Source: Caulobacteraceae bacterium
GTDB lineage: Bacteria; Pseudomonadota; Alphaproteobacteria; Caulobacterales; Caulobacteraceae
Assembly (NCBI GenBank): GCA_027452265.1
Contig: DAIDGR010000017.1
Span: forward strand, 22,732 to 86,731
DNA length: 64,000 bases
Reading direction: 5' to 3'
The translations under genes and the position numbers were made by a program. Below the pieces are notes generated by a model. That model saw only the letters and a program-made list of their open reading frames with translations, was not told the DNA's origin and did not search any database. Positions 1-64,000 of this stretch are shown piece after piece. Numbering within the stretch: position 1 is the first letter of the stretch; the number at the start of each line of letters is the position of its first letter.

Positions 1-2
1 TC

Positions 3-272
3 GGTTTCGAAGGGGCTCTGGCGCTTGGTCGGCGGATTGATCGCGGCGACTGGGTCCCCGAGGCCATCAGCCTGATGAAGCGAAACAATTGCGGCAAGGC
101 CCTGGATATCGCCCGGGTCGCCCGCGACATGCACGGGGGCAACGGCATCTCCGGCGAATACCATGTCATGCGTCATGCGGCGAACCTGGAGACGGTCAAT
201 ACCTACGAGGGCGCGCATGATGTCCACGCCCTGATTTTGGGCCGCGCCATCACCGGCGAAAACGCATTCTGA
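3..272 (+). CDS. gcdH: acyl-CoA dehydrogenase, glutaryl-CoA dehydrogenase type (C-terminal fragment)
   Basis: The frame is open from the left edge, so only the last 89 residues are present. It contains the run [13 protein letters not shown] followed by [11 protein letters not shown] and ends in [21 protein letters not shown]. This is the C-terminal helical domain typical of glutaryl-CoA dehydrogenases; the EG of NTYEGAHD corresponds to the region of the catalytic glutamate and CoA/FAD contacts in that family. Such enzymes oxidise and decarboxylate glutaryl-CoA to crotonyl-CoA in lysine and tryptophan breakdown. The ORF-track entry starting at 75 is an internal methionine, because the same frame reads [17 protein letters not shown] upstream. 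The exact substrate is inferred from the motif. Confidence 0.85.
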
Positions 273-282
273 CCTTCGCCCC

Positions 283-1962
283 ATGACGTCCTTGCAAGGC
301 GCGGCGCCGGCTGCGGAGACCGCAAACCCGTCCCTTGTCACGGTGGTCGCCGCCTCGTCCCTCGGGGCCATTTTCGAGTGGTACGATTTCTTCGTCTTCG
401 GGGTTCTCGCCCCGGTGATCGCCAAGGTGTTCTTCAGCGGCCTGGACTCTACGGCCGGACTTCTGGCCGCGCTCGGCCTGTTCGGCGCCGGCTTCTTCTT
501 TCGGCCCATGGGGGCGCTGATCTTCGGCCGTCTTGGCGACCGGCTGGGGCGAAAGGGCGCCTTCCTGACCACCGTCACCATGATGGGGGGCGCGACCATC
601 GCCATCGGCCTCCTGCCCACCTGGCGCCAGGCCGGCGCCATCGCGCCTATGCTGCTGATCCTGATGCGAATCCTGCAGGGTCTGGCGCTGGGCGGCCAGT
701 GGGGCGGCGCGGCCGTCTATGTCGCGGAACACGCTCCAGCGAACCGGCGAGGCGCCGCCACGGGTTGGATCGCGGTAGCGGCGGCGCCGGGTCTGGTGGC
801 GGCGCTCGGCCTGATCCTGATCCTGCGCGCCTTGATGGGCGAGGCCCGCTTCGCCTCGGATGGATGGATCGCCGGCTGGCGCATCCCGTTCCTGGTCTCC
901 TCCCTGCTTCTGGGAATTTCGGTATGGATGCGCCTGAGGCTGACCGAAAGCCCGGCCTTCCAAGCCATGGAGGCCTCCGGCGGCGCGTCCAAGGCGCCGT
1001 TGAGAGACGCGTTCGGACGCTGGTCCAATCTGAAGCTCGTCCTCATTGCCCTTGTCGCGGTGATGAGCGCCCAGGGCGCGGTGTGGTACACGGTCTTCTT
1101 CTACGCCGAGCAGGTGTTTCTGGAGCGCTTCATGAAGCTCTCGCCCCAGACCGGCGCGGCCCTCCTCCTGATCGCCACCGCGGCCAGCGGCCCGCTCTAT
1201 ATCTTCTTCGCCGGACTGTCGGACCGGGTCGGCCGCAAATGGGTGATCTGGTCGGGCATGGCCCTGGCCCTGGCGACGTTTCCGCCGGGCTTCCACCTTC
1301 TGGCGCGGTTCGCCAATCCGGCCCTGGTCGAGGCCCAGGCGCGCACCCCAATCCAGGTGGTCGCCGACCCGGCGCGCTGCGCGGTTCAGTTCGATCTCGT
1401 GGGCAAGGCAAGGTTCGTCGGGTCCTGCGACATCGCCAAATCGGCTCTGGCCAATGCCGGGGTCTCGTATGCGAATCTGGCCCGCCCCGGGCCGGGCGTC
1501 GCCATCGTTCAGGTCGGGGACCAGGCGGTGCCGGCCTTTGAGGGCGCTGGCCTTGGGGCGCCCGCCCTTGCCGCCGCGCGCGCAGGGTTCGAGGCCCGGC
1601 TCCATGCCGCCCTCGCCCGGGCGGGGTACCCGGCCAAGGCGGATCCGGCGCGGGTCAACTTTCCGGGCCTTCTGGCGGTGATGCTGGTCTTCGTGGTGGC
1701 GGCCACGGCTCTGTATTCTCCAATCGCCGCCACGCTGGTGGAGCTGTTCCCGACCCGCATCCGCTACACCGCCCTGTCGCTGCCATACCATGTCGGGACA
1801 GGTTGGGTTGGCGGCTTCGTGCCGGTCAGCGCCTTCGCCATCGTCACGGCCACGGGCAGTCTCTATGCCGGCCTCTGGTATCCGGCGATCTTCACGGGAT
1901 TGAGCGTTCTCACCCTTCCCTTCCTCCTGCCCGAGACCCGCGGACGATCGCTCGACGGGTAG
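283..1962 (+). CDS. MFS transporter of the metabolite:H+ symporter (MHS) type with a large periplasmic insert
   Basis: The 559-residue inner-membrane protein begins 10 bp after the dehydrogenase gene, so the two may be cotranscribed. It opens with the MHS-like signature ASSLGAIFEWYDFFVFG, and the cytoplasmic loop motif GRLGDRLGRK (about 82-91) is repeated as GLSDRVGRK (about 311-319). About twelve hydrophobic segments can be counted. Between the ninth (about 321-341) and tenth (about 463-483) lies an insert of about 120 residues that should face the periplasm. It carries two cysteines (366 and 382). Family members move organic acids, betaines or shikimate with protons. The substrate here is unknown; the gcdH neighbour hints at an organic acid. 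Confidence 0.87.
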   Translation: MTSLQGAAPAAETANPSLVTVVAASSLGAIFEWYDFFVFGVLAPVIAKVFFSGLDSTAGLLAALGLFGAGFFFRPMGALIFGRLGDRLGRKGAFLTTVTMMGGATIAIGLLPTWRQAGAIAPMLLILMRILQGLALGGQWGGAAVYVAEHAPANRRGAATGWIAVAAAPGLVAALGLILILRALMGEARFASDGWIAGWRIPFLVSSLLLGISVWMRLRLTESPAFQAMEASGGASKAPLRDAFGRWSNLKLVLIALVAVMSAQGAVWYTVFFYAEQVFLERFMKLSPQTGAALLLIATAASGPLYIFFAGLSDRVGRKWVIWSGMALALATFPPGFHLLARFANPALVEAQARTPIQVVADPARCAVQFDLVGKARFVGSCDIAKSALANAGVSYANLARPGPGVAIVQVGDQAVPAFEGAGLGAPALAAARAGFEARLHAALARAGYPAKADPARVNFPGLLAVMLVFVVAATALYSPIAATLVELFPTRIRYTALSLPYHVGTGWVGGFVPVSAFAIVTATGSLYAGLWYPAIFTGLSVLTLPFLLPETRGRSLDG

Positions 1963-1972
1963 GGGTGGGGCC

Positions 1973-2884
1973 TCAGGGCTGTTCGATCGCTGGCGCGGGG
2001 CGGATCAGATCAACCCGTGCGCCGCGTTCGCGCAGGGCGCCCGCATGGGCCTCAGGTTCCTTGGCCGCCGCCACGGTCACAATCAGACCGTCCTGCGTGG
2101 CCTGAACCAGCTCGCCGGCCTGACTCAGACCGCCGCGCGCCGCATCGCGGCGAGCAAATCGGGTCACGGCCGCCTCACCTCCCTCGTCCGCCGCCACGAG
2201 GTCCGCCGCGCTCAGAGCCTGAACGGCGCGCAAGGACAGGCGTTCAAGGTCCGACGGGACTTCGACCAGGGCGATTCGCCCCGCCGCCGCCGCGACTTCC
2301 CGGGCCAGCGCGGCGTCGAGCGCGCGGCTGGCCGCGTCGACATCGCCAAGGTCCGCGGCCCGCGCGGCCTCGCCGGTCAGCATCTCGCGGAAGAAGGCGC
2401 GGCGCCGGGCCATGTCCGGAAAGGCGTTCACGATCGCTTCGCGCCGCGCGCCGAAGAGGTCGGCCAGCGGCCCGAGCCCTGGGGGCAGCAGGGCCTCCAG
2501 CCGCGCGCGCAGCCAGGAGGCCATGACCGGCGCGGCGCCGCTGGTGCCGATTCCGATCACCAGGCGGCCGCGATCAATCACGCTGGGGCTCGTGAAGTCA
2601 CAGAGGTCAGGTTGATCGACCACGTTCAACGGCGCCCCACCCGACGGACAGGCGGCGCGCGCGGCGGCGGCGGCGGCTCTCGCCCAGGCCGAATCGAACG
2701 AGGCGACGAAGATCAGATGGGCGCCCTGATAGGCCGACGGGTCCAGGCCCTCGTCGCGCCCCAATCGGCGCACCCGCGCGGGAGAGCCCTCGAAAAGTCT
2801 GGCCTTGGCGTGCGCCGGCTCGCCATCTCCGGCGATGACCACCAAACGATTCCTCAGGGGGAAAAAGGCGGGGAAGGCGTCCAT
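1973..2884 (-). CDS. cysG: siroheme synthase-like protein: precorrin-2 dehydrogenase/ferrochelatase domain plus degenerate methyltransferase tail
   Basis: Residues 1-190 match the NAD-dependent half of CysG/Met8, which oxidises precorrin-2 to sirohydrochlorin and inserts iron to give siroheme. The match includes NVVDQPDLCDFTSPSVIDR (about 87-105), with the aspartate equivalent to the CysG catalytic Asp, and GTSGAAPVMASWLRARLEALLP. Residues about 203-248 still resemble the start of the uroporphyrinogen-III methyltransferase domain (GRIALVEVPSDLERLSLRAVQALSAADLV), but the rest of that domain is missing or decayed and the protein ends at 303 residues. Full CysG proteins have about 460. The symbol is given for the N-terminal half only. 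It is convergent with the transporter gene. Confidence 0.8.
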   Translation of the reverse strand: MDAFPAFFPLRNRLVVIAGDGEPAHAKARLFEGSPARVRRLGRDEGLDPSAYQGAHLIFVASFDSAWARAAAAAARAACPSGGAPLNVVDQPDLCDFTSPSVIDRGRLVIGIGTSGAAPVMASWLRARLEALLPPGLGPLADLFGARREAIVNAFPDMARRRAFFREMLTGEAARAADLGDVDAASRALDAALAREVAAAAGRIALVEVPSDLERLSLRAVQALSAADLVAADEGGEAAVTRFARRDAARGGLSQAGELVQATQDGLIVTVAAAKEPEAHAGALRERGARVDLIRPAPAIEQP

Positions 2885-2995
2885 GTCAGGGCGTTAACCT
2901 TCACTCAAGCTCCTCGATACCCCTTCTTTACACCTGTCGGCCATGTTTCGCCCGGCCGCCGCATCGCCGGTGGAGACAGGAAGGCGGCGGATCGC

Positions 2996-3877
2996 ATGCA
3001 TCCCCTTTTGGCGAAACTCGGTCTGGGCGTGGCCCAGTTCGGCCTCGATGGAAGGTCGCGCGGGGCGGCGCGTCCGCCCGAGATTGAGGTGCGCGATATG
3101 CTGGCCCTGGCCGAACGCTCGGGCCTGTCGGTGCTCGACGCCGGCGCCGCCTCGGCCCATGGCGAGGCCGTGATTGGCGCGGTCATGCCCCGGCCCTGGG
3201 GTCTGCGCGTGACCGTGCGCGCCGCGCGCGGCGACAAGGGCCCCGATCATGTGGAGGCCGAGGCGCGCGCCTCTCTGGCTCGCCTGGGCGTCCAGAAAGC
3301 CGACGCCATCATGGTCCAGGCCGCGGGCGACCTGTTCTCGCCATTTGGGGCTGAGATGTGGACGCGCCTGCTTCGCCTGCGCGATGAGGGCCTGTTCGAC
3401 CGCGTGGGGATCTCGGCCTACGCCTCCGATGATCCGCCTGGCCTGGCCCGGCGCTTTCACCCCGATCTGATCCAGGCGCCTGCCAGCCTCCTCGACCAGA
3501 GGCTTCTGGTGGATGGCAGCCTCAAGGCCGTGCGCGACCTCGGCGTCGAGGTGCATCTGCGCGCGATCTTCCTCAATGGCCCCCTGTTCCGCCCGGCGGA
3601 CCGGGCTCCGGCGCACCTGAAGGCGGCGGCCATCCGCCTGTCCCGCGCCCGCCGCCTGATCGCCGAGGGCCGCAGTGATCCGCTACAGGCGGCTCTCGGC
3701 TTCGCCCTTTCGCGACATGAAGCCGACGTGGTCATCGCTGGCGCGTCCTCGGCGGCGGAGCTTTCGGCCATCATCGCCGCGGCCTCCAACCCTCCCCCCG
3801 ATCTCGACTGGGACGACATGGCGCTGGAGGAGCCGGATCTGTTCGACCCGACCCCTCACCGCTGGGCGGCCGCCTAA
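2996..3877 (+). CDS. aldo/keto reductase-fold protein with degenerate catalytic tetrad
   Basis: The track ORF runs from 2045, but homology begins only at the ATG at 2996 (MHPLLAKLGLGVAQFG), giving 293 residues; the upstream part is antisense to the siroheme gene. The sequence follows the TIM-barrel reductases of the LGLGTxQFG type, for example ARASLARLGVQKADAI, LRLRDEGLFDRVGISAY and DLIQAPASLLDQRLL. Three of the four usual catalytic residues appear changed: the Asp is kept (48), Tyr becomes Ser53 in VLDAGAASAHGEAV, Lys becomes Val74 in RVTVRA, and His becomes Gln108 in IMVQAAGDL. A binding or pseudoenzyme role is therefore possible. The stop overlaps the btuB stop by four bases. Confidence 0.78.
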   Translation: MHPLLAKLGLGVAQFGLDGRSRGAARPPEIEVRDMLALAERSGLSVLDAGAASAHGEAVIGAVMPRPWGLRVTVRAARGDKGPDHVEAEARASLARLGVQKADAIMVQAAGDLFSPFGAEMWTRLLRLRDEGLFDRVGISAYASDDPPGLARRFHPDLIQAPASLLDQRLLVDGSLKAVRDLGVEVHLRAIFLNGPLFRPADRAPAHLKAAAIRLSRARRLIAEGRSDPLQAALGFALSRHEADVVIAGASSAAELSAIIAAASNPPPDLDWDDMALEEPDLFDPTPHRWAAA

Positions 3878-5823
3878 CCCCCCGGCCTGGCGGCGTCGAA
3901 GCTCCATGTCACGCCACCAAAGGCGCCGATCCCTGGGCGCTCGAACCCGATCGGGTCCTGATAGTGGCGATTCAAGAGGTTATCGATCCTGGCGAACAGG
4001 CTGATCCGGTCATCCAGCCTGTAGGTCGCCGCCAGATCGACCGTGGCGTAGGGGCTGGCCCACAGGCGTGGAACGCTGAAATCGCGGCTCGCATCAACCC
4101 AGCCGCCCTTATATTCCAGTGTCGCTGACAGCTTGAGGCGGGAGGTCGCCGACCAGGCGCCGGTCAGGCTGGCCACGTCCTTGGGCCGTCTCAGAAGCTC
4201 CAGCCCCGTCGTATCGTCCTGGGTGAACGTGTAGGTGTAGTCCGCCCGCACGCTCAGACGCGAGGTCGGGTTGAGCGTGATGAAGGTTTCAGCGCCATAG
4301 GTCGTGGCCCGGCCGATATTGGCGTAGGACGTCCCGTCGGCATTGGTGTCGATCAGGTCCTTGATGACATTGTGAAACCAGGTTGCCCCGACGCGCAGGA
4401 CCGGTCCGAACAGAGGCTGCTCAAAGCCGATATCATAGCCCTGACTGCGTTCGGGCTTGAGGTTGGGATTGGCGAAGAAATCGAAGCTGGGAAAGCTGAC
4501 ATAAAGGTCCGACAGGGTCGGGGCCTTGAAGCCGGTCCCATAACTCGCCTTCAACTCCGTGCCGGTCGCCGCGATCGTATAGACGGGTGCGATGCGCCAG
4601 GTGGCCGCAGATCCGAACCGCTGATCGTGATCCTCGCGCACGCTGGCCGAGAGATCGAAGCCGCGCAGCGGCGTCAGATCCGCCTCCAGATAGGCGGCCT
4701 CGCGGGTGTCGCTGGCGTTGATCGGGCTGTCATTCAGGCGGTCGAGGTCCGCGTCCGCCCCACCGACCAGGGTGACGGCGGGCGATAGCTTCAGGGTTCC
4801 CTGCCAATCGCCCTTGATCCGGTCGCCGTTGTCGATGGTCGGCGGCGGGGCGCCAAAGCCATCGTTCGGTGAGAGGATCGTGGTGCGATAGAGGGTGTAA
4901 CCAAGGCCAAACACATCCTCCAGCCGGCCATCCAGGCTGCTCAGTCGCGCCTCCGCGCGGGTGAAAAGCTGGCGGGTGAGCTGGTCGGAGGGGTTGGGGT
5001 CGGGAATGGCCGGAAATACGCTGTAGTCTTCGCCGGTATAGTGCAGGTCGGCGTCGACGAAGCGAGCGACGAGACCCAGGCTGAGATCCGGGGTCGCCTG
5101 ATAGTCGAGCTTGGTCCCGGCAGTGAAGTTCTCGTCGCGATCCTTGTTGAGCGCCTCCCCGGGGGCGAGCAGGCCCGCGGGCGTCACCGGCGTGGCGCCG
5201 GAATAGTCATTGGCGACCTCGAGGCTGTAGTCGAAGCGCGAGTCTCCGCCCGACAGCCTCGCATTGGCGTTCACCGTGTCGAAGCTGCCGCCCTCGACGG
5301 TGGCCTCGATATGGGCCGGGCCGCTGCCCCGCTCGGTGATGATGTTGATCACCCCACCCACCGCGTCTGAGCCATAGAGGCTTGAGGCGGGGCCGCGCAG
5401 GACCTCGACGCGCGCGATCCCGGTAGTCAGGACCTGGCCGAAATCGAACGCGCCGACGCTGGGATCGTCCACATCGACGCCATCGAGGACGACCTTGGTG
5501 TGATCCGAATCCGCGCCTCGGATGAAGACCGAGGTAAGCCCCCCCGGCCCGCCGGTCTGGACGACGGCCAGCCCTGGCGTGGCGCGCAGCGCCGAGGGCA
5601 GGTCGCGCCACTGAAAGGTCTTGAGGTCGCTCGCCGTGATTAGGCTGATCGAACTCGCCACATCGGTGAGGGGGGTGGCGACCCGGGTCGCCGTGATGAC
5701 GACGGGGGTGACATCGGTGGGCTGCGGCGCCTGACTGATGTCCTGGGCCAGAAGTGGCGTTGCGGCGCAAACCGCGCCGAACAGGAACGCCCCGCCGGCG
5801 GCGGGGTTGAGGAGGGCGGACAT
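3874..5823 (-). CDS. btuB: TonB-dependent vitamin B12 (cobalamin) outer-membrane receptor
   Basis: The start at 5823 (MSALLNPAAGG) is preceded by a GAGG ribosome site and gives 649 residues with a signal peptide ending near PLLAQ. The track start at 5997 lies inside the riboswitch. A TonB box (PVVITATR) is followed by the plug domain (SISLITASDL, RGADSDHTKVVLDGVDVDDPS, VEVLRGPASSLYGSDAVGGVINIIT), then the beta barrel and the receptor-type C-terminus (RIDNLLNRHYQDPIGFERPG). The protein binds cobalamin at the cell surface and imports it using TonB energy. The cobalamin riboswitch just upstream on the same strand supports the substrate strongly. No btuCDF transport genes are in the window. Confidence 0.93.
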   Translation of the reverse strand: MSALLNPAAGGAFLFGAVCAATPLLAQDISQAPQPTDVTPVVITATRVATPLTDVASSISLITASDLKTFQWRDLPSALRATPGLAVVQTGGPGGLTSVFIRGADSDHTKVVLDGVDVDDPSVGAFDFGQVLTTGIARVEVLRGPASSLYGSDAVGGVINIITERGSGPAHIEATVEGGSFDTVNANARLSGGDSRFDYSLEVANDYSGATPVTPAGLLAPGEALNKDRDENFTAGTKLDYQATPDLSLGLVARFVDADLHYTGEDYSVFPAIPDPNPSDQLTRQLFTRAEARLSSLDGRLEDVFGLGYTLYRTTILSPNDGFGAPPPTIDNGDRIKGDWQGTLKLSPAVTLVGGADADLDRLNDSPINASDTREAAYLEADLTPLRGFDLSASVREDHDQRFGSAATWRIAPVYTIAATGTELKASYGTGFKAPTLSDLYVSFPSFDFFANPNLKPERSQGYDIGFEQPLFGPVLRVGATWFHNVIKDLIDTNADGTSYANIGRATTYGAETFITLNPTSRLSVRADYTYTFTQDDTTGLELLRRPKDVASLTGAWSATSRLKLSATLEYKGGWVDASRDFSVPRLWASPYATVDLAATYRLDDRISLFARIDNLLNRHYQDPIGFERPGIGAFGGVTWSFDAARPGG

Positions 5824-5964
5824 GAAAGAACCTCGCGGTTGGACGTGACACGTCACCGCGAATGAGACGCCTCCCCGCCGCGCCGGCGCCCATCTGGGTC
5901 GCCCGCCCGCCAGCTTGGTCGTCCGCCTCGGCTCACCCCGTCCGACGCGTTCGCGCGTGACCAC

Positions 5965-6142
5965 GGCGTGTGGCAGGTCTCCTGGCTCACGGGTCACTGC
6001 CTTCGACCGGCCTTCCCAGCCCGCGAGGGACCAGTGGCGCGCAAGGGTCTTCAGGCTCGCCGCTCACAGTTGCGGGGGCAGCCGCGGGTTTGATGGGGCC
6101 CAAAAGTCGAGGCCCGTTTCGCACCGCGTTCCCTATTAATCC
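5965..6142 (-). promoter_or_regulatory. cobalamin riboswitch (B12 element) upstream of btuB
   Basis: Read on the minus strand, the sequence begins TAATAGGGAA, then has GCTGCCCCCGCAACTGT, CCACTG, GGGAAGG and GTGACCCG, and closes with AGCCAGGAGACCTGCC, the B12 box, at 5972-5987. This order is the conserved core of the AdoCbl riboswitch class. About 140 nt separate it from the btuB ATG, enough for an expression platform. Binding of adenosylcobalamin is expected to lower btuB expression. Confidence 0.96.
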
Positions 6143-6182
6143 CTTTCGGGAGCCACGCCGCGAGGTGCGCCCCAAACGCGCC

Positions 6183-6671
6183 TCAAGTCAAGCTTGCAGC
6201 GGCAAGGGACTTCAGCGCCGCGCCGCTCAACCGCCGGGTGATCCAGGCCGAGGCCTCGATCGCGCCCAGGCGATCATAGAAGTCGCGGGCCGGGGTGTTC
6301 CAGTCCAGGACCGCCCAGTCCATCCGCGCGAGTCCCTCGGCTTCGCAGCGTCGGGCCAGATGAGCCATAAGGGCCAGACCCACCCCACGCCCCCGCGCCT
6401 CCGGCCGTACGAACAGGTCCTCCAGATAGATGCCGTGCCGGCCCTCGAAGGTGGAGAGATTGTAGAACCAGAACGCGAACCCCACCGGTACGCCGTCCAG
6501 TTCGGCAATGTCGCAAAAGGCGCGAGCGTGATCGGTGAAGAGCATGGCCTCGATGGCCGGAAGGTCGGCCTTCACCTCGTGCTCCAGCCGCTCATAGGCC
6601 GCCAGTTCCCGGATCAGGGCGAGCACGAGAGGCCCTTCGTCGCGCCGGGCGGGGCGGATGGTGAGGGACAT
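6183..6671 (-). CDS. GNAT-family N-acetyltransferase
   Basis: The 162-residue single-domain protein starts MSLTIRPARRDEGPLVLALIRELAAYERLE and contains the acetyl-CoA-binding stretch EDLFVRPEARGRGVGLALMAHL, with the R-x-x-G-x-G/A motif. It continues with MDWAVLDWNTPARDFYDRLGA, typical of the diamine/SSAT-like branch. A GGAGC ribosome site lies upstream of the ATG. These enzymes transfer acetyl groups to small amines or protein amines, and the acceptor cannot be read from sequence. Its stop lies about 40 bp before the riboswitch on the same strand, so it could share an upstream promoter, but the riboswitch itself should act only on btuB. Confidence 0.85.
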   Translation of the reverse strand: MSLTIRPARRDEGPLVLALIRELAAYERLEHEVKADLPAIEAMLFTDHARAFCDIAELDGVPVGFAFWFYNLSTFEGRHGIYLEDLFVRPEARGRGVGLALMAHLARRCEAEGLARMDWAVLDWNTPARDFYDRLGAIEASAWITRRLSGAALKSLAAASLT

Positions 6672-6787
6672 GGGCTTAGCTCCAGGGATAAGGCCCAGAG
6701 GGCCAGTCGATCTTGACCCCCAGGGTCCACGCGAGGCATGGGGAAACGCAAGAGCCTCGAAGCCGGGGCGAACGAGGGAGACGTTCC

Positions 6788-8164
6788 ATGCGGGCGATTC
6801 GCGCGGGGCTCGTAGCGGTCCTGATGTTGGCCTTTCTGGCGCCTGTGGCCGCCTGGGCCAAGGCGGCGGCGCCGCCGCCGATTTCCAAGGAGGCGCGAGC
6901 TAAGGGCATGGCCGACGCGCCGGCCCTGATCACGGCGTCCGGGACGGACTGCCAGCTCGCCGACGCCCGTCTGGTCGGCGAGGGGACGGACCCCAAGACC
7001 AAGATCAAGCAGACCGCCTATGAGGTGGCGTGCACCGGCGGCGAAGGCTTCCTGCTGGTCAAGAAGGGCGACGCGGTCAACGCCTTCCCCTGCATTCAGG
7101 CGGATATGCCCCAGGCGGACGGCAAACCCAGCACCTCGCGCTGCGAATTGCCCGGGAACGCCGATCCCAATGCCGGCCTAGCGCCCTATATCGCCAAGGC
7201 CAACCTGACCTGCGCGCCGGACAAGGTGCGCGCCATCGGCCAGTCCGCCACCAACACCTTCTTCGAGCTGTCCTGCCCGAACAATCCTGGCGGCTTCATC
7301 ATGGTCACCTCCTCGCCCATGCGCCCGGACAAGCCGGTTCAGGTCAATCCCTGCATCATGGTGCCGGAGACCTCGAACCTCGCCTGCACCCTGACGCCGC
7401 GCGCGGCTCAGCTTGCCGTGGTCGACCGGCTGAACAGCCTGGCCAACAAGAACTGCACCATCAAGGACGGGGGCCGCGGGTTCCTGGGCGAAGCCCAGAG
7501 CGGCAAGACCTATTATGAGGCGGCCTGCTCCGACGGAAAGGGCTTCATCCTGGTCGAGGCGCCCAACGGGTCGCTGGCCGAGGCCATCCCCTGCGCCGAT
7601 GCCGACATGATCCTGGGCGGCTGCAAGCTGACCGACACGCGTCAGGCCAAGACCGAACAGGCGGCGCTCTACACCGATCTCTCGAAGAAGGCGGGCTTTG
7701 ACTGCGCCGTGTCCGGATATGCGCCCCTGCCTGGCAAGGCGGGTCTCGCCAATACCGAGGTGGTCGAGCTGGCCTGCTCCAACCGGCCGGATGGCGGAAT
7801 CGGCTTTTTCGGAGCCACGGCCTCGGACCCGTCGACGGTCTATGACTGCGCGCGGTCGGAGCTTGTGGGCTATCGTTGCAGCCTGACCAAGCCCTCGGCG
7901 GCCTATGCCGCCCTGACGGCCGATCTCAAGGCCCTGGGCCGCGACAGCTGCACGGTCTCGGAGTCGCGCGTCGTCGGACTCAACGCCCAGGAAAAGACCG
8001 GGTTTGTCGAGGTCGGCTGTTCGGACGGATTGCAGGGCTACATGCTGAAATACAGCGTCGACCCGCCGCTTCCGATGAAGCCTCAGGCCGCGATCATCTG
8101 CGTTCAGGCCAGCGGCATCAGCGGCGGCTGCCAGCTTCCCGGCAACAAGCCCAAGGCAAGCTGA
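6788..8164 (+). CDS. secreted protein of five tandem four-cysteine repeats, function unknown
   Basis: The start at 6788 (MRAIRAGLVAVLMLAFLAPVAAWA) gives a signal peptide and is preceded by GGGAG; the track start at 6713 would bury the signal. The protein has 458 residues. After residue 40 it consists of five repeats of about 83 residues. Each has four cysteines at comparable spacing: 55/82/102/119, 142/163/189/200, 223/247/269/279, 306/330/354/364 and 388/411/438/448. A typical unit reads C, then YxEVAC, GxGFxLV, PC and GGCxL. Twenty paired cysteines after a signal peptide suggest a disulfide-stabilised periplasmic or secreted protein. I do not recognise the family. It stands alone in its operon and is followed by a terminator hairpin. 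Confidence 0.88.
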   Translation: MRAIRAGLVAVLMLAFLAPVAAWAKAAAPPPISKEARAKGMADAPALITASGTDCQLADARLVGEGTDPKTKIKQTAYEVACTGGEGFLLVKKGDAVNAFPCIQADMPQADGKPSTSRCELPGNADPNAGLAPYIAKANLTCAPDKVRAIGQSATNTFFELSCPNNPGGFIMVTSSPMRPDKPVQVNPCIMVPETSNLACTLTPRAAQLAVVDRLNSLANKNCTIKDGGRGFLGEAQSGKTYYEAACSDGKGFILVEAPNGSLAEAIPCADADMILGGCKLTDTRQAKTEQAALYTDLSKKAGFDCAVSGYAPLPGKAGLANTEVVELACSNRPDGGIGFFGATASDPSTVYDCARSELVGYRCSLTKPSAAYAALTADLKALGRDSCTVSESRVVGLNAQEKTGFVEVGCSDGLQGYMLKYSVDPPLPMKPQAAIICVQASGISGGCQLPGNKPKAS

Positions 8165-8200
8165 CCCCGCTCAGCCAAGCGGCCCATTCACGTTATGGAG

Positions 8201-8226
8201 GGGCGGGCGCCGCAAGGCGCCCGCCC
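8201..8226. terminator. bidirectional terminator hairpin between convergent genes
   Basis: GGGCGGGCGCC and GGCGCCCGCCC form a perfect 11-bp stem around a GCAA loop, followed on the plus strand by TGTTCT. It lies between the stops of the five-repeat protein and the acyl-CoA ligase. The stem could end transcripts from both sides, although neither flank has a long T run. Confidence 0.7.
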
Positions 8227-8231
8227 TGTTC

Positions 8232-10088
8232 TCATGCCGTGGCGTTATCGAGGCGCAGGACAGCGGGGTCGTCAGGGTCGGCGAACAGCCGCGCCACCTC
8301 GGCCGCCCGTCGGGACCGGGCCAGGGCTTGGTTGATATACCCCTTGTCGGTGATCTCACCGGACGGGGCATGGGGCGGATCGCTCAGAATCAAGGCCCGT
8401 TGCACGCGCCCCGCGCCGCCTCGTCCCGCCCTGTTGAGCCGTTCGAGGCCTGACGCGATGGCCTGGCGTACGGCGGGCGCTTCGGCGAGATTTTCAGGCG
8501 AACCGCGGCTGGGCGCCGAGGCCTCGACCAGGTCGCGGCAGAAGGGTGCGTTGAGGAAGATCAGCAGGCCAACGCCGCTTTCGCCCTCGCCGCAGACCAC
8601 CGCGTCCGCCGCCGCGCCGCCGATGCTGGAAAGGGCGTCGACACGCAGGGCCCCGACATTGACGAATGTTCCGTTGGCGAGCTTGAAGTTCTCCGACAAT
8701 CGGCCATCGAACCGAAGGCCAAGCTCCGGGCGGCCCGGGTCCACTGGCGTCGCCGCGTCGCCAAGCCGATAGAACCCCTCCTCATCGAAGGCGGCGGCCG
8801 TGGCTTCGGGATTGCGGTAATAGCCCGCGCAGAGCTGCGGTCCCTTCACGCGGAACTCCAGCCGTCCCTGGGCGGGCGTGAGCTTGACCGTGGTTCCTGG
8901 CACCGGAAGACCCATCAGGCCCATGGTCAGGTTCGGCCAGTGGACATTGGTTGCCGTGGGGCCGGTCTCGGTGGCGCCGTAGCCGCTGGCGAAACTGATG
9001 CCCTCGCCGCAGGTCGCCCTGGCCACGGCCTGGATCCGATCACAGGTGCTCTGGGACAGGGCCGCGCCGCCATATTGCAGCACCCGCACCCGGCTGAAGA
9101 ACCGCCGCCCGAGGGTCGGATTGCGCTCCAGCTCGCCGGCCAGAAGGTCCCAGCCGGCGGGAACCATGTTGTGATAGGTCGGCGCGATCTCTTCGAGATT
9201 CCGCACCGTCTCCAGATGGCGCCCGGCCACCGGCTGGCCGGCGTCGATATAAAGCGTCCCGCCGCGATGGGTGACCATCTGCAGGATGGCGTTCGCCCCC
9301 AGGCTGTGGCTCCAGGGCGCCTGATTGACCACAACGGGCGGCTCGGGATCGTCATAACAAGCGGCCACCTGAGCGGCTGTGATGGCCACGGCGACCTGAC
9401 GGCAGATCACCGCCTTGGGCTGGCCGGTGGACCCGGAGGTCAGGAGCAGCTTGGCGATATCCTCGGGTCTTGCGCGGACGGGGGTTGGGGGCGCGCGCAG
9501 CAGGGCCTCAAGCGTCACATGGCCCGGGCCAGGATGGCCCAGCGCGATCACGGGAAGGCCCGCCAGGATCTCGGAGTCGAGCGCCGTGGCGAAGGCAGGG
9601 GCGTCGTCCACCAGCACCGCGCCGGGGCGGATCAGGTCCACCGCGTGCGCCAGGCGAGACAGGATGGCCCCGGCCAGGCCGTATTGCGGAGAGATCGCCG
9701 CCACGGGGATCGCCTGGCTCATCGCGGCATAGGCGATCAGGGCGTGGTCGATCCCGTTGCGCGCGAGCACCAGGAGCGGCGTCTCACGGGTCAGGCCCAG
9801 ACCCGCCAGGCCACCCGCCAGGGCGGCGATACGCCCGGCCCCCTCGGCATAGGTCAGGATCCGCCAGCCCGCACCGGACCGCTCGGCCAGCCAGGGGGCC
9901 TTTGGGGTGCGCGCGCTCCAGCGGGCCACGGCGTCGAGCGGCGTCGCCAGTCCGGCCTCCACGGCCCCGGGATGGGTCAGCAGGATTTCGTTTCCGTCGC
10001 GCCGTTCGACGCGCAGGCGGCGAGGCGCGTAGCGCGGATCGCGAAGGCCGAGCGCGGCCGGATCCGGCGCCAGGCGGATTTCACTCAT
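8232..10088 (-). CDS. AMP-dependent acyl-CoA synthetase, feruloyl-CoA synthetase family
   Basis: The 618-residue protein is an ANL-superfamily adenylate-forming ligase. The P-loop LLTSGSTGQPKAV lies near residue 215, the FASGYGATETGP adenine-binding motif follows, and the late RLGDAATPVD and LRFDGRLSENFKLANGTFVNVGALR stretches mark the hinge and C-terminal domain. The long N-terminal part and overall layout resemble feruloyl-CoA synthetases (Fcs), which activate hydroxycinnamates with ATP and CoA. A partner enoyl-CoA hydratase/aldolase or vanillin dehydrogenase is not beside it. The ATG overlaps the dihydroorotase stop by four bases, which indicates translational coupling. The exact acid substrate is not provable here. 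Confidence 0.82.
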   Translation of the reverse strand: MSEIRLAPDPAALGLRDPRYAPRRLRVERRDGNEILLTHPGAVEAGLATPLDAVARWSARTPKAPWLAERSGAGWRILTYAEGAGRIAALAGGLAGLGLTRETPLLVLARNGIDHALIAYAAMSQAIPVAAISPQYGLAGAILSRLAHAVDLIRPGAVLVDDAPAFATALDSEILAGLPVIALGHPGPGHVTLEALLRAPPTPVRARPEDIAKLLLTSGSTGQPKAVICRQVAVAITAAQVAACYDDPEPPVVVNQAPWSHSLGANAILQMVTHRGGTLYIDAGQPVAGRHLETVRNLEEIAPTYHNMVPAGWDLLAGELERNPTLGRRFFSRVRVLQYGGAALSQSTCDRIQAVARATCGEGISFASGYGATETGPTATNVHWPNLTMGLMGLPVPGTTVKLTPAQGRLEFRVKGPQLCAGYYRNPEATAAAFDEEGFYRLGDAATPVDPGRPELGLRFDGRLSENFKLANGTFVNVGALRVDALSSIGGAAADAVVCGEGESGVGLLIFLNAPFCRDLVEASAPSRGSPENLAEAPAVRQAIASGLERLNRAGRGGAGRVQRALILSDPPHAPSGEITDKGYINQALARSRRAAEVARLFADPDDPAVLRLDNATA

Positions 10089-11419
10089 GCCGCCAGGGTC
10101 TCCAGGAAGCGGACGGGCGCGCCGCCATGCGGCGCGATGATCTCATCATCGCGCATCACCACCTCGCCGCGAATGATCGTCGCCACGGGCCAGCCCTGGG
10201 TCTCGAAGCCATCGAAGGGCGTCCAGCCCGCGCGCGAGGCCATGTCCGCGTGACGCAGGGTGCGCCGCGCCTTGAGGTCGACCAGGGTCAGGTCGCCATC
10301 GAAGCCCTCGGCCATGCGGCCTTTATCGGCCAGGCCAAAGATGCGCTGCGGACCGTGGCTGGTCAGATCCACCAGCCGCTCCAGGGTCAGTCGCCCGGCG
10401 GCCACGTGGGTCAGCATAATCGCCGCCAGGGTCTGAACCCCGGGCATTCCCGATGGCGAGGCCGGATAGGGGCGATCCTTTTCCTCCCGGGTGTGTGGCG
10501 CATGGTCCGACCCCATGACGTCGGCGAGCCCGGTCTCGATGGCGCTCCAAAGGGCCGCCTGATGATGGGCGTCCCGAATCGGCGGGTTCATTTGGGCGAA
10601 GCCCTTGAGGCGCTCATAGGCCTCCGGCGCGGTCAGGGTCAGGTGTTGCGGGGTCAGCTCGACGCTGGCCACGTCCTTGTGATCGGCCAGGAAGGCGATT
10701 TCTTCGGCGGTGGTGACGTGCAGCACATGGATGCGCTTGCCGAGCGCCTTGGCCAGGGCGACCAGTCGGCGGGTGGAGCGGATGGCCGACTCCGCGTCGC
10801 GCACCTCGGGGTGACTGGACCAGTCGCCGGTCCTGGCCAGCGGCCGGCGCTCGGCCAGACGGAACTCGTCCTCGGAGTGGAAGGCGGCGCGGCGGGTGAT
10901 GTGGCGCAGGATCGCCCCCACCCCCTCATCGTCGGGCACCAGCAGCGAGCCGGTCGAGGCGCCCATGAACACCTTGACCCCGCAGCAACCGGGCAGGCGC
11001 TCCATCTCGCCAAGATATGGGGCGTTGTCGTGCGTGCCCCCGACATAGAAGGCGTGGTCGCAGTGCATCCGGCCCTTGGCCCGGGCGAGCTTGTCGGCCA
11101 GGGCGTCGGGATTGGTCGTCGCCGGCTCGGTATTGGGCATTTCGAATACGGCGGTGATCCCGCCCAGAACCGCGCCGCGAGATCCACTCTCCAGATCTTC
11201 CTTCCATTCGAGGCCCGGTTCGCGGAAATGCACCTGGCTGTCGATCATGCCAGGCAGAACGGCGAGGCCCGTGGCGTCGAACACCCGGCCAGCCGAGGCC
11301 TGGCCGAGGTCGCCCACATCGACGATCTTGCCGTCCTTGATCCCCACATCGCCCAACCCTCGGCCGGCATGGTTCACCAATTCGCCGCCGCGGACGATCA
11401 GGTCATAGGTCTGGGGCAT
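10085..11419 (-). CDS. pyrC: dihydroorotase-type cyclic amidohydrolase with an altered metal motif
   Basis: The 444-residue protein has the amidohydrolase pattern: an N-terminal beta layer (DLIVRGGELVN), GMIDSQVHFREPG (about 58-69), EMPNTEPATTNP, the probable carbamylated Lys149 in GVKVFMGAS, His181 in HSEDE, His234 in HVLHVTT, and Asp305 in GSDHAPHT. The usual HxH metal motif reads QxH (Gln62, His64). Dihydroorotase closes carbamoyl-aspartate to dihydroorotate in pyrimidine synthesis. No other pyr gene is adjacent, so an allantoinase-like or other role is possible. It overlaps the glycosyltransferase gene upstream by 17 bp and the ligase downstream by 4 bp. Confidence 0.8.
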   Translation of the reverse strand: MPQTYDLIVRGGELVNHAGRGLGDVGIKDGKIVDVGDLGQASAGRVFDATGLAVLPGMIDSQVHFREPGLEWKEDLESGSRGAVLGGITAVFEMPNTEPATTNPDALADKLARAKGRMHCDHAFYVGGTHDNAPYLGEMERLPGCCGVKVFMGASTGSLLVPDDEGVGAILRHITRRAAFHSEDEFRLAERRPLARTGDWSSHPEVRDAESAIRSTRRLVALAKALGKRIHVLHVTTAEEIAFLADHKDVASVELTPQHLTLTAPEAYERLKGFAQMNPPIRDAHHQAALWSAIETGLADVMGSDHAPHTREEKDRPYPASPSGMPGVQTLAAIMLTHVAAGRLTLERLVDLTSHGPQRIFGLADKGRMAEGFDGDLTLVDLKARRTLRHADMASRAGWTPFDGFETQGWPVATIIRGEVVMRDDEIIAPHGGAPVRFLETLAA

Positions 11420-12440
11420 GGACGGAGCCTTGTTGCGAAGAGGACGGGGTGGACGTGGCGGCGGACCTGCCCGGAGGCGCGGTCATCTCCAGAAGCGTGC
11501 GCGCCGCCGTGAGCGCCGCCTCCGGCTTGAGTTCGATGATATGGCGGATGGCGAGGTTCAGCTTGGGGTCGATGCGCTTGAATTCGGCGAAGCCACGGGC
11601 GCCGCGGATGACCTGGGTCTTGGCGCCCCACGGGGCATAGAGGCTTTCGTCCGAGGGGCCAAACAGCGCCAGGCAGGGCGCGCCGGCCGCGGCGGCCATG
11701 TGCGTCAGACCCGTGTCGCCGCCGATGAACAGGCGCACCCGCTTGAGCGCGGCGTAAAGAACCAGCAGGTCCTCGCGGCCCACCAGGTCGATCACCCGGG
11801 CCTTGGGCGCCGCGCTCAGAACCGGCCCCGCCTCGCGTCGGTCCTCGGGCCCGCCCAGAACCATCAGGCGCCCTCCGGCCAGGGCCCCGCCGCGACCGAG
11901 TAGCTCGCGCGCCACCCGGGCATAGCGCTCCGCCGGCCAGGCCTTGCCGACCCAGTTGGCGCAGGGTGCGATGGCCAGGATCGGACCCCGGCCCTTGGTC
12001 AGGGCCTTGGCCCGGGACTCGATCTCGTCATTGGTGGCGAGGAACGGCGCCGGGGGGGGCTGCATGGCGCCCAGAAGGCGGCCGGCTTCGCGCACCTTGT
12101 GCACCGGCGCCGCGGTCTTGCGGTGCGCCAGGCGGCGGCGATGGTTGAAGACCGCGGTGATCGGGGCGCCTCGCAGATCGACGATCAGGCCCCAGCGGCG
12201 CAGGCCAAGCCGCCAGAAGAGTCGGAGCCAATGCAGGCCCAAGCGTTGCTTCTCCAGCACGATCAGGTCCTCCAGCCCCGGGGTCTGGGCGAACAGGGGC
12301 GCGGTGAGGGCCGAGGCGACGATCGTGAAGCGCGCCCCGGGGTGGCGCTCGGCCAGGGCCGGGATCAGGCCGGACGACAGCACCGCATCCCCCAGGCGGC
12401 TATGGGTGATGAAGAGGATCGGAAAGCGCGCGGACGCCAT
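11403..12440 (-). CDS. glycosyltransferase family 9 (heptosyltransferase-like)
   Basis: Homology starts at MASARFPILFITHSRLGDAVLSSGL (ATG at 12440), giving 345 residues; the 648-residue track ORF extends into sequence antisense to ygfZ. The GDAVLSSG nucleotide-sugar motif near the N-terminus and the C-terminal DLVGREDLLVLYAALKRVRLFIGGDTGLTHMAAAAGAPCLALFGPSDE are diagnostic of GT9 enzymes such as WaaC, WaaF and WaaQ. These add heptose or similar sugars to lipopolysaccharide core on the inner face of the inner membrane. No lipopolysaccharide locus surrounds it. It leads a minus-strand run with the dihydroorotase and ligase genes, judged from overlaps. Confidence 0.85.
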   Translation of the reverse strand: MASARFPILFITHSRLGDAVLSSGLIPALAERHPGARFTIVASALTAPLFAQTPGLEDLIVLEKQRLGLHWLRLFWRLGLRRWGLIVDLRGAPITAVFNHRRRLAHRKTAAPVHKVREAGRLLGAMQPPPAPFLATNDEIESRAKALTKGRGPILAIAPCANWVGKAWPAERYARVARELLGRGGALAGGRLMVLGGPEDRREAGPVLSAAPKARVIDLVGREDLLVLYAALKRVRLFIGGDTGLTHMAAAAGAPCLALFGPSDESLYAPWGAKTQVIRGARGFAEFKRIDPKLNLAIRHIIELKPEAALTAARTLLEMTAPPGRSAATSTPSSSQQGSVHAPDL

Positions 12441-12482
12441 GGATCGCCTTATAGACCACCCACCCTCGCGCTCCACCCCACG

Positions 12483-12525
12483 CCCTTGGCCTAAGCCGTT
12501 GGCCCAAGCCCTTGGCCCAAGGGCT
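12483..12525. repeat. three 13-bp tandem repeats overlapping a 19-bp palindrome in a divergent promoter region
   Basis: CCCTTGGCCTAAG (12483-12495), CCGTTGGCCCAAG (12496-12508) and CCCTTGGCCCAAG (12509-12521) sit end to end. The last copy also forms the perfect palindrome AGCCCTTGG-C-CCAAGGGCT (12507-12525). The block lies between the divergent glycosyltransferase and ygfZ starts. It could be an operator or a folded leader; the sequence alone does not decide. Confidence 0.55.
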
Positions 12526-12578
12526 TCATCCGACGCTTTGCCCTGGCGGCGTGGGCCGCGACTCCCTAGCTTGGCGTC

Positions 12579-13415
12579 ATGGCCAAGCCCCTGATCTGCG
12601 CCCGGCTGGACGACCGGGCGGTCCTCGCCATCTCCGGTCCCGACTGGCGCGACTTCCTCCAGGGCCTTCTGACCCAGGATGTCGCCCAGCTGACGCCCGG
12701 CGAAATCCGCTTCGGCGCCCTGCTCACGCCACAGGGCCGGCTGCTGCACGACCTGTTCCTGGTCGGACGCGATGAGGGCTGCCTGCTCGATGTCCAGGCC
12801 GGGCAACGCGAGGCGATCGCCGACCGCCTGGGCCTTTATCGCTTGCGCGCCAAGGTGGATCTGGCGCTTAGCGATCTGAAGGTCGCGGCCCTTTGGGGTG
12901 AGCCCGGCGCCGACGCGGGTCTGGACGGCTTTTCGCCCGATCCTCGCCTGCCGGAATTGGGCTGGCGCGGCTATGGCGCGGCGCCGCCGTCGGGCGCTGC
13001 GATCGCCGATGCCGCCGCCTACCGGCGCCACGCCATGGGGCTGGGAATTCCCGGCCCCGCCGATTGGGGACAGGATGAGACCTACCCCATCGAGGCCAAT
13101 TTCGACCTCCTGCAGGGCATCGACTTCAAGAAGGGCTGCTTTGTCGGCCAGGAGACCACCTCGCGCATGAAGCGCCGGGGGACGGTGCGAAGCCGCATGA
13201 TCCCGGTGCGTCTGCAAGGCGCCGCGCCGGAGGCCGGGGCCGAGCTCCTGGCGGGAACCCTGCGCGCCGGTGAGTTGCGCTCGGTCGAAGGTGAGCTGGG
13301 CCTGGCTCTGGTGCGGCTTGATCGGCTGGAGGCCGGGCCGCTCAACCATGCCGGCGGCGCCTGGGAGCCGATCTGGCCGCCCTGGCTTGAGGCGGCGCGC
13401 GCCTCAGAGCCCTGA
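12579..13415 (+). CDS. ygfZ: YgfZ/GcvT-domain folate-binding protein
   Basis: The 278-residue protein begins MAKPLICARLDDRAVLAISGPDWRDFLQGLLTQDV and contains the family signature KGCFVGQETTSRMKRRG (the K-G-C-Y/F-x-G-Q-E motif with the functional cysteine) near residue 186. YgfZ proteins bind tetrahydrofolate and help maintain iron-sulfur enzymes such as MiaB. The related radical-SAM methylthiotransferase mtaB lies at 46.9 kb in this window, a possible client, though there is no direct link. Its 3' end overlaps the convergent glycosyltransferase gene by 12 bp. Confidence 0.92.
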   Translation: MAKPLICARLDDRAVLAISGPDWRDFLQGLLTQDVAQLTPGEIRFGALLTPQGRLLHDLFLVGRDEGCLLDVQAGQREAIADRLGLYRLRAKVDLALSDLKVAALWGEPGADAGLDGFSPDPRLPELGWRGYGAAPPSGAAIADAAAYRRHAMGLGIPGPADWGQDETYPIEANFDLLQGIDFKKGCFVGQETTSRMKRRGTVRSRMIPVRLQGAAPEAGAELLAGTLRAGELRSVEGELGLALVRLDRLEAGPLNHAGGAWEPIWPPWLEAARASEP

Positions 13416-14489
13416 TTCGGGCCCCGATCCGGCCCACCGCGCGCAGGGCCAGGGCTGGTCCCGGGCCCCGCCTTCGTCGAACAGCTGGGCCAGAACATAG
13501 GCCATGACCTTGTCGCCGTGGAACAGGTCCCAGGTTTTGCGCCAGCCGCGCTCGGCCAGGGCCCGCGCCCGCGCGTCATCGGCGATCAGGCGCGCCAGGG
13601 CGACCGAGAGGTCGGCGAGCTCGGAATAGAAAACCGCCTCGCTGGCGTCATAGTAGCGGTCGAAGCCGCCCCGCCGGTCGATCAGAACCGAGAGGCCCTG
13701 GCCGAACATGTGCGCCATGCGGTCGGAGGCGTAGAGGGGCTGGTCGCCGCGCCGCGACAGGGCCCAGCCGATGCGGGCGCTGAGGAGGGCGTCGAAATAG
13801 GCCGCGCCGCGCGCCTGCGGCTGATCCCCCACCCCCGGCGCCAGAAGCCTCAGACCCGGGGTCTCCGACTTCAGAAGGGCCGTGGCCAGGCTGGGGCTCA
13901 GCTCCCGGGAGCCCACCGCGCGCGGCGCCTCGTCGCTGGCGGGAAAGACGAGATCAAAGGCCGGGGCGGGGTTGTCGAAGGCGCGACCGGTTTCGACGCT
14001 CGGGTCCACCGGATTGGGCAGGAACGCGGCGAAGGCGCGGGGCCCGGCAAAGCGCGCCAGGGCCGGATCGGCGGTGGTGACGAAGAGCGCGTCCACATGG
14101 CCTTTCCGCAGAGCCATCCGCGCCTGGGTCTTGGGCGTCCAGACCGGGTCGATCTGAATGTCGGCCAGGATCACCCCCGGAGCGAGCCGGCGAGCCTCCG
14201 CCAGGGCCGCATTGGACAGGTCGTCGGCGAAATGCAGCCAGATCAGGTCAGGCCGGAGCTCGTCGACCGCTTGCAGGAATCGCCGGTCCGCCGCGCCGCG
14301 CCCCAGGGCGCGAACGCCAAATGGCGCGGATGAGCGCGCCACGGCCCGATCCGAATATTCCACCACCAGATGGCCCGCGCGGATGGCGGCCAGGCTGAAC
14401 TTGCGGCGAATGTCGAACAAAGAGAGGTTGGCGGTATGGCGCTCGGCCCCCGTCATCCAGTTGAAGTCTCCGACATTGAGGATTTTCAC
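13404..14489 (-). CDS. glycosyltransferase-like protein (family 1/CgeB-like fold)
   Basis: The 361-residue protein starts MKILNVGDFNWMTGAERHTANLSLFDIRRKFSLAAIRAGH. It has DLIWLHFADDLSNAAL, a central FLPNPVDPS, and a C-terminal stretch with SDRMAHMFGQGLSVLIDRRGGFDRYYDASEAVFYSELADL, resembling the nucleotide-sugar-binding half of GT-B enzymes and the C-terminal segment of CgeB-like proteins. It has no signal peptide or membrane span, so it is probably cytoplasmic. It overlaps ygfZ at the 3' end. The sugar donor and acceptor are unknown. Confidence 0.7.
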   Translation of the reverse strand: MKILNVGDFNWMTGAERHTANLSLFDIRRKFSLAAIRAGHLVVEYSDRAVARSSAPFGVRALGRGAADRRFLQAVDELRPDLIWLHFADDLSNAALAEARRLAPGVILADIQIDPVWTPKTQARMALRKGHVDALFVTTADPALARFAGPRAFAAFLPNPVDPSVETGRAFDNPAPAFDLVFPASDEAPRAVGSRELSPSLATALLKSETPGLRLLAPGVGDQPQARGAAYFDALLSARIGWALSRRGDQPLYASDRMAHMFGQGLSVLIDRRGGFDRYYDASEAVFYSELADLSVALARLIADDARARALAERGWRKTWDLFHGDKVMAYVLAQLFDEGGARDQPWPCARWAGSGPESGL

Positions 14490-14575
14490 GGCTGGGTCTT
14501 CGTTCGGGCCTGAGAGCGGAGTCGAAAGATGGACTCGCCGGAGGTCGCGCGGCGAGGCGAGAGGAGGGGGCCAGG

Positions 14576-15181
14576 ATGGGCGTTCGACTGTTCGAGGGCG
14601 AGCCGACCCGGTGCGCCTGGGCCAATCCCGCGGACCCCCTCTACCTTGCCTATCATGACGAGGAATGGGGCGTCCCGGAATATGACAGCCGCGCCTTGTG
14701 GGAGAAGCTGGTGCTCGACGGCTTCCAGGCGGGCCTCGCCTGGATCACCATCCTGCGCAAACGCGAGGCCTTCCGCGCCGCCTTCGCGGGCTTTGACCCT
14801 GAGATCGTCGCCCGATTCGGTGAGGCCGATCGCGCGCGTCTGATGGCCGACGCCGGCATTGTCCGCTCCGGCGCCAAGATCGACGCCGCCATCCGCGGCG
14901 CCCAGATCTTTCTCGACATGCGCGAGGCGGGCGAGGATTTTTCAGCGTGGATGTGGGACCTCGCCGGCGGCGCCCCCTTACAGAACCGCTGGACCGACAC
15001 CCGCCAGGTTCCCGCCCAGACGCCCAAGGCGGTGGAGATGGCCAAGGCGCTCAAGGCGCGGGGATTCAAGTTCTGTGGCCCGGTGATCGTCTATGCCTTC
15101 ATGCAGGCGGTGGGCATGGTCAACGACCACGTGGTCACCTGTCCCTGTCACGCCAAGGTCGCCGCGCTTGCCCGGAGCTAG
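14576..15181 (+). CDS. tag: DNA-3-methyladenine glycosylase I
   Basis: The 201-residue protein shows the Tag pattern [26 protein letters not shown] near the N-terminus, then [26 protein letters not shown], and a C-terminal zinc-type segment with [11 protein letters not shown]. The conserved Cys, His, His and Cys ligands are all visible. It removes 3-methyladenine from alkylated DNA. A purine-rich ribosome site (GAGGAGGGGG) precedes the ATG. The next gene, rnhB, starts before its stop, so the two are probably coexpressed. Confidence 0.95.
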
Positions 15182-15794
15182 GCCCCTCCGGCGCCCCGGT
15201 CCGGACCTCAGTCTGGAGGCGGCCTGCCCGGCGCCGGTCTGCGGCGTCGACGAGGCCGGACGCGGGCCCTGGGCCGGCCCGGTCTGCGCCGCGGCGGTCA
15301 TTCTGGAGGCGCCGATCCCGGGGGTGGACGACTCCAAAGCCCTCAAGGCCGACCGGCGCGAGGCGCTCGAAGTCGAGATCAAGGCCTGCGCGCGCGCCTG
15401 GGCCGTCGCCTTCGCCAGCGTCGAGGAGATCGCCACGCTCAATATTCTGCGGGCGACCGAGCTGGCCATGTCGCGCGCCGTCTCCGCCCTTGACCCTGCC
15501 CCCGCCTTTGCCCTGGTCGACGGCTCCTATCGGTTCGCCCTGGCCTGCCCTGTCCGCCCGGTGGTCAAGGGCGACGCTTTGAGCGCCTCCATCGCCGCCG
15601 CCTCGATCCTTGCCAAGACCGCGCGCGACCGGGTGATGATCGAGCTCGACGCCCTCCATCCGGGCTATGGGTTCGCCCAGCACAAGGGCTATGGGGTGGT
15701 GGCTCACGCCGAGGCCTTGAGCCGGCTGGGCCCGTGCCCGGTCCACCGCATGGGCTTTGCGCCGCTCAAGCGGTGGGCGGAGCGGTCGCGTTAG
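15168..15794 (+). CDS. rnhB: ribonuclease HII
   Basis: The core begins [23 protein letters not shown] with the first catalytic Asp-Glu pair, followed by [16 protein letters not shown], the DGSYRF aspartate, and [24 protein letters not shown]. It ends with [21 protein letters not shown], all typical of RNase HII. The enzyme cuts RNA in RNA:DNA hybrids and at single misincorporated ribonucleotides. No ATG or GTG lies close before the core; I choose TTG at 15168, overlapping tag by 14 bp and preceded by an AAGG. The alternative is the ATG at 15093, deep inside tag. The start is uncertain; the product is not. Confidence 0.9.
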
Positions 15795-15810
15795 CCGGCC
15801 TTGCGTCGCG

Positions 15811-18663
15811 TCAGTGCGCCTCGTCCCAGTTGGCGGCCGCCCGGGCCTCGACGACCAGGGGGACGGAGATCTCGACGGCGGGCAGGGCGGCGCGGGACAT
15901 GACCTGGCGGGCGAGTTCGCAAACCGCCTCGGCCTCGGCCTCCGGCGCCTCGAAGACCAGCTCGTCGTGGACCTGCAGCAGCATGCGCGCCGAGAGGCCG
16001 GCCTCGGCCAGGGCGCCGGGCATGCGGATCATGGCGCGCCGCATGATGTCGGCGGCGGCCCCCTGGATCGGGGCGTTGATCGCGGCGCGCTCGGCGAACT
16101 GGCGCTCGCCCACCGACTTGGAGCGGATCATGGGAATGTGGATCCGGCGGCCGAACAGGCTTGTGACAAAGCCCTGCTCGCGCACCAGGGCCCGGGCCTG
16201 ATCCATGTAGGCGCGGATGCCCGGGAAACGCTCGAAATAGGTCTTGATATAGGCCCCGGCTTCGTCCTGCGGGATGCCGAGCTGGTTGGCCAGTCCAAAG
16301 GCCGAGATGCCGTAGATGATGCCGAAATTGATCGCCTTGGCGCGCCGCCGCGTTTCCGACGGCATGCCCTCAACCGGCACACCGAACATTTCCGAAGCGG
16401 TCATGGCGTGAATGTCGAGCCCGTCACGGAAGGCGGTCTTGAGCTGGGCGATGTCGCCGATATGGGCCAGGAGGCGCAGTTCGATCTGGCTGTAGTCGGC
16501 GCTGATCAGCACCGAACCCGGGCGGGCGACGAAGGCGGCGCGGATCTTTCGGCCCTCCTCGGTGCGCACCGGGATGTTCTGCAGGTTGGGATCAGATGAG
16601 GACAGGCGGCCGGTGGTGGTGGACGCCAGGGCGTAGGAGGTGTGCACCCGGTGGGTCTGTGGGTCCGCCGCCTGGGCCAGGGCGTCCGTATAGGTTCCCT
16701 TCAGCTTGGCCAGCTGACGCCAGTCGAGAAGGACGCGCGGCAGCGCGTGGCCGGCGGCGGCCAGGTCTTCCAGAACCGCGGCGTCGGTGCTGCGCGCCCC
16801 GGTGGCCGTCATCTTTCCGCCGTCGAGACCCAGCTCGCCGAACAGCACCTCGCCAATCTGCTTGGGACTGCCGAGATTGAACGGCCGGCCCGCCAGAGCG
16901 TGCGCTTGGGTCTCGAACTCGGCCATGCGCATGGCGAAGTCCTGAGACAGCCGCCGCAGGCGGTCCGGATCGATGCGCACCCCGTCGCACTCCATGGCGG
17001 CCAGGACCCCGGGCATGGGGCGCTCTAGGGTTTCATAGACGTTGAGAAGCCCTTCGCGCGGCAGCCTTGGCCGCAATAGCGCGTGCAGGCGCAGGGTGAC
17101 GTCGGCGTCCTCGGCGGCGTAGCGCGTGGCCGCCTTCAGCTCCACATGTTTGAAGCTCTTCTGCGCCTTGCCCGTCCCGGCCACGGTCTTGAAGCTGATG
17201 GGGTCGTGGCCCAGCCAGAGGCGGGACAGCTCGTCCATCCCGTGATTGTGCAGCCCGCCTTCGAGCACATAGGAGATCAGCATGGTGTCGTCGATCGGGG
17301 CGACCGCGACGCCATACCGCGACAGGACGGCGATATCGTACTTCGCGTTCTGGCCGATCTTGAGGACGGCGGGCGACTCCAACAGGGGCTTCAACCGCGC
17401 GATCGCCTCGGCCAGGGGAATCTGATCCAGATCGGCGACCGCCTCGAGGTCGAGACCCGGCTCCGGCTCGTGGCCGAGCGGGATGTAGCAGGCCTCGCCT
17501 GGGGCCACGGCCAAAGACACGCCGCAAAGGCCCGCATGGGAGGAGGACAGGGCGTCGGTCTCGGTATCGAACGCCACCTGACCTGCCGCGAAGGCGCGGG
17601 CGATCCAGGCGTCCAGGGTCTCAAGGTCGCGGACGCAGACATAGGCGTCATGGTTGATGGGCGCGCGCAGGGCCGGATCGACGCCGGAAATGTCCGACGC
17701 GGGGGGCGGGGGTCCGCTTGCCCTCGAGGCGGGCTCGGACGTGGCGCGAGAGGGGCCGGCGCCATCGCCGACGCGCCGCGCCAAGGTGCGAAACTCCATC
17801 GTCTCCAGGAAGCCCGCCAGGACCGCCGGGTCGGGCGGGCCCACGCGCAGGGCCTCCAGGGGCTCGGGAAGGGGCGTGGTGCGGTCGAGCGTCACCAGGC
17901 GCCGCGAGAGACGGATTTGATCGGCGAAGTCCAGGAGGATGGCGCGGCGCTTCTCCTGTTTGATCTCCCGCGCACGCTCCAGGACCGTATCGAGGTCGCC
18001 ATACTCGGCGATCAGCGCCGCCGCCGTCTTGACCCCGATGCCGGGGGCGCCGGGGATATTGTCCACCGGATCGCCGCACAGCGCCTGGACGTCGATCACC
18101 TTGTCCGGCGGCACCCCGAACTTCTCGACCACCTGCTCTGGCCCGATGCGCACATTCTTCATGGCGTCGAACATCACCACGCCGCCGCCGATGAGCTGCA
18201 TCAGGTCCTTGTCGGAGGAGACGATGGTCACCTGACCGCCCTGGAGGCGCACGGTCTCGGCATAGGCGGCGATGATGTCGTCGGCCTCGTAGCCGGCCAG
18301 CTCCAGGCTCGCCACGCCAAAGGCCCGGGTGGCGTCGCGCACGAGGGGGAACTGAGGCACGAGGTCGGGCGGCGCCGGCGGCCGATGGGCCTTGTAGTCG
18401 GGGTAGATGTGGTTGCGGAAGGTGGCTTCGGAGTGGTCGAACACCACGCCCAGATGGGTCGGCGCGTCCGGCCCGGTCTTCATCTCAACCAGCAGCTTCC
18501 AGAGCATGTTGCAGAAGCCCTGGACCGCGCCCACCGGAAGGCCGTCCGACTTGCGGGTCAGCGGCGGCAGGGCGTGGAAGGCGCGGAAAATGAAGCCCGA
18601 TCCGTCCACCAGATAGAGGCGCACGGCCTGGGGGTCCGCGGCGGCGTCGAGCGTGTCGGTCAT
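15811..18663 (-). CDS. polA: DNA polymerase I
   Basis: The 950-residue protein has all three domains. The 5'-3' exonuclease comes first (LYLVDGSGFIFRAFHALPP, VFDHSEATFRNHIYPDYKAHRPP, CGDPVDNIPGAPGIGVKTA). The 3'-5' exonuclease follows with acidic residues in VAFDTETDALS and GQNAKYDIAVL. The polymerase carries ADYSQIELRLLAHI, RRRAKAINFGIIYGISAFGLA and LQVHDELVFEAP. It fills gaps in repair and matures Okazaki fragments. It is convergent with rnhB and divergent from the TonB-repeat gene. Length and motifs are ordinary for alphaproteobacteria. Confidence 0.97.
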   Translation of the reverse strand: MTDTLDAAADPQAVRLYLVDGSGFIFRAFHALPPLTRKSDGLPVGAVQGFCNMLWKLLVEMKTGPDAPTHLGVVFDHSEATFRNHIYPDYKAHRPPAPPDLVPQFPLVRDATRAFGVASLELAGYEADDIIAAYAETVRLQGGQVTIVSSDKDLMQLIGGGVVMFDAMKNVRIGPEQVVEKFGVPPDKVIDVQALCGDPVDNIPGAPGIGVKTAAALIAEYGDLDTVLERAREIKQEKRRAILLDFADQIRLSRRLVTLDRTTPLPEPLEALRVGPPDPAVLAGFLETMEFRTLARRVGDGAGPSRATSEPASRASGPPPPASDISGVDPALRAPINHDAYVCVRDLETLDAWIARAFAAGQVAFDTETDALSSSHAGLCGVSLAVAPGEACYIPLGHEPEPGLDLEAVADLDQIPLAEAIARLKPLLESPAVLKIGQNAKYDIAVLSRYGVAVAPIDDTMLISYVLEGGLHNHGMDELSRLWLGHDPISFKTVAGTGKAQKSFKHVELKAATRYAAEDADVTLRLHALLRPRLPREGLLNVYETLERPMPGVLAAMECDGVRIDPDRLRRLSQDFAMRMAEFETQAHALAGRPFNLGSPKQIGEVLFGELGLDGGKMTATGARSTDAAVLEDLAAAGHALPRVLLDWRQLAKLKGTYTDALAQAADPQTHRVHTSYALASTTTGRLSSSDPNLQNIPVRTEEGRKIRAAFVARPGSVLISADYSQIELRLLAHIGDIAQLKTAFRDGLDIHAMTASEMFGVPVEGMPSETRRRAKAINFGIIYGISAFGLANQLGIPQDEAGAYIKTYFERFPGIRAYMDQARALVREQGFVTSLFGRRIHIPMIRSKSVGERQFAERAAINAPIQGAAADIMRRAMIRMPGALAEAGLSARMLLQVHDELVFEAPEAEAEAVCELARQVMSRAALPAVEISVPLVVEARAAANWDEAH

Positions 18664-18802
18664 GCTTGTCAGAATAGGCCGCCTTGCCGCTCAGGTCACC
18701 CGGGCGCCCGGCCGGCGCGTCTCCAGACCGCCTTGACGCGCAGCGCCCGACGCGGGACCCCTTGTCGCGGTCTCGGAGATGTGGGCGGGAGGCGGGGGCG
18801 TG

Positions 18803-20116
18803 ATGAGTCTGATGCTGGCGGCGTTGTTGCAGACGGCGGCCGCGCCGTCGCCGTCGGAGACGCCCGCGCGGCTTCTCGCCCCTCCGACTCAGGCGCAGGT
18901 CATGGCGGCCTGGCCGCAGCGCGCCCTGGTCGAGCACCGCTCGGGAAAGGCCGTGCTCAAGTGTCGCATTACCGAGGCCGGGACAGCCGAGGACTGTGGG
19001 GTGGTCTCGGAGGCCCCCAAGGGGTACGGTTTCGGGGCCGCCGCCATTAGCGTGGCTAAGGTGTTGAAATTCCAACCCGCGCAGGGTCCGGAAGGGCCCC
19101 ACGATTCCTTGCTGGACGTCCCTGTGGCGTTTGGGGCCCCCGACCCCGACCCGGGACTACCGCGATGGGTCGAACGGCCCTCGGGCGATGACGTTGTGCA
19201 GGTCTATCCGGAGGCGGCGATACGCGCCGGCGTTTCGGGACGCGTTGTCATGAAATGCGCCGTCGACCAAACGGGCGCTCTGCGAGACTGCGCGATCGTC
19301 TCGGAAAGCCCGGCCGGGTACGGCTTTGGCGCCGCTGCGCTGGAGCTGGCGCAGAAGTTCGCCATGACCCCGATGCCGGATGCAGGGCCGGGACGGGCGA
19401 CCATTACCATTCCCATTCAATTCGAGGCCGACCCCGTGGGCGTGAACACCACCTATGCCATTCGCAGGCCCATCTGGGTCGAGGCCCCGACTTTTGCGGA
19501 CGTGGATGCGGCGCGGCCCAAGACGCCATCGGCCGCATCGGCTGACGGGCGTGTCCTGTTGCGTTGCTTCCTTCATCCGGCCAATGAGATCGGCGGCTGT
19601 CGAATCCTCCAGGAGGCCCCGCCTCGCGCCGGCTTTGGCGCGGCGGCCCTGCGGCTCGTCTCGCGATTCCGGCTCGCCCCGCTCGATCCCTCGACAATCC
19701 ATGGCGTCTCGGCCGTGGTGGATCTCGATATCCGCTTTCCGGATCCGGCCAGCCCGGCCTGGATCCATCGCCAGATCGGCCAACCGCTCTGGGTGGCGGC
19801 GCCCAGCCAGCAAGACGCCATCGCCCTATTTCCCGCGAAGGCGCGGGCCAAGGGAATTCGCGAGGGAACCGGGGTCGCCGATTGCGTCGTCGCCCCGGGC
19901 GGGGGGCTCAGTGACTGTCGGCCCCTGCGCGCCACCCCCCCAGACCTGGGATTCGCCGAGGCGGCTGTCGAGGTGGTGAGCGGGATGCGCATGTCCGCCT
20001 GGAGCGCGTTGGACACGCCGGTCGACGGCGCCCGCCTCGAGGTTCCGGTGCGATTTGTCTTGCCAGACGAAACGCCCAAGCCCGCCGGTCAAGGCGCCGC
20101 CCCGTCCGGTCCCTGA
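18803..20116 (+). CDS. protein of four tandem TonB C-terminal-like repeats, each with a Cys pair
   Basis: I choose the ATG at 18803 (MSLMLAALLQTAAAPS), which follows a GGGAGG-rich stretch and gives a short signal-like start; the track start is 24 bp upstream. The 437 residues hold four copies of a unit of about 102 residues that resembles the TonB C-terminal fold. Each contains C-x10-C then a GYGFGAAA-like helix start: Cys 54/65, 152/163, 255/266 and 361/372. There is no transmembrane anchor plus proline-rich spacer as in true TonB. The fourth copy is the most diverged. It is probably periplasmic, perhaps a scaffold or binding protein; energy transduction is unlikely. Confidence 0.83.
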   Translation: MSLMLAALLQTAAAPSPSETPARLLAPPTQAQVMAAWPQRALVEHRSGKAVLKCRITEAGTAEDCGVVSEAPKGYGFGAAAISVAKVLKFQPAQGPEGPHDSLLDVPVAFGAPDPDPGLPRWVERPSGDDVVQVYPEAAIRAGVSGRVVMKCAVDQTGALRDCAIVSESPAGYGFGAAALELAQKFAMTPMPDAGPGRATITIPIQFEADPVGVNTTYAIRRPIWVEAPTFADVDAARPKTPSAASADGRVLLRCFLHPANEIGGCRILQEAPPRAGFGAAALRLVSRFRLAPLDPSTIHGVSAVVDLDIRFPDPASPAWIHRQIGQPLWVAAPSQQDAIALFPAKARAKGIREGTGVADCVVAPGGGLSDCRPLRATPPDLGFAEAAVEVVSGMRMSAWSALDTPVDGARLEVPVRFVLPDETPKPAGQGAAPSGP

Positions 20117-20128
20117 GCCAGCTCGGCC

Positions 20129-20461
20129 CTAGTCGCGAGGATCCCCGCCGCGGCGCGCCTCTCGGAAGGCGTGGCCTTCCCCGGGGCCTCTGCCGTGGAA
20201 TTCCCGGGCCCCGTCGCGTCGGACGTGGTCGAAATGGCGGCCCTCGTCGCGCCGCCAGCCATAGTCCGCGCTGTGATACCAGAAGGCGCCGTCGCTGCCC
20301 CAGCAGCCGTCGTCCACCGGTCCGTAGAAGCCGTCATAATAGCCGCCGCAGTCGGCCATCGCGACCGGGCCGCCGAAATCGCCTCCCACATAGCCGCCGG
20401 CGCATCCGCTGAGGGCGATGGAAAGGGCCATGGTCGCCAGGCTCGCCGCCAGAATCTTCAT
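20129..20461 (-). CDS. small putative lipoprotein rich in glycine, tyrosine and histidine
   Basis: The start at 20461 (MKILAASLATMALSIALSGCAGG) is preceded by GGGAGG and carries a lipoprotein signal with the lipobox LSGC. The mature part is about 88 residues: a Gly/Tyr-rich segment (GGYVGGDFGG, CGGYYDGFYGPVDDGCWG) then a charged His/Arg-rich tail. No enzyme motif is visible. It is probably attached to the envelope. It is convergent with the TonB-repeat gene. Function unknown. Confidence 0.72.
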   Translation of the reverse strand: MKILAASLATMALSIALSGCAGGYVGGDFGGPVAMADCGGYYDGFYGPVDDGCWGSDGAFWYHSADYGWRRDEGRHFDHVRRDGAREFHGRGPGEGHAFREARRGGDPRD

Positions 20462-20538
20462 CTCAGGACCTCCCATGGGATTGGCGCCTGGGAGAGATAA
20501 CGCGGGGCGCGTCCAAAGGGATGCGCGGCGCCGCGGGG

Positions 20539-20793
20539 TCAGTGCCCTGGGGAGGTCTCATAAACGCCGGGCGCGTGGGACTCGGCGGCGGCGGGAGCCG
20601 AGGCGGAGCCCGCCAGGACGAAGCGACGGTCGCAATAGCCGCACTCGACCTCGTCCGCCTCGCCCATCTCCAGCCAGACGCGGGGATGGCCCAGGGCGCC
20701 GCCCACCCCATCACAGGCGATCCGGCGCGAATGCACCACCACCACTTCCGGCGCCTCTTGGGCTGGCGCATCGGGCGAGCGGGGTTGGGCCAT
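20539..20793 (-). CDS. small CHCC-type zinc-finger protein
   Basis: The 84-residue protein contains RRIACDGVGGALGHPRVWLEMGEADEVECGYCDRRFVL. The Cys-x-His-x-Cys-x2-Cys spacing is the zf-CHCC domain shared with the respiratory complex I accessory subunit NDUFS6. In bacteria these small proteins are usually annotated only as zinc-finger domain proteins. The N- and C-terminal ends are low-complexity Ala/Pro. It is divergent from the ABC ATPase gene. Confidence 0.87.
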   Translation of the reverse strand: MAQPRSPDAPAQEAPEVVVVHSRRIACDGVGGALGHPRVWLEMGEADEVECGYCDRRFVLAGSASAPAAAESHAPGVYETSPGH

Positions 20794-20929
20794 GGGCGGG
20801 GTGGTCCTTCAAAAGGTGCGACAGGCTGGCGCGCGGCGAGTCCTTGGCGGCTCACGGGCGCGGCCCTAGATAGGCGTGGGGCGGATCGAGCGTCAATCGG
20901 GCGCCCCTCGACCCCATTGGAGACGCCGC

Positions 20930-21883
20930 ATGGACCTTCCGGACAACGCCATCTCCGCGCGCGGTCTCGTCAAGACCTATCCCGCCACCCGGACCATGCC
21001 GGCCATGCAGGCCCTCAAGGGCGTCGACCTGACCATTCCGCGCGGGGCGATCTTTGGGCTCCTGGGGCCGAACGGGGCGGGCAAGTCGACCTTCATCAAC
21101 ATTCTCGCCGGCCTGACCAAAAAGACCGCGGGCCGGGTGGAGATCTGGGGGCGCGATATTGATACGCGGGCCCGCGACGCCCGGGCCGCCATCGGCGTGG
21201 TGCCCCAGGAGATCGCCGCCGACGTCTTTTTCACCCCGCGCGAGTCGCTCGATGTCCAGGCCGGCCTCTATGGGGTGCCCAAGGCCCAGCGGCGGACCGA
21301 CGAACTTCTGGCGGCGCTCGGCCTCAGCGACAAGGCCGACGCCTATGTCCGGCAGCTATCGGGCGGCATGAAGCGGCGTCTGATGGTGGCCAAGGCCATG
21401 GTCCACAACCCCCCGGTCCTGGTCCTGGATGAGCCGACCGCCGGGGTCGATGTGGAGCTGCGCCGTCAGCTCTGGGCCTATGTGGAGAGCCTCAACCGGC
21501 AGGGCGTCACCATTGTCCTGACCACCCATTATCTGGAGGAGGCGGAGGCCCTGTGCGACACCATCGCCATCGTCAATCGCGGGCAGGTCGTCGCGTGTGA
21601 ACCGACCGCTCAGCTGCTCAAGCGGCTGGACACCCGCACCGTGGTGGTGACGCCGGACACGGCCCTGGCCGCGGCGCCGCGTATCGGCGAGTTCGAGACC
21701 CGCCTGCGGCCCAATGGCGATCTCGCCGTGGCCTTCAAAAGCGCCGGCGCCGGGGTTGAACAGGTTCTCGCCCAAATCCGCGCCGCCGGCGTGACCATCC
21801 GCGACCTGCGCACCGAGGACCCGGACCTGGAGGACGTGTTCGTCGCCCTGACCTCGGATTCCCCGCGCCCCGAGGCCGCCTGA
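20930..21883 (+). CDS. ABC-2-type transporter ATP-binding protein with no adjacent permease
   Basis: The ATG at 20930 (MDLPDNAISARGLVKTYPATRTMPAMQALKGV) gives 317 residues. Walker A is GPNGAGKST, the signature is LSGGMKRRL, Walker B is VLVLDEPTAGVD and the switch His is in TTHYLEEAEAL. The C-terminal extension with DTRTVVVTPDTALA and TEDPDLEDVFVALT is typical of drug/polysaccharide-export ABC-2 ATPases such as CcmA/NodI/DrrA-like proteins. The usual ABC-2 permease gene does not follow; the next gene is convergent. The partner must be elsewhere or absent. Confidence 0.9.
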   Translation: MDLPDNAISARGLVKTYPATRTMPAMQALKGVDLTIPRGAIFGLLGPNGAGKSTFINILAGLTKKTAGRVEIWGRDIDTRARDARAAIGVVPQEIAADVFFTPRESLDVQAGLYGVPKAQRRTDELLAALGLSDKADAYVRQLSGGMKRRLMVAKAMVHNPPVLVLDEPTAGVDVELRRQLWAYVESLNRQGVTIVLTTHYLEEAEALCDTIAIVNRGQVVACEPTAQLLKRLDTRTVVVTPDTALAAAPRIGEFETRLRPNGDLAVAFKSAGAGVEQVLAQIRAAGVTIRDLRTEDPDLEDVFVALTSDSPRPEAA

Positions 21884-21918
21884 TCGTTCATCGCCCGCCC
21901 GTCTGGTGGGACGGCGCT

Positions 21919-22791
21919 CTAAAAAGCAGCCGAGCCGATCTCCCCGCCCGCTCCCAGCCAGGCGCGCTTCATGCCTCGGCTGTTGAACGGCATGGCGATC
22001 TCGCCGGCGGCGGAGAGGGCGATGAGGCCACCTTCGCCCGCGAGGGCCCCCACCTCGGCCAGGGTCGCCGTCGTCGCGGCCTCGAGAGACTGACCGCCAA
22101 AGCGCATGCGAAAGGCGATCTGCGCCCCGACCGCGGCGCGGATGAACATCTCGCCCTCGCCGGTGCAAGATATGGCGGCGGTGTCGTCCGCCCACATGCC
22201 GGCGCCGGGGATCGGGGTGTCGCCGACCCGGCCGGGAAGCTTTCCAAACACGCCCCCGGTGGAGGTTCCCGCCGCCAGCGCCCCGCTCTCATCGAGCGCC
22301 ACGCAGCCCACCGTTCCGGTCTGGGACGACGCACCGCCCTCGCCGCGGGGTGCGGCCGGAGTGAACCAGGTCGCGGGATCGGCAATCGTCTCCAGGCCTT
22401 CGTCGGCGGCGAAGGCGGCGGCTCCCTCGCCGGCCAGAAGCACGTGGCGGGTCCGCTCCATCACGGCCCGGGCGGCCTGAATGGGTGAGGCGAAGCCCCG
22501 CAGGGCCGCCACCGCCCCAACCCGCCGGGTCGGGCCGTGCATCAGGCTGGCGTCGAGTTCATAGACCCCGGCGCGGTTGGGCGAGGCGCCCCGTCCGGCC
22601 ACATAGAGCCCTGAGTCCTCAAGGGCGGCGATCGTCTCCACGACCACATCCAGAGCCGGCGCGCCGCCGTTCAGCCGGTCGCGGCCGGCCTCCACGAGGC
22701 CCCGCATATGGGCGATCTGGCGCGAATAGTCGCGATCAGGGAGAGCGCCGGCTCCGCCATGCAGAACCAGACGCACGCGGTTCGAGGCCAT
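21919..22791 (-). CDS. isoaspartyl peptidase/L-asparaginase (Ntn hydrolase, plant-type)
   Basis: Taking the ATG at 22791 (MASNRVRLVLHGGAGALPDRDYS) gives 290 residues. The family marks are LVLHGGAG, AGRGASPNRAGVYELDASLMHG, the self-cleavage site before the nucleophile in SQTGTVGCVALDESGALAAGTSTGG, and GDTPIPGAGMWAD. The precursor should cleave itself at Gly-Thr to make alpha and beta chains and then hydrolyse isoaspartyl dipeptides and asparagine. The track start at 22896 overlaps the 116-bp-family repeat and lacks support. Confidence 0.9.
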   Translation of the reverse strand: MASNRVRLVLHGGAGALPDRDYSRQIAHMRGLVEAGRDRLNGGAPALDVVVETIAALEDSGLYVAGRGASPNRAGVYELDASLMHGPTRRVGAVAALRGFASPIQAARAVMERTRHVLLAGEGAAAFAADEGLETIADPATWFTPAAPRGEGGASSQTGTVGCVALDESGALAAGTSTGGVFGKLPGRVGDTPIPGAGMWADDTAAISCTGEGEMFIRAAVGAQIAFRMRFGGQSLEAATTATLAEVGALAGEGGLIALSAAGEIAMPFNSRGMKRAWLGAGGEIGSAAF

Positions 22792-22888
22792 CACGACGTC
22801 TCCAAACAGATCCGGAAATACCGGGCTTCGCGGCCTTCCGCGCGCCGGCGCCTTCCGATAGCCTCCCCGCGCCCGAAAACAAGCGGGC

Positions 22889-23003
22889 AAGAGCACGATG
22901 CGCTTTCGCGGACCGGGCGAAGCGTTGAATCGGGCTCTCTCTTCAAATTCCTGAGCGTGCGGCGACCCCCCTTATGGGTTCGGCCGCAAGGCAAGGCGCT
23001 CAA
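22889..23003 (+). repeat. diverged copy of the 116-bp double-hairpin repeat
   Basis: The segment opens AAGAGCACGATGCGCTTTCGCGGA and closes GGCAAGGCGCTCAA, aligning along its full length with the near-identical copies at 42906 and 63736 but with many substitutions and small indels. It sits between the divergent starts of the isoaspartyl peptidase and the quinone oxidoreductase, so it falls in their shared upstream region. Confidence 0.6.
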
Positions 23004-23025
23004 GGCGAGGAAACGCGAGGACGAG

Positions 23026-24024
23026 ATGAAGGCGCTCCTGAGCAAGGCCGTCGGCGGACCCGAAACCCTGGTTCTGGAGGACGTTCCAAGCCCGACGCCC
23101 GGGCCCGGCCAGGCGGTGATCCAGGTGAAGGCCTGTGGGGTGAACTATCCCGACGTGCTGATCATCGAGGACAAGTATCAGTTCCGCCCGCCCCGGCCCT
23201 TCTCGCCGGGGGGTGAGATGTCGGGTGTGGTCAAGGCTGTGGGCGAGGGCGTCACCGCGGTCAAACCCGGCGACCGGGTCCTGGCCAACAACACCGCCGG
23301 CGGAATGGCCGAGGAGGTCGCGGTGGACGCCGGGCGTCTGATCCCGATTCCCGACGCCATGCCGTTCGACGAGGCGGCGGCCTTTATCATGACCTACGGC
23401 ACCTCCTATTACGCCCTCAAGGACCGGGGCCATCTGAAGCCCGGCCAGTCCCTGCTGGTCCTGGGCGCGGCGGGCGGGGTGGGCCTCGCGGCCGTGGAGT
23501 TGGGCGTGGCCATGGGCGCGCGGGTGATCGCCGCGGCCTCGTCCGAAGACAAGGTGGCCCTGGCCAAGGCGCACGGCGCCGCCGAGGGCGTGGTCTATCC
23601 GTCCGGTCCGTTCGATCGCGAGGGCCAGAAGGCCCTGGCCGACCTCTTCAAGGGCGCCTGCGGCGCGGGCGGGGCCGACCTCGTCTATGACGGGGTGGGC
23701 GGCGACTATGCCGAAGCCGCCCTGCGGGCCATGGCCTGGGAGGGCCGCTTCCTGGTGGTCGGCTTCCCGGCCGGGATTCCGCGCATCCCGCTGAACCTGA
23801 CCCTGCTCAAGGGCTGCGACATCGTCGGGGTGTTCTGGGGCGCCGCGGTGGCGCGCGACCCTGCCGCGCACCGACGCAATGTCGGCGAACTGATGCAGCT
23901 CTACAGGGACGGTAAAATCCGTCCTCACGTCTCCGAACGCTTCTCCCTGGCCGACGGCGCCAAGGCCATCGCTCACCTCGCCAGCCGCAACGCCATGGGC
24001 AAGGTCGTGGTGGTGATGGACTAG
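23026..24024 (+). CDS. NADPH:quinone oxidoreductase family protein (zinc-independent MDR)
   Basis: The ATG at 23026 (MKALLSKAVGGPETLVLEDVPSPTPGPGQAVIQVKACGVNYPDVL) begins the conserved part, 332 residues, with a GCGAGG ribosome site. The nucleotide-binding motif is GAAGGVGLAAVELG and the segment FNPGGEMSG-like FSPGGEMSGVVKAVGEGV is typical of the QOR branch of the medium-chain dehydrogenase/reductases. Zinc ligands are absent. It reduces quinones or enals with NADPH in the cytoplasm. The downstream SDR starts 50 bp later on the same strand, so the pair may form an operon. Confidence 0.9.
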   Translation: MKALLSKAVGGPETLVLEDVPSPTPGPGQAVIQVKACGVNYPDVLIIEDKYQFRPPRPFSPGGEMSGVVKAVGEGVTAVKPGDRVLANNTAGGMAEEVAVDAGRLIPIPDAMPFDEAAAFIMTYGTSYYALKDRGHLKPGQSLLVLGAAGGVGLAAVELGVAMGARVIAAASSEDKVALAKAHGAAEGVVYPSGPFDREGQKALADLFKGACGAGGADLVYDGVGGDYAEAALRAMAWEGRFLVVGFPAGIPRIPLNLTLLKGCDIVGVFWGAAVARDPAAHRRNVGELMQLYRDGKIRPHVSERFSLADGAKAIAHLASRNAMGKVVVVMD

Positions 24025-24074
24025 GTCCCGGAGGCAGGGAACACGCAGGACCGATTGGAGGGAAGGACGGGCCC

Positions 24075-24950
24075 ATGGCCAACAGACTGGACGGCAAGGT
24101 GGCGGTGATCACCGGGGGATGCTCAGGCATCGGCCTTGGAACGGTGGAGCTGTTCGTCGCGGAAGGGGCCAAGGTGGTGGCCGCCGATCTGCAACAGGAG
24201 AAGGGCGCCCGCCTTGAGGAGCGTTTCGCCGGGTCTGTGCGCTTCGCGCATTGCGACGTGACCCAGGAGGCGGACATCGCCGCCGCCTGCCGGCTTGCCG
24301 CCGAGGCCTTTGGCGGCCTGGACATCCTGTTCAACAACGCCGGCCATGCGGGTCTGCCGGGGGGCGTCGAAGGGATCGACGGGGAGGGCTGGGACAAGAC
24401 CTTCGCGGTCCTGGTGCGGGGCCCGGCGCTCGGCATGAAGCATGCCCTGCCCCTGATGAAAGCGCGCGGCGGCGGCTCAGTCATCAATACCGCCTCGATC
24501 GCCGGTCTTCAGGCGGGCTGGGGGCCCCTGGCCTATTCGGCGGCCAAGGCGGCGGTGGTGCATATGAGCCGGTGCGCGGCGGCTGAGCTGTCGCCCCAAC
24601 GCATCCGCGTCAACGCCATCTGTCCCGGCCTTATCGCCACCTCGATCTTCGGCGCGGCGCTGGGCCTGCCCCGGGAGGCAGCCGACCAGATGGCGGCCAT
24701 GGTGGCGCAGAACGCGGCCATCGCCCAGCCGATCCCCAAGGCAGGCTTGCCGCAGGACATAGCCGCAGCGGCCCTCTATCTCGCCAGCGACGAGTCGGCC
24801 TTCGTCACCGGCACGCACATCGTCGTCGATGGCGGAATCACGATCGGCTCGCGCCACGCCTGGGATCCGACGGCCGGCTCGCCCTTCGCGGCCATATTCG
24901 GCGCCACGGCCGAAGAGATGAGCGCCATGGCCAGCTCACGCGCGGGTTGA
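24075..24950 (+). CDS. short-chain dehydrogenase/reductase
   Basis: The 291-residue protein shows a complete classical SDR pattern: TGGCSGIGLG cofactor motif, CDVTQEAD acidic turn, NNAG, the Ser in NTASIAGLQ, the YSAAK catalytic pair, and NAICPGLIATSI. A C-terminal extension of about 25 residues follows DGGITIG. Probably NAD(P)-dependent oxidation or reduction of a hydroxyl compound; the substrate is unknown. It sits between the quinone oxidoreductase and the desaturase, all on the plus strand. Confidence 0.9.
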   Translation: MANRLDGKVAVITGGCSGIGLGTVELFVAEGAKVVAADLQQEKGARLEERFAGSVRFAHCDVTQEADIAAACRLAAEAFGGLDILFNNAGHAGLPGGVEGIDGEGWDKTFAVLVRGPALGMKHALPLMKARGGGSVINTASIAGLQAGWGPLAYSAAKAAVVHMSRCAAAELSPQRIRVNAICPGLIATSIFGAALGLPREAADQMAAMVAQNAAIAQPIPKAGLPQDIAAAALYLASDESAFVTGTHIVVDGGITIGSRHAWDPTAGSPFAAIFGATAEEMSAMASSRAG

Positions 24951-25002
24951 GCGACGCAGCCGGAGTTCACCTCCGCCTCCGTCCAGGCGTATAGAACGGC
25001 CC

Positions 25003-25935
25003 ATGGCGGTCGCCGCGCGCATCGATCCCAAGGCCTATTTCGCCCCGGACGACTGGGCGCGTCTGACCGCGCGTTCGTCTTGGAAGGGTCTGGCCCTGAT
25101 CGGCCATTGCTGGGCGGTGATTGGCGCGGCCACCGTGATCGGCCTCATCTGGCCCCTGACCCTGCCCCTGATGATCGTCGTCATCGGCGCGCGCCAGCTC
25201 GGTCTCGCCATCCTGCTGCATGACGCCGCCCACGGGGCCCTGCACCCCAATCCGGCGATCAATGACGCGGCGGCCGAGTGGCTCTGCGGCGGCGGCGTCG
25301 CCAGCTATCGCAAATACCACCTGCAGCACCACAAGTTCGCGCAGCAGGCCGAAGACCCGGATCTTGTCCTCTCCGCGCCGTTTCCGATCAGCCGCGGGTC
25401 GTTCCGCCGCAAGGTGGTGCGCGACCTGACCGGTCAGACCTGGTTCAAGCAGCGCTTTGGCCGTCTCGTCGCCCGCCTCAAGGCGCGCCGGCCGGACGAG
25501 GCCGTGACGCCGATCCTGATCGAGGAGGCGGGACGGCAGCGTCGCTGGCTGATCGTCAATGGCGTGGCCATTCTGGCCTTCACGGCCGCCGGCTACCCCT
25601 GGGGCTGGTTCGCCCTGTGGCTCGTCCCGCGCGCCACCTGGTTCCAGCTTGTGACGCGGATCCGCAACATCGCCGAGCACGCCCTGGTGGCCAAGGACGA
25701 GCCCGACCCCCTGCGTCACGCCCGCACCACCCGCGCCAGCCTCCTCGAACGGGCCCTGATCGCGCCCTACTATGTGAACTATCACTGCGAGCATCACATG
25801 GTGATGCACGTGCCCTGCTGGAGCCTGCCCCGCGCCCACCGCCTCCTGACCCGCGACGGGGTCCTGGCGCGGATGGAGACCGCGCCCGGCTATCTGCATG
25901 TGCTGCGGGCGGTGACCCAGACTCCCGCGCCCTAG
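25003..25935 (+). CDS. membrane fatty acid desaturase/hydroxylase family protein
   Basis: The 310-residue protein has the three histidine boxes of membrane di-iron desaturases: HDAAHG, HLQHHKF and HCEHH, with hydrophobic spans between them (for example LPLMIVVIGARQLGLAILL and WGWFALWLVP). These enzymes use oxygen and reduced electron carrier to introduce double bonds or hydroxyls in acyl chains in the inner membrane. Carotenoid-type substrates cannot be excluded. It is followed at 13 bp by the YjbR-family gene. Confidence 0.88.
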   Translation: MAVAARIDPKAYFAPDDWARLTARSSWKGLALIGHCWAVIGAATVIGLIWPLTLPLMIVVIGARQLGLAILLHDAAHGALHPNPAINDAAAEWLCGGGVASYRKYHLQHHKFAQQAEDPDLVLSAPFPISRGSFRRKVVRDLTGQTWFKQRFGRLVARLKARRPDEAVTPILIEEAGRQRRWLIVNGVAILAFTAAGYPWGWFALWLVPRATWFQLVTRIRNIAEHALVAKDEPDPLRHARTTRASLLERALIAPYYVNYHCEHHMVMHVPCWSLPRAHRLLTRDGVLARMETAPGYLHVLRAVTQTPAP

Positions 25936-25948
25936 CCGGGGACCCCGT

Positions 25949-26335
25949 ATGACCTTTGACGAGGTCCGCGCCGTCATTTTCTCCCTCCCCGGCGTGGAGG
26001 AGGGGAGGTCCTATGGATTTGCGTCCTTCAAGGTGAACGGCAAGTTCCTGACCCGACTCAGAGACGAGGACGAAAGCCTCGTCTTGCTGGAGGTGAACTT
26101 CGACGAGCGCGAACTCCTGATCGAGGCCGAGCCCGCGACCTTCCACATCACGGATCACTATCGGAGCCATCCCTCGGTCCTGGCGCGGATCGGCCCCCTG
26201 GACCCGGCCCGGCTACGTGGCTATCTCGAACGCCGCTGGCGTCGCATCGCGCCCCGGGCCCTGGTCAAGGCGCATGACGCAGGCGCCGGGACGAACCGTC
26301 CCGACGGCTCCGGGAGGGGCGGAGAGACCTCTTGA
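25949..26335 (+). CDS. MmcQ/YjbR family protein
   Basis: The 128-residue protein starts MTFDEVRAVIFSLPGVEEGRSYGFASFKVNGKFLTRL and contains TFHITDHYRSHPSVLARIGPLDPARLRGYLERRWRRIAP, the standard MmcQ/YjbR pattern with the CyaY-like double-stranded fold. Its biochemical role is not established; DNA binding has been proposed for relatives. It lies directly after the desaturase gene. A charged Gly-rich tail ends the protein. Confidence 0.88.
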   Translation: MTFDEVRAVIFSLPGVEEGRSYGFASFKVNGKFLTRLRDEDESLVLLEVNFDERELLIEAEPATFHITDHYRSHPSVLARIGPLDPARLRGYLERRWRRIAPRALVKAHDAGAGTNRPDGSGRGGETS

Positions 26336-26394
26336 CTTGAGCGCCCGGGTCAGGAGCTTTCTAGCCCTGGTGGCCGAGCCCAGCAGGAGCGTTC

Positions 26395-27039
26395 ATGACC
26401 GTCTCGTCGGATCCCGCATCTCACCCGACCCCGTCTCCCCAGACCTCTCCATGGGCCGCTCCGCCGCCGGCGCCGTCAGCGGCATACAAGCCCGCGGCCA
26501 TCGCCTTGCATTGGTTGATTGCCGCCCTGATCGCCGCCCAGCTCGGCCTTGGCTGGTACATGAACGAGGTCCTGCCCGACCATTCCGCGGCCCAGGAGCA
26601 GATCGAGACCCTGCACATCTCTCTGGGCCTGACCCTGATGCTGGTGGTGGCCGTGCGCATCCTTTGGCGTCTGGCCAACCGGCCGCCGGCCCTGCCCGAG
26701 GATCTCAGCGCCTGGGAGAGGCGCCTGGCCCTGCTCGTCCATGTGGCGCTCTATGTCCTGATGGTGGGGATTCCGCTCAGCGGCTGGGTGCTGGTATCGG
26801 GTCGCGGCCACCCGATCGGATTCTGGGGCTTCGCCTGGCCGGCCATTCCAGGCGTCGGGGTCCTGCCTCGGCCTGAGCTGCACCAGATCAAGCACCTTCA
26901 CGTCTTCATCCTGATCTGGGCCCTGGTGGTGACCTGGGCCCTGCATGTCGCCGGCGCCTTCAAGCACCAGTTCGATGGCCACCCCGTGCTCTGGCGCATG
27001 GTCCCGTTCCTCAAGCGCCCCGCCGGCAAGCCGGACTGA
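26395..27039 (+). CDS. cytochrome b561
   Basis: After about 30 Pro/Ser-rich residues the 214-residue protein has four membrane spans with the expected haem-binding histidines: ALHWLIAALIAAQLGLGW, LHISLGLTLMLVVAVRILWRL, LLVHVALYVLMVGIPLSGWVL, and IKHLHVFILIWALVVTWALHVAGAFKHQF. It belongs to the diheme prokaryotic cytochrome b561 family, which passes electrons between quinol and soluble or periplasmic partners; superoxide:quinone roles are known for some. It is convergent with the alkyl sulfatase gene. Confidence 0.92.
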   Translation: MTVSSDPASHPTPSPQTSPWAAPPPAPSAAYKPAAIALHWLIAALIAAQLGLGWYMNEVLPDHSAAQEQIETLHISLGLTLMLVVAVRILWRLANRPPALPEDLSAWERRLALLVHVALYVLMVGIPLSGWVLVSGRGHPIGFWGFAWPAIPGVGVLPRPELHQIKHLHVFILIWALVVTWALHVAGAFKHQFDGHPVLWRMVPFLKRPAGKPD

Positions 27040-27064
27040 CCGCCTGGCCGGCCGCCGCCGCGCA

Positions 27065-28954
27065 TCACGGCAAGACGATATTGAACCAGAAGTCGAAGCG
27101 ATCGAGGCAGGCGAGGAGCTGGGCGAGGCCTTCCACACCCGGCCCGGCCACCCGACCGGAGGCGGTGGCGGCGGCCATGTCCAGGGCGCCTGAGACCAGC
27201 GCAATGAGGTCGGCGCGGCTGAGGCGCACCTCGGGGCCCGCAAGCTCGGTTTCGTGAGGGAGTTCGCCCGGAGAGATCGCGGCGTGGCGCAGAACCGCGT
27301 TCTCCACCCGCAGCGCGAAACGCGCCGCCACGTCCGTGAAGGCAAGGGTCAGGGCGAGGTCCAGCGTGTCGGCCCGCGCCGCGTCCAGGCGGACCGAGAG
27401 CGAGTCGAGCAGCTCGTCCGCCGGGAGGTCGCGTAGCTGTCCCAGGGCCCCCTGGCGCGGTTCCTCCGCGGCCGGTCGGGGGTTTCTCAGCTCCATGGCC
27501 CCCGTGAGATAAAAGTCGCGCCAGGGCCCGGACTCCGCCTGATAGCCAAGCTGTTCCAGGGCGTCGGCCTGGAGCTCGCGCGCGGCGACGTTGTCGGGAT
27601 CGGCGAACACCAGATGGTTTACGACCTCGGCGACCCAGCGATAGTCGCCCGCCTCGAAGGCGACCCGCGCCTTGGCCAAAAGCGCCTCCGCCCCGCCGGC
27701 CAGATCCACGTAGCGACGCCCCGCCGCCTCGGGGGGATGGGGGTTCAAATGGGCCGGATTGCCGTCGAACCAGCCCAGATAGCGTTGGTAGACCGCCTTG
27801 GCGTTGTGGCTGAGCGTTCCGTAATAGCCGCGGGTATGCCACTCGGCGCGGAGGCGGCTCGGCAGCTCGAGACGCTCGGCGATCTCGCTGGCCACCAGGC
27901 CGTGATTGGCCAGCCGCAGGGTCTGGTCGTGGATGAACTTGTAGAGGTCGCGCTGCTGACGCAGGAAGAGGTCGGCCTCGTCGCCGCCCCAGCGCGGCCA
28001 GTGATGGCTGGCGAACACCACGTCGGTCTCGCCGCCGAACAGACGCCGCGCCTCGTCGATATAGTGGCTCCACGCCTTGGCGTCCCGAACCTGCGCCCCG
28101 CGCGGCGTATAGATGTTGTGAAGCTGGCAGGAGCAGTTCTCCGCCATGCACAGGGCCCGGTGACGCGGAAAGAAGAAGTTCATCTCCGCCGGGGCCTCGG
28201 TGTCAGGCGTCACCTGGAAGACGATTTCGACCCCATCCAGGGTGAGGCGCTCACCGGTGCGGCCGATGCTGCGGGTTGGCGGGACGAGGCTGACCTGGCC
28301 GAGGGACACGCTCTTGCCCAGGCCGCAATCCACGTGCCCTTCGGGGCCGCGCGGGAGAAGCGAGCCATACATGTAGGTGGCGCGACGGCCCATGGCGTTT
28401 CCCGCCAGGACATTCTCGCTGACCGCCGCCTTCAGGAAGCCTTCGGGCGCGACGATCTCCAGTCCGGCGGCGATATCGGCGTCGCTCAGCACCCCACGCA
28501 CGCCGCCATAATGGTCCACGTGGCTGTGCGTATAGATGACCCCGGTGACCGGCTTGTCGCCGCGATGGGCGCGCATCAAGGCCAGCGCCGCGGCCGCCGG
28601 CTCCGCCGAAATCAGGGGGTCGATCACCAGATAGCCGCGCTCGCCCTCGACGAAGGTGATGTTGGAGAGATCAAATCCCCGCACCTGATAGATCCCTGGC
28701 GTCACCTCGAAGAGACCGTGCCGGGCGTTGAGGCGCGCCTGACGCCAGAGGCCGGGATGGACCGTGTCGGGCGCCTTCGCCGCATCCAGAAACCCATAGG
28801 GAGCCATCGACCAGGCGCCGGGAATCGTGGCGTCGGCAATCGTGCCCATGAACCCACGATCAACCCGCGCGGCGTCCTGGCCGTCTTCCTTGGGCAGGAG
28901 GGCGGTCTGATTCGCCTTGCGCGTGGCCTCCGTGGCGTTTTTGGGTGCGTTCAT
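27065..28954 (-). CDS. alkyl/aryl sulfatase (metallo-beta-lactamase, SdsA1 type)
   Basis: The 629-residue protein has the zinc motif YTHSHVDHYGG (near residue 140), then MAENCSCQLHNIYTPRGAQVRDAKAWSHYID, DVVFASHHWPRWG, a helical dimerisation domain (ALLAKARVAFEAGDYRWVAEVVNHLVFADPDN) and a C-terminal SCP2-like domain from about 510. This is the domain order of SdsA1/BDS1, which cleave alkyl sulfates such as dodecyl sulfate to alcohol and sulfate. No signal peptide is visible, unlike SdsA1, so the enzyme is probably cytoplasmic. The divergent outer-membrane-like gene at 29.1 kb may assist uptake, which is inference. Confidence 0.92.
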   Translation of the reverse strand: MNAPKNATEATRKANQTALLPKEDGQDAARVDRGFMGTIADATIPGAWSMAPYGFLDAAKAPDTVHPGLWRQARLNARHGLFEVTPGIYQVRGFDLSNITFVEGERGYLVIDPLISAEPAAAALALMRAHRGDKPVTGVIYTHSHVDHYGGVRGVLSDADIAAGLEIVAPEGFLKAAVSENVLAGNAMGRRATYMYGSLLPRGPEGHVDCGLGKSVSLGQVSLVPPTRSIGRTGERLTLDGVEIVFQVTPDTEAPAEMNFFFPRHRALCMAENCSCQLHNIYTPRGAQVRDAKAWSHYIDEARRLFGGETDVVFASHHWPRWGGDEADLFLRQQRDLYKFIHDQTLRLANHGLVASEIAERLELPSRLRAEWHTRGYYGTLSHNAKAVYQRYLGWFDGNPAHLNPHPPEAAGRRYVDLAGGAEALLAKARVAFEAGDYRWVAEVVNHLVFADPDNVAARELQADALEQLGYQAESGPWRDFYLTGAMELRNPRPAAEEPRQGALGQLRDLPADELLDSLSVRLDAARADTLDLALTLAFTDVAARFALRVENAVLRHAAISPGELPHETELAGPEVRLSRADLIALVSGALDMAAATASGRVAGPGVEGLAQLLACLDRFDFWFNIVLP

Positions 28955-29107
28955 TGGTCAATCCCTCCGCGCCGCCCGGCCATCGGGGCGATCTGGTTTT
29001 CGAGTCTCCAACTTAATCCTACATGCCGGCAGTCCAGGGCCGCTTTTTTCTCGCGCCGCGAGCGGACCTTAAGCAAGACTGACCCGGCGGCGACGGGGGC
29101 CCGAAGG

Positions 29108-29908
29108 ATGCGGTTGACCGGGAATACGGGCGGGATGGCGCGGCTCGCCGGCGTGGCTATGGCCTTTGGCGCGGTCGTCGCCGGTGCGGGGCCCGCCCTG
29201 GCCCAGACCGATGAGATCCAGGTCTATAACGCCCAGATCGCCCCGCCCGGCGTGCTCAATCTCACCCTGCACGACAATTTCACGCCCGAGGGCCGCCTGA
29301 CGCCGGACTTTCCCGGCGGCATCGTTCCCAATCATGCCTGGAATGGCGTTCCGGAATTCGCCTATGGCGTCACCGACTGGTTCGAGGCCGGGCTCTATCT
29401 CCCGCTCTACAGCCTGCCGTCGCCAGGCCATTTTCAGCTCGACGGCTTCAAGGTGCGGGCGCTGTTCGTCTCGCCCCACGCCGAGACCCGGACCTTCTTC
29501 TACGGGGTGAATTTCGAGTTCAGCTTCAATGAGGCCCATTGGGATCCTCACACCTACACCTCGGAGATCCGCCCGATCGTGGGCTGGCGCCTGGGCAAGG
29601 TGGACCTGATCTTCAATCCGATCCTGGACAATTCCTATATCGGGGTGAAACGCCTCGACTTCGCGCCCGAAAGCCGGATCGACTACAACTTCAACGACCT
29701 GTGGACCGTCGGGGTGGAGGCCTACGACGATTTCGGACAGATCAACGCGTTCGAACCGCCCCGCCTTCAGCAGCACCAGCTGTTCTGGGTCGTGGACTAC
29801 AACGGCAAACCGATCAATGTGGAGGTCGGCGCCGGGGTCGGGCTGACGCCCAATACCGATGGTCTGGTGTTCAAACTGATCCTGTCCAAGGACATCGCCC
29901 GGTTCTGA
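29108..29908 (+). CDS. probable outer-membrane beta-barrel protein, function unknown
   Basis: The track ORF starts at 27614, but the coding sequence begins at the ATG at 29108, or at 29135 (MARLAGVAMAFGAVVAGAGPALAQ), which would give a cleaner signal peptide. About 240 mature residues follow, with alternating aromatic/hydrophobic strands: GVPEFAYGVTDWFEAGLYLPLYS, TRTFFYGVNFEFSFNEAHW, IRPIVGWRLGKVDLIFNPI, QLFWVVDYNGKPINVEVGAGVGL. It ends KLILSKDIARF with a terminal Phe, as outer-membrane proteins often do. It is divergent from the alkyl sulfatase and convergent with the monooxygenase. Confidence 0.75.
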   Translation: MRLTGNTGGMARLAGVAMAFGAVVAGAGPALAQTDEIQVYNAQIAPPGVLNLTLHDNFTPEGRLTPDFPGGIVPNHAWNGVPEFAYGVTDWFEAGLYLPLYSLPSPGHFQLDGFKVRALFVSPHAETRTFFYGVNFEFSFNEAHWDPHTYTSEIRPIVGWRLGKVDLIFNPILDNSYIGVKRLDFAPESRIDYNFNDLWTVGVEAYDDFGQINAFEPPRLQQHQLFWVVDYNGKPINVEVGAGVGLTPNTDGLVFKLILSKDIARF

Positions 29909-29926
29909 ACCTGCCGTTCCGCCCGT

Positions 29927-31477
29927 TCAGGCGTCCGCCAGCGTCCGCTCCCGCCCCTGAAGCTGACCTGAGGCCTGCGCCTGCGATCGGCGAGCCGATG
30001 GCTTGCGCGGCGGGTCGCCCCGTTCGGCATGCGAGAAGCGCAGGACCCCGTCCTCGATCCTCCCAAAGCGGAAGGCCAGGAGGTCGAGAAGGTAGTTCTG
30101 ATAGACCCGCCAGGGCGCCTTCGTCCCCTGCCGGGGAAGCCGGCCGAGGGCGCGCTGCACATAGCCCGAGGTGAAGTCGAGCCAGGGGGTCGGCTCGATG
30201 GGGCCGTCCGCCACCGGGGTGCAGACCTGGTAGCCGCGCGCCGCCATATGGTTCAGCAGACGGCAGAGAAAGGCTGAGGTCAGGTCCGCCTTCAAGGTCC
30301 AGGAGGCATTGGTGTAGCCGAAGCTGGAGGCCAGATTGGGGACCCCGCTGTACATCATGCCCTTATAGCTGAAGGCGTCGGGGAACGAGACCGGCGCCCC
30401 GTCCACCCGCGCTTCGAGCCCGCTCATCAGTTGCAGCTCCAGGCCCGTCGCGGTGACGATGATGTCGGCCTCCAGAGACTTGCCCGAAGCCAGCTCGATC
30501 CCGGTGGGCGTGAACCGCGCGATCTGGTCGGTGACCACCTGGGCGCGACCGGACTTGAGGGCGGTGAAGAGATCCCCGTCGGGAACCAGGCACAGCCTCT
30601 GGTCCCAGGGGTTGTAGTGAGGCGTGAAGTGGGTTTCGACGTCGAAGTCCTCGCCCAGCTGACGCCGCACTATGTCGATCAGGGCGGCCTTGGTCTGGTC
30701 CGGCCTGCGCCGGGCCAGGCGGAAGAAATAGAGGCCGAACAGGACGTTGCGCCAGCGGATCAGCTGATAGGCCAGGGTCGCGGGCAGGAGCGCGCGCAGA
30801 CGGTTGGCCAGGGCGTCCTCCGCCGGCCGCGAGACGACATAGGTGGGTGAGCGCTGCAGCATGGTCACCTGGGCCGCGGTCTTGGCCAGCTCCGGGACCA
30901 GGGTCACCGCCGTCGCGCCGCTGCCGATGACGACGACCTTCTTTCCGGCGTGGTCCAGATCCTCGGGCCAGAACTGCGGATGGACGATCCGGCCGCGGAA
31001 CGTCTCCTCGTCGGCGAAGCGCGGCCGGTGGCCCCGGCCGTAGTCGTAATAGCCCGCGCACATGTGCAGGAAGCCGCAACTGATCTGGCGCACCTCGCCC
31101 GCCTCGCTCTCCTCATACTCCACCACCCAGCGCGCCTCGGCGCTTTGCCAGTCGGCGCGGCGGACCCGGCGGCGGTAGCGAATGTGCGGCGCGAGGCCGT
31201 GCTCAGCCACCGTCTCGCGGAGATAGGCAAGGATCGACGGCCCATCGGCGATCGCCTTGGGCGAGCGCCAGGGCCGGAAGCTGAAGCCCAGCGTATACAT
31301 GTCTGAATCGGAGCGGATGCCGGGATAGCGGAACAGGTCCCAGGTCCCGCCCAGATCGGGCCGGGCCTCGAAGATGGCGAAGCTTCTGTTGGGGCAGCGG
31401 GTCTTGAGATGATATCCCGCACCGATGCCGGAAATTCCCGCCCCGACGACAAGGACGTCGACGTGCTCCATGTGCAT
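29927..31477 (-). CDS. flavin-containing monooxygenase, Baeyer-Villiger type
   Basis: The start at 31477 (MHMEHVDVLVVGAGISGIGAGYHLKTR) gives 516 residues; the 743-residue track ORF extends antisense to rsmI. The FAD motif is GAGISGIG, the NADPH motif is GSGATAVT, and the Baeyer-Villiger signature FRGRIVHPQFWP lies between them. Further family stretches are YPGIRSDSDMYTLGFSFRPW and VTMLQRSPTYVVSRP. It inserts oxygen into ketones or hydroxylates lipophilic substrates using NADPH and oxygen. The next genes (alkyl sulfatase, outer-membrane protein) suggest hydrophobic-compound metabolism, but no operon ties them together. Confidence 0.9.
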   Translation of the reverse strand: MHMEHVDVLVVGAGISGIGAGYHLKTRCPNRSFAIFEARPDLGGTWDLFRYPGIRSDSDMYTLGFSFRPWRSPKAIADGPSILAYLRETVAEHGLAPHIRYRRRVRRADWQSAEARWVVEYEESEAGEVRQISCGFLHMCAGYYDYGRGHRPRFADEETFRGRIVHPQFWPEDLDHAGKKVVVIGSGATAVTLVPELAKTAAQVTMLQRSPTYVVSRPAEDALANRLRALLPATLAYQLIRWRNVLFGLYFFRLARRRPDQTKAALIDIVRRQLGEDFDVETHFTPHYNPWDQRLCLVPDGDLFTALKSGRAQVVTDQIARFTPTGIELASGKSLEADIIVTATGLELQLMSGLEARVDGAPVSFPDAFSYKGMMYSGVPNLASSFGYTNASWTLKADLTSAFLCRLLNHMAARGYQVCTPVADGPIEPTPWLDFTSGYVQRALGRLPRQGTKAPWRVYQNYLLDLLAFRFGRIEDGVLRFSHAERGDPPRKPSARRSQAQASGQLQGRERTLADA

Positions 31478-31549
31478 CGCGCCTCCCTGGATCTGGCGCG
31501 GCGCAGGACGCCAGGGTCCGGCCGCGCGGTCAAGCCGGCAGAGCCTGCC

Positions 31550-32425
31550 GTGAACGCCCCAGCCCCTCCGCCCGCCGCGCCGCTGGCGCCCGGTCTCTAT
31601 CTCGTGGCCACACCCATCGGCCACCTGCGCGACATCACCTTGCGCGCGCTCGATGTGCTGGGCGGCGTCGACCTCGTCCTCTGTGAGGATACGCGCATGG
31701 GCGCCAAGCTGCTCTCGGCCCACGGGCTGAAGGCCAGGCTCGAGCGGTATGACGAGCACGCCGCCGCCCGGGCGCGCCCGGAGATTCTGCGCCGCCTGAG
31801 CGAAGGTCAGAGGATCGCCCTGACCTCCGACGCCGGCACGCCCCTGGTGTCCGATCCCGGCTATCGGCTGGTGCGGGAGGCGGCGGCCCTGGGAGTCGCG
31901 ATCTATCCGGTGCCGGGGCCGTCCGCCCTCCTGGCCGCCCTGACCGTATCGGGCCTGCCCAGCGACCGCTTCCTGTTCGCGGGCTTCACGCCGCCCCGCT
32001 CGGCCGCACGCCGACGGGTCCTCGAAGAGCTGGCGACGGTTCCCGCCTCGCTGATCTTTTTCGAGACCGGGCCGCGCCTGGCGGCATGCCTGGCGGATAT
32101 GGCCGCCGTGTTCGGCCCGCGCGAGGCGGCCGTGGCGCGAGAACTGACCAAGCTGCATGAGACCGTCCTGCGCGGCCGTCTCGATGACCTGGCCCAGGAT
32201 CCGCTCTGCCAGACGCCCAAGGGCGAAATCGTGGTGGTGGTCGGCCCGCCTCTCGACGTGGCGCCCCTTTCCCTGGCCGAGGCGGACGCGGCGCTCATCG
32301 AGGCGACGGCCAGGCTTGGCCCCTCCGCGGCCGCGGCGGAGGTGGCCCGGGCGACGGGTCTTGGCCGCCGCGACCTCTATGCCCGCGCCCTGGCGCTCAG
32401 GTCCGCCGGCGAGTCCAAGCGATGA
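31550..32425 (+). CDS. rsmI: 16S rRNA (cytidine1402-2'-O)-methyltransferase
   Basis: GTG at 31550 starts MNAPAPPPAAPLAPGLYLVATPIGHLRDITLRALDVL, 291 residues. TPIGHLRDITLRA, CEDTRMGAKLLSAHG, SDAGTPLVSDPG and VPGPSALLAALTVSGLP are all RsmI signatures of the tetrapyrrole-methylase fold. The enzyme methylates the ribose of C1402 in the 30S decoding site. Its stop overlaps the yraN ATG by four bases. The order rsmI-yraN-gshB is common in alphaproteobacteria. Confidence 0.95.
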   Translation: MNAPAPPPAAPLAPGLYLVATPIGHLRDITLRALDVLGGVDLVLCEDTRMGAKLLSAHGLKARLERYDEHAAARARPEILRRLSEGQRIALTSDAGTPLVSDPGYRLVREAAALGVAIYPVPGPSALLAALTVSGLPSDRFLFAGFTPPRSAARRRVLEELATVPASLIFFETGPRLAACLADMAAVFGPREAAVARELTKLHETVLRGRLDDLAQDPLCQTPKGEIVVVVGPPLDVAPLSLAEADAALIEATARLGPSAAAAEVARATGLGRRDLYARALALRSAGESKR

Positions 32426-32826
32426 TCCGCCCCGGCGTCCGTTCCGCGGGGCGCGCGCCGGATCGGCAGACGCGCGGCGGCCGCGCCCGGCGAGAGGGAC
32501 GACGGGCGGAATGGTGGTGCGCCCTCTGGCTGATGCTCCGGGGGTATCGTCTGCTCGGCTTTCGCCTGAAGACGCCCCAGGCGGAGATCGACATCCTCGC
32601 CCTGCGCGACGGGGTCGTGGCGGTGATCGAGGTCAAGCGGCGGCGCACCCTGGGCGAAGCCTTGGAGGCGGTCGGCGCGGCGCAGAGACGCCGTCTGATC
32701 GCCGCCGCCGGGGGCCTGGCCGCCCGCCGACCAGACCTGGCCGCCGCGCCGGTGCGCCTGGACCTCATCGCCCTCGCGCCCGGACGCCTTCCCCGCCATA
32801 TACCTGACGCGTGGCGCGACGCCTGA
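32422..32826 (+). CDS. yraN: YraN family endonuclease-like protein (UPF0102)
   Basis: The 134-residue protein has the nuclease-fold core [50 protein letters not shown] and E-V-K form the D-ExK metal-binding pattern of restriction-type endonucleases. It then has [17 protein letters not shown] and RLDLIAL. A basic, Arg-rich N-terminus precedes the core. Its activity is not well established; it is found beside rsmI in many bacteria, as here, with a 4-bp overlap. Confidence 0.92.
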
Positions 32827-32875
32827 CGGCGCCTCCCGCCTCGCTCTTCGTCGGACGCTCCAGAAAAGGCCCGCC

Positions 32876-33823
32876 ATGTCGCTCCAGGTCGCCGTGCAAA
32901 TGGATCCCATCACCGGGATCAATATCGACACCGACACCACCTTCTTTCTGATGTGCGAGGCCCAGGCGCGCGGTCATGCCCTCTTCGTCTATGCGCCCCA
33001 GGCCCTGGCCCTGGAGGATGGCCAGGCCTATGCGCGGGGCCGCAGCGCCGTTCTGCGGGAGGTCAAGGGCGACCATGTCACCCTCGGGCCGGAAGAGATC
33101 CGGCCTCTGGCGGAGATGGACGTCGTCCTCATGCGGCAGGACCCGCCCTTCGACATGGCCTACATCACCGCCGCCCACATTCTCGAGCGGGTCCATCCCC
33201 GGACCCTGGTGGTCAACAATCCCGCCGAGGTGCGCAACGCGCCGGAAAAGATCTTCGCGACAGACTTTCCCGGCCTGCAGCCGCCGACCCTGATCACCGC
33301 CGATGTGGAGGCGATCCACGCCTTCCGGGCGCGACATGGCGACATGGTGCTCAAGCCGCTCTATGGCGGCGCCGGCTCGGGCGTGGTGCGCCTCAAGCCT
33401 GATGATCCCAATCTCGACGCGCTGCTGGAGCTGCACGCCCTGGTCGGCCGCGAACCGGTCATCGCCCAAAAGTTCATCCCGGCTGTCTCGGCCGGAGACA
33501 AGCGCATCCTCTTGGTGGACGGGGCGCCGGTGGGGGCGATCAACCGCATTCCAGGCGCGGGGCAGGTGCGCTCCAACCTCGCCCGGGGAGGTCGGGCCGA
33601 GCCCGTGGGCCTCACCGCGCGGGATGAGGAGATCTGCGCCATGATCGGCCCCGAGCTTCGGCGACGCGGCCTGATGTTCGTCGGGATCGACGTGATCGGC
33701 GACTACCTCACCGAGATCAACGTGACCTCGCCCACCGGCGCGCGCCAGCTCAAGCGCTTCGGCGGCGCTGACGCCGCGACGGTGCTGTGGGATCGGATCG
33801 AGGCCATTCGCCGCGGCCCCTGA
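32876..33823 (+). CDS. gshB: glutathione synthetase
   Basis: The 315-residue ATP-grasp enzyme shows [68 protein letters not shown], and [17 protein letters not shown] with [25 protein letters not shown]. It joins gamma-glutamylcysteine to glycine with ATP. It follows yraN after about 50 bp. Motifs and length are standard for proteobacterial GshB. Confidence 0.96.
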
Positions 33824-33917
33824 CGCCATAGGTTCCGTCTTTGTTCTTGATCTTGGCCGCGCTGCGCCGCACTCTGTCGCGCGGTTCGGAAGGCCGGGGT
33901 TTGCGAGGGGGACGGGC

Positions 33918-35567
33918 GTGGCGGCGCGGGTGACAAGTCTGGCCTTCGAGGGGGTCGAGGCCCGGCGGGTCGAGGTGGAGGTGCAGCGCGTCCCCGCGGG
34001 CCAGTCGGCCTTCGTTGTGGTCGGCCTGCCGGACAAGGCCGTGGGCGAGGCGCGCGAGCGGGTCCGCGCCGCCTTCGCGGGCCTGGGTCTTGCCCTGCCG
34101 GTGGGGCGTCTGGTGGCCAATCTTGCGCCGGCGGACCTGCCCAAGGAGGGCAACCATTTCGACCTGCCCATCGCGCTCGCCCTTCTCTGCGCCATCGGCG
34201 TCATCGCCCAGGACAGCCTCGAAGGCTGGGCGGCCATGGGCGAGCTCAAGCTTGATGGGGGAATCGCGCCTGTGGCCGGCGCCCTACCGGCGGCCATGGC
34301 GGCGGGAGCGCTGGGCCTGGGTCTCATCTGCCCCGAAGCCTGCGGACCGGAGGCGGCCTGGGCCGGAGACGTCAAGATTCTCGCCCCGCGCTCGCTGGTG
34401 GCGATCGTCAATCACTTCAAGGGCAGCCAGCCCCTCTCCGCCCCTGCGCCAGGCCCCCTTCTGGAGGCGACCGAGCTCGCCGACCTGCGTGACGTGAAGG
34501 GCCAGGAAAACGCCAAACGCGCCCTGGAGATCGCCGCCGCGGGCGGACACAACCTGCTCTATGTGGGCCCGCCCGGGTCGGGAAAATCGATGCTGGCCCA
34601 GCGCCTGCCGGGTCTGTTGCCGCCCATGAGCCCCGCCGAGGTGTTGGAGACATCCCTGGTCCACTCCATGGCGGGCCTGATCGCCCGAGGGGCCCTGACC
34701 CGGGCGCGACCCTTCCGCGCGCCGCACCACTCGGCCAGCATGGCCGCCCTGACCGGCGGCGGAAGCCGGGCCCGGCCGGGCGAGGTGTCCCTGGCGCACA
34801 ATGGCGTGCTGTTCCTCGACGAATTGCCGGAGTTCGCACCCCAGGCCCTCGACGCGCTGCGTCAGCCGCTCGAGACCGGCGAGGTGGTGGTGGCCCGGGC
34901 CAATGCCCATGTGCGCTATCCGGCCCAGACCCAGCTTGTCGCGGCCATGAATCCCTGCCGCTGCGGCCATGGCGGGGCCGGACGGGGCGCCTGCGGTCGC
35001 GCGCCGCGCTGCCAGCAGACCTATCAGGGGCGAATTTCAGGTCCGCTGCTCGATCGGATCGATCTGGCCGTGGATGTGCCCGCGGTGACGCCTGCGGATC
35101 TTGCCTTGCCGCCGCCGGCCGAGGGCTCCGCCGAAGTGGCCGCCCGGGTGGCCGCCGCCCGCGACCTGGCGGCGGATCGCGCCGCGCGCGGGGGCGAGGG
35201 GACGGCGGCCCTCAACGCCCGCGCCCAGGGCGTCTGGCTCGAGACCATCGCCGCCCTCGACCCTCCGGCCCAGGCGCTTCTCACGCGGGCCGCCGAGGTG
35301 CAGGGCCTCACCGCCCGGGGCTGGACCCGCACCCTGCGCCTGGCCCGGACCATCGCCGATCTGGAGGGCTCGGAGACCGTGCGCCGGGTCCATGTGGCCG
35401 AGGCCCTGGTCTATCGGCGCGCCGCTCCCGGCCCCGAGCCGGAGCGGGGTCTCGCCGCGCCGGGCGCCTCGCCGCGCCGGCCGCTGTTTCGCCTGGGCGC
35501 AAGGGCCGGCGCAAGGGCCGGCGCGGGGCCGGACGCGGAGGCCGGGACGGAGGCGGGCGGGCCTTGA
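33918..35567 (+). CDS. comM: YifB/ComM-type Mg-chelatase-like AAA ATPase
   Basis: GTG at 33918 starts MAARVTSLAFEGVEARRVEVEVQRVPAG, 549 residues. The N-terminal Lon-like ChlI domain has VVVGLPDKAVGEARERVRAAF. The central ATPase has Walker A VGPPGSGKSMLAQRLPGLLPP, the Walker B helix VLFLDELPEFAPQAL, and NPCRCGHGGAG; a C-terminal helical domain follows. ComM-type helicases promote branch migration during natural transformation. A low-complexity ARAGARAGAGPDAEAGTEAGGP tail ends the protein. Its stop overlaps the TTG start of dinB. Confidence 0.93.
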   Translation: MAARVTSLAFEGVEARRVEVEVQRVPAGQSAFVVVGLPDKAVGEARERVRAAFAGLGLALPVGRLVANLAPADLPKEGNHFDLPIALALLCAIGVIAQDSLEGWAAMGELKLDGGIAPVAGALPAAMAAGALGLGLICPEACGPEAAWAGDVKILAPRSLVAIVNHFKGSQPLSAPAPGPLLEATELADLRDVKGQENAKRALEIAAAGGHNLLYVGPPGSGKSMLAQRLPGLLPPMSPAEVLETSLVHSMAGLIARGALTRARPFRAPHHSASMAALTGGGSRARPGEVSLAHNGVLFLDELPEFAPQALDALRQPLETGEVVVARANAHVRYPAQTQLVAAMNPCRCGHGGAGRGACGRAPRCQQTYQGRISGPLLDRIDLAVDVPAVTPADLALPPPAEGSAEVAARVAAARDLAADRAARGGEGTAALNARAQGVWLETIAALDPPAQALLTRAAEVQGLTARGWTRTLRLARTIADLEGSETVRRVHVAEALVYRRAAPGPEPERGLAAPGASPRRPLFRLGARAGARAGAGPDAEAGTEAGGP

Positions 35568-36709
35568 GCGAGCCGGCCGCGGGCGTGGGGCTGGAGGAGG
35601 CGGCCGCCGCCTTCGTGGCCGCGCCGCCGCCGGCGCATCGGCGCAAGATCATCCATGTGGACATGGACGCGTTCTACGCGTCGGTGGAGCAACGCGACGA
35701 TCCGGCCCTACGCGGCGTCCCCGTGGCGGTCGGGCACGGCGCCGCGCGCGGCGTGGTGGCGGCGGCGAGCTATGAGGCCCGGACCTTCGGCGTGCGCTCG
35801 GCCATGCCCTCGACCACGGCCTTGCGCCTCTGCCCGCATCTGATCTTCGTGCGGCCGCGCTTCGAGGTCTATCGCGCCGTCTCGCGGCACATCCACGCGA
35901 TCTTCGCCCGCTACACCGACCTCATCGAGCCCCTGTCCCTGGACGAGGCCTATCTCGACGTGACCGCCAATCGCGCCCGGCTCGCCTCCGCCAGCGACAC
36001 GGCCCGCGAGATCCGTGCGCGCATCCTGGAGGCGACTGGCCTGACGGCCTCGGCGGGCGTGTCGTACAACAAGCTCCTGGCCAAGCTTGCCTCGGACATG
36101 CGCAAGCCCAATGGCCAGTATGTCATCCCGCCTGAGATGGGCGCGGCCTTTGTCGCCAGCCTACCCGTGGAGCGCCTTCCGGGGGTCGGCCCGGTCACGG
36201 CGGCCAAGATGCGGAGCCTGGGACTGGTCACCGGCGCGGATCTCAGGGACGCGGACGCGGCCTGGCTCGCCGCTCGCTTTGGCAAGATGGGCGCGGCCTT
36301 CCACCGTATGGCGCGCGGCGAGGACGACCGGCCCGTGCGGCCGGATCGCGAACGCAAATCGGCCGGCTCGGAGACCACCCTCTCCACCGACCTGACCGCG
36401 CCGGACGAGATCGCGACGGCGGTGATGACGATGGCGGCCGACGTCTGGGCGTGGCGCGACAAGCACGCGGCTCTGGCCCGCACGGTGACGGTGAAGCTCA
36501 AATATGCCGACTTCCGCATCGTCACGCGCAGCCGCACATTCGCTGCGCCGGTCACCGATCGCGGAGCGTTCGAGGCGGCCTGCCGCGAGCTGGTCGGCCG
36601 GCTGATGCCGCCGGAGCGGCCTGTGCGGCTGGTGGGCGTCTCGCTGCACGGCTTTCTGGACGCGCCCGAGGCGACGGCGTCCGCCCCGCAGCTCGCCCTG
36701 CCCTTTTAG
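35564..36709 (+). CDS. dinB: DNA polymerase IV (Y family)
   Basis: The 381-residue protein carries IIHVDMDAFYASVEQRDDPALRG, YEARTFGVRSAMPSTTALRLCP and EPLSLDEAYLDVT with the catalytic acidic residues. It also has LPGVGPVTAAKMRSLG for the helix-hairpin-helix and ends in QLALPF, a sliding-clamp-binding peptide. It performs translesion synthesis. The start is TTG at 35564, overlapping the comM stop (TTGA); GTG at 35585 is an alternative. The stop overlaps hemE's stop by three bases. Confidence 0.95.
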   Translation: MSEPAAGVGLEEAAAAFVAAPPPAHRRKIIHVDMDAFYASVEQRDDPALRGVPVAVGHGAARGVVAAASYEARTFGVRSAMPSTTALRLCPHLIFVRPRFEVYRAVSRHIHAIFARYTDLIEPLSLDEAYLDVTANRARLASASDTAREIRARILEATGLTASAGVSYNKLLAKLASDMRKPNGQYVIPPEMGAAFVASLPVERLPGVGPVTAAKMRSLGLVTGADLRDADAAWLAARFGKMGAAFHRMARGEDDRPVRPDRERKSAGSETTLSTDLTAPDEIATAVMTMAADVWAWRDKHAALARTVTVKLKYADFRIVTRSRTFAAPVTDRGAFEAACRELVGRLMPPERPVRLVGVSLHGFLDAPEATASAPQLALPF

Positions 36710-37731
36710 GCGCCCTTCAGGGCCGCCACCAGGGTCGCCACCTGATCCGGCGTCGCCTGGGGGGTGATGCCGTGGCCGAGATTGAAGATGTGTGGCGAGC
36801 CCGCGAAGCTGTCTTTCACCCGCCGCACCTCCCGCACCAGGGTCTCGCCGCCGGCGATCACCGCCTGCGGGTCGAGATTGCCTTGCAGGGGCATGCCCTG
36901 CGGCGCCTCTCGGCGAGCGAAGGCGGCGGGCGTCTGGGTGTCCACGCCGACAGCCGTGACGCCCGTCTCCCGGGCGTAGCGGCCGAACAGGGCGCCCGCC
37001 CCGCGCGGAAAGCCGATGATCGGCGCCTCCACGCCCAGAGCCCGCAGCCGGGCCACGAGGGCCTTGGTGGGGTTGAGGATGGCGGTTTCGAAGAGGGGTT
37101 CAGGCAGACCCTCGGACCAGCTTTCGAAGATCTGCACGCAGTCCGCCCCCGCCCGAACCTGAGCCGCCAGATGCTGGGCCGAGGCCTCCACCAGCACCTC
37201 CAGCAAGATGGCAAGATCGGCTGGACGTTGATAGGCGAAGCGGCGGCAGCGATCCTTGTCGCCGCCCTCGCCCTGGATCAGATAGGTGGCGACCGTCCAG
37301 GGCCCGCCGGCGAAGCCGATCAGGGTCAGATGAGGCGCCAGGGTCTGACGCAGCCGCGCCACCGTCTCATAGACCGGGGCCAGATGGCGCAACGCCTGCT
37401 CGGGATCGGCGAAGGCCGGAAGGGGCGCGTCGAGAAGCGGCTCCAGCCGCGGACCCTCGCCCGCGACGAACCAGACCTTGCGGCCCAGGGCGTCGGGCAC
37501 CACCAGAATGTCCGAGAACAGGATGGCCGCGTCGAGATCGAAGCGCCGCAAGGGCTGAAGCACGGCCTCAACCGCCAGGTCCGGCGAATAGCAGAAATCC
37601 ATGAAGTCCTTGGCCCGGGCGCGAAGCTCCAGATACTCGGGGAGGTAGCGCCCCGCCTGACGCATGATCCACACCGGCGGCGGGTCGAGCCGCTCGCCCG
37701 ACAACACGCGCATCAGCGCTTTTTCCGCCAT
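36706..37731 (-). CDS. hemE: uroporphyrinogen decarboxylase
   Basis: Homology starts at MAEKALMRVLSGERLDPPPVWIMRQAGRYLPEYLELR (ATG at 37731), 341 residues. MRQAGRYLPEY, the catalytic-Asp FSDILVVPDALG, GFAGGPWTVATYLI and the C-terminal NLGHGITPQATPDQV are all present. It converts uroporphyrinogen III to coproporphyrinogen III in haem synthesis. The 462-residue track ORF extends into the fbp 5' region and has no homology there. The neighbouring genes belong to other pathways. Confidence 0.96.
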   Translation of the reverse strand: MAEKALMRVLSGERLDPPPVWIMRQAGRYLPEYLELRARAKDFMDFCYSPDLAVEAVLQPLRRFDLDAAILFSDILVVPDALGRKVWFVAGEGPRLEPLLDAPLPAFADPEQALRHLAPVYETVARLRQTLAPHLTLIGFAGGPWTVATYLIQGEGGDKDRCRRFAYQRPADLAILLEVLVEASAQHLAAQVRAGADCVQIFESWSEGLPEPLFETAILNPTKALVARLRALGVEAPIIGFPRGAGALFGRYARETGVTAVGVDTQTPAAFARREAPQGMPLQGNLDPQAVIAGGETLVREVRRVKDSFAGSPHIFNLGHGITPQATPDQVATLVAALKGA

Positions 37732-37893
37732 TGGCCCCTCACTCCGCAGATCAATATGCCAGCCTAGACCGGTGCGGCGGTCCGGGCCAAGGGCCGGGCG
37801 TCGCCTGGCCCCTCGCGGTCGACGGGGGTGCGGTGGGCCCGGAAACCGGATATCTTCGCGCCCCCTGGATCTGGGTGACGCAAGAGGTCGGGT

Positions 37894-38940
37894 TTGACGA
37901 CGGATATGAGTGAACTGGCGGACGTCCTGGCGCGCCGCGCCAAGGTTGCGGGCGGGCGGGCGGTCGAGACGATCCCGGTGATCCTGGCCTTGGCCGACGC
38001 GGCGGCGCGGCTGGCGGCCTTCGTCGCGCAGCCAAGCGCGGACGGATCGCACGGGGCCTATGTCGGGGCCGCCAACAGCGACGGCGACGCCCAACGCAAA
38101 CTCGACCTCGTCGCCGAGGAGATCTGCCAGGCCGCCGCCCGCGCCTCTGGCGTGGGACCCTATCTTTCAGAAGAGACCGAGGCCGCCCTGACCCTCGATC
38201 CGGCCGGCGCCCTGGCCATGGCCATCGATCCGCTGGATGGCTCCTCGAATATCGCCGTCAACGGGGTGATCGGCACGATTTTCGCCCTCCTTCCGGCGCC
38301 GCCCGGGTCCCTGGCGACGCCTGCCCTGGCCTTCGCCCAACCCGGCCACGCCGTCATCGCCTCCGGCTTTTTCATGTACGGCCCGCAGACCCGCCTCGTG
38401 GTCAGTCTTGGCGCGGGGGTGGATATCTTCGCCCTCGACCCGGACACGGGCCGCTTCGTTCTCTTTGAGTCCGCGGCGACGGTTCCCGCCGGAGGACGCG
38501 AATTCGCCATCAATGCCTCCAATGCCCGTCACTGGGCGGCGCCGGTACGGCGCTATATCGACGCCTGTCTCGAAGGCGCCGACGGTCCCCGGGGCGTGGA
38601 TTTCAACATGCGCTGGGCCGGCTCCATGGTGGCCGATGTCTATCGCCTGTTGGGCCGCGGCGGTGTGTTTCTCTATCCGTCCGACGCCCGGAGCAATTAC
38701 GCTCAAGGGCGCCTACGCCTCGTCTATGAGGCCTTTCCCATGGCGTTCCTGATCGAGCAGGCCGGGGGCAGGGCGATCGATGGCCATGACCGGATCCTCG
38801 ATCTCACACCGAGCCGGCCCCATCAGCGCATTCCCCTGATCCTGGGTGAGGCCGAGGAGGTGGAGGTGTTGCGCCGCTTGCACGCGGACGATCTCGGCGC
38901 CCCGTCCGAAGGCCCGGCGTCGCGCCGCGGCGCGGCCTGA
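37894..38940 (+). CDS. fbp: class I fructose-1,6-bisphosphatase
   Basis: TTG at 37894 is preferred because AAGAGG lies about seven bases upstream; ATG at 37906 ([11 protein letters not shown]) is the alternative. The 348 residues contain [21 protein letters not shown], the metal Glu pair in [21 protein letters not shown], the nucleotide/substrate loop [19 protein letters not shown] and [15 protein letters not shown] with the last metal Glu. It removes the 1-phosphate of fructose bisphosphate in gluconeogenesis. The position after SSNI is Ala where Asp is usual. rpe follows after four bases. Confidence 0.93.
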
Positions 38941-38944
38941 CCTC

Positions 38945-39649
38945 ATGAGCGGCGCCGGCGTCGTCATCGCCCCTTCGATCCTCTCGGCGGACTTCGCCCG
39001 GCTGGGCGAGGAGGTTCGCGCCGTGGGCCAGGCGGGCGCGGACTGGATCCATGTGGACGTGATGGACGGGCATTTCGTGCCCAATCTGACGATAGGGCCG
39101 GACGTCCTGCGTGCGGTTCGCAAGTGGACGGACAAGCCGATGGACGTGCACCTGATGATCGCGCCCGTGGACCCCTATCTCGAAGCTTTCGCCAAGGCCG
39201 GGGCCGACCTCATTACCGTCCATGTGGAGTCGTCGCCCCACGTGCATCGCACGCTGCAGGCCGTTCGGGCTCTGGGCAAGCAGGTGGGCGTGACGCTCAA
39301 TCCGGGCACCCCGGTCTCGGCCCTGGAGCCGATCATCGGTCTGGTGGATCTGGTGCTGGTGATGTCGGTGAATCCCGGCTTTGGCGGGCAGGCCTTCATT
39401 CCCGAGGCGATCGGCCGGGTCGGGGCCATCCGCGCCATGGCCAAGGGGCGAGCGATGCGGATCGAGGTGGACGGCGGGGTCAGTGCGGACAATGCCGGCC
39501 TCCTGTCCGCCGCCGGGGCCGACACCTTCGTCGCCGGCTCGGCCGTGTTCCGGGGCGGCGAGCCCGCCTATGCCGGCAATATCGCCGCCATCCGCGCCGC
39601 CGCCGTGACGGGCGCGCGCGCCTACGCTCCACCCCTGCCCGACGCCTGA
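38945..39649 (+). CDS. rpe: ribulose-phosphate 3-epimerase
   Basis: The ATG at 38945 gives 234 residues: [73 protein letters not shown] and [13 protein letters not shown] hold the metal and catalytic residues. It interconverts ribulose-5- and xylulose-5-phosphate in the pentose phosphate pathway. It is four bases downstream of fbp, so the two are almost certainly cotranscribed. No RuBisCO or phosphoribulokinase is near. Confidence 0.96.
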
Positions 39650-39711
39650 GGCGCGAACGCGGCGTGGGAGCGGTCTTCCCCCGCCCGGTCCGGCCGGGCT
39701 AAACGAGGAAG

Positions 39712-41658
39712 ATGGCCCAGAAGGAGTCCCCCGGCGAAACGTTCAAGCGCGCGCTGGCCAACGCCGCGCGCTCTCTGGCCGAGCAGCCGGACCTTGAAGT
39801 CGTGTTTTCAGGGGATGGCCCCAGCCTCCAGGGGCATCGCGCCATCCTGCCCCATCCGCCGCGTGAGCTGTCCGGGCCCGAGGCGCAGCGCCTGCGCGGC
39901 CTCGCCGACCAGATGGCCCTCCGCGTCGCCCACCATGACGAAGCGGCCCATGGTCGGGCGCGGCCCAAATCCGCCGAGGGCGCTCAGGTCTATGACGCCC
40001 TGGAGCAAGCCCGCATCGAGGCCATCGGCGCCAACGCCCTTGTGGGCGTCAAGGCCAACCTTGCCGAGGTCTGGGAGCAGGCCGCCCAGCGCAAAGGCCT
40101 CAACCATGTGATCGACCCGGCCGCCGCCCCGATCGCGGACGTGGTCGCGCTCCTGGCCCGCGAGCGCATGACCGGGGCGCCGCCCCCGGCCTCCGCTCAG
40201 CTCGCCGTGGATGCGCTTCGCGAGTCGATCGAGGCCAGGGCCGGCGGCGCTCTGGACCGCCTCACGGGGAGCCTGCAGGACCAGAAGGCCTTCGCGCGTC
40301 TGGCCCGGGAGATCGTGCGCGACCTCTCCATGGGCGATGATCTGTCCGACGCCCCCGACCAGGACGTCCAGGACGACGAAGACCAGGAGGGCGAGGCGGA
40401 GTCCTCGAGCGAGTCGCAAAGCCAGGAAGAGAGTCCCTCGCCCTCCTCTGACGCCTCGGACGACGGCGAGGCCAGCTCCGAGGACGCCGACAGCGCCGAG
40501 ACCGAATATGCCGCCGCTGAGGATGACTCCGATGTCCAGGACGTGGACGAGGAGATGGATACGGCCGAGGGCGATCGCCCCGCGCGGCCGGACCTCAAGG
40601 ACTCCGGTCGCCCCGAACCGACCTACAAGGTCTACACCGCCGCGCACGACGAGATCGTTCAGGCGGAGGATCTCTGTGACGCCGAGGAGCTGACCCGGCT
40701 CCGCGCCTATCTCGACCAGCAGCTCGCCAACCTTTCCAACGTCGTGGCGCGCCTCGCCAACCGGCTGCAGCGCAAGCTCCTGGCCCAGCAGAACCGCAAC
40801 TGGAGTTTCGATCTCGAGGAAGGCATCCTCGATGTGGCGCGTCTGACCCGGGTGATCATCGATCCCACGGCCCCGCTCTCCTTCAAACAGGAAGAGGACA
40901 CCGAGTTCCGCGACACGGTGGTCAGTCTGCTGATCGACAATTCGGGGTCCATGCGGGGGCGTCCGATCATGGTCGCCGCGGTCTGCGCCGACATTCTTGC
41001 TCGCACGCTGGAGCGGTGCGGCGTCAAGGTTGAGATCCTCGGCTTCACCACCCGGGCCTGGAAGGGCGGCGCGTCGCGCGACGACTGGTTGAAGGCGGGA
41101 AAGCCGGCCTCGCCTGGTCGCCTCAACGACCTGCGCCACATCGTCTACAAGAACGCCGATGCGCCCTGGCGGCGGGCGAGGCGCAATCTTGGCCTGATGA
41201 TGCGCGAGGGCCTGCTGAAGGAGAATATCGACGGCGAGGCCCTGATGTGGGCGCACCAACGCCTCATCGCCCGGCCCGAACAGCGCCGCATCCTGATGGT
41301 CATTTCCGATGGCGCGCCGGTGGACGACAGCACCCTGTCGGTCAATTCCGGCCATTATCTCGAACGCCACCTGCGACGGGTGATCGGCGAGATCGAAAGC
41401 CGCTCGCCGGTGGAGCTGATCGCCATCGGCATCGGCCACGATGTGACGCGCTATTACAGCCGCGCGGTGACCATCGTCGATGTGGAGCAGCTCGGCGGGG
41501 CCATGACCGAACAGCTTGCCGCCCTGTTCGAGGAGCGCCCCCGTGCGAGCGGGGGTCGCGGTGGACTCTATCTGGAGCCGCCGCCGGTGGTCGAAGGCGC
41601 CGCCCTGGCCAGGTCAGGGGGATCCCGGCGGGCCGCGAGCCGCCCGGTTCACGCGTGA
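39712..41658 (+). CDS. cobT: aerobic cobaltochelatase subunit CobT
   Basis: The 648-residue protein has the CobT N-terminal domain ([28 protein letters not shown]), an acidic Ser/Glu/Asp-rich linker (about 217-300), and the C-terminal von Willebrand A domain. In that domain [20 protein letters not shown] has the MIDAS motif near residue 409, with [22 protein letters not shown] further on. With CobS and CobN it inserts cobalt in aerobic B12 synthesis, CobT acting as the chaperone-like partner of the AAA subunit. Neither cobS nor cobN is in the window. The stop overlaps the GTG of lldD. Confidence 0.95.
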
Positions 41659-42821
41659 GACCCGTCTCGGTCGCGGACTATCGCCTGGCGGCGCGCCGCC
41701 GACTGCCCCGGGTGCTGTTCGACTATATAGACGGCGGCGCGTACGGCGAGCGGACCCTCGCGGCCAACACCGAGGATCTGGCCCGCGTGACCCTGCGCCA
41801 GAGGGTGCTGCGCGATGTCTCGCGCCTGGACTTTGGCGTGGAGCTGTTCGGCCAGACCCTCTCCATGCCGGTGATCCTGGCCCCGGTGGGACTTTCGGGC
41901 CTCTATGCCCGACGCGGCGAAATCCAGGGCGCGCGCGCGGCGGCCCGGGCCGGTGTGCCCTTCAGCCTCTCCACCATGGGCGTGGCCACGGCGGCGGAGG
42001 TGGCCAAGGCGGTCGCCCCGCCCTGGTATCAGCTCTACATGATCAAGGATCGCGGCTTCATGAGCGAGCTCATGGCCAGGGTGCGCGAGGCGGGTTGCCC
42101 CGTCCTCTACTTCACCGTCGATCTGCCCGTCCCCGGCTCGCGCTATCGCGACGCGCGCCATGGCATGACCGATCCGCGCCTTGCCGCGCGCCTGCGGCAG
42201 GCGATGGACGGCCTCGCTCACCCGGCCTGGCTGTGGGACGTGCGCGTGCGCGGCGGCGCCTGGACCCTGGGAAATCTCGCGGGCGCCGGCGAGGGCCTCA
42301 CCAGCCTCAACCAGTTCTGGAGCTGGATCGGGCGCCAGTTCGACGCCTCGATCACCTGGAAGGACATCGACTGGGTGCGCGAGCGCTGGCCCGGCCCCCT
42401 GGTGCTCAAGGGCGTGCTGGATGTTGAGGACGCCCGCGCGGCCCGAGCCTGCGGCGTCGACGGGATCGTCGTGTCCAATCATGGCGGACGGCAACTCGAC
42501 GGGGCCCCCTCCTCGATCTCGGTCCTGGAGGAGATCGCCCAGGCCGTGGGGTCGGACCTGAGCGTGCTGATGGACGGCGGGGTGCGTTCGGGCCTGGACG
42601 TGCTCAAGGCGCTCAGCCTGGGGGCCCGGGCCTGTCTCATCGGCCGGGCCTGGGTCTATGCCCTGGGGGCCCGGGGCGAGGAGGGGGTGACGCGGGTGCT
42701 CGACCTGTTCCGCCAGGAGCTGCGCATGGCCATGTCCCTGACCGGCTGCACCTCGGTGCGCGAGGCCGGTCCCAATCTGCTGATGCGCGGCAAGTTCGAG
42801 AGCGGTTTCGGCACGGACTAA
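41655..42821 (+). CDS. lldD: FMN-dependent L-lactate dehydrogenase / alpha-hydroxy-acid oxidase
   Basis: GTG at 41655, overlapping the cobT stop (GTGA), starts [38 protein letters not shown]. That is 388 residues, and the longer track ORF runs out of frame through cob[58 protein letters not shown], the catalytic His in [15 protein letters not shown] and [18 protein letters not shown] are all family marks. It oxidises L-lactate to pyruvate at the membrane. Close 2-hydroxy-acid oxidases cannot be excluded. Confidence 0.92.
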
Positions 42822-42905
42822 ATCGCGATCCCTATCCGCTCTCGATTCCAGTGGTTACGCGCCGTCTGACCGCCCAAACAACTCCCATCTGATCGGACGG
42901 CGCGC

Positions 42906-43021
42906 TAGAGCGCGTTGCGTTTGTACGGAACCAACCCGGCGCTTCGCAACGCGCTCAGGAACCTAAAGATAGAGCACGATTCAGCGTCTTCGCCGATTCC
43001 ACGAAAACGCATCGTGCTCTA
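42906..43021 (-). repeat. 116-bp double-hairpin repeat, full copy
   Basis: On the minus strand it reads TAGAGCACGATGCGTTTTCG to GCAACGCGCTCTA, exactly 116 bp. One hairpin has GAGCACGAT/ATCGTGCTC arms; the other has a 12-bp GAGCGCGTTGCG/CGCAACGCGCTC stem. It differs from the 63736 copy at about eight positions by eye. It fills most of the lldD-mtgA gap, could act as a terminator for both, and its TAG border is the mtgA stop codon. Confidence 0.9.
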
Positions 43022-43729
43022 GGCGTTATCGCCCAGCACGCAGCGGGCCAGCCCGTCGCGCGCCACCGTTCCCGAGCGCGCCTCGATGCTGTCGGTCCGC
43101 CGCCGGACATAGGGCCCTGGCCTGGCCGCCTTCCACTTCAGGGGATCGGGCAGAATGGCGGCGAGCCGGCCGGCATCGGCCGGGCTGAGGGCCTTGGCCG
43201 GGACGCCGAAATAATGCTCCGACGCGGCGCCCACGCCATACAGTCCCGGTCCCATCTCAATCGTATTGAGATAGACTTCCATGATCCGCCGTTTGCCCCA
43301 GATCCCTTCGATCAGGACGGTGAAGGCCGCCTCGGCCCCCTTGCGAACCCACGAGCGCTCTGGCCAGAGAAACACGTTCTTGGCGGTCTGCTGGGAAATG
43401 GTCGAACCGCCGCGCAGGCGTCCGCGCCCGCTCTGGTCGTGCTTCAGCGCCGCGTCGATGGCCCGAAAATCGAACCCGTGGTGGCTGCAGAACCGGGAGT
43501 CCTCCGAAGCGATCACCGCCCTCACCATGGTCGGGGAAATGTCCGAGATCGGCGTCCAGACCCGGGTGAGGCCGTGGCCCTCGGCCAGGCGCTCAATCAT
43601 CAGGATCGTGATCGGCGGGGGGACGAAGCGATAGATGGCCACCCACAGCGGGGGAATGACGATCAGCAGGATCACGAGGCGCATGAGAAGCCGCCTCAGT
43701 CCGCCGCGCGCGCCTGGTTTGCGAGCCAT
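43019..43729 (-). CDS. mtgA: monofunctional biosynthetic peptidoglycan transglycosylase
   Basis: The start at 43729 (MARKPGARGGLRRLLMRLVILLIVIPPLWVAIYRF) gives 236 residues with one N-terminal membrane anchor. The GT51 motifs follow: VIASEDSRFCSHHGFD with the catalytic Glu, GRLRGGSTISQQTAKNVFLWPERSWVRKGAEA, and RRIMEVYLNTIEMGPGLYGVGAASEHYF. It polymerises lipid II into glycan strands on the periplasmic side. Its stop TAG (43019-43021) is the border of the 116-bp repeat. The ATG in the track at 43780 is less likely, having no ribosome site close by. Confidence 0.95.
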   Translation of the reverse strand: MARKPGARGGLRRLLMRLVILLIVIPPLWVAIYRFVPPPITILMIERLAEGHGLTRVWTPISDISPTMVRAVIASEDSRFCSHHGFDFRAIDAALKHDQSGRGRLRGGSTISQQTAKNVFLWPERSWVRKGAEAAFTVLIEGIWGKRRIMEVYLNTIEMGPGLYGVGAASEHYFGVPAKALSPADAGRLAAILPDPLKWKAARPGPYVRRRTDSIEARSGTVARDGLARCVLGDNA

Positions 43730-43861
43730 ACCCGTTCCCGTCACGACGATTATCGCCCGCGCTTGCGCCGCGACCAACACCCGCCTTAGGTCTCCCGCGC
43801 CCCGCCAAGCGTCAAGGCCATCAGCGCTCCGGGTGGGGGACGGACGAACGGAGAGTTGCAG

Positions 43862-44518
43862 ATGCAGGTCAGCGAGGCGCTCAGGGCGCGCAAGTCGGTG
43901 CGGGCGTTCAGGCCCGACCCCGTGCCGGGCGCGGTGGTGCGCGAGATCCTCGAGGCCGCGCGGTGGGCCCCCTCGGGCGGCAATCTGCAGCCCTGGCGCG
44001 TCTATGCCCTGGCCGGCGAGCCCCTGGCCGCCTTCAAGGCCAAGGCGGCCGCCGACGGGCCCCAGACGCCTGAATACGACGTCTATCCCCCTGATCTCTG
44101 GGAGCCCTTTCGCACCCGGCGCTTTGTCTGCGGCGAGGATCTCTACGCCGCGATCGGCATTCCGCGCGAAGATCGCGCCGCCCGGCTAAGGCAACTGGCG
44201 CGCAACGCCGAGTTCTTCGGCGCGCCCGTGGGCCTCTTCTTCTGCCTGGATCGACGCCTTGGCCCGCCGCAGTGGTCGGATCTTGGCATGTTCATGCAGA
44301 GCGTGATGCTGCTGGCCGAAGAGAGGGGTCTCGCCACCTGCGCGCAGGAGTTCTGGGCCCGCTATCCGCGCACCATCTCTGAGACCCTTGGTCTAGCCGA
44401 GGATCACCAGATCTTCAGCGGTATGGCCCTGGGCTATGAGGACAAGACCGCCCCAATCAATCTCTGGCGCACGCGCCGCGACCCCTTCGAGGACTGGGGT
44501 GAGATGCGCGGGTTCTAA
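43862..44518 (+). CDS. nitroreductase family protein
   Basis: ATG at 43862 is placed six bases after GGAGAG; the TTG at 43856 from the track is too close to it. The 218 residues begin MQVSEALRARKSVRAFRPDPVPGAVVREILEAARWAPSGGNLQPW, the FMN-binding start of the NfsB-like fold. They continue with GMALGYEDKTAPINLWRTRRDPFEDW near the end. These enzymes reduce nitro, quinone or enone groups with NAD(P)H. The substrate is unknown. It is divergent from mtgA. Confidence 0.9.
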   Translation: MQVSEALRARKSVRAFRPDPVPGAVVREILEAARWAPSGGNLQPWRVYALAGEPLAAFKAKAAADGPQTPEYDVYPPDLWEPFRTRRFVCGEDLYAAIGIPREDRAARLRQLARNAEFFGAPVGLFFCLDRRLGPPQWSDLGMFMQSVMLLAEERGLATCAQEFWARYPRTISETLGLAEDHQIFSGMALGYEDKTAPINLWRTRRDPFEDWGEMRGF

Positions 44519-44611
44519 ACCCGCCCGACCAGGGGGCGTCGATCTGGGCCGCTCGATCCAGAGTCAACGCAAGGCAAGCGTTTGAACTCAGACCGCCCGG
44601 CCGCCGCCGGC

Positions 44612-45250
44612 TCAGGCCGATGCCGCGTCCGGGGTGGCCGGATGGGCCTTGGCGGCCTTGGTCTTGGTCTTCTTCTTCGCCGCCTTGGCTTCGCTCTTGG
44701 CGGGTTTGGGCTTGGCCGATTTGCCCTTCCCCGTCTTGGTTTTGGCCGTCTTGGCCTTGCGCGCGCCGGCCGGGACGTCGGCGACCAGGGCGAGCTGACT
44801 CAGGAGCTTGAGGAAGGTCTCCCGCTTTTTGGGCGACAGCAGGCCCAGGAGGCGGCGATCCCCCGCCGCGGCCGCGTCGGCCGCCCCATCCAGGGCCGCG
44901 CGTCCGGCCGGCGACAGGCGCACCGTATTGGCTCGCCCGTCGGTGGCGGATTTCTCGCGCTGTAGCAGGCCTTTGGCCAGAAGCCGGGCGACGAGGTCGG
45001 CCAGGGTCGAACGGTCGATCCCGGTGGCGCGCACCAGATCGTTCTGGGTTGATCCGTCGCTTCCCGCCGCCGCCGCAAGGACCGTGAATTGTCTCTGGGT
45101 CACAGCCGAGTCCCCGGCCGCCTCGGCGTGGAAGTCGAGCGCCAATTGAAGGGCGCGATGCAGCAGGTGGGTAGGCGAGGCGTGCAGCGCCTCTCTCGAC
45201 AGCTTCAATGCCGCCTTGTCCGCGCCAGACTTCGATTTGGCCTTGGTCAT
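44612..45250 (-). CDS. MarR-family transcriptional regulator with a lysine/alanine-rich C-terminal tail
   Basis: The ATG at 45250 (MTKAKSKSGADKAALKLSREAL) follows GGAGG at good spacing; the ATG at 45265 does not. The 212 residues hold a winged helix: AVTQRQFTVLAAAAGSDGSTQNDLVRATGIDRSTLADLVARLLAKGLLQREKSATDGRANTVRLSPAGRAAL. From about residue 164 a tail of about 40 residues consists almost only of Lys, Ala, Thr and Pro (AKTAKTKTGKGKSAKPKPAK and so on), like histone H1-type tails. MarR proteins bind operators as dimers. The tail probably adds non-specific DNA contact. It may regulate itself. Confidence 0.87.
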   Translation of the reverse strand: MTKAKSKSGADKAALKLSREALHASPTHLLHRALQLALDFHAEAAGDSAVTQRQFTVLAAAAGSDGSTQNDLVRATGIDRSTLADLVARLLAKGLLQREKSATDGRANTVRLSPAGRAALDGAADAAAAGDRRLLGLLSPKKRETFLKLLSQLALVADVPAGARKAKTAKTKTGKGKSAKPKPAKSEAKAAKKKTKTKAAKAHPATPDAASA

Positions 45251-45285
45251 GGCGAGCACCTCCATGCCGACCGACCCTCGAAGGC

Positions 45286-45296
45286 TAGCTCAGCTA
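45286..45296. promoter_or_regulatory. short palindrome upstream of the MarR gene, possible operator
   Basis: TAGCT-C-AGCTA is a perfect 11-bp palindrome about 36 bp upstream of the marR-like ATG at 45250. MarR proteins often repress themselves through palindromes near their promoters. The arms are short, so chance is possible. Confidence 0.22.
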
Positions 45297-45368
45297 AGCG
45301 TCAGTTTCACGACAAAAAAGCTCCGTGGACGTCGGACGCCATCGCGCCGGACGCCGACACGCGGTGGG

Positions 45369-45992
45369 TCAGGGGGCAGGGTCCGGGGCGGCGGGCGCCT
45401 TTGACGAAGGCTCCGGCGGCGTCGGTTCAGGTGGGCCGCCGATCTGAACATGGTGGCGCAGGAGAAAGGGCGTCTGGGCGAAGGCGAAGATCACGGCCAG
45501 GACGATGACGCCCCCTCGGAAATAGACAAAGGTGTGATCGCTCTGGGTGCGGCGCACCCACTCGTTGGCGGCGGCGCAAACCCACCAGAAAACGGCGTAG
45601 CGCACGGTCAGGGTCCGCCAGGCGTGGTCAGGGAGGCTGAAGGCGCCGCCCAGAATGGCCTTGAGCGGGTTCTTTCCCAGCGCCAGGCCGGCGAACAGCA
45701 CCGCCCCCAGAAGGCCGTCGACGAGGGTCATCTTCATCTTGATGAAGTCGTTGTTCTTCAGCGCCAGGCTGAGGCCGCCGAAGATCAGGGCCAGGGCCCC
45801 GCTGACCGCCGGCAGAGGCGCGACGCGCCGCTCGACGATCAGTCCAAGACCAAGGCTAAGGGCGGATCCTATGACCACGCACCAGGTCGCCAGACGAAAA
45901 TCCCGGGTCAGGACATAGGCCCCGACGAAGGCGATGGCTGGCGCCCCATCGACGATGATCTTCAGCCGCGAACGCCCGCCCAGCTCGCTCAT
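45369..45992 (-). CDS. yciB: inner-membrane septation-type protein (YciB/IspZ family)
   Basis: The 207-residue protein has five or so membrane spans and the family motifs IIVDGAPAIAFVGAYVLTRDFRLATWCVVIGSAL, FGGLSLALKNNDFIKMKMTLVDGLLGAVLFAGLALGKNPLK and WVCAAANEWVRR. It ends in a Pro/Ser-rich tail. YciB-family proteins affect division septum and cell-envelope integrity. Its ATG overlaps the ftsY stop by four bases, a common alphaproteobacterial pairing. Confidence 0.92.
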   Translation of the reverse strand: MSELGGRSRLKIIVDGAPAIAFVGAYVLTRDFRLATWCVVIGSALSLGLGLIVERRVAPLPAVSGALALIFGGLSLALKNNDFIKMKMTLVDGLLGAVLFAGLALGKNPLKAILGGAFSLPDHAWRTLTVRYAVFWWVCAAANEWVRRTQSDHTFVYFRGGVIVLAVIFAFAQTPFLLRHHVQIGGPPEPTPPEPSSKAPAAPDPAP

Positions 45993-46930
45993 GCGGACGT
46001 CTCGGCGAGGCCGACCAGCGAGCGGGCGAAGGCCGCAGGGTCAAAGGGTTGCAGATCCTCGATCCCCTCGCCAACGCCAATCAGCTTGATCGGCGAGTCC
46101 GACGCCTCGGCGACGGGGACCAGGACCCCGCCCCGCGCCGTCCCGTCGAGCTTGGTGACGACAAGGCCGGTCACGCCGATGGCGTTGCCGAAGATGTCCT
46201 CCTGGGCGAGCGCGTTGCGTCCGACCGTGGCGTCGAGCACCAGAAGCACCTCGTGCGGCGCCTCGGGCTCGACCTTGCGCAGGACGCGGATCATCTTGGT
46301 CAGCTCATCCATCAGATCCTGCTTGTTCTGCAGGCGTCCGGCGGTGTCGATCAAAAGGACGTCGAACCCCTCGTCCTTGGCCTTCCGCGCGGCGTCGAAC
46401 GCAAGACCCGCGGCGTCCGCCCCATTGGGACGGCTGATGAAGCTCGCCCCGGCGCGATCTGACCAGACCTTGAGCTGCTCCACCGCCGCGGCGCGGAACG
46501 TGTCCCCCGCCGCGATCAGCACCTTGGCGCCGCGCCCCGTGAGGTCGGCGGCGATCTTGCCAAGCGTGGTGGTCTTGCCCGATCCGTTGACGCCGATGAA
46601 CAGGACAACATAGGGCCGGGGGCCGGACAGCGGCTCGAACCGGCCGGCCCGGGGCGCCAGTTCGGCGGCGATCGCCTCGGCGAGGGCCTCCTTGATTTCG
46701 ACGTCCGTGCAGGCCTTTCCGAACCTCTGGGCGCCGAACTCCCGGGCGATCCGGGCGGCGGCGCGGGGGCCCAGATCCGCCTCGATCAGCATGTCTTCGA
46801 GCGCGTCGAGTTGAGCCTGGTCCAGGGGTCGGGCCACGAAGGCCTTGACGACCTGATCCGACATCTGCCGCGAGGTTCGCGACAGCCCCTCGCTCAAACG
46901 ACGCCACCAGCCGGGCTTGGACTCCACCAT
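45989..46930 (-). CDS. ftsY: signal recognition particle receptor FtsY
   Basis: The 313-residue protein has the NG domains: LEDMLIEADLGPRAAARIAREF (N), then GTPase motifs GVNGSGKTTTLGKIAADL, AGDTFRAAAVEQLKVWS, DTAGRLQNKQDLMDEL and TKLDGTARGG. The acidic A domain of the Escherichia coli protein is almost absent, as is usual in alphaproteobacteria. It docks SRP-ribosome complexes at the membrane for cotranslational insertion. It lies between mtaB and yciB on the minus strand. Confidence 0.96.
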   Translation of the reverse strand: MVESKPGWWRRLSEGLSRTSRQMSDQVVKAFVARPLDQAQLDALEDMLIEADLGPRAAARIAREFGAQRFGKACTDVEIKEALAEAIAAELAPRAGRFEPLSGPRPYVVLFIGVNGSGKTTTLGKIAADLTGRGAKVLIAAGDTFRAAAVEQLKVWSDRAGASFISRPNGADAAGLAFDAARKAKDEGFDVLLIDTAGRLQNKQDLMDELTKMIRVLRKVEPEAPHEVLLVLDATVGRNALAQEDIFGNAIGVTGLVVTKLDGTARGGVLVPVAEASDSPIKLIGVGEGIEDLQPFDPAAFARSLVGLAETSA

Positions 46931-46941
46931 GGGCGGGCGGT

Positions 46942-48315
46942 TTAGCCGACCAGACGCGCGGCGGGTAGGGGCCCCGGCGCCGGCCGCGACGGGCGATCGA
47001 TGTCCGGGTCCAGGCGTCCCCAGGCGCCCAGGCGCGCGCGACGCCCTTCGATGGCGACAATTTCGCCCACGATCAGGGCGCCCACCGGGGCGTCGCCCGC
47101 GAAGGAAATCTCGAGATAGTCCTCGTCCCGGGCCCGGCCGGGCGCCTCCACCAGGGCGCGGGCGGTCGATCCCAGCCGTCTCTGGAGGCGGCGGCCCAGG
47201 GCGCGTTCGCCGGCCTCGCGCAGCCGCGCCGCGCGCGCCTCGATGACGTCAGAGCGCACGGCAGGCATGCGGGCCGCCGGTGTCCCTGGCCGGGGGCTGA
47301 AGGGAAAGACGTGCAGGAAGGTCAGGTCCGCCTCCTCCACCAGGGCCAGGCTGCGGGCGAAGGCGTCCTCGGATTCGGTGGGAAAGCCGGCGATCAGGTC
47401 CGCCCCGAAGGCGACCCCGGGACGGCGCTCCCGCACCTTGGCCACAAGGTCCAGAATGTCCTGCCGCCCATGCCGTCGCTTCATCCGCTTCAGGACGAGA
47501 TCGTCTCCCGCCTGGATCGAGAGGTGAAGGTGGGGCATGAGCCGCGCCTCGACGCCGATCACGTCGAGGAGATCGTTATCCAGTTCGGCGGCGTCGACCG
47601 AAGATAGCCGCAGCCGCGGAAGCTCCGGGACTTCGGCCAGGATCCGTCTGGCCAGGGCCCCTAGGGTCGGGCGGCCTTCAAGGTCCTCGCCCCAGCTGGT
47701 CAGGTCCACCCCGGTCAGCACCACCTCGGCAAACCCGGCCGCGACCTGCGCCCGGATCTGGTCGACCACGACGGCCGGCGGCGTGGAGCGCGACTCGCCC
47801 CGGCCATAGGGGATGATGCAAAACGTACAGCGGTGATCGCAGCCGTTCTGGATCTGGACATAGGCCCGGGCCCGACCGGCCCGGCCCGCCAAAGCCCCCG
47901 CTCGCGCGACCTGAACGACGGTCTCGTCCGCGCCGGGGGCGAACACGTCGCCGACGCGCAGGCGCGGCCCTTCAAGGGCCAGAGCCCCGGGCGCCGTCTT
48001 GTCGCGATTGCCGAAAACGAGGTCGAGCTCGGCCATGCTCGCGAAGGCCTGCGGATCGACCTGAACGGCGCAGCCCGTGGCCGCCAGGCGCGCGCCCGGC
48101 CGGGCGCGGCGCACCTTGCGGATCGCCTGCCGGGCCTGGCGCACCGCCTCGCGCGTCACGGCGCAGGTGTTGAACACCACCAGGTCACGATGCCCCGCCG
48201 CGCGCGCCTGAGCGGCGATCTGGTCCGACTCGCAGGCGTTCAGGCGGCACCCGAAGGTCACCACCTCGACCTCGGCCGGGTCGCTCGTCCGGGCCGCCTC
48301 GGCCGCCGTCGGCAT
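46942..48315 (-). CDS. mtaB: tRNA t6A37 methylthiotransferase (radical SAM)
   Basis: The start at 48315 (MPTAAEAARTSDPAEVEVVTFGCRLNACESDQIA) gives 457 residues; the track adds 50 residues with no homology. The N-terminal cluster cysteines are in FGCRLN, NTCAVT and ATGCAVQ. The radical-SAM triad is in QNGCDHRCTFCIIPYGRG. A TRAM domain ends the protein. It converts t6A37 to ms2t6A37 in tRNA. The ATG overlaps the SDR stop by one base (TGATG), so they are coupled. Confidence 0.94.
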   Translation of the reverse strand: MPTAAEAARTSDPAEVEVVTFGCRLNACESDQIAAQARAAGHRDLVVFNTCAVTREAVRQARQAIRKVRRARPGARLAATGCAVQVDPQAFASMAELDLVFGNRDKTAPGALALEGPRLRVGDVFAPGADETVVQVARAGALAGRAGRARAYVQIQNGCDHRCTFCIIPYGRGESRSTPPAVVVDQIRAQVAAGFAEVVLTGVDLTSWGEDLEGRPTLGALARRILAEVPELPRLRLSSVDAAELDNDLLDVIGVEARLMPHLHLSIQAGDDLVLKRMKRRHGRQDILDLVAKVRERRPGVAFGADLIAGFPTESEDAFARSLALVEEADLTFLHVFPFSPRPGTPAARMPAVRSDVIEARAARLREAGERALGRRLQRRLGSTARALVEAPGRARDEDYLEISFAGDAPVGALIVGEIVAIEGRRARLGAWGRLDPDIDRPSRPAPGPLPAARLVG

Positions 48316-49190
48316 CAGAGGCCGCGCTCGGCGAGATAGGCGGCAAAGGCCTCGCGCCAGTCGGGATGCCACCGCGACAGGGGTGGCCTGTTCTCGGTGA
48401 GATCCTGTGCGGCCCAGGCGATCCGGGCGTTGTCGAGGGCGCGGCTGACCTCGTTGTCGGGGCAAAGGATATAAAAGTCCCCCGCCGCCATGCGCTCCAG
48501 GGCAAAATCCACCACCTGACCCGCGCTCCAGGCGCCCGGCGGCTTCTCGGCGCGACGCGGACGGGTGATCCCGGTGAAGGTAAAGCCGGGCACGAGCAGG
48601 TGGGCGCGGACCTTGGCGCCCGGCTGGTTGCGCAGGGTATGCTCCAGCCCTTCGGTCAGAGTCTTCACGCCGGCCTTGCTGACATTGTAGGCGGTGTCGC
48701 CGGGAGGCGCGGTGATGCCCTGCTTGGAGCCGGTATTGATGATCGCCGCCGGCCGGTCCTGGTCGAGCAGGGTCTGGGTGAAGGCCTGCACGCCGTGGAT
48801 CACGCCCATCAGGTTGACGCCAAGGACCCGGCGCCAGCGGTCGGGCGGAGCCAGGACGTCGCCGCCGCCGCCGATCCCGGCATTGTTCATCACCAGGGCG
48901 ACATCGCCGAAGGTCTCCAGCGCGTGGTCCCTGAGCGCCTCGACCTGATCGGCGTCGGACACGTCGGTCACCCGCGCCTCGATCCGTCCGCCGCCCGCCG
49001 CGGCGCGGACCTCTTCGACCGCCGCCGCCAGACGCTCGGCGTTAATGTCGGCCAGAAGCAGGTTCATTCCGGCCTGGGCGAGCCGCAAGCCCATGGCGAG
49101 GCCGATGCCGTCAGCTCCGCCGGTGATCACCGCCGTGCGTCCCGGACGGAGCCAGGTGAGAGTCTCAAGGTCTGTGGGCAGGGCGCTCAT
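48315..49190 (-). CDS. short-chain dehydrogenase/reductase
   Basis: The 291-residue protein has TAVITGGADGIGLAMGLRLAQAG, DVSDADQVEAL, NNAGIGGGG, and INTGSKQGITAPPGDTAYNVSKAG with the catalytic Ser, Tyr and Lys. A long C-terminal part (ADFYILCPDNEVSRALDNARIAWAAQDL-like) replaces the usual DGG end. The substrate is unknown. It sits between dapF and mtaB with overlaps at both ends, an odd partner for these conserved genes. Confidence 0.9.
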   Translation of the reverse strand: MSALPTDLETLTWLRPGRTAVITGGADGIGLAMGLRLAQAGMNLLLADINAERLAAAVEEVRAAAGGGRIEARVTDVSDADQVEALRDHALETFGDVALVMNNAGIGGGGDVLAPPDRWRRVLGVNLMGVIHGVQAFTQTLLDQDRPAAIINTGSKQGITAPPGDTAYNVSKAGVKTLTEGLEHTLRNQPGAKVRAHLLVPGFTFTGITRPRRAEKPPGAWSAGQVVDFALERMAAGDFYILCPDNEVSRALDNARIAWAAQDLTENRPPLSRWHPDWREAFAAYLAERGL

Positions 49191-50047
49191 GCTGCAAGAT
49201 CTCCCAGATCAGGAATCCGTCCGGAATATTCGAGGCGCACCGGCCCGGTCATGCGGACGTGGTTGTCGACCGCGCTCCATTCGATCTCCAGAGGTCCGCC
49301 ATCCGTCAGCACCGTGACCTCGCGCCCCGTCAGGCCGCGGCGCACGGCATTGACCACCGCGGCGCAGGCGCCCGTTCCACAGGCGGAGGTGAGGCCTGCG
49401 CCCCGCTCCCAGACCTTGAGCCGCAGCCGCTCGGGCCCAAGCGGTTCGGCGAACCCGACATTGACCTTCTGCGGAAACAGGGGCGCGGTCTCGAGGGGCG
49501 GCCCCAGGACAGTGACCCGCGTGGAGTCGAGATCGGCGACAAAAAAGGTGACGTGTGGATTGCCCATGGAGGCGGCCGCGCCCAGGCCCAGCTTCGCGCC
49601 TCCGTCCTGGAGGAGTCCGGCGGTGAGATCCGCCGGCAGGTTGAGCGTGTCCGCGGGGTGGGCGAGGGGAATCTCGCTCCACTTCAGACGCGGCTCACCC
49701 ATGTCCACCTGCACGAGCCACTGCCCCCGACGGCTCGCCGCCAGAACCCCCGAAGCGGTGTCGAGCCGGACCGAATCGAGATCGAGGGCCGCCATCATCA
49801 GCCAGGCGACGCAGCGCGCGCCGTTGCCGCAATGCTCAACCTCCTCGCCGCTGGAGTTCCAGATCCGCATGGCGGCGTGAGCGCGAGGGGATCGGGTGAT
49901 GGCGATCACCTGATCGCAGCCATAGGGGCCTTCCCGCGAGGCGAGCGCCCGGATCTGGGCCGGGGTCGGCGCAAAGGGGGCGCCGCTGTCGGCGACGACA
50001 ATGAAGTCGTTGCCCAACCCGTTCATTTTCACGAACGGCCAGGTCAT
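49187..50047 (-). CDS. dapF: diaminopimelate epimerase
   Basis: The 286-residue protein starts MTWPFVKMNGLGNDFIVVAD and has the two catalytic cysteines in VEHCGNGARCVAW and LTSACGTGACAAVV. It interconverts LL- and meso-diaminopimelate for lysine and peptidoglycan synthesis. Its ATG overlaps the LysR-type gene's stop by four bases, and its stop overlaps the SDR start by four. Confidence 0.96.
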   Translation of the reverse strand: MTWPFVKMNGLGNDFIVVADSGAPFAPTPAQIRALASREGPYGCDQVIAITRSPRAHAAMRIWNSSGEEVEHCGNGARCVAWLMMAALDLDSVRLDTASGVLAASRRGQWLVQVDMGEPRLKWSEIPLAHPADTLNLPADLTAGLLQDGGAKLGLGAAASMGNPHVTFFVADLDSTRVTVLGPPLETAPLFPQKVNVGFAEPLGPERLRLKVWERGAGLTSACGTGACAAVVNAVRRGLTGREVTVLTDGGPLEIEWSAVDNHVRMTGPVRLEYSGRIPDLGDLAA

Positions 50048-50976
50048 GCGCGCCTCGCCAGGGGCGGCGTCTCCGAGTCCGCCAGAGCGTCGCCGAACAG
50101 GTCGGCCAGCAGCCGCGCTTCGGCCCCGCGCGCGGAACCTGCCCGCCAGGCCATGACGATCTCGCGGGCCCCGGGCTGGGGGGCCAGGGGGCGGACAGCC
50201 ACTCGCGCGGCCTCGGCCAGGCCAGCCTCAACCGCGAGGGCCGGAACCAGCGAGACGCCCAGGCCCGACCCGACCATCTGCATCAGGGTCCCCAGCGATG
50301 TGGCGGCGAAATGGGCCTCGGAGTCCGACCGCCGATCATCCAGGCGGCACGCCGCCAGGGCGTGGTCGCGCAGACAATGTCCGCCCTCCAGAAGGATGAT
50401 CTCCTGTTCGGCCAGGGCGTCCACCGGGGTGCGGTCGGCGCCGGCCAGGGGGTGGTCAAGCGGCAGCGCGGCGAGCAGCTCGTCATGCCGGATATGGGCG
50501 ACTTCGAGGCCGCCGACATCATAGGGAAGGGCGATCAGGACCAGGTCGAGCTGCCCGGCCTTGAGATCCGCGATCAGGCGGTGGGTCAGGTCTTCACGCA
50601 GGAACAGCCGCAGGCGGGGATGGCGGCTGCGCAAGGCGCCCAGGGCGCGGGGCAGAAGAAACGGCGCCACGGTAGGGATGACGCCCAGGCGAAGGCGCCC
50701 CTCCAGCGGCAGGGCCGCGCCACGGCATGCCTCCACCAGGTCCTCGACGGCTGTGAGGATATCGCGCGCCCGGGTGACCGCCTCGACCCCCGCGGGGGTG
50801 AGAATGACCCCGCCTCTCGCCCGGTCCACCACCGGCCCGCCCAGGACCCGCTCCAGTTCCTGAACCCCGGCCGAGAGGGTCGGCTGGGTGACGTGCGCCG
50901 CCTCGGCCGCACGGCTGAACGAGCCGTGCTGGGCGAGCTGGGTCAGATATTGCAGCTGGCGCAGGGTGGGGAGCAT
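50044..50976 (-). CDS. oxyR: OxyR-type LysR-family peroxide sensor regulator
   Basis: The start at 50976 (MLPTLRQLQYLTQLAQHGSFSRAAEAAHVTQPTLSAGVQELERVLGG) gives 310 residues, with the LysR winged helix first. The effector domain has LLEGGHCLRDHALAACRLDD, matching the OxyR redox loop with two cysteines nine apart (201 and 210), the same separation as C199 and C208 in Escherichia coli. That makes a peroxide-sensing role likely. No catalase or peroxiredoxin gene is adjacent. It starts the overlapping run into dapF. Confidence 0.88.
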   Translation of the reverse strand: MLPTLRQLQYLTQLAQHGSFSRAAEAAHVTQPTLSAGVQELERVLGGPVVDRARGGVILTPAGVEAVTRARDILTAVEDLVEACRGAALPLEGRLRLGVIPTVAPFLLPRALGALRSRHPRLRLFLREDLTHRLIADLKAGQLDLVLIALPYDVGGLEVAHIRHDELLAALPLDHPLAGADRTPVDALAEQEIILLEGGHCLRDHALAACRLDDRRSDSEAHFAATSLGTLMQMVGSGLGVSLVPALAVEAGLAEAARVAVRPLAPQPGAREIVMAWRAGSARGAEARLLADLFGDALADSETPPLARRA

Positions 50977-51055
50977 GTCCGGGTCACATAGGCGGGATCG
51001 ATGACAAGTCCAGTAGAATAAGGGTGGGTCTTGGACAGCCCCCCCCGCCCAGGCG

Positions 51056-51907
51056 TCATACGGGCTCAAACACCAGGGGTTCGCCCCAGAAGCGTTCCGC
51101 CAGGCCGTTCTGCCGTCCGCCGGGTCCCGTGGTCAGGAATCGACGCCCCCCGCCGTGACCGGGATTCAGCTCGGGATGGCGTTGCAGATAGAGGGCGGCC
51201 GCCTCGGCCGTGGCCTTGGGCTGATGGATCAGGGGCGTGCCGGGGGGGAGGGCCTGGCGGAACAGGGCCGCCGTGATCTCATAGTGTGTGCAGCCGAGGA
51301 TCGCCCGGTCGGGCGGCCGGCCGATGCGCCGCGTCAGGGCCGCGACATGGGCCTCGATCTGTCGCCGCAACTCCGCCTCCGGTGCATCGGTCTCGATCGC
51401 GGCGGCCAGTCCAGGGCAGGGCTCGCTGAAGACCGCAACGTCCTGGCTGCGCTTGTCGATCTCGATCTCATAGACCCGGCTGGCGGCCGTCGCCGGGGTG
51501 CAGAAGATGCCCAGGACATCCAGGCGCTCGATCTTGTCGCCGCGCCGCTCCGCCTCATGCTCCCAGGGCACGCCGGTGGCCGCCTCGATCGTCGGCACGA
51601 TGATGCCCAGCGCATTGACCGGTCGGCCCAGGGCGCGGCGATGGTCCGGCAGCCAGGTCTGCTGCAGGCGCCGCAGCGCCACCGCGGCGGCCGTGTTGCA
51701 GGCCAGGATGACGAGGTCGCAGCCCTGGGCGAAGAGGCGCGCACAGCCGGCCCGGGTCAGCTCGACGATCTCCTCGCCCGGGCGGCCGCCATAGGGCGTC
51801 ATGGCCTGGTCCGCGAGATAGATGAAATCGGCCTTGGGCAGACGCGCGGTCAGCTCGCGGTGGATCGAAAGTCCGCCGATCCCGGAATCAAACACGCCGA
51901 TGGCCAT
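51056..51907 (-). CDS. murI: glutamate racemase
   Basis: The 283-residue protein begins MAIGVFDSGIGGLSIHRELTARLPKADFIYLADQAMTPYG and carries both catalytic cysteines in VILACNTAAAVALRRLQ and ILGCTHYEIT. It makes D-glutamate for peptidoglycan. It is 18 bp downstream of purC and 79 bp upstream of oxyR on the same strand. Confidence 0.95.
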   Translation of the reverse strand: MAIGVFDSGIGGLSIHRELTARLPKADFIYLADQAMTPYGGRPGEEIVELTRAGCARLFAQGCDLVILACNTAAAVALRRLQQTWLPDHRRALGRPVNALGIIVPTIEAATGVPWEHEAERRGDKIERLDVLGIFCTPATAASRVYEIEIDKRSQDVAVFSEPCPGLAAAIETDAPEAELRRQIEAHVAALTRRIGRPPDRAILGCTHYEITAALFRQALPPGTPLIHQPKATAEAAALYLQRHPELNPGHGGGRRFLTTGPGGRQNGLAERFWGEPLVFEPV

Positions 51908-51925
51908 GCCGCGCGTCTAGCACAT

Positions 51926-52912
51926 TCAGGGCGTGTGAAACGCCGCGAGCGCCTCGGCGACCCGTTCGGCCACGGGGGGACTCGGCGCCGGAGGGGTAAA
52001 GGCGCGACCGGTGATCCGTTCGTACGCCTCGACATAGGTCAGGGCGGTCTTCCAGATCAGCTCCGGCGGAATCTCCGGGACGGCGTCCTTGTAGGGGTCG
52101 CAGCGCGCCGCGACCCAGGCGCGGATCACATCCTTGTCGAAGCTTTCAGGCGCCGCGCCGGCGGCCAGGCGCGCGGCGTAGGTGTCCGCCCGCCAGTAGC
52201 GGCTGGAATCGGGGGTATGAATCTCGTCGGCGAGGCGGAGCACGCCCTCGGCGTCCAGGCCAAATTCATACTTGGTGTCGGCAAGGATCAGGCCTCTCTC
52301 CGCCGCCAGGGCCTGGCCCCGGGCGAACAGGGCGAGCGCGGTCTCGTTCACCTCTCGCCACTGCGCCTCGCTGAGAAGGCCGCGGGCCAGGATCTCCTGC
52401 GACGTCAGGGGCTCATCGTGAGCCCCGTCGGCCGCCTTGCTGGTGGGCGTGATGATCGGCGCGCTCAGCGCCTGGTGGTCGGCGAGTCCGTCGGGCAGGG
52501 TGTGGCCATACATCTGGCGCTGGCCTGTCCGGTAAAGGGTCAGGATCGAGGTGCTGGTGGTTCCCGTCAGATAGCCGCGCACGACAACCTCCACCGGCAG
52601 GATGGTCAGGCGCCGGCCGACGACGATGTTCGGGTCGGGATAGTCGAGCACGTGGTTGGGACAGATATCGGCCGTCTGCTCAAAGGCCCAGCGGGCGACC
52701 CCGTTCAGCACCTGGCCCTTGAAAGGGATGCAGCAAAGCACCCGGTCGAAGGCCGAGAGGCGGTCGGAGGTGACCAGGATGCGCCGCCCGTCCGGCAGGT
52801 CGTAATTGTCCCTCACCTTGCCGCGATAAAGGCCAGGAAGGCTGGGGTCGATGGCCTCGCGCAGCACCTGGTGCGCGCTGGCCCTGAGGCGGGTCTCGTC
52901 AAGGACGGACAT
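51926..52912 (-). CDS. purC: phosphoribosylaminoimidazole-succinocarboxamide synthase (long form)
   Basis: The start at 52912 ([59 protein letters not shown]), after GGGGAGA, gives 328 residues. [46 protein letters not shown] and [12 protein letters not shown] are all present. It couples aspartate to CAIR in purine synthesis. This long form resembles the fungal type more than the 237-residue Escherichia coli protein. Confidence 0.95.
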
Positions 52913-53014
52913 GCAGGTCTCCCCGATCAGATCGAATGCGCGCGTCCGGGCGAGCCCTGACGGGACCCCGGCCCAGGGGGCGGGCGCCGCCCCGCAAACA
53001 CCCCGATACGACAA

Positions 53015-53042
53015 GGCCCCCCGTCCAGCGGGACGGAGGGCC
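53015..53042 (-). terminator. hairpin terminator after the aldehyde dehydrogenase gene
   Basis: On the minus strand GGCCCTCCGTCC-CGCT-GGACGGGGGGCC forms a 12-bp stem with one U-G pair, 28 bases past the dehydrogenase stop. It is followed by TTGTCG rather than a long T run. On the plus strand the same position is a mismatch, so it suits minus-strand transcription. Confidence 0.6.
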
Positions 53043-53069
53043 AGGTCCCTAAAGCGTCAGGCGATCAGC

Positions 53070-54509
53070 CTATTCGGCCGCCTGCTTGGGCGTGAAGCCC
53101 AGCACCGCCTTGACCTCGAGATATTCATGGAAGCCGAAATCGCCCCACTCGCGGCCGTTGCCGCTCATCTTGTAGCCCCCGAAGGGCGCCATCATGTCCC
53201 CGCCCGAGCCATTGATCGACACCTGACCGGCGCGCAGGCGCGAGGCCACGGCGCGGATCTGGTTCATGTCCGTGCCCGAGATGTAGGCGGCGAGACCGTA
53301 TTCAGTGTCGTTGCCGACCTGCACGGCCTGATCGACGCTGTCATAGCCGAGGATCGAGACCACCGGTCCGAAGATCTCTTCCTTGGCGATCGTCATGTCG
53401 TTGGTGACGTTGGCGAAGACGGTGGGCTTCACATAATAGCCCTTGTCGAGCCCTTCCGGGCGGCCCACGCCGCCGGTGACCAGGGTGGCCCCCTCGTCGA
53501 TACCGGCCTTGATCAGGCGCTGGATCTTCTCCCACTGCGTCTTGTTGACCACCGGGCCCATCTGAGCGTTGCCGTTGGGATCGCCCACCGTGGTGGATTC
53601 GGCCGCCGCCTTTGCGATGACGATCACCTCGTCCATCTTCTTGGCCGGGACCAGCATCCGGGTCGGCGCGTTGCACGACTGACCCGAATTGTTCATCACG
53701 TGCTTGACCCCGCCGGTGATGGCGGAGGGAAGGTCCGCGTCCTCAAGGATGATGTTCGGGCTCTTTCCGCCCAGTTCCTGGGCCACCCGCTTGACCGTCG
53801 GAGCGGCCGCCTTGGCCACCTCGACGCCCGCCCGGGTCGAGCCAGTGAACGACACCATGTCGATTCCGGGATGGCTGGCGATCGCCGCGCCGACATCGAC
53901 GCCCGTGCCGTTGACCATGTTGAACACCCCGGCCGGAACGCCGGCGGCGTGCAGGATCTCGGTCCAGATATAGGCCGAGAAGGGCGCCTCTTCCGAGGGC
54001 TTGAGCACCATGGTGCAGCCCGTGGCCAGGGCCGGCACCACCTTGCAGGCGATCTGGTTGATCGGCCAGTTCCAGGGCGTAATCATGCCGCAGACCCCGA
54101 TGGGCTCGCGCACCAGGCGGGTCGTGCCGCGATCTTCCTCGAACTTGAAGGCCTTGAGCACCGCGATGCCGGTGGCGATGTGGCCCAGTCCGATGGGGGC
54201 CTGGGCGCGCTGGGAGAGGCTGGCCGGAGCGCCCATTTCCTCTGTGATCGCCTGGGCGATGTCGCCAAAACGCTTTTGATACTCGGCCTGGATGCGCTCC
54301 AGGAGGTCGATGCGCTCCTCGCGGCTGGTGCGCGAAAAGGTCTCGAAGGCAGCCTTCGCGGCGGCCACAGCCTTGTCGACATCGGCGGCGGAGCCGTTGG
54401 AAATCCGGCCGCACACCTCTTCGGTCGCGGGATTGATCACGTCGAGGGTGCGCGGGGTGACCGGGTCCACCCACTTTCCGTCGATATAGAACTTCAGATA
54501 GTCGCGCAT
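53070..54509 (-). CDS. NAD-dependent aldehyde dehydrogenase family protein
   Basis: The 479-residue protein has FKVFPALATGCTMVLKPSEEAPFSA-like VVPALATGCTMVLKPSEEAPFSAYIW, the general-base Glu in AQELGGKSPNIILEDADLP, the catalytic Cys in NNSGQSCNAPTRMLV, and the end motif SINGSGGDMMAPFGGYKMSGNGREWG. It oxidises aldehydes to acids with NAD in the cytoplasm. The substrate is not evident. A 14-bp palindrome lies upstream of the gene and a hairpin terminator follows. Confidence 0.92.
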   Translation of the reverse strand: MRDYLKFYIDGKWVDPVTPRTLDVINPATEEVCGRISNGSAADVDKAVAAAKAAFETFSRTSREERIDLLERIQAEYQKRFGDIAQAITEEMGAPASLSQRAQAPIGLGHIATGIAVLKAFKFEEDRGTTRLVREPIGVCGMITPWNWPINQIACKVVPALATGCTMVLKPSEEAPFSAYIWTEILHAAGVPAGVFNMVNGTGVDVGAAIASHPGIDMVSFTGSTRAGVEVAKAAAPTVKRVAQELGGKSPNIILEDADLPSAITGGVKHVMNNSGQSCNAPTRMLVPAKKMDEVIVIAKAAAESTTVGDPNGNAQMGPVVNKTQWEKIQRLIKAGIDEGATLVTGGVGRPEGLDKGYYVKPTVFANVTNDMTIAKEEIFGPVVSILGYDSVDQAVQVGNDTEYGLAAYISGTDMNQIRAVASRLRAGQVSINGSGGDMMAPFGGYKMSGNGREWGDFGFHEYLEVKAVLGFTPKQAAE

Positions 54510-54616
54510 GATCCTCTCCCTTCAAGGCCGATGGGTCGCCCGCAGCCGGGCCCCCGCGATATGGCCGTCGTCCCTAGGCCGCCAATGCGACCGGCGTTTG
54601 ACGCGGCGTGTTGGAT

Positions 54617-54630
54617 TTCACTCTAGTGAA
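54617..54630. promoter_or_regulatory. palindrome upstream of the aldehyde dehydrogenase gene, possible operator
   Basis: TTCACT-CT-AGTGAA is a perfect inverted repeat with 6-bp arms, about 108 bp upstream of the dehydrogenase ATG. Such symmetry suits TetR- or GntR-type dimers. A weak sigma70-like TTGACG-N18-TCTAGT runs through it on the plus strand toward the small ORF at 54793. The rest of the 54510-54792 gap holds a short ACCCC-TTTGC-GGGGT hairpin at 54759-54773 and nothing else I can assign. Confidence 0.35.
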
Positions 54631-54792
54631 CGGCGTTCAGACAGAAAAGGGGACTCTCAAGGCCGGCCGTCCGCGATCCCGCATCCTGGCCCCCGCTCCC
54701 CCGGGGGGGCGTCTTGTCCTTCACGCCTCGCCTCGCTAAAGCCTGCCCGTGTCGACGCACCCCTTTGCGGGGTTTAGGGACCTTCGCCTCTC

Positions 54793-54879
54793 ATGACCCA
54801 CGCCGCCATCATCGCCGTTCTCTTGTTCGTCGTTGCCTTCGGCGCCCTGAACGCCCTTGAATTTCACCGCCTCGACTAG
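54793..54879 (+). CDS. 28-residue single-span membrane protein (small ORF)
   Basis: ATG to TAG encodes MTHAAIIAVLLFVVAFGALN followed by ALEFHRLD. It is too short for the ORF track. The first 19 or so residues form one strongly hydrophobic span, then a charged, aspartate-ending tail. The reading frame has G/C third positions, as in real genes here. It is about 40 bp upstream of the pteridine-reductase-like gene on the same strand. The ribosome site is weak (AGGGA, about 15 bases upstream). Function unknown; whether it is translated is unproven. Confidence 0.5.
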   Translation: MTHAAIIAVLLFVVAFGALNALEFHRLD

Positions 54880-54918
54880 GATCGGACGCGCGGCCGCCAC
54901 CGCCTCGCGGACCCGGGC

Positions 54919-55668
54919 GTGACCCGCCCGATGGATGGCTCCTGGGCGCTGGTCACCGGCGCCGCGCGTCGCATTGGCCAGGCGCTGGCCGTTCGTGCGG
55001 CCCGGGACGGCTATCATGTCGTGGCGCACAGCCGCTCAGGCGAGGCGGACGAGACCCTTGCCCAGGTCCGCGCCCTGGGCCGAGAGGCGGTCTCGGTCGG
55101 CGCCGACCTATCCGAACCCGAAGCGCTCGGCGGGGTGGTGCGCGCCGCGCCCGGTCCCCTGACCCTTCTGGTCAACTGCGCCTCGGTGTTCGAGGACGAC
55201 CGCGTCGAGACCTTGTCGGCCGAGCGCCTCGACCGGGCCTATGCCGCCAATATTCGCGCGCCCCTGTTGCTGTCCCAGGCCTTTGCCGCCTCCCTGCCGC
55301 AGGGCGCCGAGGGCCTGATCGTCAACCTCCTCGACCAGCGGGTGCTTCGACCCGATCCGCGCTTCTTCAGCTATGCGGTCAGCCGGGGCGCCCTGTGGAC
55401 CGCGACCCAGATGCTGGCCCAGGCGCTCGCCCCGCGGATCCGGGTCAACGCCATCGGTCCTGGGCCGACCCTGCCCTCGGTGCACCAGTCGCCCGAGACT
55501 TTCGCGGCGGAGGCCGCCGGCACCCTGCTCGGGCGTCCCGCCAGTCCCGCCGACCTGGCCGACGCCCTGAGCTATCTGATCTCGGCCCGGTCGGTCACCG
55601 GTCAGCTCATCGTCGTGGATAGCGGCCAGCACCTGGGCTGGCGGACGCCGGATGTCATCGGTGACTGA
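54919..55668 (+). CDS. FolM/PTR1-like pteridine reductase SDR with an altered YxxxK motif
   Basis: GTG at 54919 starts MTRPMDGSWALVTGAARRIGQALA; ATG at 54931 is possible. The TGAARRIG cofactor loop, NCASVFEDD and NLLDQRVLRPDPRFFSYAVSRGALWTATQMLAQALAPRIRVNAIGPGPTLPS are typical of dihydromonapterin/pteridine reductases. The catalytic set there is Asp-Tyr-Lys; here Asp139 and Tyr152 are kept but Lys is Arg156. The folB gene overlaps its end by 17 bp, which supports a pterin role. Activity with Arg is uncertain. Confidence 0.85.
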   Translation: MTRPMDGSWALVTGAARRIGQALAVRAARDGYHVVAHSRSGEADETLAQVRALGREAVSVGADLSEPEALGGVVRAAPGPLTLLVNCASVFEDDRVETLSAERLDRAYAANIRAPLLLSQAFAASLPQGAEGLIVNLLDQRVLRPDPRFFSYAVSRGALWTATQMLAQALAPRIRVNAIGPGPTLPSVHQSPETFAAEAAGTLLGRPASPADLADALSYLISARSVTGQLIVVDSGQHLGWRTPDVIGD

Positions 55669-56023
55669 GCCCTTCGCCCGCGCCCGGGTGTTTCTGCGCG
55701 GCCTCAGCGTGGAGGCGGAGATCGGCGTCAATCCGGACGAGATGGGGCGTCGCCAGGTGCTGATCGTCGATATCGAAGCCGAGCTCGAGGGCGAGCCCTG
55801 GCGGGGCATCGGCCATACGGTTGACTATGACGACCTGGCGCGACGGGCGCGCGACCTGGCGGCGGCGGGGCACATCGGTCTGATCGAGACCTTTGCCTGG
55901 CGTCTGGCGCGGGCCTGCCTGGAGGCGTCCCGGGTGCTGGCGGTGCGTGTGCGGGTGGAAAAGCCCGAGGCCCTGGCCCCGGCCCATGCCGGCGCCGAGA
56001 TCGAGCTGCGCCGGGTCGCTTGA
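55652..56023 (+). CDS. folB: dihydroneopterin aldolase
   Basis: The 123-residue protein has ARVFLRGLSVEAEIGVNPDEMGRRQVLIVDIEAELE, then HTVDYDDLARRARDLAAAGHIGLIETFAWRLARACLEASRVLAVRVRVEKPEAL. The Glu in IGVNPDE-like IGVxxxE and in LIETFA match FolB. It cleaves dihydroneopterin in folate synthesis. Its start lies inside the end of the pteridine-reductase-like gene. No folK follows directly. Confidence 0.9.
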   Translation: MSSVTEPFARARVFLRGLSVEAEIGVNPDEMGRRQVLIVDIEAELEGEPWRGIGHTVDYDDLARRARDLAAAGHIGLIETFAWRLARACLEASRVLAVRVRVEKPEALAPAHAGAEIELRRVA

Positions 56024-56148
56024 GATCCCACCCTTTGGCCCCCTGATCGGCGGGTGGACGCCTAAGGCCCGCCCTCGCTCGCCCCGTCTGGCGCCCGGTC
56101 GCCTTCGGGGGTAGCCTCACGCGTCAAGGCATCGTTAGGGGGAGTTCG

Positions 56149-56517
56149 ATGACCGACACGCCCGCCACGGCCGCTCCGCCGCCGATCACCTCGGATCAGC
56201 GCCAGACGGCCTTGATCGTCTACATCCTGATGCTGGTTCCGGTGGTGATTCCGATCACCCACCTGGTCGGGCTCGTGATGGCCTACGTCAATCGCGACTC
56301 CGCGCCGGACTGGCTGAAGAGCCACTATACCAACCAGATCCGCACCTTCTGGATCGCCATGCTCTACCTGGTGGTCGCGGGCCTCTCCTGCTTCCTTCTG
56401 GTGGGGTTCCTGCTCGTTCCCGCGGTCTGCGTCTGGTACATCGTGCGCTGCGCCATCGGCATCAGCCGCCTGATGAACAACGAGCCCTATCCCAATCCGC
56501 AGAGCTGGATCCTTTAG
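56149..56517 (+). CDS. DUF4870-type membrane protein
   Basis: The 122-residue protein has three hydrophobic spans: TALIVYILMLVPVVIPITHLVGLVMAYV, IRTFWIAMLYLVVAGLSCFLLVGFLL and VPAVCVWYIVRCAIGISRLM. Between the first two is SAPDWLKSHYTNQIRTFW, where DUF4870 members have a conserved H-Y/F-x-N-Q segment. It sits in the inner membrane. The biochemical role of the family is unknown. It is convergent with ilvE. Confidence 0.8.
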   Translation: MTDTPATAAPPPITSDQRQTALIVYILMLVPVVIPITHLVGLVMAYVNRDSAPDWLKSHYTNQIRTFWIAMLYLVVAGLSCFLLVGFLLVPAVCVWYIVRCAIGISRLMNNEPYPNPQSWIL

Positions 56518-56524
56518 GCTCCCG

Positions 56525-57412
56525 TCAGGCCGGGCGGGTCTGGCGCCGCACCAGCTTGGCGTAGTCGTCCATGAGGGACAGGGAGATATTGCCCGGGGTG
56601 AAGCGATACTCGCCCACCTGAGCCACCGGCGTGACCTCGGCCGCGGTGCCGACGATGAAGCACTCGGTGAACGTGGCCAGCTCTTCGGGCTGGATATGGC
56701 GCTGCACCACATCAAAGCCCCTGGACCGCGCCAGATCCATCACCGTGCGTCGCGTGATGCCGTCCAGAAAGCAATCGGGCTCGGGCGTGTGCAGCGCGCC
56801 GTCGCGCACGAAGAAGATGTTGGCCCCGGTGGCCTCCGCGACATAGCCGCGCCAGTCCAGCATCACCGCATCGGCATAGCCCTCGCGCTCCGCCGCGTGC
56901 TTGGAGATGGTGCAGATCATGTAGAGGCCGGCCGCCTTCGCCTCCGTCGGAGCGGTCTCCGGTGAGGGACGGCGATACTTGGCCCAGGTCAGGTTGATGC
57001 CCTTGGCCTTCTGCGCCGGGTCGAAATAGCTGGGCCACTCCCAGACCGCGACCGCCACATGGATCCGGCTCGCCTGGGCCGCCACGCCCATCACCTCCGA
57101 CCCGCGCCACGCCACGGGGCGGACATAGCAATCCTCAAGCCCGTTGCGCCGGCAGGTCTCCTTGCACGCCTCGTCGATCTCTGCGACCGTGAACGGGATG
57201 GCGAAGTCGAGGATTTCGGCCGAGCGGAACAGCCGCCGCGTATGGTCGGTCAGGCGGAAGATTTCCCCCCCGTAGCACCGCTCCCCCTCGAACACGGATG
57301 AGGCGTAATGCAGGCCATGGGTCAGAACATGCACGCGAGCCTCGCGCCAGGGGACGAATTTCCCATCCATCCACATCCAGCCGTCGCGGTCGTCGTAAGG
57401 AATGAGGTCCAT
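56525..57412 (-). CDS. ilvE: branched-chain amino acid aminotransferase
   Basis: The start at 57412 (MDLIPYDDRDGWMWMDGKFVPWREARVHVLTHGLHYASSVFEGERCY) gives 295 residues. The PLP Lys is in TEAKAAGLYMICTISKHAAEREGYADAVML, followed by VAEATGANIFFVRDG and FLDGITRRTVMDLAR. It transaminates leucine, isoleucine and valine with their keto acids. It is divergent from the response regulator, whose start is about 45 bp away. Confidence 0.93.
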   Translation of the reverse strand: MDLIPYDDRDGWMWMDGKFVPWREARVHVLTHGLHYASSVFEGERCYGGEIFRLTDHTRRLFRSAEILDFAIPFTVAEIDEACKETCRRNGLEDCYVRPVAWRGSEVMGVAAQASRIHVAVAVWEWPSYFDPAQKAKGINLTWAKYRRPSPETAPTEAKAAGLYMICTISKHAAEREGYADAVMLDWRGYVAEATGANIFFVRDGALHTPEPDCFLDGITRRTVMDLARSRGFDVVQRHIQPEELATFTECFIVGTAAEVTPVAQVGEYRFTPGNISLSLMDDYAKLVRRQTRPA

Positions 57413-57456
57413 GGGGCAAATCCGTCTTGGAGTTCGGAGGCGGCTTAGACCCTCAG

Positions 57457-58173
57457 ATGCGGTCCTCGTCAAACGAAATGGCGTCCAATCAGCCTGAGCC
57501 CCAGCACCTTCTGGTGGTGGATGACGATGCGCGGCTGCGCGACCTCCTCAAAGCCTTCCTGAGCGGAGCGGGCTACCGGGTCACGGTCGCCGCCGATGCA
57601 GCCCGGGCGCGGAAGCTGATGGCCGCCCTGGCCTTCGACCTCTTGGTGCTCGATCTGATGATGCCCGGCGAGGATGGCCTGTCCTTGACCCAGTGGGTGC
57701 GCACCCGCGGCGGGGCGGCGTCCCAGGCGCCGATCCTGATCCTGACCGCGCGCGGCGAACCCGATGACCGCATCGCGGGCCTCAGCGTCGGAGCCGACGA
57801 CTATCTCGCCAAGCCGTTCGAGCCGCGCGAACTGCTTCTGCGGATCAGCGCCATTCTGCGCCGCTCTGGCGCCGCGCCCCGCCCGCCGGAGCGCCTGAGC
57901 CTGGGGGCGCTCGATTTCGACGCCGCGCGGGGCGAGTTGAGCGCCAACGGCACGCGGGTGCGTTTGACCGAGGCCGAGACTCATCTGCTGCGCATCCTGG
58001 CGCAGTCTCCCCACGGGGTCGTGGGACGTTCGGCCTTGGCCGGAGGGGTCGGTGAAGGACGCGCGGTGGATATCCAGGTGACCCGCCTGCGCCGCAAGAT
58101 CGAGCCGGACCCGGCCAATCCCCGCTATCTGCGCACCGTCCGGGGGCGCGGCTACATGCTCACGCCCGACTGA
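57457..58173 (+). CDS. OmpR/PhoB-family response regulator
   Basis: The receiver domain has LLVVDDDARLRDLL, the phosphoacceptor Asp in LLVLDLMMPGEDGLSL, LTARGE and YLAKPFEPREL. The winged-helix output ends VTRLRRKIEPDPANPRYLRTVRGRGYMLTPD. I use ATG at 57457 (238 residues); ATG at 57478 (MASNQPEPQHLL) is equally possible. The last base of its stop is the first base of the kinase ATG. It pairs with that kinase. Its target genes are unknown. Confidence 0.9.
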   Translation: MRSSSNEMASNQPEPQHLLVVDDDARLRDLLKAFLSGAGYRVTVAADAARARKLMAALAFDLLVLDLMMPGEDGLSLTQWVRTRGGAASQAPILILTARGEPDDRIAGLSVGADDYLAKPFEPRELLLRISAILRRSGAAPRPPERLSLGALDFDAARGELSANGTRVRLTEAETHLLRILAQSPHGVVGRSALAGGVGEGRAVDIQVTRLRRKIEPDPANPRYLRTVRGRGYMLTPD

Positions 58174-59531
58174 TGCGCCTGCCCCGTCCCTGGCCGCGGC
58201 CGCTGTGGCGCTTCGCCAAGCGCCTGACCCCGACGTCTCTGTTCGGTCGCAGCCTGTTGATCGTCGTCCTGCCCATGGCCCTTCTGCAGGTGGCCGTGAC
58301 CTATGTCTTCTTCGACGCCCACTGGCAGGAGGTGAGCGGACGGCTCAGCAACGCCCTGGCCGGAGACGTGGTGCAGTTGGTCGATCGCGTCTCGGCCGAT
58401 CCGTCTCCCGCCGCCCTGGCGCGGGTGCGCCGCGAGGCGGTGGAGACCTTCGAGCTATCCGTCGATTTCGAGCCGGGCGCGAGCCTGCCCCCCAACCCGA
58501 CCCGCCTCGATTTTCAGCGCCTGCGCCGCGCCCAGGCGGACGCGCCCCTGGTCGAGGCCCTGTCCCACCGCCTGTCGACCCCCTTCACCGTCGATGCGGC
58601 GCGCTATGGAGGTCTGGTCGACATCCAGGTGGCGATCCATGGCGGGGTGTTGCGCATCCTGGCGCCCAAGGATCGCGCCTTCGCCTCGCGCGGGCATATC
58701 TTCATCTTCTGGCTGACCGTCACGACCATGCTCCTGATCGTTGTTGCGGTGCTGTTCATCCGCAATCAGGTCCGGGCCATCGAGCGCCTCGCCCTTGCCG
58801 CCGATGCCTTCGGCCGTGGTCAGGACGTCCCGTTCCGTCCGCATGGCGCGCGTGAGGTGAGGCAGGCGGCCCGCGCCTTCCTGGCGATGAAGGCCCGCCT
58901 GCAACGCCATATGGAGCAACGAACGGTCCTCCTCGCTTCGGTGAGCCATGATCTGCGCACCCCGCTCACCCGGCTGAAGCTTCAGCTCGCCATGAGTCGG
59001 CGCAGCGCGCGCGCAGAGGCCATGGCCGCCGACGTGCGGGAAATGGAGGCGATGATCGACGACTATCTCGCCTTCGCCCGGGGCGAGGGGAGCGAGGGGG
59101 CGGAGACGCAGCGCCTCGACGAGCTTCTCACCGCCGTACGCCAAGGTCTTGATCCCGGCGGCGCGCGGATTGGTCTCGACGTGGCCCCGGATCTGGAGGT
59201 CCAGGGCCGGCCCGCCGCCCTGAAACGCGCCATCTCCAATTTGGTGGACAACGCCCTCTCTCACGCCGCCCGCGTCCGCGTTTCGGCGCGCCCGTCTCCG
59301 GCGGGAGGGGTGGAGATCGCAGTGGATGACGATGGCCCCGGCATCGCGCCGGAGCAGTACGAGGACGCCTTCGCGCCGTTCTCGCGACTGGATCCGACGG
59401 GCGCCGCCAACGCCAAAGGGGTGGGCCTGGGCCTCGCCATCGCCCGCGATGTCGTGCGCAGCCACGGGGGCGAGGTCACCCTGGGGCGCTCGGCGCTGGG
59501 TGGTCTCCAGGCCCTGGTGCGGCTGCCCTGA
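58173..59531 (+). CDS. sensor histidine kinase (EnvZ-like architecture)
   Basis: The 452-residue protein has two membrane spans (about 26-47 and 178-197) around a periplasmic domain of about 130 residues. A HAMP region follows, then the H box LLASVSHDLRTPLTRLKLQL (His259), the N box LKRAISNLVDNALSHAARV, DDDGPGIAPEQYE and GVGLGLAIARDVVRSHGG. It should phosphorylate the upstream response regulator, with which it overlaps by one base. The signal is unknown; the periplasmic domain shows no motif I recognise. Confidence 0.93.
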   Translation: MRLPRPWPRPLWRFAKRLTPTSLFGRSLLIVVLPMALLQVAVTYVFFDAHWQEVSGRLSNALAGDVVQLVDRVSADPSPAALARVRREAVETFELSVDFEPGASLPPNPTRLDFQRLRRAQADAPLVEALSHRLSTPFTVDAARYGGLVDIQVAIHGGVLRILAPKDRAFASRGHIFIFWLTVTTMLLIVVAVLFIRNQVRAIERLALAADAFGRGQDVPFRPHGAREVRQAARAFLAMKARLQRHMEQRTVLLASVSHDLRTPLTRLKLQLAMSRRSARAEAMAADVREMEAMIDDYLAFARGEGSEGAETQRLDELLTAVRQGLDPGGARIGLDVAPDLEVQGRPAALKRAISNLVDNALSHAARVRVSARPSPAGGVEIAVDDDGPGIAPEQYEDAFAPFSRLDPTGAANAKGVGLGLAIARDVVRSHGGEVTLGRSALGGLQALVRLP

Positions 59532-59546
59532 TCCTGACGAGATCCG

Positions 59547-60521
59547 TCAGGCGATCGTCAACACCACCTTGCCCACATGGGCGCCGTCTTCCAGGCGGGC
59601 GTGGGCCTGCGCCGCCTCCGCCAGGGGGAAGGTGCGGTCGATCACCGGCTTGATCTGGCCCTGGGCCAGCCAGGGCCAGACGACGCGCTCCACCTCGCCC
59701 GCCAGGCGCGCCTTCTCGTCGGCGGTCCGGGGGCGCAGGGTCGAACCGGTGATCACGAGGCGCTTCTGCATCATCAGGCCGATGGGAAGCTGAACCGTCC
59801 CCCCCGCCAAGGCGGCGATGCAGCTCAGCCGGCCGCACGGCCTCAGGACCTCGAGATTCCGCGCAAAGTAATCGCCGCCGACCATGTCGAGCACAACATC
59901 GGCCCCGCCGGCGCGCCGGACGGCGTCGACAAAATCTTCGGCGCTGGCGTCGATCGCGAGGTCCGCCCCCAGCGCCAGGGCGGCCCTCGCCTTGTCGGCG
60001 CCCCGGCCCGTGGCGATCACCCGCGCCCCCGCGGCCTTGGCAAGCTGGATCGCGGTGACGCCGATCCCAGAGGTCGCGCCATGGATCAGCGCCGTCTCGC
60101 CGGCCTTCAGCCCGCCGGACTCGAAGAGATTGGCGAACACGGTGAACACGGTCTCGGGCAGGGAGGCGGCCTGGACGAAATCGAAGCCGGGCGGCAGGGG
60201 CAGGGCGTGGCGCGCATCGCATACAGCCCGCTCCGCATAACCGCCGCCCCCCAGGAGCGCGCAGACCGCGTCCCCCTCCCGCCAGCGCCCCGCGCCCCGC
60301 TCGACGACGCCCGCGACCTCCAGGCCGAGGGTCGAAGGGGCCCCGGGCGGCGGCGGATAGAGGCCAAGGCGTTGCAGGAGATCCGGACGGTTGACCCCGG
60401 CGGCCTTGACCGCGATCCGGATCTCCCCAGGACCGGGCTCCGGGCAGGGCTGTGTCTCCAGCCGGAGCGCCTCAGCGGCGCCCTTGCCGCCTTCCACCAC
60501 GATGGCCCGCATGTCCGCCAT
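59547..60521 (-). CDS. NADPH:quinone oxidoreductase family protein
   Basis: The start at 60521 (MADMRAIVVEGGKGAAEALRLETQPCPEPGPGEIRIAVKAAGVNRPDLLQRLGLYPPPPGA) gives 324 residues. NRPDLLQRxGxYPPPxG is the mark of the PIG3/QOR branch, and IHGATSGIGVTAIQLAKAAGARV binds NADPH. No zinc ligands are present. It is the second such gene in the window but of a different subgroup from the one at 23 kb. It is divergent from the DUF1192 gene, a common neighbour in alphaproteobacteria. Confidence 0.92.
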   Translation of the reverse strand: MADMRAIVVEGGKGAAEALRLETQPCPEPGPGEIRIAVKAAGVNRPDLLQRLGLYPPPPGAPSTLGLEVAGVVERGAGRWREGDAVCALLGGGGYAERAVCDARHALPLPPGFDFVQAASLPETVFTVFANLFESGGLKAGETALIHGATSGIGVTAIQLAKAAGARVIATGRGADKARAALALGADLAIDASAEDFVDAVRRAGGADVVLDMVGGDYFARNLEVLRPCGRLSCIAALAGGTVQLPIGLMMQKRLVITGSTLRPRTADEKARLAGEVERVVWPWLAQGQIKPVIDRTFPLAEAAQAHARLEDGAHVGKVVLTIA

Positions 60522-60579
60522 GTTCGTTCCCCACCTTGCGTCCGCCGATGCACGCCGCCAGATAGCGCGACGGCGCGGC

Positions 60580-60604
60580 TCAAGCACGATCCGTTTTCGC
60601 GGAT
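60580..60604 (+). repeat. fragment of the 116-bp repeat family
   Basis: AAGCACGATCCGTTTTCGCGGAT matches the first 25 bases of the repeat (GAGCACGATGCGTTTTCGTGGAAT) with a few changes, then similarity stops. It lies between the quinone oxidoreductase and DUF1192 genes. Confidence 0.45.
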
Positions 60605-60651
60605 CCCTCGGGGTTCCGGATATGCCCGCCGCGGCATCGGAGGCTGATCTC

Positions 60652-60867
60652 ATGAGCGAGGATCCGGAAGACGTCCGGCGCGGACCGGATCAGGCGCTGA
60701 TCGATCTGACGCGGCAGGACCTGGAAGGCCATGCGGAAGCTGACCTGGAGGCGCGCATCGTCCTTTTGCAGGCGGAAATCGATCGCGCCCGCGCTCAGCT
60801 CGCGCGCAAGAGGGTCGGCCGCTCCGCCGCCGAGGCGCTGTTCGCGCGCAAGGACGGCCCGGATTGA
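60652..60867 (+). CDS. DUF1192 family small protein
   Basis: ATG at 60652 follows GGAGG and gives 71 residues: an acidic start, then the helical DLTRQDLEGHAEADLEARIVLLQAEIDRARAQLARKR, and AAEALF near the end, as in DUF1192 proteins. It is probably an amphipathic or coiled-coil cytoplasmic protein. Its stop overlaps the TTG start of the phosphatase-like gene. Function unknown. Confidence 0.82.
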   Translation: MSEDPEDVRRGPDQALIDLTRQDLEGHAEADLEARIVLLQAEIDRARAQLARKRVGRSAAEALFARKDGPD

Positions 60868-61529
60868 CCGCCTTCGACCTGACCACGCCCGCGGGCCGGC
60901 GCCGGGCGGTTCTCGACCATCTTTGGAAGGACCACGCCTATCTGAGGCTGGCCTTCTCCAATGCGCACTGGATCTCGGACGAACTGGTGCGCACGAACCA
61001 GCCCTGGCCGTTCCAGCTTGCCGCCTGGGCCAAGAGGGGCGTCCGCACGGTGATCAATCTGCGCGGGGGCATGGCCACCAGCTTCCGGGCCCTGGAGGTG
61101 GATGCGTGCGCCCGGCATGGCCTGGAGCTCGTGGATTTCGTCGTCGCCTCGCGCGAAGCCCCGAGCCGGGCCCAGGTGGAGGGGGCGAAGGCGCTGTTCG
61201 AGACCGTGCGCTACCCCGCGCTGATGCACTGCAAGTCCGGCGCCGACCGGGCCGGGGTCATGGCCGTCTTGTACAAGCATTTCCGCGAAGGCCAGTCGAT
61301 CGAAGCGGCGGTGGCGCAGCTCAGCCCGCGCTATCTACACGTCAAGGCGGGCCTGACCGGCGTCCTGGACTTCGTCTTCGAGCGCTATCTGACCGAGATC
61401 GCCCCGACGGGGATGAGTTTTCTCGACTGGGTCCGGAGCGACGCCTATGACCCCGTCCGGCTGAAGGCCGAGTTTCGCGCCTCCTGGTGGGGGACGCAGC
61501 TCACCGAGCGCTGGCTCAAGCGCGAATAG
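60864..61529 (+). CDS. tyrosine-phosphatase-like (dual-specificity fold) protein
   Basis: The 221-residue protein has the active-site loop LMHCKSGADRAGVMAVLY around residue 121, matching HCx5R. Earlier it has RTNQPWPFQLAAWAKRGVRTVINLRGG, typical of the bacterial tyrosine/dual-specificity phosphatase-like family. It probably removes phosphate from Tyr or inositol-type substrates. TTG at 60864 is the start, overlapping the DUF1192 stop. Its stop codon ends two bases before the 61532 repeat. Confidence 0.85.
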   Translation: MTAFDLTTPAGRRRAVLDHLWKDHAYLRLAFSNAHWISDELVRTNQPWPFQLAAWAKRGVRTVINLRGGMATSFRALEVDACARHGLELVDFVVASREAPSRAQVEGAKALFETVRYPALMHCKSGADRAGVMAVLYKHFREGQSIEAAVAQLSPRYLHVKAGLTGVLDFVFERYLTEIAPTGMSFLDWVRSDAYDPVRLKAEFRASWWGTQLTERWLKRE

Positions 61530-61531
61530 GT

Positions 61532-61647
61532 CCGAGCAAAAGGCGTATTGGTGGAGGCGGCGAAGGCGCCGAATTGTCCGGTGTCGTCTCGCCCTTGCGC
61601 GTCTTGCGAAACGCCGGGCTGATCCCGTCCAGGCGCAACGCGGCTTA
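61532..61647 (+). repeat. diverged copy of the 116-bp double-hairpin repeat
   Basis: The segment aligns in the same 116-bp register, most clearly at its end: CTTGCGAAACGCCGGGCTGATCC and CAGGCGCAACGCGGCTTA against the consensus GTTGCGAAGCGACGGGCTGGTTCC and CAAACGCAACGCGCTCTA. The first half is heavily mutated. It fills the gap between two convergent genes, and its last three bases are the DUF4170 gene's stop codon. Confidence 0.55.
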
Positions 61648-61881
61648 GTGGGAGTCCGGATCTTCGCGTGGGTCCAGCAGCTTGTGCGCGTGGATGATGA
61701 AATAGCGCATATGGGCGTTGTCCACCGTCGCCTGGGCCTTGGCGAGCCAGGCCCGGCGGGCCTCGGCATAGCTGGGATAGGCGCCGACAAAGTCGAGCTT
61801 GGTCAGATCGCGAAAGGCCGTGCCGCCGATTTCGGCGAGCTCGCCGCCAATGACCAGATGAAGAAGCTGGGGGTCGTGCAT
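61645..61881 (-). CDS. DUF4170 family protein
   Basis: The 78-residue protein (MHDPQLLHLVIGGELAEIGGTAFRDLTKLDFVGAYPSYAEARRAWLAKAQATVDNAHMRYFIIHAHKLLDP) matches the DUF4170 pattern of a small alpha/beta protein ending in FIIHAHKL. Function is unknown. It starts nine bases after pmbA on the same strand, as often seen in alphaproteobacteria. The stop is the border of a decayed repeat. Confidence 0.85.
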   Translation of the reverse strand: MHDPQLLHLVIGGELAEIGGTAFRDLTKLDFVGAYPSYAEARRAWLAKAQATVDNAHMRYFIIHAHKLLDPREDPDSH

Positions 61882-61889
61882 GGTCGGTC

Positions 61890-63221
61890 CTATTTCCCGG
61901 CGATGGCCAGGTTGTCCACCAGAAGCGAGGGGATGCGCAGGCCGCCGCGGGTATAGGTGTCGGCCCCGACCACCAGGCGGGCATAGATGTCGATCAGGTT
62001 TCCGGCCACGGTGATCTCGGTCACCGGATAGGCAAGGGCGCCGCCCTCAAACCAGTGACCGGAGCAGCCCACCGACCAGTCGCCGGTATTGGCGTTGAGC
62101 GAGGGGCCGAACATGGCGGTGATCAGCACCCCCGACCCGGCGTCGGCCATCAGCCCGGCCAGATCCTTCTCTCCCGGCTCCAGGGTGAGATTGGTGGCCG
62201 AGACCCCGGGCGGGCCGGCGAGCCCGCGCGAGGCGTGGCCCGTGGTCTCGAGCCCCAGTTGCCGGGCGGAGCTGGCGTTGAGCAGCCAGGTCGTGAGCAC
62301 GCCATCGGCGATCAGGTCCCGCGCCTGGTTGGCGACGCCCTCGTCATCGAAGGGCTGCGAGGCCAGGCCCCGGGGCCGGTGCGGGTCGTCTCGCAGGGTC
62401 ACACCGGCGGGAAACAGGCGCTCACCCAGCTTGTCCTTGAGGAACGATACGCCCCTCGCCACAGCCGGACCGGCGATGGCGCCCAGGAGCGGGCCAATCA
62501 GGGCCCCGGCCAGGCGGTTTTCGAAGATCACCGGCGCGGTGCAGGACTCGAGCTTGCGGGCGCCCAGACTGGCGACGGCGCGCCGGGCGGCTTCGGCGCC
62601 GATGACCGCGGGGTCGGGGAGGTCAGCGACCCAGCGGCTGGAGGCGGCGTCGTAGCCCTGCTCCATCTCCGAGCCCTCGCCGGCGATGGCCTGGGCCGAC
62701 AGGGATGAGGCGGTGCCGCGCTGCGCTCCGGCAAAACCATCACTGGTGACGAAGCGCCAGGCCGAGGAGGTCCAGCTGGCTGAGGCGCCATTGGAGTTGG
62801 AGACGTTCGGCGTCGCCAGAAGCGCGGCCTCGGCCTCCAGGGCGCGCTGTTCGAGGCGCTCGGCGGAAGGTTCGTCCGGGTCGAAGAGGTCGAGATCGGC
62901 ATGGTCGCCCCGGGCCAGGAGGGAGGTCGGGGGAAGGCCGGCATAGGGGTCCTCGGCCGCCAGCCGCGCCATGGCCACGGCCCGCTCCACCAGCTTGCGG
63001 CAGCCCTCCGGCGAGACGTCCGAGCCTGAGACCGAGGCGTGGCGGCGGCCGATCAGGACCCTCAGACCGAGATCCTGTGATTCCCCGCGCTCCACCTCCT
63101 CAAGGGCGCCCTGCCGCACCCCCACCGAGAGGGACTGGCGTTCGGCGAACACCGCCTCGGCGGACTGCGCGCCAGCGGCGAGGGCGGATTTGATGACCTG
63201 GTCGAGCGCGTCGATATTCAT
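61890..63221 (-). CDS. pmbA: PmbA/TldE-type metalloprotease subunit
   Basis: The start at 63221 (MNIDALDQVIKSALAAGAQSAEAVFAERQSLSVGVRQGALEEVERGESQDLGLRVLIG) gives 443 residues. VERGESQDLGLRVLIGRRHASVSGSD, PVIFENRLAGALIGPLLGAI and LTTWLLNASSARQLGLETTGHASRG are typical. It lacks the HExxxH of its partner TldD, so it is the E subunit of the TldD/TldE heterodimer that trims peptides and precursor proteins. tldD is not in the window. Confidence 0.93.
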   Translation of the reverse strand: MNIDALDQVIKSALAAGAQSAEAVFAERQSLSVGVRQGALEEVERGESQDLGLRVLIGRRHASVSGSDVSPEGCRKLVERAVAMARLAAEDPYAGLPPTSLLARGDHADLDLFDPDEPSAERLEQRALEAEAALLATPNVSNSNGASASWTSSAWRFVTSDGFAGAQRGTASSLSAQAIAGEGSEMEQGYDAASSRWVADLPDPAVIGAEAARRAVASLGARKLESCTAPVIFENRLAGALIGPLLGAIAGPAVARGVSFLKDKLGERLFPAGVTLRDDPHRPRGLASQPFDDEGVANQARDLIADGVLTTWLLNASSARQLGLETTGHASRGLAGPPGVSATNLTLEPGEKDLAGLMADAGSGVLITAMFGPSLNANTGDWSVGCSGHWFEGGALAYPVTEITVAGNLIDIYARLVVGADTYTRGGLRIPSLLVDNLAIAGK

Positions 63222-63281
63222 GCGGCGCGATATGCGCGACCCGGCGGCCGCCGACAAGCCGGACGAGACCCTCGCCCCGCC

Positions 63282-63353
63282 TCAGGCCCAGATCAGGCCC
63301 ACGTCAGGCCCACGTCAGGCCCACGTCGGGCCCACGTCAGGCCCACGTCAGGC
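63282..63353. repeat. 11-bp tandem repeat, six units plus a partial seventh
   Basis: TCAGGCCCACG is repeated head to tail at 63282, 63293, 63304, 63315, 63326 and 63337. The first and fifth units have changes (AGA for ACG at the end, G for A). The partial seventh unit (TCAGGC, 63348) holds the ydcH stop codon. The block lies between pmbA and ydcH. Eleven bases are close to one helical turn, so the units face the same side of the DNA. Confidence 0.9.
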
Positions 63354-63599
63354 AATGAGATCGGGGGTCAAGGTGGCGGCCAGCACGGTGATCTGATCCT
63401 TGATCAGAAGTTTGCGCTTCTTCAGTCGGGCGAGCTGGAGCTGATCGGTCTGTGGTGCGTCCTGCAGGGCTGTGACCGCCGCCGAGAGGTCGGCGTGCAG
63501 CTCACGCAAGCGCTCCAGCTTGCGCCGGGTCTCCGCCTCCGTGGCGCCTTCGATCTCGCTGTCGTCCATGCCCGGCCAGATGTCCTCAAGCGCCGCCAT
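63348..63599 (-). CDS. ydcH: YdcH family protein (DUF465)
   Basis: The ATG at 63599 (MAALEDIWPGMDDSEIEGATEAETRRKLERLRELHADLSAAVTAL) gives 83 residues; ATG at the internal MDDSEIEG is possible. It is mostly helical and contains LKKRKLLIKDQITVLAATL, the DUF465 mark. Small proteins of this kind are found throughout alphaproteobacteria with no firm function. Its start overlaps by 14 bases the end of a broken reading frame upstream. Its stop lies in the 11-bp tandem repeat. Confidence 0.83.
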   Translation of the reverse strand: MAALEDIWPGMDDSEIEGATEAETRRKLERLRELHADLSAAVTALQDAPQTDQLQLARLKKRKLLIKDQITVLAATLTPDLIA

Positions 63600-64000
63600 G
63601 ACCAAGCTTAGACCCGGCGGCGGCGTCTGACCAATCGGCGAGCGCCGAGAGATGTCCGGCAAGCGCGGTGGGGTCGCCCTGGGCGCCATAGGCTCGCACG
63701 GCCTCCGCCAGGGCGTCGATCAGCGTCGTCGGGGCTAGAGCACGATGCGTTTTCGTGGAATCGGCGAAGACGCTGAATCGTGCTCTTTCTTGAAGTCCTT
63801 GAGCGCGTTGCGAAGCGACGGGCTGGTTCCGTTCAAACGCAACGCGCTCTAGTCCCCCAGGCGCATCCGCCAGGGGAAGGCGGGCCAGATCTTCCAGAAG
63901 GCCTCGCTCGACCTCGATTTCCCGGTCGAGAGCCCGCGCGCGAGAGGCTCCCGCCGCGAGGGCCCGACGTTCAGCGCGCAGAGGACGAAGACGGTGGGTC
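63586..64000 (-). pseudogene. unidentified reading frame split by the 116-bp repeat (partial, runs off the right edge)
   Basis: On the minus strand, the frame from the edge encodes RALDREIEVERGLLEDLARLPWRMRLGD and stops at TAG, whose bases (63849-63851) are the repeat border. Beyond the repeat a frame shifted by two encodes APTTLIDALAEAVRAYGAQ and GDPTALAGHLSALADWSDAAAG, and stops at 63586, overlapping the ydcH start. Removing exactly 63736-63851 joins the two halves in frame. I do not recognise the product. The first half alone may still be made, ending at the repeat. The interruption is inference from frames. Confidence 0.45.
63736..63851 (+). repeat. 116-bp double-hairpin repeat, full copy
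   Basis: It reads TAGAGCACGATGCGTTTTCG through GTGCTCTTTC to GCAACGCGCTCTA, 116 bp, the inverse orientation of the copy at 42906. Both hairpins (9-bp GAGCACGAT stem with further inner pairing, and 12-bp GAGCGCGTTGCG stem) are intact. It interrupts what looks like a single minus-strand reading frame. Confidence 0.92.

Follow-up and report, generated by a model that had tools for sequence, protein, structure and literature searches.

The gene located at positions 6788-8164 (+) of the window, that is, of the whole stretch of 64,000 nucleotides of DNA that was analysed, raises the question of what a probably exported protein consisting of five four-cysteine units does for the bacteria that carry it, and to which protein family it belongs. 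The gene, delimited by its open reading frame, its orthologues and its dN/dS, starts with an ATG at 6788, ends with a stop codon at 8162-8164, and encodes a product of 458 amino acids. An in-frame TTG at 6713 extends the open frame upstream of this ATG. Nevertheless, the ATG is the likely start, because it is preceded by a purine-rich stretch (GAGGGAGAC), the starts of the homologues align with it, and the signal peptide begins there. This signal peptide (6788-6859, +), read by eye from the sequence as MRAIRAGLVAVLMLAFLAPVAAWA/K, is likely of the Sec/SPI type, with cleavage after AWA (residue 24), and the homologues hold equivalent hydrophobic N-termini with A-x-A-like sites. Judging from these N-termini, the five-unit protein is most likely exported, either to remain in the periplasm or to be released, in agreement with the first-pass annotation, which had described it as secreted. 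The gene is under purifying selection, with a dN/dS of 0.13 against the 81%-identical homologue L031.

The protein contains 20 cysteines arranged in five quartets, and the first cysteines of consecutive units are separated by 87, 81, 83, and 82 residues (mean 83), which reproduces the original description of five units of about 83 residues with four cysteines each, 20 in all. As defined by their mutual similarity and by alignment, unit 1 comprises residues 35-122 (6890-7153), with Cys 55, 82, 102, and 119; unit 2, residues 122-203 (7151-7396), with Cys 142, 163, 189, and 200; and unit 3, for which the structural model described below was obtained, residues 203-282 (7394-7633), with Cys 223, 247, 269, and 279. 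Unit 4, which is distinct, spans residues 286-367 (7643-7888), with Cys 306, 330, 354, and 364, and unit 5 spans residues 368-451 (7889-8140), with Cys 388, 411, 438, and 448. All five are encoded on the + strand, and the last two, for which unit-specific profiles were also used, are missing from the three-unit homologues. The linkers are nearly fixed in length (about 22 residues). The units are alike beyond their cysteines, as the 10 pairs of units yield z values ranging from 2.7 (units 1-2) to 14.6 (units 1-3) against shuffles in which the cysteines were kept in place.

When 27 five-unit homologues, with identities down to 25%, were aligned without supervision, the 20 cysteine columns all proved invariant, and so did one Glu per unit, situated three residues before the second Cys. 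Likewise, the alignment of the three-unit homologues keeps 12 Cys and three Glu. In a larger set of 302 units, cut by their Cys positions and in which the cysteines are consequently fixed by construction, this Glu is found in all 302 and one Gly in 98%, while no other acidic residue and no His is strongly conserved per unit. The four invariant cysteines, together with the export signal, make two disulfides per unit very plausible.

Searches of Pfam, NCBIfam, and PDB sequences, conducted with the single sequence and with a profile, have returned insignificant matches only, and the family, which had not been recognised from the sequence alone, has not been recognised by these means either. The window protein matches no Pfam family at E <= 10, and ten homologues show no PepSY match at E <= 1 and no Pfam model at its cut-off. 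One orthologue holds a weak Pfam match to the protease inhibitor family Inhibitor_I69 (E 0.015, below the cut-off), and the matches to a clostridial hemagglutinin (E 0.29) and to MORF2 (E 0.089) were taken as chance. A single unit, modelled from ten sequences of two genomes (those of the window and of L031), adopts one helix and four strands, with a pLDDT of 84.5 and a pTM of 0.76. The fact that one unit models well alone supports the earlier claim of a repeating rather than a single fold. The full-length model, built from two sequences, is poor (pLDDT 49) and was left out of the fold search. When the unit model was compared with the PDB, no fold match reached E 0.1, and no significant one was found among viral proteins. 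Neither a confident match to a characterised domain nor a single non-repeating fold has emerged. Among the 50 fold matches listed, the highest query TM-scores correspond to Rv0603 (2lra), with 0.51, and UipA (7ath), with 0.50, both with insignificant E-values, and many others are generic four-stranded sheets, such as the blades of beta-propellers. By strand alternation, the invariant Glu and the second Cys are expected on opposite sides of the sheet.

Rv0603 and UipA are examples of PepSY, a small protein-binding domain, and the PepSY sequence profile independently finds their entries, with E-values of 0.01 and 0.018. When the profile of the units was compared with that of PepSY, P values of 0.0037 and 0.0076 were obtained, with a probability of only 5-9% over 22-23 columns. 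The comparison score was 14.9, a value reached by none of 120 column shuffles (7.4 ± 1.4), which are a lenient null, and the reversed comparison scored 7.1. In addition, the PepSY 'YE' motif aligns with the invariant Glu of the units. These data are suggestive of a PepSY-like fold, which should be taken as a lead and not as membership, because the units stay below the Pfam cut-off and do not hold the PepSY end motif.

Regarding its distribution, a sequence search covering 398 genomes of the order has located the gene in 92, which all belong to the window's own family, and in none of the 305 sampled genomes from other families of the order. Only one genome of the own family lacked a match at first, and a profile search then found the gene there, so that it is present in 93 of 93. 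One further genome of the class sample, from a family outside the order, encodes a divergent three-unit form (L122, 206-1267, +), whose unit 1 contains a Gly-rich insert. This homologue is encoded on a contig of 11 kb along with what we read as hopanoid-type genes, its third-position GC differs from that of several neighbours, and it possibly arose through transfer or contamination. Another genome encodes L123 (5887-6285, -), a weak candidate for a single-domain form: this short protein may have a membrane anchor, and its one four-Cys unit is weak and lacks the Glu. Searches of plasmids, phages, and viral contigs revealed no homologue and hence no sign of a mobile gene. Among named genomes, the sole match is a copy with 81% identity from a metagenome-assembled 'Proteobacteria bacterium', and literature searches identified no studied homologue.

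The gene stands by itself: it diverges from a GNAT gene (6183-6671, -) on one side and converges on the gene for an AMP-binding enzyme (8232-10088, -) on the other. Across genera, its neighbours on the other strand are metabolic genes, encoding for instance an MBL-fold hydrolase or an enoyl-CoA hydratase, with no functional link to the gene and no operon partner among them. The initial impression that the neighbours do not reveal its role is correct. The MBL-fold hydrolase, whose gene adjoins many orthologues, was considered as the target of a BLIP-like inhibitor and set aside, since its gene is absent beside the window gene. The conservation of the neighbourhood across genera points to vertical inheritance at one locus. 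Being universal in the sampled family, subjected to purifying selection, encoded at a conserved locus, and not covered by any family model, the gene makes a good candidate for an envelope function that defines this lineage and that annotation misses. In the same region of the window, a cobalamin riboswitch (RF00174, 110 bits; 5955-6172, -) is located upstream of a TonB-dependent receptor gene (3874-5832, -), which is consistent with a B12 uptake receptor. A cobalamin link of the five-unit protein was considered and rejected, since this receptor is a neighbour common only to L031 and the fold matches to BtuG2 and BtuK1 are generic blades.

A promoter-like site is found upstream of the gene (6713-6741, +), consisting of TTGACC (6713-6718), a 17-nt spacer, and GCATGG (6736-6741), and it was identified as a motif shared upstream of five-unit genes. 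TTGACC/G appears upstream of 37 of 48 such genes, versus 4.8% expected, and 36 of the 37 sites lie at -61 to -89, which represent fewer than 36 independent events because the sequences are related. Most of these sites are followed about 17 nt downstream by GCTTATG or TTTAAG, and this -10 side is weaker in the window. As for the terminator that the first-pass annotation had assigned to the gene, only part of the claim stands: sequence reading reveals a strong hairpin at 8201-8226 (+), GGGCGGGCGCC-GCAA-GGCGCCCGCCC, but it is followed by a T-poor tail (TGTTCTC), and a terminator scanner did not call it. Several orthologues hold hairpins with clear T-runs 3' of the gene.

The number of units does vary among homologues, a point that had been singled out for checking. 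Forms with five, three, or two units have been found, as well as single-unit exported proteins in one genus. The latter (L125, L126, and L127, open reading frames of approximately 160-177 amino acids with four Cys) show the domain in yet another architecture. According to unit-specific profiles, the three-unit form would consist of units 1-2-3 and the two-unit form of units 1-2. In a control on divergent five-unit proteins, these profiles assigned units 3 and 4 all correctly and gave mixed results for units 1, 2, and 5, and the assignments of the shorter forms are good rather than certain. The units largely keep their position identity across species, and do not appear to be interchangeable. 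In a tree of the shared region, the 18 three-unit proteins all group in one clade (100/94), beside four five-unit proteins of the same genus, and many three-unit genes share their locus with five-unit genes. The simplest reading is that units 4 and 5 were lost once, and that paralogue formation came afterwards. Such a single-step reduction from five units to three, with the locus unchanged, would offer a natural experiment on the role of units 4 and 5. Three five-unit paralogues (L035, L124, and L036) are encoded in genome G389, and about 9 kb separates two of these.

The reading that we put forward, with a probability of about 0.4, is that the protein is an exported, disulfide-stabilised, remotely PepSY-like multi-domain binder of envelope proteins. 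This multivalent binder is proposed by analogy with exported domains of the PepSY and BLIP-like kinds, which are thought to bind and restrain partner proteins (PMC2954215, PMC12714742): a sensor kinase is bound by DbfQ, a PepSY protein (PMC12714742), and relatives of this fold class are tandem, exported, and thought to inhibit their partners (PMC2954215). In the proposed mechanism, each domain would be formed by one helix and an antiparallel sheet of four strands, with two disulfides as clamps, and the five tandem domains would together act as a scaffold for multivalent binding. An envelope protein, such as a peptidase, a wall enzyme, or a sensor domain, would be held by each domain or by certain of the five positions, and would be restrained or tuned in the way thought for PepSY and BLIP-like domains. 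The binding, the partner and its restraint, and the disulfides are what we infer in this scheme, and the position identity of the units and their near-fixed linkers fit distinct binding positions in a defined assembly. To the idea that this is instead a previously unnamed domain family unrelated to PepSY we attach comparable weight. It would be a four-Cys helix-plus-sheet module present in 1, 2, 3, or 5 copies, almost confined to one bacterial family and universal there, and it would represent a new exported scaffold whose role in the envelope is specific to the lineage.

It is rather unlikely that the protein is a passive structural element of the periplasm or the cell surface, a rod or spacer that is stiff and resists proteases, with its length set by the number of units and with no specific inhibitory or regulatory role. 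Tandem Cys-rich units joined by linkers of nearly fixed length would suit such a rod, as would the presence of the gene throughout the family and the conserved -35-like site, which suggests steady expression. However, the apparent lack of interchangeability of the units argues against it, no anchor is seen at either end, and there are one-, two-, and three-unit forms, which a length-setting rod need not show. An improbable reading is that of a metal or small-ligand binder or scavenger, in which the invariant Glu of each unit, and perhaps the Cys, would act as ligands. The invariance of this Glu in every unit examined speaks in its favour, and UipA, one of the two best superpositions listed, is a uranium- and iron-binding protein according to a title cited by PMC12714742. 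Nevertheless, no second acidic residue and no His of the unit is strongly conserved, PepSY domains commonly carry this Glu too, where it may be structural, and disulfides are a better explanation for invariant Cys that occur in an even number in an exported protein. That the cysteines cycle between redox states, making the protein a thiol/disulfide buffer or an oxidative-folding helper, is very improbable: even though 20 conserved Cys are found among 458 residues, they form no CxxC motif, the closest ones are 10 residues apart, and they occupy fixed places in each unit, as in structural disulfides. An equally slim chance is left to a five-bladed beta-propeller with one blade per unit, since, despite several fold matches to blades (BtuG2, BtuK1, prolyl oligopeptidase, and others, with query TM 0.43-0.46), homologues with one, two, or three units cannot close a five-bladed ring and a confident helix precedes the sheet in the unit model.

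Returning to the multi-domain binder, three known systems can be compared with it. The BLIP-like superfamily (BLIP, SmpA_OmlA/BamE, and PF11396 (BVU2987)) resembles the window protein in being exported and often tandem, and PF11396 proteins hold one to four tandem copies, each with helices and four antiparallel strands (PMC2954215). While BLIP and PF11396 copies combine a helix-loop-helix with four antiparallel strands, the unit model exhibits four strands but only one helix, and the BLIP-like structure 4fr9 superposes poorly on it (TM 0.35). The window protein has no Pfam match to BLIP (PF07467) or PF11396, and kinship with BamE (PF04355) was rejected after profile comparison (P 0.23 and 0.16). 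Alphaproteobacterial PepSY_2 proteins (PF13670) carry conserved Cys in our alignment, with 'CYE' at the same strand, but they are short single-domain open frames and their profile comparison with the units is negative (P 0.5). PepSY domains (PF03413) are, like the probable export product of the window gene, exported, and they measure about 60-80 residues and have a helix and an antiparallel sheet, as in the unit model. Their 'YE', located on the second strand, lines up with the Glu of the units, and they provide the best superpositions listed (TM approximately 0.5), with insignificant scores for both sequence and fold. Unlike PepSY, the units have four additional Cys, all invariant, and carry a Cys-x(about 9)-Cys tail at their C-terminus, and they are arranged in five tandem copies with nearly fixed linkers. 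The PepSY consensus end, D-A-x-T-G-x-hydrophobic, is absent from that of the units, which ends in Cys..Cys-x-Leu. If the PepSY link is right, these poorly understood exported regulators would extend to disulfide-clamped tandem forms.
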